Assembly (NCBI GenBank): GCA_005788585.1
Contig: SYBY01000006.1
Span: forward strand, 1 to 11,035
From: Actinomycetota bacterium
GTDB taxonomy: Bacteria; Actinomycetota; Thermoleophilia; Solirubrobacterales; Solirubrobacteraceae
DNA: 11,035 bases
Direction of reading: 5' to 3'
This document shows, one piece after another, positions 1 through 11,035 of the stretch. The position numbers and the translations under genes are program-made. Position 1 is the first letter of the stretch; each line of letters starts with the position of its first letter. The notes beneath the pieces were generated by a model. It was not told the origin of the DNA, searched no databases, and saw nothing but the letters and a program-made list of their open reading frames with translations.

Positions 1-813
1 CACGTCGCGGTGCCCGAGCGCCACGCGCAGGAACTCCAGCAGCGAGACGCGCCGCTCGAGCATGGTCATCAGCTCGTTGATCTGCGTGACGTCCTGCACC
101 CGGTGCTCGGACAGCAGCCGCGCGGCGCCGTCGACGTACAGCGTGTCCTCGGACGTCTCGGCCAGCTCGGTGAACGCGGGCGACAGCGACGCGAGGAACG
201 CCTGCTCGCGGTGGTCGAGCGACGGGTCACTCAGCCGCGACCGCAGCGCCCGGGCGCCGAGGCCGAGCCCGACGAGCTGCTCGTTGAGGTACTCCCCCGC
301 CCAGCTGACCAGCCCGGGGTCGACCGGCGTCTCGTACGTGAAGACGCGCTTGGTCACTCCGCCGGTCGACGTGATGACGACCACCATGAGGACCTGCGGC
401 TGCAGGCTCAGGACCTCGACGTGGCGGACGGTCGACGTGTCGATCGGCGGCGCGCTGACGATGGCGAGCAGATCGGTGACCTGCGACAGGGTCTCCGACG
501 CGGTCTGCATCGCCTCGTCGATCTGCAGCCGCACCAGCGACAGCTCGACGCTGTGCTGATGCGCGGCCGGCTCGGGCAGCAGCCGGTCGACGAAGTACCG
601 GTACCCGGCGTCGGTCGGCACCCGACCAGCCGAGGTGTGCGGATGGGCGAGCAGCCCGTGCTCCTCGAGCTGCGCGAGGTCGTTGCGGATCGTCGACGCG
701 CGCACCCCGAGGTCCTCATCCTGCGCGAGCGCCTTCGAGCCGACCGGTTGCCCGGTCTGCTGGTAGGTGAGGATCACCTTGCGGAGAACCTGCTCCTGGC
801 GCGGGGTCAGCAC
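1..813 (-). CDS. hrcA: Heat-inducible transcription repressor HrcA (C-terminus beyond the left edge)
   Basis: HrcA represses heat-shock operons (groESL, dnaKJ) by binding CIRCE operators and is tuned by GroEL. The 271 codons present give a typical N-terminal winged-helix domain (residues about 1-75: MLTPRQEQVLRKVI, then TGQPVGSKAL, then the hallmark STIRNDLAQLEEHGLL and HTSAGRVPTDAGYRYFVD), followed by the GAF-like ligand/dimer region (VVVITSTGGVTKRVFTYE, then LSEHRVQDVTQINELM). The family is usually about 340 residues, so roughly 70 C-terminal residues lie to the left of the window. The start is the GTG at 813; it gives the standard N-terminus and lies 7 nt after a TACAAT box. No CIRCE inverted repeat is visible upstream, so autorepression through CIRCE is not supported here. 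In many actinobacteria hrcA is followed by dnaJ, which would lie off the left edge. Identity is secure. Confidence 0.97.
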   Translation of the reverse strand, partial: MLTPRQEQVLRKVILTYQQTGQPVGSKALAQDEDLGVRASTIRNDLAQLEEHGLLAHPHTSAGRVPTDAGYRYFVDRLLPEPAAHQHSVELSLVRLQIDEAMQTASETLSQVTDLLAIVSAPPIDTSTVRHVEVLSLQPQVLMVVVITSTGGVTKRVFTYETPVDPGLVSWAGEYLNEQLVGLGLGARALRSRLSDPSLDHREQAFLASLSPAFTELAETSEDTLYVDGAARLLSEHRVQDVTQINELMTMLERRVSLLEFLRVALGHRDV

Positions 814-820
814 GCCCCGG

Positions 821-826
821 ATTGTA
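821..826 (-). promoter_or_regulatory. -10 box of hrcA, leaderless-type promoter
   Basis: On the minus strand TACAAT (five of six bases as in TATAAT) ends 7 nt before the hrcA GTG at 813. A transcript starting the usual 6-7 nt after the -10 would begin at or next to the start codon, so the mRNA is probably leaderless. No convincing -35 hexamer is seen at 16-19 nt spacing. The box overlaps the candidate -10 of the divergent lasso operon. Confidence 0.5.
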
Positions 827-830
827 GGCT
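825..830 (+). promoter_or_regulatory. Candidate -10 box of the lasso operon
   Basis: TAGGCT fits TAnnnT and ends 9 nt before the ATG at 840. The same 9-nt spacing is seen before the hadA-like start at 9081 and the rmlC start at 9165, which strengthens an otherwise weak match. No clear -35 is present; that region would lie inside hrcA. If used, the operon mRNA would have almost no 5' leader, and RNA polymerase binding here would exclude binding at the hrcA promoter. Confidence 0.35.
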
Positions 831-839
831 GGCGCCCCG

Positions 840-1106
840 ATGCGGCACCAGATCGACGCCCACCAGGTCCACTGGCGCCGGGCGGGAGACGAACTGCTCG
901 TCCTGCACCTCCCGAGCTCCCGCTATCTCCAGCTCAATGCCACCGCCGGGGTGTTGTGGGATGCGGTCGTCGAAGGGGCGACGACCGAAGAGCTCGAAGC
1001 CCTCCTGCGCACCACCTACGAGATCGACGAGGCTCAGGCGAGCGCGGACGTGGACGCATTCCTGCGCTCCCTGCGCGACGGCGGGCTCCTGGCCACCTCG
1101 TCGTGA
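840..1106 (+). CDS. PqqD-family RiPP recognition element (RRE), stand-alone leader-peptide binding protein
   Basis: 88 residues, all PqqD-like: an N-terminal beta segment (HQVHWRRAGDELLVLHL), the SSRYLQLNATAGVLWDAVVEG hallmark (Y..LN..a..lWd.l..G) at about residues 27-47, then a helical part (TEELEALL, then ASADVDAFLRSLRDGGLL). In lasso peptide pathways such proteins (B1) bind the precursor leader and deliver it to the protease and cyclase. It is the first gene of the operon, and its TGA overlaps the GTG of the cyclase gene (4 nt shared, 1103-1106), so the two are translationally coupled. It is unusual because the leader protease further down carries its own fused RRE, making this a second copy. 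I infer that it serves the neighbouring short cyclase. Start: ATG at 840, behind a -10-like box with essentially no leader. The fold assignment is firm; the division of labour is inference. Confidence 0.88.
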   Translation: MRHQIDAHQVHWRRAGDELLVLHLPSSRYLQLNATAGVLWDAVVEGATTEELEALLRTTYEIDEAQASADVDAFLRSLRDGGLLATSS

Positions 1107-2305
1107 CGCGCGGCAAGCACGACGTCGGCTGGCTGCACGAGCGGTGGGATTCGCGGCACAACGCGTCGGGCCTGACGTGGCTCGAGCTGCTCACCGGCTG
1201 GACGACGGGCATCGACCTCCGCGCGCCGGACATCGACCTCGTCGACCCGCTGGCCGACCCGGTCGCGGCACTCGACGCCGCGCTCCTACGCTGTCTGAAG
1301 CGCCCGCCGGTCTACGTCGCGTTCTCGGGCGGCCGGGACTCGTCGGTCCTGCTGGCAGTCGCCACACGCGCCGCCCGACGTGAGGGTTTGCCTGACCCCG
1401 TCCCGCTGACGCAGCGCTTCTCCACAGTGCCGGAGACCGACGAGACGGCGTGGCAGGAGCTCGTGGTCCGCCATCTCGCTCTGAAGGAGTGGGAGCTGTT
1501 CGAGAGCGGCGCCGAGCTCGACCTCGTCGGCCCGATCGCGACCGAGGTTCTGCGCACCCACGGCCTGCGCTACCCGCCCGCGTCGCACGCGCACATCCCG
1601 ATGTACGAGCGTGCGGCGGGCGGCACCCTCGTCATGGGTGACGGCGGGGACCAGGTCTTCGCCGGTTGGCGGCGCTCACGCGTGGGAGATGTCCTCGTAC
1701 GCCGGCAGCGCCCTCGCGCGCGCGACCTCGTCACGCTCGCAAACGCCGCCGCTCCCGTCGCCCTGCGCGCCGTGGCGGAGACACGCCGTAGCCCGACCCC
1801 CGCCCCGTGGCTCGCCCCGTGGGTGCGCGCGGAGTGGGCACGCCATCAGGGCACCGCGCGCGCCCACGAACCGGCAACGTGGCCCGCGTTCCTGCGCTGG
1901 ACCCGCCGCGAGCGCCCCGCAGTCCTCATGCTGGAGACCTGGGAGCTACTGGCTGCCGAGCGCAACACTGCGCACGCCACCCCGTTCTGGGATCCCGTCT
2001 TCCTCCGGTCGCTCGGTACGTGGGGCGGACGGTTCGGCCGCGGATCGCGGACCCAGCTCATGCGGGCACTGTTCGGAGACCTGCTTCCGGACGAGATCCT
2101 GGCCCGCCGCTCGAAGGCACGGTTCTCCCGCGCCTATTTCGGAGAGCCGACCCGGCGCTTCGCGGAGAACTGGGACGGTGTGCTCCCGGGAACACAGGTA
2201 GTGGATCGCGACGCCCTCAGAGCACACTGGTTTTCCGAGCTTCCGTGGACCACGTCGGCGACGTTGCTACAGGCCGCATGGCTCGAACAACACACCAATA
2301 ACTAG
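1103..2305 (+). CDS. Lasso peptide macrolactam cyclase, asparagine-synthetase-like (C protein), short form
   Basis: 400 residues. It belongs to the asparagine synthetase B ATP-PPi family, used in lasso pathways to adenylate the ring Asp/Glu side chain so that the core N-terminus can attack it. Visible motifs: pyrophosphate-binding loop SGGRDS at residues 75-80 (AFSGGRDSSVLLAVA); GDGGDQVFAGW at about 179-189, the counterpart of GGDE.F.GY in asparagine synthetases; and a C-terminal helical part with RSKARFSRAYFGE. The SGG loop normally follows an N-terminal glutaminase-like domain of roughly 200 residues. Here only about 74 residues precede it and no catalytic Cys2 follows the initiator, so that domain is missing or reduced to a remnant. 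Start: the GTG at 1103 overlapping the RRE stop. The frame is open further upstream, but those codons lie across the RRE gene in another frame. The precursor gene follows after 86 nt. Family assignment is firm; the cyclase role comes from context. Confidence 0.9.
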   Translation: MTRGKHDVGWLHERWDSRHNASGLTWLELLTGWTTGIDLRAPDIDLVDPLADPVAALDAALLRCLKRPPVYVAFSGGRDSSVLLAVATRAARREGLPDPVPLTQRFSTVPETDETAWQELVVRHLALKEWELFESGAELDLVGPIATEVLRTHGLRYPPASHAHIPMYERAAGGTLVMGDGGDQVFAGWRRSRVGDVLVRRQRPRARDLVTLANAAAPVALRAVAETRRSPTPAPWLAPWVRAEWARHQGTARAHEPATWPAFLRWTRRERPAVLMLETWELLAAERNTAHATPFWDPVFLRSLGTWGGRFGRGSRTQLMRALFGDLLPDEILARRSKARFSRAYFGEPTRRFAENWDGVLPGTQVVDRDALRAHWFSELPWTTSATLLQAAWLEQHTNN

Positions 2306-2340
2306 ACCGCTTTCGATCGGTGGAATCGACCCGATGTTGG

Positions 2341-2349
2341 TGGTACGTT
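2341..2349 (+). promoter_or_regulatory. Candidate extended -10 promoter in front of the precursor gene
   Basis: In the 86-nt gap between the cyclase stop and the precursor GTG, TGG-TACGTT matches the extended -10 pattern TGn-TAnnnT. The sequence 17 nt upstream (TGGAAT, 2321-2326) is a poor -35. A start near 2356 would leave a leader of about 36 nt carrying the precursor's ribosome binding site. An internal promoter would let the precursor be made in excess of the enzymes, but the match is weak. Confidence 0.3.
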
Positions 2350-2380
2350 CGCTTGAGCATTTCGAGTCACTCAGGGGTTG

Positions 2381-2386
2381 AGGGAG
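2381..2386 (+). promoter_or_regulatory. Shine-Dalgarno site of the precursor gene
   Basis: AGGGAG lies 5 nt before the GTG at 2392. It is the clearest Shine-Dalgarno sequence in the operon, where most genes start by overlap with the one before. It decides the precursor start in favour of 2392 over the in-frame GTG at 2320, and fits a need for high precursor translation. Confidence 0.65.
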
Positions 2387-2391
2387 CGCAC

Positions 2392-2547
2392 GTGAGCACG
2401 AAGCCTGAATACACACCGCCCGTCGTCAAGGTCATCGGCGAGGTCTCGAAGGTCACCCAGTCCAAGCCGGGCATCTACTTCGACAGCCCCGGCGCCGAGC
2501 AGGGCGAGACGCGTGTCCCGCCCCCGGGCACGCCGGGTACCTCCTGA
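2392..2547 (+). CDS. Lasso peptide precursor (A protein)
   Basis: 51 residues from a GTG with a good ribosome binding site. The leader (1-23) has every position of the actinobacterial lasso leader pattern: Y7, P10, V12 (usually Leu), G16 and T22, with T22 at leader position -2. Cleavage is therefore predicted after Q23. The core is residues 24-51: SKPGIYFD (24-31), then SPGAEQGETRVPPPGTPGTS (32-51). S24 is core residue 1 and D31 core residue 8, so a Ser1-Asp8 macrolactam of eight residues is predicted. Glu at core position 13 is outside the known 7-9 range. Ile5, Tyr6 and Phe7 are the bulky residues of the ring; the tail of 20 residues is rich in Pro and Gly, with Arg41 (core 18) and Pro43-45 in its middle. 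The peptide ends in Thr-Ser, and the terminal Ser is the likely kinase target. No Cys is present, so this is a disulfide-free (class II-type) lasso. Ser at position 1 is rarer than Gly. It sits between the cyclase and protease genes. Not recognised as a named peptide. Confidence 0.88.
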   Translation: MSTKPEYTPPVVKVIGEVSKVTQSKPGIYFDSPGAEQGETRVPPPGTPGTS

Positions 2548-2554
2548 CACGACG

Positions 2555-3325
2555 GTGCCAGCCGACGTGCCGGGCTCGCCCACCGAGGGGCCCGGGCGTC
2601 ACATCGTGTCCCGTGAGATCGGGGACACCACCGTGTTGCTCAACCTCGCCACGGGCACGTATCTCGCGGTCTCGGGCTCCGGAGGCGAGCTGTGGCGGCT
2701 GTACGCGACGCAGGGCTACGACGGGGCGGTTGACGCTGCCAGTAGCCGCTTCGGCGTCCCGGCCGCGCAGATCCGCACGGACCTCGATCGCCTCCTGCAC
2801 GAGGTCACGACGTTGCGCGCACGCAGCGATCTGCAGCGCGTCCACCGCCCTCCGCTGCCTTGGCGACGCGCGCTGATCGCCGACCGCCGTGACGTCTGCG
2901 CCGTCGCGCGTACCGCCGCGCTCGCGACCATCGTCGAAGTCGGCTTGCGTGTCCTCCCGCTCCCTCGCCTCGCCGCGGCGCTCGGCGTGCGTCTTGCGGC
3001 GGAGCCCGAACCCGCACGGGCCACCCCGTCGTCCACCGTCGCGGACCTGACGGCCCGTGAGCAGAGTGACCTCCTGGCCACCGAGCGGGTCTTCCGGTAC
3101 TGGCCATTTGACGATACGTGCCTGCGCCGCGCGCTCGTCATCGGCCGCCAGTTGCGCGCTCGCGGCGCCGTGCTGCATCTCGGCGTCGCCGACAGCGACG
3201 CGGTGGAAGCAGGCGGCCGCGCGCACGAAGGAACGATCGTCGCCCACGCCTGGGTCGAGGCAGGCGACGTGACCCTGTTGTCGCTCCCCGGCTACCACCG
3301 TCTCGTCACCGCGGCGCATGACTGA
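2555..3325 (+). CDS. Lasso leader protease with fused RRE (B1-B2 fusion)
   Basis: 256 residues. Residues about 15-91 are a PqqD-like RRE (RHIVSREIGDTTVLLNLATG, then TYLAVSGSGGELWRLYATQG) that binds the leader. Residues about 105-256 are the B2 protease of the bacterial transglutaminase-like fold: a hydrophobic helical lead-in (VEVGLRVLPLPRLAAALGV), catalytic Cys189 in RYWPFDDTCLRRALVIGRQL and catalytic His231 in VAHAWVEAGD; the third residue may be Asp238 but is not certain. It should cut the precursor after the residue that follows T22. Start choice: the GTG at 2555 lies 7 nt after the precursor stop. An earlier in-frame GTG at 2513 would overlap the precursor by 35 nt and give 270 residues; in that stretch several codons (GCA, GTA, CCT, CCT) end in A or T, unlike the rest of the gene, so I prefer 2555, though AGGG lies 8 nt before 2513. 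It overlaps the kinase gene by 8 nt. Function is secure; the start is moderate. Confidence 0.9.
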   Translation: MPADVPGSPTEGPGRHIVSREIGDTTVLLNLATGTYLAVSGSGGELWRLYATQGYDGAVDAASSRFGVPAAQIRTDLDRLLHEVTTLRARSDLQRVHRPPLPWRRALIADRRDVCAVARTAALATIVEVGLRVLPLPRLAAALGVRLAAEPEPARATPSSTVADLTAREQSDLLATERVFRYWPFDDTCLRRALVIGRQLRARGAVLHLGVADSDAVEAGGRAHEGTIVAHAWVEAGDVTLLSLPGYHRLVTAAHD

Positions 3326-4295
3326 GCCCGTACCGTGCTTCAACGCCCACGGTCTGCACATCAGCGGCCTGCTTCCGTTGTCGGCCCCAACGTCGGTCGG
3401 GCCGCCCGACCTGAGCGTCACCCTGGGCTCGTACCGGGAGATCCCATGGCAGCGGCCGGCGCCGGAGGTCATCGCCGAGCTGATCGGCCCCGAAGGCTGG
3501 GCGCGCTACTCGTTCTGCGCGCGCGAGGGTGGGGGCGTCACCGCGCGGGTCTACAGCCTGGCGGACTTCGAGCTGAATGCCGACCGCAGCGAGGTCGTCG
3601 CGCACCCGGCGACCGATGTCGATAAGGAGATCGTCGCCATCCTCCTGGCGGGAACCGTCGCGGCGTTCGTGCTCATGGAGCGCGGGGCCTGCGTCCTGCA
3701 CGCGAGTGCCGTCGAGCTCAGCCCGGGCCACGCCATCGCGTTTGCCGGGTTCTCTGCCCGCGGGAAGACCACGTCGGCCGCCTTGCTGTGCGCCTCCGGA
3801 CGCGCGCTGGTGACCGACGATGTGCTCGTGGTCGACATGGACGACGGCGTCCCGCGCTGCGGGCCAGGAGGCACCGAGCTGCGACTGCGCCCCCAGCAGA
3901 TCCATCTCGCCGACGCGTTCGGCGACCGTGCCATCAGGCGCGCGACGGCCGACGACCGCATCGCCGTCCGCCCGTCCGTCGAGCCCTGCCCGGCGCCGGA
4001 GCTCGCAGCGGTGGTGGTGCCGAACCCCACCCGCCGGAGCACGCGCGTCCGGGTGGAAAGGCTCGATGTCGCCACCGCGACGTCCGAACTCATCGCCGCA
4101 CCGCGCATTGAGGGGTGGCGGCGCCCGGAGGACATCCGCCGCGTCTTCGATCAGTCGGTCGATCTCGCCGCACGGGTGCCCGTCCTGCGCGCAGAGATCC
4201 CGTGGGGTCCCCCATTCCCGCCCCGCATCGCCGATGCGCTGAGCACCGCCATCGAGGCAGAGCTGGCCGGCGCCACCGCGGGCTCGCGCCGATGA
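3318..4295 (+). CDS. HPr-kinase-like lasso peptide kinase
   Basis: 325 residues. The C-terminal half resembles HPr kinase/phosphorylase: LHASAVEL with His128, the P-loop GFSARGKTT (Gly144 to Thr152), and LVTDDVLVV with Asp167-Asp168 as the Walker-B-like acidic pair. The N-terminal 120 residues (YSFCAREGGG, YSLADFELNAD) match the divergent front part seen in peptide-tailoring kinases rather than the N-terminal domain of true HprK. In paeninodin-type clusters such kinases (PadeK, ThcoK) phosphorylate the side chain of the precursor's C-terminal Ser. The precursor here ends in Ser, which supports the same role. A housekeeping HprK is unlikely given the location within the operon. The ATG overlaps the protease stop by 8 nt, and its own TGA overlaps the ATG of the ABC gene by 4 nt. 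Confidence 0.87.
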   Translation: MTEPVPCFNAHGLHISGLLPLSAPTSVGPPDLSVTLGSYREIPWQRPAPEVIAELIGPEGWARYSFCAREGGGVTARVYSLADFELNADRSEVVAHPATDVDKEIVAILLAGTVAAFVLMERGACVLHASAVELSPGHAIAFAGFSARGKTTSAALLCASGRALVTDDVLVVDMDDGVPRCGPGGTELRLRPQQIHLADAFGDRAIRRATADDRIAVRPSVEPCPAPELAAVVVPNPTRRSTRVRVERLDVATATSELIAAPRIEGWRRPEDIRRVFDQSVDLAARVPVLRAEIPWGPPFPPRIADALSTAIEAELAGATAGSRR

Positions 4296-6136
4296 CGCAG
4301 CCCGCACCGTCGTTCGACCGCCTGGCGTACCTGCAGTCCAGCGTCACGCAGCCACGCTCGTTCAAGCGCCTGCCCGAGCTCGCACATCGCGCGGTCATCC
4401 TCGCCCACCGCGCGAGCCCGCGTCTGTTCTGGCTGACGACGGTGCTGCAGCTGGCGACCGCAGCGATGCTGGGGTTACAGGTGCTCCTCGGCGGCTTGGC
4501 GATCGAAGCCGTGCTCGAGCAACAGGACGGCGGGAGCCTCGGTCCGGTCCTCGCACCCCTCATCGGTCTGGCGGCGGTGACGGCGATCAGTGGTCTGGCC
4601 GGTAGCGCCCAGGTCCAGCTGCAGCGACTTCTGGGCGAGGAGGTCCAGCTCCTCACGTGGACACGGATCCTCGACGTCACGACGAGCGTCCGATTGGAGA
4701 CGTTCGAGAGCCCGGAGTTCTTCGACGCGCTGCAGCGCGTCCGGGCCAACGCGGTGCTGCGCCCCCTGACGATGTCCCAAGGACTCGTTCAGCTGTTCGG
4801 CGGCGCCGTGAGCGTGGCCGGGCTGATCGTCGCGCTGACAGTCATCCACCCCGCGCTGATCATCGTCTTCCTGCTGGGCGGCGTGCCGTTGTGGCTGCTG
4901 TCGCGCACGACCGGCCGGCTGGAGTTCCGCTTCCGCGCGGGCCAGACACCGCTGCTGCGCTTGCGGGCGTACCTCACCGAGCTGTTGTCGGGACGCAATG
5001 AGGCCAAGGAGGTTCGTGCGTTCAATCTGGGCCCGGTCCTGTACGACCGCTGGCGCAGCAACTACGACGAGTACCTCGACGACTACCGCCGCCATGTCCG
5101 CCGCCGCCTCGGGCTCGCCACCGTCGGAGCCGCGGTGACCACGGTGGTCATGAGCGTCTCGGTCGGCCTGCTGGTGTGGTTCGTCGTAGACGGCACAGTG
5201 GCGCTGGCGAGCGCCGGTGCGGCACTGATCGCAATCCGCCTGCTCGCCGGGCGGCTGCAGCAGACGTTCAACGGTGTGACCGACCTGTTCGAGTCCGCGC
5301 TGTTCCTCAACGACTTCGAGGAGTTCACCGACCGCGCACCCGCACCCGAACAACACGATCCGACCGCACCGGTGGTGGCGCCGTTCGACGAGTTGCAGGT
5401 CGAGCATGTCTCGTTCCGGTACCCGGGTACCGACCGCATCGCGCTGCGCGACGTGTCGTTGACCCTGCGCGCGGGTGAAGTGGTGGCGCTCGTCGGTGAG
5501 AACGGGTCGGGCAAGACGACGCTGGCCAAGCTCCTGGGCCACGTCTTCACCCCGACCGAGGGTCGGATCCTGTGGGACGGCGTCGACGCGGAAACGCTTG
5601 ACGCCGACCGCCTGCGCACGCATGTCGGCGTGATCTTTCAGGACTTCGTGCGCTTCCAGCTCTCGGCGCGAGACAACATCGGCTTCGGCCGCGCCGATCT
5701 CCTGGGTGACGACGACGCGATCGTGGAAGCCGCGCGGCGAGGCGGGGCGCACGACCTGCTGTCCGCCCTGCCCGAGGGGTACGACACCAACCTGGGCAAG
5801 GAGTACCTGGGTGGTCAGGACCTGTCACTGGGTCAGTGGCAGCGGATCGCGCTGTCACGGGCGTTCTTTCGCGACGCGAGCTTCTTGGTGCTCGACGAGC
5901 CGACAGCGTCACTGGACGCTCGTTCCGAGCACGAGCTGTTCGAGCATGTCCGGCGGCTGGCGGACGATCGCTGCCTGCTGCTGATCTCTCACCGGTTCTC
6001 GACCGTGAAAGAGGCGGACCGCATCTACGTCCTGCACGAGGGCGAGCTCATCGAGGAGGGCTCGCACGACGAGCTCGTGGCCCAGGGCGGCCACTACGCA
6101 GAGATGTTCGACCTGCAGGCGCGCGCGTACCGCTGA
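4292..6136 (+). CDS. ABC exporter half, membrane domain fused to ATPase (lasso D protein)
   Basis: 614 residues. Six hydrophobic segments are seen at about 45-73, 84-106, 163-183, 186-206, 274-298 and 303-322, followed by an ATP-binding domain: Walker A GENGSGKTT at 402-410, Q-loop Gln450 (FQDF), signature LSLGQWQR at 511-518, Walker B FLVLDEPTAS with Asp535 and Glu536, and H-loop His567 (SHRFST). All catalytic residues are intact, so a working homodimeric exporter is expected. In lasso clusters this protein exports the mature peptide and gives self-immunity. There is no N-terminal C39 peptidase, consistent with leader removal by the B2 protease. Start: the ATG at 4292 overlaps the kinase stop (ATGA). 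The frame is open upstream to 4115, but that stretch lies within the kinase gene and would precede the first membrane span with Arg-rich shadow sequence. Confidence 0.94.
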   Translation: MTQPAPSFDRLAYLQSSVTQPRSFKRLPELAHRAVILAHRASPRLFWLTTVLQLATAAMLGLQVLLGGLAIEAVLEQQDGGSLGPVLAPLIGLAAVTAISGLAGSAQVQLQRLLGEEVQLLTWTRILDVTTSVRLETFESPEFFDALQRVRANAVLRPLTMSQGLVQLFGGAVSVAGLIVALTVIHPALIIVFLLGGVPLWLLSRTTGRLEFRFRAGQTPLLRLRAYLTELLSGRNEAKEVRAFNLGPVLYDRWRSNYDEYLDDYRRHVRRRLGLATVGAAVTTVVMSVSVGLLVWFVVDGTVALASAGAALIAIRLLAGRLQQTFNGVTDLFESALFLNDFEEFTDRAPAPEQHDPTAPVVAPFDELQVEHVSFRYPGTDRIALRDVSLTLRAGEVVALVGENGSGKTTLAKLLGHVFTPTEGRILWDGVDAETLDADRLRTHVGVIFQDFVRFQLSARDNIGFGRADLLGDDDAIVEAARRGGAHDLLSALPEGYDTNLGKEYLGGQDLSLGQWQRIALSRAFFRDASFLVLDEPTASLDARSEHELFEHVRRLADDRCLLLISHRFSTVKEADRIYVLHEGELIEEGSHDELVAQGGHYAEMFDLQARAYR

Positions 6137-6140
6137 TCGA

Positions 6141-7385
6141 ATGGGCCGGCTGCGGATGAGCGACGAGGAGCGTCTGCTGCGCTGCCTCATCGGCGTGGCA
6201 CCGCGGCGCGCGCGCGAAGAGCCGCTCGTGCGTGAGCTGTTCGCGCGCTCCGACCCAGCGCTCCTGCGCGAGACGTTCGAGCGCGACCGGCTGGTCCCGC
6301 TCGCTGGGGGACGGCTTGTGGCGATCGTCGGGGACATGGCCCCGGAATGGCTGCGCACCTGGGTCGACCAGCACACCGCTGCGGCACAGGCATGGGGCGA
6401 GCGCCATGAGCTGATCGAGCTTCTGGTGCTCGGAGCGCTCAAGCGCGCGGGCGTCGCCGCCATGCCGCTGAAGGGCAGCCGCGTGGCGCGCGACGTTCAC
6501 GGCTCGCTTGCGCTGCGCAGTGCCGGGGATATCGACGTGCTCGTCGCCGAGGAGGACCTCGCGCGAGGCGTGTCCGCGCTCGTCGCCGAAGGGTGGTCTC
6601 CCCCCGGCGACCCGGTGGGCAAGGACGGCCTCCCGATGATCCACTTCGCACTGGACCACAAGGGTGGCCTCCCGCCGGTGGAGCTGCATTGGCGCGTGCA
6701 CTTCCATGAGCGCACGTGGGCGCGAGGCGTGCTGGAACGGTCGGACACCGGACCGGGCGAGCGCGAGCCCTCAGCCGGCGACCTCCTCGCCCTTCTGCTC
6801 CTGCTGTACGCCCGGGAGGGGTGCAACAACCTGCGGCTGGCCGCCGACGTGGCCGGCTGGTGGGACCGTTTCGGTGATGCGCCGATGGCCGGCGCGCTGG
6901 CGTCCGTCGACGCCGTGCCCTCACTACGGCCAGCGTTCGTCACCGCAGCGGTCGCGGCCGAGCGTGCCGTCGGACTGCCCAGTGCACGGGTGCTGGGCCT
7001 GCATGTTCGCTCCCCAGGGTGTTCGCGCCTGGGCGTGCAGTTCGCGACGCTGCCGCTGGCGGCAACCGACGAGCAACGGAAGGCCGAGCGACGACTGGCG
7101 GACCACTTGCTGGCACCGGCATCTGAGCTCGTACCCTCGCTGCGCCGCCAGGCGATCCCCTCCCCCGCCGTTGCGGTCTACCTTCGCCCGCACCTCGCCG
7201 ACGATCGAAGGCGGCTGGCGGCGGACGTGCTCGTCAGCGCGCTGATGGTTCCCACGCGGGCGGTCATCGCTGGGCTCCGACTGCGCGGCTCGGCCGTGGG
7301 GACGCAGCTCGAGGTCGGACTCGACCGCCGGCGCGCGGAACTACGCGGCGGCGCGTTCGGTGGCCGGTCGGGCCCAAGCGACTGA
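6141..7385 (+). CDS. Nucleotidyltransferase-family protein, putative lasso tail-tailoring enzyme
   Basis: 414 residues. It resembles the uncharacterised nucleotidyltransferase family common at the ends of lasso clusters: AMPLKGSRVARDVHGS followed by LRSAGDIDVLVAEEDL, where Asp130 and Asp132 form the D-x-D metal site of the polymerase-beta-type fold, then VELHWRVHFHERTW (an ELHW..H motif typical of the family), and a helical C-terminal half. In the pseudomycoidin pathway a related protein acts on the phosphorylated peptide tail (hexose addition was reported, as I recall), so a similar secondary modification after the kinase is plausible. The donor and product cannot be read from sequence. Start: the ATG at 6141, 4 nt after the ABC stop; a second ATG at 6156 (MSDEERLLRC) would remove five residues, and neither has a clear ribosome binding site. 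Last gene of the operon. Family fairly sure; function inferred. Confidence 0.82.
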   Translation: MGRLRMSDEERLLRCLIGVAPRRAREEPLVRELFARSDPALLRETFERDRLVPLAGGRLVAIVGDMAPEWLRTWVDQHTAAAQAWGERHELIELLVLGALKRAGVAAMPLKGSRVARDVHGSLALRSAGDIDVLVAEEDLARGVSALVAEGWSPPGDPVGKDGLPMIHFALDHKGGLPPVELHWRVHFHERTWARGVLERSDTGPGEREPSAGDLLALLLLLYAREGCNNLRLAADVAGWWDRFGDAPMAGALASVDAVPSLRPAFVTAAVAAERAVGLPSARVLGLHVRSPGCSRLGVQFATLPLAATDEQRKAERRLADHLLAPASELVPSLRRQAIPSPAVAVYLRPHLADDRRRLAADVLVSALMVPTRAVIAGLRLRGSAVGTQLEVGLDRRRAELRGGAFGGRSGPSD

Positions 7386-7387
7386 CG

Positions 7388-7675
7388 TCACCGCTGACGA
7401 CTCTGCGTGCTGGGGGCGTCCGCGCCGTCGGCGACGTCGCCTCCATCGGCCCGCGAGAATCGCCCCGTCGGCCGAAGCACGGGCTCGGATCGCACCACGT
7501 GCGGGATGGGAGCGTGCACCGGGGCTTTGCCCCGGCGCACGAGGACCGGCCCGTACCGCCCGCCGGCGATGCGCAGCACGAACGCCCCCCTCGCGGCGGA
7601 ATACCGAAAGGCCGGCCGCAACAGGCGCAGGGCCAAGGGGCCGACAGCACGTCTACGACGAGGCTGGTCACGCAT
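7388..7675 (-). CDS. Hypothetical small basic protein (uncertain gene)
   Basis: 95 residues if started at the ATG at 7675. I do not recognise a function. The central part (RPAFRYSAARGAFVLRIAG, then GRYGPVLVRRG) looks like ordinary protein sequence with hydrophobic and aromatic residues, unlike the Arg/Ala/Pro-rich shadows in other frames here. The rest is rich in Arg and Gly. The frame stays open far upstream to 7999, but that extension runs through the cupin gene. Its stop lies 2 nt from the stop of the nucleotidyltransferase gene, so the two would converge almost without a gap. No ribosome binding site is evident. A strong hairpin lies inside the frame (7513-7541), which argues somewhat against it. 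It could be the last gene of the minus-strand dehydratase-cupin operon, 185 nt after the cupin; or the stretch may be noncoding. Confidence 0.42.
   Translation of the reverse strand: MRDQPRRRRAVGPLALRLLRPAFRYSAARGAFVLRIAGGRYGPVLVRRGKAPVHAPIPHVVRSEPVLRPTGRFSRADGGDVADGADAPSTQSRQR
7513..7541. terminator. Strong GC hairpin, possible bidirectional terminator
   Basis: Arms 7513-7525 and 7529-7541 pair over 13 positions with one mismatch (A7518 opposite C7536) around a TTT loop; the inner part is CCGGGGC-TTT-GCCCCGG. It lies between the converging lasso operon and the minus-strand operon, where a terminator is expected. There is no T-run on either side, so it would be a hairpin-only type, and the stem also lies within the possible small gene on the minus strand. 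Confidence 0.4.
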
Positions 7676-7860
7676 GGTCTTCGTCCACCTGATTGGCAGT
7701 AGGGGCGGAAGGCTGGTCTCTGCGCGCTGGACGGTGTCCGTCAGCACGCGGTCGCGTCCATCATGCCCTAGTCGCGCGCGGACGTGGGGCCAATCTGGCA
7801 GCGCGTCGAGGGACCAGCGGTCCAGACGCCCCGGTGACCCGGACCACGGGTCGACTGGAG
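7676..7860. other. Spacer without a recognised gene
   Basis: This stretch lies between the cupin stop and the possible small minus-strand gene. Both strands are open in parts, but translations are Arg/Pro/Ala-rich and match nothing I know. No clear promoter, RNA gene or repeat is seen. If the small gene at 7388-7675 is not real, the noncoding stretch is 475 nt (7386-7860), the longest in the window and the likely right border of the lasso operon. Confidence 0.5.
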
Positions 7861-8241
7861 CTACGGCGCGTTCGTGCCCTCCCGGCCGTACCCGTCCTGC
7901 AGCCTGACCACGTCCTCGAGGTGCGGGGTCGACACCTCGAGCACGTCCGCATCCTCGATGGCTTCGATCGTGTGCACCTCGCCGGGCCGGTTGCGCCATG
8001 TCTCGCCCGGCCCCATCTCGGTCGCCTCGAGGTTGTCGAGCGTGGTGCCCTTGTGCAGGTACACCTGCCCCTTCAAGACGTAGCTCGTTTCGTCTTTGAT
8101 CTCGTGGTACTGCACCGACAGCTTATGGCCGGCATTGACGTGCAGGATCTTGCCGACGTACTGGTCGGTCCACGCCCACCAGATCTCGTACCCCCAGGGC
8201 TTCTTGACGTGGACCGGGAGCTGATCGGGACGGATGTCCAC
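7861..8241 (-). CDS. Cupin protein of the type II phosphomannose isomerase kind
   Basis: 126 residues, one cupin barrel. Motifs: KKPWGYEIWW near the start (the KPWG(W/Y)E signature of mannose-6-phosphate isomerase cupins), AGHKLSVQYHEIKDETSYVL giving the His/Gln/His/Glu metal site, and PGEVHTIEAIEDADVLEVST with the last His ligand, followed by DVVRLQDGYGRE. Full type II enzymes are often fused to a GDP-mannose pyrophosphorylase; this is the isolated barrel, so it may be an isomerase or a sugar-phosphate-binding relative. Start: the GTG at 8241, 3 nt after the stop of the HadB-like gene, so it is the third gene of a tight operon. Nearby dTDP-rhamnose genes make a role in sugar metabolism plausible, but the substrate is not shown. 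Confidence 0.85.
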   Translation of the reverse strand: MDIRPDQLPVHVKKPWGYEIWWAWTDQYVGKILHVNAGHKLSVQYHEIKDETSYVLKGQVYLHKGTTLDNLEATEMGPGETWRNRPGEVHTIEAIEDADVLEVSTPHLEDVVRLQDGYGREGTNAP

Positions 8242-8244
8242 GGC

Positions 8245-8637
8245 TCAACTCAGAGCGATATCGGCTTCCGCATTGCGCACGATCTGGCTGCCGTTCTGCT
8301 CGGCGGCCGTTTCGACCCGTGCCACACCGTCAGTCACCTCAACGACCTTGGAGGTCACGACGATCTCCTGTTCCGGCAGGCCCATGCCGCGGAACTGGAC
8401 CTTCAGCCGCTTCAGTGACTCGGGTCCGCCACCTGCATCGGTTTGCGCGCGCGCGACCTGAGCCATCGTGTAGAGGCCGTGGAGGATCTTGCCGGGCAGG
8501 CCGACGCTCTTGGCGAACTCCTCATCGATGTGAATCGGGTTGAAGTCCCCCGACGCGCCCGCGTACCGCACGGTGAGAAACCGGTCGGGCGTGACGCGCA
8601 GCTCGGGGAGCTCCTGCCCCTCGGTGAACTCGGCCAT
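8245..8637 (-). CDS. MaoC-like (R)-specific acyl dehydratase, catalytic (HadB-like) subunit
   Basis: 130 residues, a single hot-dog domain. The hydratase 2 motif is complete: YAGASGDFNPIHIDEEFAKS, with Asp31, Asn33 and His36, the same positions as the catalytic Asp31-His36 pair of Aeromonas PhaJ, followed by GLPGKILHGLYTMAQVAR. It should dehydrate (R)-3-hydroxyacyl-ACP or hydrate enoyl-CoA, in the cytosol. It starts 3 nt after the stop of the HadA-like gene (ATG at 8637), as for partners of a heterodimer such as mycobacterial HadAB. The pathway (fatty acid elongation or another acyl chain) cannot be decided from the sequence. Confidence 0.9.
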   Translation of the reverse strand: MAEFTEGQELPELRVTPDRFLTVRYAGASGDFNPIHIDEEFAKSVGLPGKILHGLYTMAQVARAQTDAGGGPESLKRLKVQFRGMGLPEQEIVVTSKVVEVTDGVARVETAAEQNGSQIVRNAEADIALS

Positions 8638-8640
8638 TGC

Positions 8641-9081
8641 TCAGACCCCCCTCACGATGTTGGTCCACTCGCCGACGCAGACGGTCTCGCCGCGCTGGTT
8701 CGTGGAGGTCGTCTCGAAGACGTAGAAGCCCATCCCGCCACGCTCGGAGATGTCCTTCACGGTCGAGGTGGTGGTGATCTCGTCACCACCGACGACCGGA
8801 GCGCTCCAGGTGAACTCCTGGCCGCCGTGGACCATCATCGCGAAGTTGATGCCCACCTCTGGGTCGAACAGCCCGGGGATGACGGCCGGCGACTTGTAGA
8901 CGACGGCGAACATGGGCGGGGCGACGACGTCGGCGTAGCCGGCTGCCTTCGCGGCCGCGGCATCGAGGTGGATCGGGTTGGTCTCCCCGACCGCGGCGGC
9001 GTATTCCTTGATCTTCTCCCGGCCGACGGCGTAGGTCGTCGGCGGGTAGCTCTTGCCGATGGCAGATGTGGTGACGGGCAT
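8641..9081 (-). CDS. MaoC N-terminal-like dehydratase partner (HadA-like) subunit
   Basis: 146 residues, hot-dog fold of the FAS1-like dehydratase type. Visible features: GKSYPPTTYAVGREKIKEYA at the start, AVGETNPIHLDAAAAKAAGY where Glu33 replaces the catalytic Asp while His38 is kept, APPMFAVVYKSP, and VHGGQEFTWSAPVVGGDEI near the substrate tunnel. In Had systems this partner shapes the acyl pocket while HadB carries the catalytic dyad; the Glu-for-Asp change fits that. Start: the ATG at 9081, 9 nt after a TACTGT box, probably leaderless. First gene of the three-gene minus-strand operon; divergent from rmlC. Confidence 0.9.
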   Translation of the reverse strand: MPVTTSAIGKSYPPTTYAVGREKIKEYAAAVGETNPIHLDAAAAKAAGYADVVAPPMFAVVYKSPAVIPGLFDPEVGINFAMMVHGGQEFTWSAPVVGGDEITTTSTVKDISERGGMGFYVFETTSTNQRGETVCVGEWTNIVRGV

Positions 9082-9090
9082 GGGGCTCGG

Positions 9091-9119
9091 ACAGTACCGA
9101 GCATGCGCGACGCTGTGAC
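9091..9119 (-). promoter_or_regulatory. Promoter of the hadA-hadB-cupin operon
   Basis: On the minus strand a -35-like GTCACA (9119-9114, four of six as in TTGACA), a 17-nt spacer and a -10 TACTGT (9096-9091) precede the ATG at 9081 by 9 nt. It is the best two-part promoter in the window and predicts a leaderless or nearly leaderless mRNA. Confidence 0.55.
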
Positions 9120-9149
9120 GGCGAGCACACCAGTTTCCCCGCGGACGGG

Positions 9150-9155
9150 TACTCT
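9150..9155 (+). promoter_or_regulatory. -10 box of the rml operon
   Basis: TACTCT (TAnnnT) ends 9 nt before the rmlC GTG at 9165, the same geometry as in front of the divergent hadA-like gene. No clear -35 is found 16-19 nt upstream. It supports GTG 9165 as the start and a leaderless or near-leaderless mRNA. Confidence 0.45.
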
Positions 9156-9164
9156 GCCGCGCTC

Positions 9165-9734
9165 GTGCGCGTAAGTGAAACCGACCTGCCCGGCGTCCTG
9201 GTTCTGGAGCCTGCCGTCCACGGCGACCATCGAGGGTTCTTCCTCGAGAGCTACCGCGATGACGTCGCACGCTCGGCAGGGATGGAGACCGCCTGGGTCC
9301 AGGACAACCACAGCCGATCCAGGCGGGGCATCGTCCGCGGCATGCACTTCGCGCTCGGCGCCGGCCAGACGAAGCTCGTCCGCTGTGTCCGTGGCGCGAT
9401 CCTCGACGTCGTCGTCGACATCCGGCGCGGATCACCGACCTACGGACAGTGGCGCAGCTTCGAACTCGACGATGCCACCCACCGCCAGCTCTACATCCCG
9501 ATCGGCTTCGCGCACGGCTTCTGCGTGCTCTCCGATGTCGCCGATGTCGCGTACAAGTGCTCCAACTACTACGACCCGGCGGTGGAGCGGGGCTTCCGGT
9601 TCGACGACCCGGAGGTCGCCATCACCTGGCCGGACCTCACCCTGGACGTCTCCGAGCGAGATCGCACCGCTCCGCTCCTGAGCGACATCGCAGACGGTCT
9701 CCCCTTCGAATTCGCGAGCGCCCACGATGTCTGA
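9165..9734 (+). CDS. rmlC: dTDP-4-dehydrorhamnose 3,5-epimerase
   Basis: 189 residues, near the usual 180-200. It epimerises C3 and C5 of dTDP-4-keto-6-deoxyglucose in dTDP-L-rhamnose synthesis. Motifs: DHRGFFLESYR (the D.RG.F.E.. opening), QDNHSRSRRGIVRGMHFALG with catalytic His61 (family RG(L/M)H), KLVRCVRGAILDVVVDIRRG, YIPIGFAHGFCVLSD, and YKCSNYYDPAVERGFRFDDP with Tyr130 as the likely acid. Start: the GTG at 9165 just after the -10 box; the resulting N-terminus is normal for the family. Its stop overlaps rmlA by 8 nt. The precise role (cell-wall or surface rhamnose) is inferred. Confidence 0.95.
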   Translation: MRVSETDLPGVLVLEPAVHGDHRGFFLESYRDDVARSAGMETAWVQDNHSRSRRGIVRGMHFALGAGQTKLVRCVRGAILDVVVDIRRGSPTYGQWRSFELDDATHRQLYIPIGFAHGFCVLSDVADVAYKCSNYYDPAVERGFRFDDPEVAITWPDLTLDVSERDRTAPLLSDIADGLPFEFASAHDV

Positions 9735-10803
9735 CCTGAAGGGTTTGATTCTCTCCGGTGGGAAGGGCACGCGGCTGCGGCCGATCACGCACACCAGCGC
9801 GAAGCAGTTGGTGCCGGTGGCGAACAAGCCGGTGTTGTTCTTCGGGATCGAGGCGATGGCCGATGCGGGGATCACCGAGGTGGGGATCATCATCGCGCCG
9901 GAGACCGGCGGTGAGATCCGTGAGGCGTGCGGTGACGGGTCGCAGTTCGGGGTGGCGATTACGTACATCGAGCAGGACGAACCGTTGGGGTTGGCGCATG
10001 CGGTGCTGACCGCCGAGCCGTTCCTCGGTGACTCGCCGTTTGTGATGTATCTGGGGGACAACCTGCTGCAGGGCGGCATCCGCGACCTCGTCACCGCGTT
10101 CGAGGAAGGGTCACCGGACGCGTTGATCTTGTTGACCGAGGTCGATGACCCGCAGAGCTTCGGGATCGCGGCGCTCGACGACGCCGGCCAGGTGGTCAAG
10201 CTCGTCGAGAAGCCCAAGGACCCCCCGTCGAACCTCGCGCTCGTCGGCGTGTACCTGTTCACCCCGCTCATCCACGAGGCCGCGCGCGCGATCACGCCGT
10301 CGGCGCGCGGGGAGCTGGAGATCACCGACGCGATCCAGTGGCTGGTCGACACCGGCCGCCGCGTCGACCCGCACGTCGTCGTCGGGTGGTGGAAGGACAC
10401 CGGCCGCCTGGCCGACATGCTCGAAGCCAACCGCCTCATCCTCGACGTCATCGAACCGCGGATCGAGGGCGAGTTGATCGACAGCACCGTCGAAGGACGC
10501 GTCATCGTCGAACCCGGCGCGGTGTTGACCAACAGCACCGTCCGCGGCCCCGCCGTTATCGGAGCGGGTGCGGAGATCACTGACGCCTACGTTGGTCCCT
10601 ACAGCGCAATCGGCAAGGGAGTCATCGTTCGGTCCGCAGAGATCGAGCACAGCATCCTGCTGACCGGCAGCAAGGTCCTCGATCTCGACGGCCGTATGGA
10701 ATCCAGCCTTCTCGGCCGCAACGTGACGATTTCTCGCGGCCCCAGCCAGCCGCGCGCGTACCGGTTCATGATCGGCGACAACTCCGACATCGGCATCCTG
10801 TGA
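9727..10803 (+). CDS. rmlA: Glucose-1-phosphate thymidylyltransferase, long form
   Basis: 358 residues. It makes dTDP-glucose from dTTP and glucose-1-phosphate, the first step to dTDP-rhamnose. The N-terminal nucleotidyltransferase domain (about 1-235) shows the GGKGTRLRP loop at 11-19, the KPVLFFGIEAM region, YLGDN with metal-binding Asp111, and VEKPKDPPSNLALVGVYLF. Residues about 245-358 form a left-handed beta-helix-like tail (IDSTVEGRVIVEPGAVLTNS, then TVRGPAVIGAGAEITDAYVG). The short RmlA/RffH enzymes are about 290 residues; the 355-residue form with this tail is the StrD-like type found in many actinobacteria. The ATG at 9727 overlaps the rmlC stop, so translation is coupled. Codon use changes inside the gene: TTG, GTG and GGG dominate the first 150 codons, and CTC, GTC and GGC follow after about 10,180. 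Confidence 0.95.
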   Translation: MSDLKGLILSGGKGTRLRPITHTSAKQLVPVANKPVLFFGIEAMADAGITEVGIIIAPETGGEIREACGDGSQFGVAITYIEQDEPLGLAHAVLTAEPFLGDSPFVMYLGDNLLQGGIRDLVTAFEEGSPDALILLTEVDDPQSFGIAALDDAGQVVKLVEKPKDPPSNLALVGVYLFTPLIHEAARAITPSARGELEITDAIQWLVDTGRRVDPHVVVGWWKDTGRLADMLEANRLILDVIEPRIEGELIDSTVEGRVIVEPGAVLTNSTVRGPAVIGAGAEITDAYVGPYSAIGKGVIVRSAEIEHSILLTGSKVLDLDGRMESSLLGRNVTISRGPSQPRAYRFMIGDNSDIGIL

Positions 10804-10879
10804 CACCGCTCAGGCTGCGCCCTCGGATGCCACTGCAAGAACTCGCTGGCGCTCCTGCTTCCGGGCGTGGTGATCGCTC

Positions 10880-11035
10880 GTGAAGCTGCTTGTGACCGGT
10901 GCGGCGGGGATGCTCGGACAGCGCGTGGTCGCTGACGCGACCGCCCGCGGGTGGGACGTGGTCGGGATCGATCTGCCCGACGCCGATCTGACCGATGAGC
11001 ACGCGGCGAGGGAGGTCATCGCCCGTCATGCCCCG
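10880..11035 (+). CDS. rmlD: dTDP-4-dehydrorhamnose reductase or related NAD(P)-dependent sugar epimerase/reductase (start only)
   Basis: 52 codons are present before the right edge. They begin with the Rossmann-fold dinucleotide site KLLVTGAAGMLGQRVV (T-G-A-x-G-M-L-G), then a short strand ending DVVGIDLPDADLTDE and a helix. TGAxGMLG and the DLTD turn are typical of RmlD, which reduces the 4-keto group to give dTDP-L-rhamnose. The short-form SDR start and the rmlC-rmlA context support this over RmlB, whose site reads GxxGFIG. The GTG at 10880 is fixed by an in-frame TGA at 10871-10873. It lies 76 nt after rmlA, a wider gap than between rmlC and rmlA; no strong promoter or terminator is seen there. 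Confidence 0.82.
   Translation, partial: MKLLVTGAAGMLGQRVVADATARGWDVVGIDLPDADLTDEHAAREVIARHAP

What the first reader, a model, noticed from the sequence alone, without database searches (positions are those of the whole stretch)
2392..2547. New lasso precursor: predicted 28-residue core, Ser1-Asp8 ring, Pro-rich tail ending in Ser
All leader positions (Y7, P10, G16, T22) fall at the exact spacing known for lasso leaders, with Val12 where Leu is usual. This places the cut after Q23 and gives Ser at core position 1 and Asp at position 8. Ser1 is uncommon, and a 20-residue tail with PPPGTPGTS is long and rigid for a lasso. Ile, Tyr and Phe at ring positions 5-7 directly before Asp8 give an unusually hydrophobic ring segment.
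Basis: partly seen in the sequence, partly recalled or inferred. Interest (0 to 1): 0.85.

Follow-up and report, generated by a model that had tools for sequence, protein, structure and literature searches.

The report
Phosphorylated lasso peptide gene cluster
A small gene here very probably encodes a knotted "lasso" peptide whose last serine is phosphorylated and perhaps sugar-decorated; the peptide is an ordinary new member of a known kind, but the enzyme that closes the knot belongs to a shortened lineage that deserves a test.

Summary
A 51-aa GTG-started ORF at 2392-2547 has the lasso leader signature (Y7, P10, V12, G16, T22) and a 28-aa core with Ser1 and Asp8, the only acid at positions 7-9. 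It lies in an intact same-strand operon, 840-7385: stand-alone RRE, cyclase C, precursor A, RRE-protease fusion B, HprK-like kinase K, ABC exporter D, nucleotidyltransferase N. Three homologous precursors were found; one is already annotated as lasso in a Solirubrobacteraceae MAG. The core is more conserved than the leader.

They make the conserved C-terminal Ser the likely phosphorylation/glycosylation site. Among 30 precursors beside related kinases (window included), Ser1 (3), 28-aa cores (4), leader Val (6) and C-terminal Ser (17) recur, so the "unusual" features are not rare.

The machinery is less ordinary. C lacks the roughly 200-residue amidotransferase-like N-terminal part and groups (support 100/100) with short cyclases, all from Actinomycetota in the loci held. 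The cluster has two RREs and sits between hrcA and maoC, neighbours in 4 of 8 relatives. Lasso topology, phosphorylation and glycosylation are inferred, not shown.

The parts
840..1106 (+). Stand-alone RRE (PqqD-like, B1-type), 88 aa; its stop overlaps the start of C
   Evidence: Pfam PqqD 56.2 bits (cut-off 23.4); sequence relatives with solved structures: 9x90 chain B, TbiB1 5v1u, TfuB1 6jx3
1103..2305 (+). Lasso cyclase C, 400 aa, Asn_synthase domain only (FSGGRDSS loop after 73 aa); start GTG 1103 inferred
   Evidence: Pfam Asn_synthase 59 bits (cut-off 21), no GATase hit; frames and N-terminal lengths; N-part profile finds nothing in the window; model mean pLDDT 85; fold matches; clade
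2392..2547 (+). Lasso precursor A: leader 1-23, core 24-51
2392..2460 (+). Leader peptide (23 residues, cut site after Gln23 inferred)
   Evidence: motif and alignment
2461..2544 (+). Core SKPGIYFDSPGAEQGETRVPPPGTPGTS; Ser1-Asp8 ring and Ser28 phosphosite inferred
2552..3325 (+). B: RRE fused to transglutaminase-like leader peptidase (start GTG 2552 inferred)
   Evidence: PqqD 35.1 and Transglut_core3 34.7 bits, both above cut-off; NCBIfam lasso_biosyn_B2 50.2 bits (cut-off 33); model matches TbiB1 with Foldseek probability 1.00, best E 1.4e-3; Cys and His invariant in 13 aligned rows
3318..4295 (+). K: HprK-like kinase, 325 aa, with His128, Lys150, Asp167, Asp168
   Evidence: 701 homologs at E <= 1e-3 (best 120 listed); the four residues invariant in 31 rows chosen from the list; NCBIfam HprK_rel_B only 28.7 bits (cut-off 200)
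4292..6136 (+). D: ABC exporter, 614 aa
   Evidence: ABC_tran 107.7 bits (cut-off 25)
6141..7385 (+). N: NTP_transf_5 nucleotidyltransferase, 414 aa (PsmN-like role inferred)
   Evidence: PF14907 74 bits (cut-off 31.2); no NCBIfam hit

Best explanation
The operon makes a phosphorylated, probably glycosylated lasso peptide. Inferred steps: the stand-alone RRE binds the YTPPVV part of the leader and presents the linear precursor. [quoted passage not shown] B (its own RRE plus a transglutaminase-like Cys protease) cuts after Thr-Gln. The short cyclase C adenylates the Asp8 side chain and the Ser1 amine attacks it, closing an 8-residue macrolactam around the tail. N adds a hexose or similar group to the phosphoserine, and D exports the product. 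Shown here: the ORF, motif, operon, domain content, conservation of the core and of the terminal Ser, and the clade of C. Inferred from characterised relatives: every chemical step.
For: Leader motif with tail and acid not reproduced in 300 shuffles. Same-strand operon with overlapping stops and starts. RRE, Asn_synthase, lasso B2, ABC and NTP_transf_5 above curated cut-offs. Four precursors keep Asp8, the leader Thr and a terminal Ser; P0004 has two extra residues yet still ends in Ser. Core 23-24 of 26 identical pairwise against 11-17 of 19 for the leader. 17 of 30 kinase-linked precursors end in Ser (binomial about 1e-11 at an assumed 8%, although the rows are related and so not independent). 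Of the 10 precursors in the nine other loci that have both a short cyclase and a listed precursor (L002, L004, L005 with two, L009, L010, L011, L012, L017, L019), 8 end in Ser and 2 in Ser-Arg. K has the His-Lys-Asp-Asp residues named for lasso kinases (motif from passages). [quoted passage not shown] Asn33 and Asp70 of RRE1 align, through PbaB1 (9x90), with LppB N33 and D70, which contact the Pro kink and the Tyr of YxxP.
Against: No product is known. The leader model score is below cut-off and K is below every NCBIfam kinase cut-off. The precursor family was found only in one named MAG and in contigs without a named organism; the genome scan with the precursors found none, nor did 232 genomes of one order (no positive control). 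In Bradymonas and in LPPs the kinase acts on core Ser3, not the C-terminus; here position 3 is Pro, but Ser1, Ser9, Thr17, Thr24 and Thr27 remain possible sites, and 13 of 30 kinase-linked precursors do not end in Ser. The role of N rests on one characterised relative that I could not compare by sequence, and the review leaves open whether PsmN itself is the sugar transferase. C lacks a part that the comparison cyclases have.
Confidence: 0.72

Rival explanations
1. A lasso peptide is made, but the kinase modifies another hydroxyl (Ser9 or a tail Thr) and the C-terminal Ser is incidental, in the manner of the Bsf system.
For: BsfK phosphorylates core Ser3 and LppK acts on S3; 13 of 30 kinase-linked precursors do not end in Ser.
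Against: Position 3 is Pro in all four family members; the terminal Ser is kept even when the tail changes length; 17 of 30 kinase-linked precursors end in Ser.
Confidence: 0.15
2. The product is not threaded: the short cyclase makes a branched macrolactam or another amide, or the system yields a linear phosphopeptide like the LPP family.
For: LPP clusters share RRE, HprK-like kinase, NTP transferase and exporter but lack a cyclase; C here lacks the amidotransferase-like part of the comparison cyclases.
Against: An Asn_synthase enzyme with an intact SGGRDSS loop lies next to A; 28 of 30 kinase-linked precursors have an acid at position 8 or 9 (L006 and L023 have none at 7-9); short cyclases sit beside precursors with the standard lasso leader motif.
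Confidence: 0.1
3. A decayed or silent cluster with no function.
For: Rare in the reference genomes searched; the short cyclase of one relative, L078, is broken by an in-frame TAG.
Against: All seven window ORFs are open and closely spaced or overlapping; the core is more conserved than the leader among relatives.
Confidence: 0.05

Closest known systems
Paeninodin (Paenibacillus dendritiformis; kinase PadeK)
   Same: Kinase gene in the cluster, core ending in Ser, kinase with His-Lys-Asp-Asp residues (review passages).
   Different: Paeninodin-type leaders use Trp rather than Tyr (passage); here B is fused with an extra RRE, the cyclase is short, and the core is 28 aa with Ser1-Asp8. I did not compare sequences with PadeA or PadeK.
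Pseudomycoidin (Bacillus pseudomycoides; PsmK, PsmN)
   Same: Kinase plus nucleotidyltransferase in the lasso cluster; hexose on the phosphoserine reported (review passages).
   Different: N is between B2 and D in such Firmicutes clusters, last here; N was assigned by Pfam family only, not compared with PsmN.
Bsf cluster (Bradymonas sediminis)
   Same: A, B1, B2, C, D, K and N all present (passages).
   Different: BsfA ends in Asp and is phosphorylated on Ser3; its penultimate leader residue is Ile; B1 and B2 are separate.
LPP family (linear phosphate-modified peptides, Bacillota)
   Same: Discrete RRE, HprK-like kinase, NTP transferase, MsbA-like exporter (passages).
   Different: No cyclase; a signal-peptidase-like protease in place of B2.
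Solirubrobacteraceae MAG locus (P0002, P0007, P0126; one contig inferred from the equal contig length 111,980)
   Same: Same precursor family, kinase 67% and RRE-protease fusion 64% identical; precursor and B annotated as lasso by a source.
   Different: Core starts with Thr. No experimental work came up in my searches.

Membership tests
Lasso peptide | Precursor with YxxPx[L/V/I]...G.....T leader and an acid at core 7-9 | tested here: met
   the NCBIfam leader model is only sub-threshold
Lasso peptide | RRE and transglutaminase-like B2 peptidase | tested here: met
Lasso peptide | Asn-synthetase-like cyclase C | tested here: met
   Asn_synthase above cut-off; the N-terminal amidotransferase-like part is absent; NCBIfam lasso cyclase model only 14.1 bits against 525
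Lasso peptide | Macrolactam threaded by the tail | not testable with these tools
   needs expression, MS/MS and NMR
Kinase-modified (paeninodin-type) lasso peptides | HprK-like kinase with His-Lys-Asp-Asp residues in the cluster | tested here: met
   31 rows; motif taken from passages; no curated kinase model passed
Kinase-modified (paeninodin-type) lasso peptides | Core ends in Ser | tested here: met
   4 of 4 family members
Kinase-modified (paeninodin-type) lasso peptides | Phosphate on that Ser | not testable with these tools
   needs MS/MS
Phosphoglycosylated (pseudomycoidin-type) lasso peptides | PsmN-like nucleotidyltransferase in the cluster | tested here: inconclusive
   PF14907 above cut-off; not compared with PsmN
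LPP linear phosphate-modified peptides | No macrolactam cyclase; signal-peptidase-like protease | tested here: not met
   C is present and B is transglutaminase-like

The most novel reading that the evidence does not exclude
The cluster belongs to an actinobacterial lineage whose lasso cyclase has no amidotransferase-like half and works as a bare adenylating synthetase domain, with a stand-alone RRE (here encoded just upstream and overlapping C) helping to hold the substrate. In this family a second RRE, fused to the protease, then takes over the same leader: a two-RRE hand-off, RRE1 for kinase and cyclase, RRE-B for cleavage. If so, C would be the smallest lasso-threading enzyme that I know of.
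Probability: 0.3. Interest if true: 0.65.

Novelty: new variant of a known kind. Interest (0 to 1): 0.45.

Why it matters
As a peptide this is one more lasso member; the machinery is the point. [quoted passage not shown] passages). A natural 400-aa cyclase without the N-terminal part would be a smaller target and would show which half does the threading. The two-RRE layout allows a natural test of whether kinase, protease and cyclase share one leader-bound carrier. The strongly conserved core (Ser or Thr first, Ser last) suggests a conserved target or signal role (inference).

Tried and rejected
Loss of the protease's third catalytic residue: the three close fused B proteins have Leu at His+11 where P0128-P0131 have Asp. 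I rejected this as an anomaly because only 7 of 27 HAW-type matches in the loci have Asp there and many others have Ile, Leu or Val (at least two of the 27 are chance frames and L053 repeats L023).

Relatives: the precursor scan of viral contigs found none and the precursor alignment found none in genome contigs; the kinase alignment then gave 39 loci. The order-level search with the precursors gave 0 of 232, without a positive control.

dTDP-rhamnose genes (9165 on) as source of a sugar for N: rmlC, rmlA and rmlD follow on the + strand, but three opposite-strand genes lie between, and tblastn found no rmlC in the held flanks of rmlA in 7 of 7 relatives. No support either way.

PADLOC: no hit for 7 proteins. 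Solved structures by sequence: none for C or K at E <= 0.001. Matches of RRE-B to SAKe designs are sums of weak repeat hits, each i-Evalue above 50, and were ignored. Foldseek on B gave no match at E <= 0.001; the only convincing ones are RREs, and the protease half had no convincing match.

Literature: searches returned no papers; two papers each, with one mention of each term; two searches listed papers unrelated to lasso cyclases; one search listed lasso papers, none of whose titles or shown abstract starts is about two-RRE lasso clusters. So truncated lasso cyclases, two-RRE clusters and Solirubrobacter/Thermoleophilia lasso peptides were not found in open-licence PMC by these searches; that does not show they are unpublished. 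I saw passages only, no whole text, of PMC8498205, PMC10368454, PMC9266682, PMC13352647, PMC13381572, PMC7533575 and PMC11420955. The paeninodin and pseudomycoidin papers are not held and are cited through reviews.

Full report
Observation. The strict lasso-leader pattern with a 12-32 residue tail and an acid at core 7-9 occurs once in the window and in 0 of 300 dinucleotide shuffles. A search of 5.77 billion proteins gave three hits (P0002-P0004) of nearly the same length and core. One is named by a source as a lasso RiPP leader protein of a Solirubrobacteraceae MAG. Pairwise, the first 26 core residues agree at 23-24 positions and the 19 leader residues before the core at 11-17. P5, Y7, P10, V12, G16, T22, Q23 and core Asp8 are invariant, and all four end in Ser; core residue 1 is Ser, Thr, Ser, Ser.

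Operon. On the same strand lie a PqqD-type RRE (840-1106), an Asn_synthase cyclase (1103-2305), A, a PqqD-Transglut_core3 fusion B (2552-3325), an HprK-like kinase K (3318-4295), an ABC exporter D (4292-6136) and an NTP_transf_5 protein N (6141-7385). RRE1 matches 9x90 chain B, TbiB1 and TfuB1 by sequence; all three are named in titles or passages as complexes with leaders. Asn33 and Asp70 of RRE1 align with PbaB1 G42 and Q79, the positions of LppB N33 and D70, which contact the Pro kink and the Tyr of a YxxP leader (alignment; residue roles). RRE-B has Ser at the Asn position by my own eye alignment, so its binding may differ (inference). The model of B has mean pLDDT 75, and its RRE part matches TbiB1 with probability 1.00 and best E 1.4e-3.

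Tailoring. His128, Lys150, Asp167 and Asp168 of K are invariant in 31 aligned rows, the window's own included, which I chose from the 120 listed of 701 homologs. Passages in two papers name this residue set in lasso kinases; passages in two reviews say that PadeK acts on the C-terminal Ser of the precursor and that PsmN is responsible for hexose on the phosphoserine. I therefore infer Ser28 as the modified residue. In one search I listed distinct precursors with the strict motif within 8 kb of a kinase relative: 30 precursors in 28 of 47 loci with a K match below 1e-6 (many loci are short or cut, so absence there says little). L036 was dropped for lack of a K match, and repeated sequences were counted once. 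With the window's own row included, 17 end in Ser, 3 have Ser1, 4 have 28-residue cores, 6 have Val at the Leu position, 13 have an acid at position 8, and 2 (L006, L023) have no acid at 7-9. The set was gathered through kinases and does not describe lasso peptides at large. A match to the window's N by phmmer (E <= 0.01) was seen in L007, L026, L031, L032 and L037, not in the loci with short cyclases, so a kinase plus N with a short cyclase was seen only in the window.

Cyclase. From the GTG that overlaps the RRE1 stop, 73 residues precede the SGGRDSS loop; upstream starts in the frame (122, 181, 185) would run into the RRE1 gene. The FSGGRDS type occurs in 12 rows (window, L002, L004, L005, L009, L010, L011, L012, L014, L015, L017, L019). 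In 6 of the 12 (L004, L005, L010, L011, L012, L017) an in-frame stop caps the part before the loop at 55-87 residues; in the other 6 the frame is open further (157-206) but has nearer starts. Asn-synthase-like frames of other kinase loci that are not cut by the locus end mostly have 225-335 residues before the loop, counted from the farthest start. In 3 of 4 of these given to Pfam (L026, L031, L033) GATase_6/7 is found; the fourth, L001, has the length but no GATase hit. A profile of 15 such N-terminal parts finds no ORF of 55 aa or more in the held sequence of 11 of the 12 short-type loci; the one hit, in L017, is GlmS. A tree of the synthetase part (11 short; 17 full, which may include Asn synthetases unrelated to lasso peptides, such as L006; L015 left out because it repeats L014) puts the short ones on one side of a branch with support 100/100; the 10 named short ones are all from Actinomycetota.

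To test the bias from kinase-based collection I searched 396 genomes of the phylum with the short-cyclase alignment. Three matched at E <= 1e-25: G001 (one of the alignment's sources), G124 (two copies) and G160; the tool scored at most four candidates per genome. Outside G001 the three places all have a kinase relative within about 1.5 kb (E 2e-16, 7e-45 and, weakly, 3e-9 at L078). The L078 cyclase is broken by a TAG and has FSGGVDS, and the parts before the loop in the three are at most 94, 78 and 84 residues by in-frame stops. C is modelled with mean pLDDT 85 and its six best PDB matches (TsnB9, beta-lactam synthetase, human asparagine synthetase, carbapenam synthetase) have E 2e-7 to 7e-6, TM 0.37-0.54 over the query and rmsd 7.6-9.8, so the fold is of that superfamily but not close to any of them. 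Absence of the N-terminal part thus looks like a lineage trait; what that part does in threading is unknown to me.

Two RREs. B fused to its own RRE was found in the window, P0126 and P0127, and more distantly in P0132; the search scored only the 7999 best candidates. P0126 and P0127 belong with the precursors P0002 and P0004 by equal contig length (inference). I could not look for a stand-alone RRE on those contigs, so the combination of both RREs is shown for the window only.

Host and place. Of 399 genomes of the class of the best one (G127), 10 have a kinase relative at E <= 1e-10, the best 42% identical. The flanks show an insertion: maoC2, maoC1 and hrcA are adjacent on one strand in 4 of 8 relatives (gap maoC1-hrcA about 30-250 bases); in a fifth, 2.6 kb of other genes lie between; the other three are uninformative (different contigs, or no strong maoC2 match). 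In the window the lasso operon and a cupin gene lie at this junction.

Verdict. A new member of the kinase-modified lasso peptides with variant machinery.

Noticed in passing
window 814-8244: The lasso operon plus a cupin gene lies between hrcA (1-813, -) and maoC1 (8245-8637, -), which are neighbours in 4 of 8 relatives; in a fifth (L072) other genes fill the same junction.
   Followed up: yes
window 7861-8241 (-): Small cupin gene (Cupin_2 and MannoseP_isomer, both below Pfam cut-off) beside the operon; no match in 8 relatives, without a positive control. It may belong to the inserted segment.
   Followed up: partly
window 9165-11035 (+): rmlC, rmlA and the start of rmlD (dTDP-rhamnose genes) follow; rmlC was not found in the held flanks of rmlA in 7 of 7 relatives.
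   Followed up: partly
L005, L033, L077: L005 and L033 hold two lasso precursors near one kinase; L077 holds two short cyclases about 4.5 kb apart, each with a kinase relative.
   Followed up: no
L004 8127 and L012 8153: Cores end in Ser-Arg instead of Ser beside a close kinase relative; a C-terminal trimming step or a shifted kinase site would be worth a look.
   Followed up: no
L006 9280: Precursor-like ORF with a standard leader but a core rich in Gly and Lys without any acid at positions 7-9, beside kinase and B2 relatives.
   Followed up: no
L033 3679 and 3929: Two cyanobacterial precursors beside a kinase relative have a VPxGTPxGP stretch after Asp8, loosely like the PPPGTPGTS tail of the window; probably chance.
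   Followed up: no
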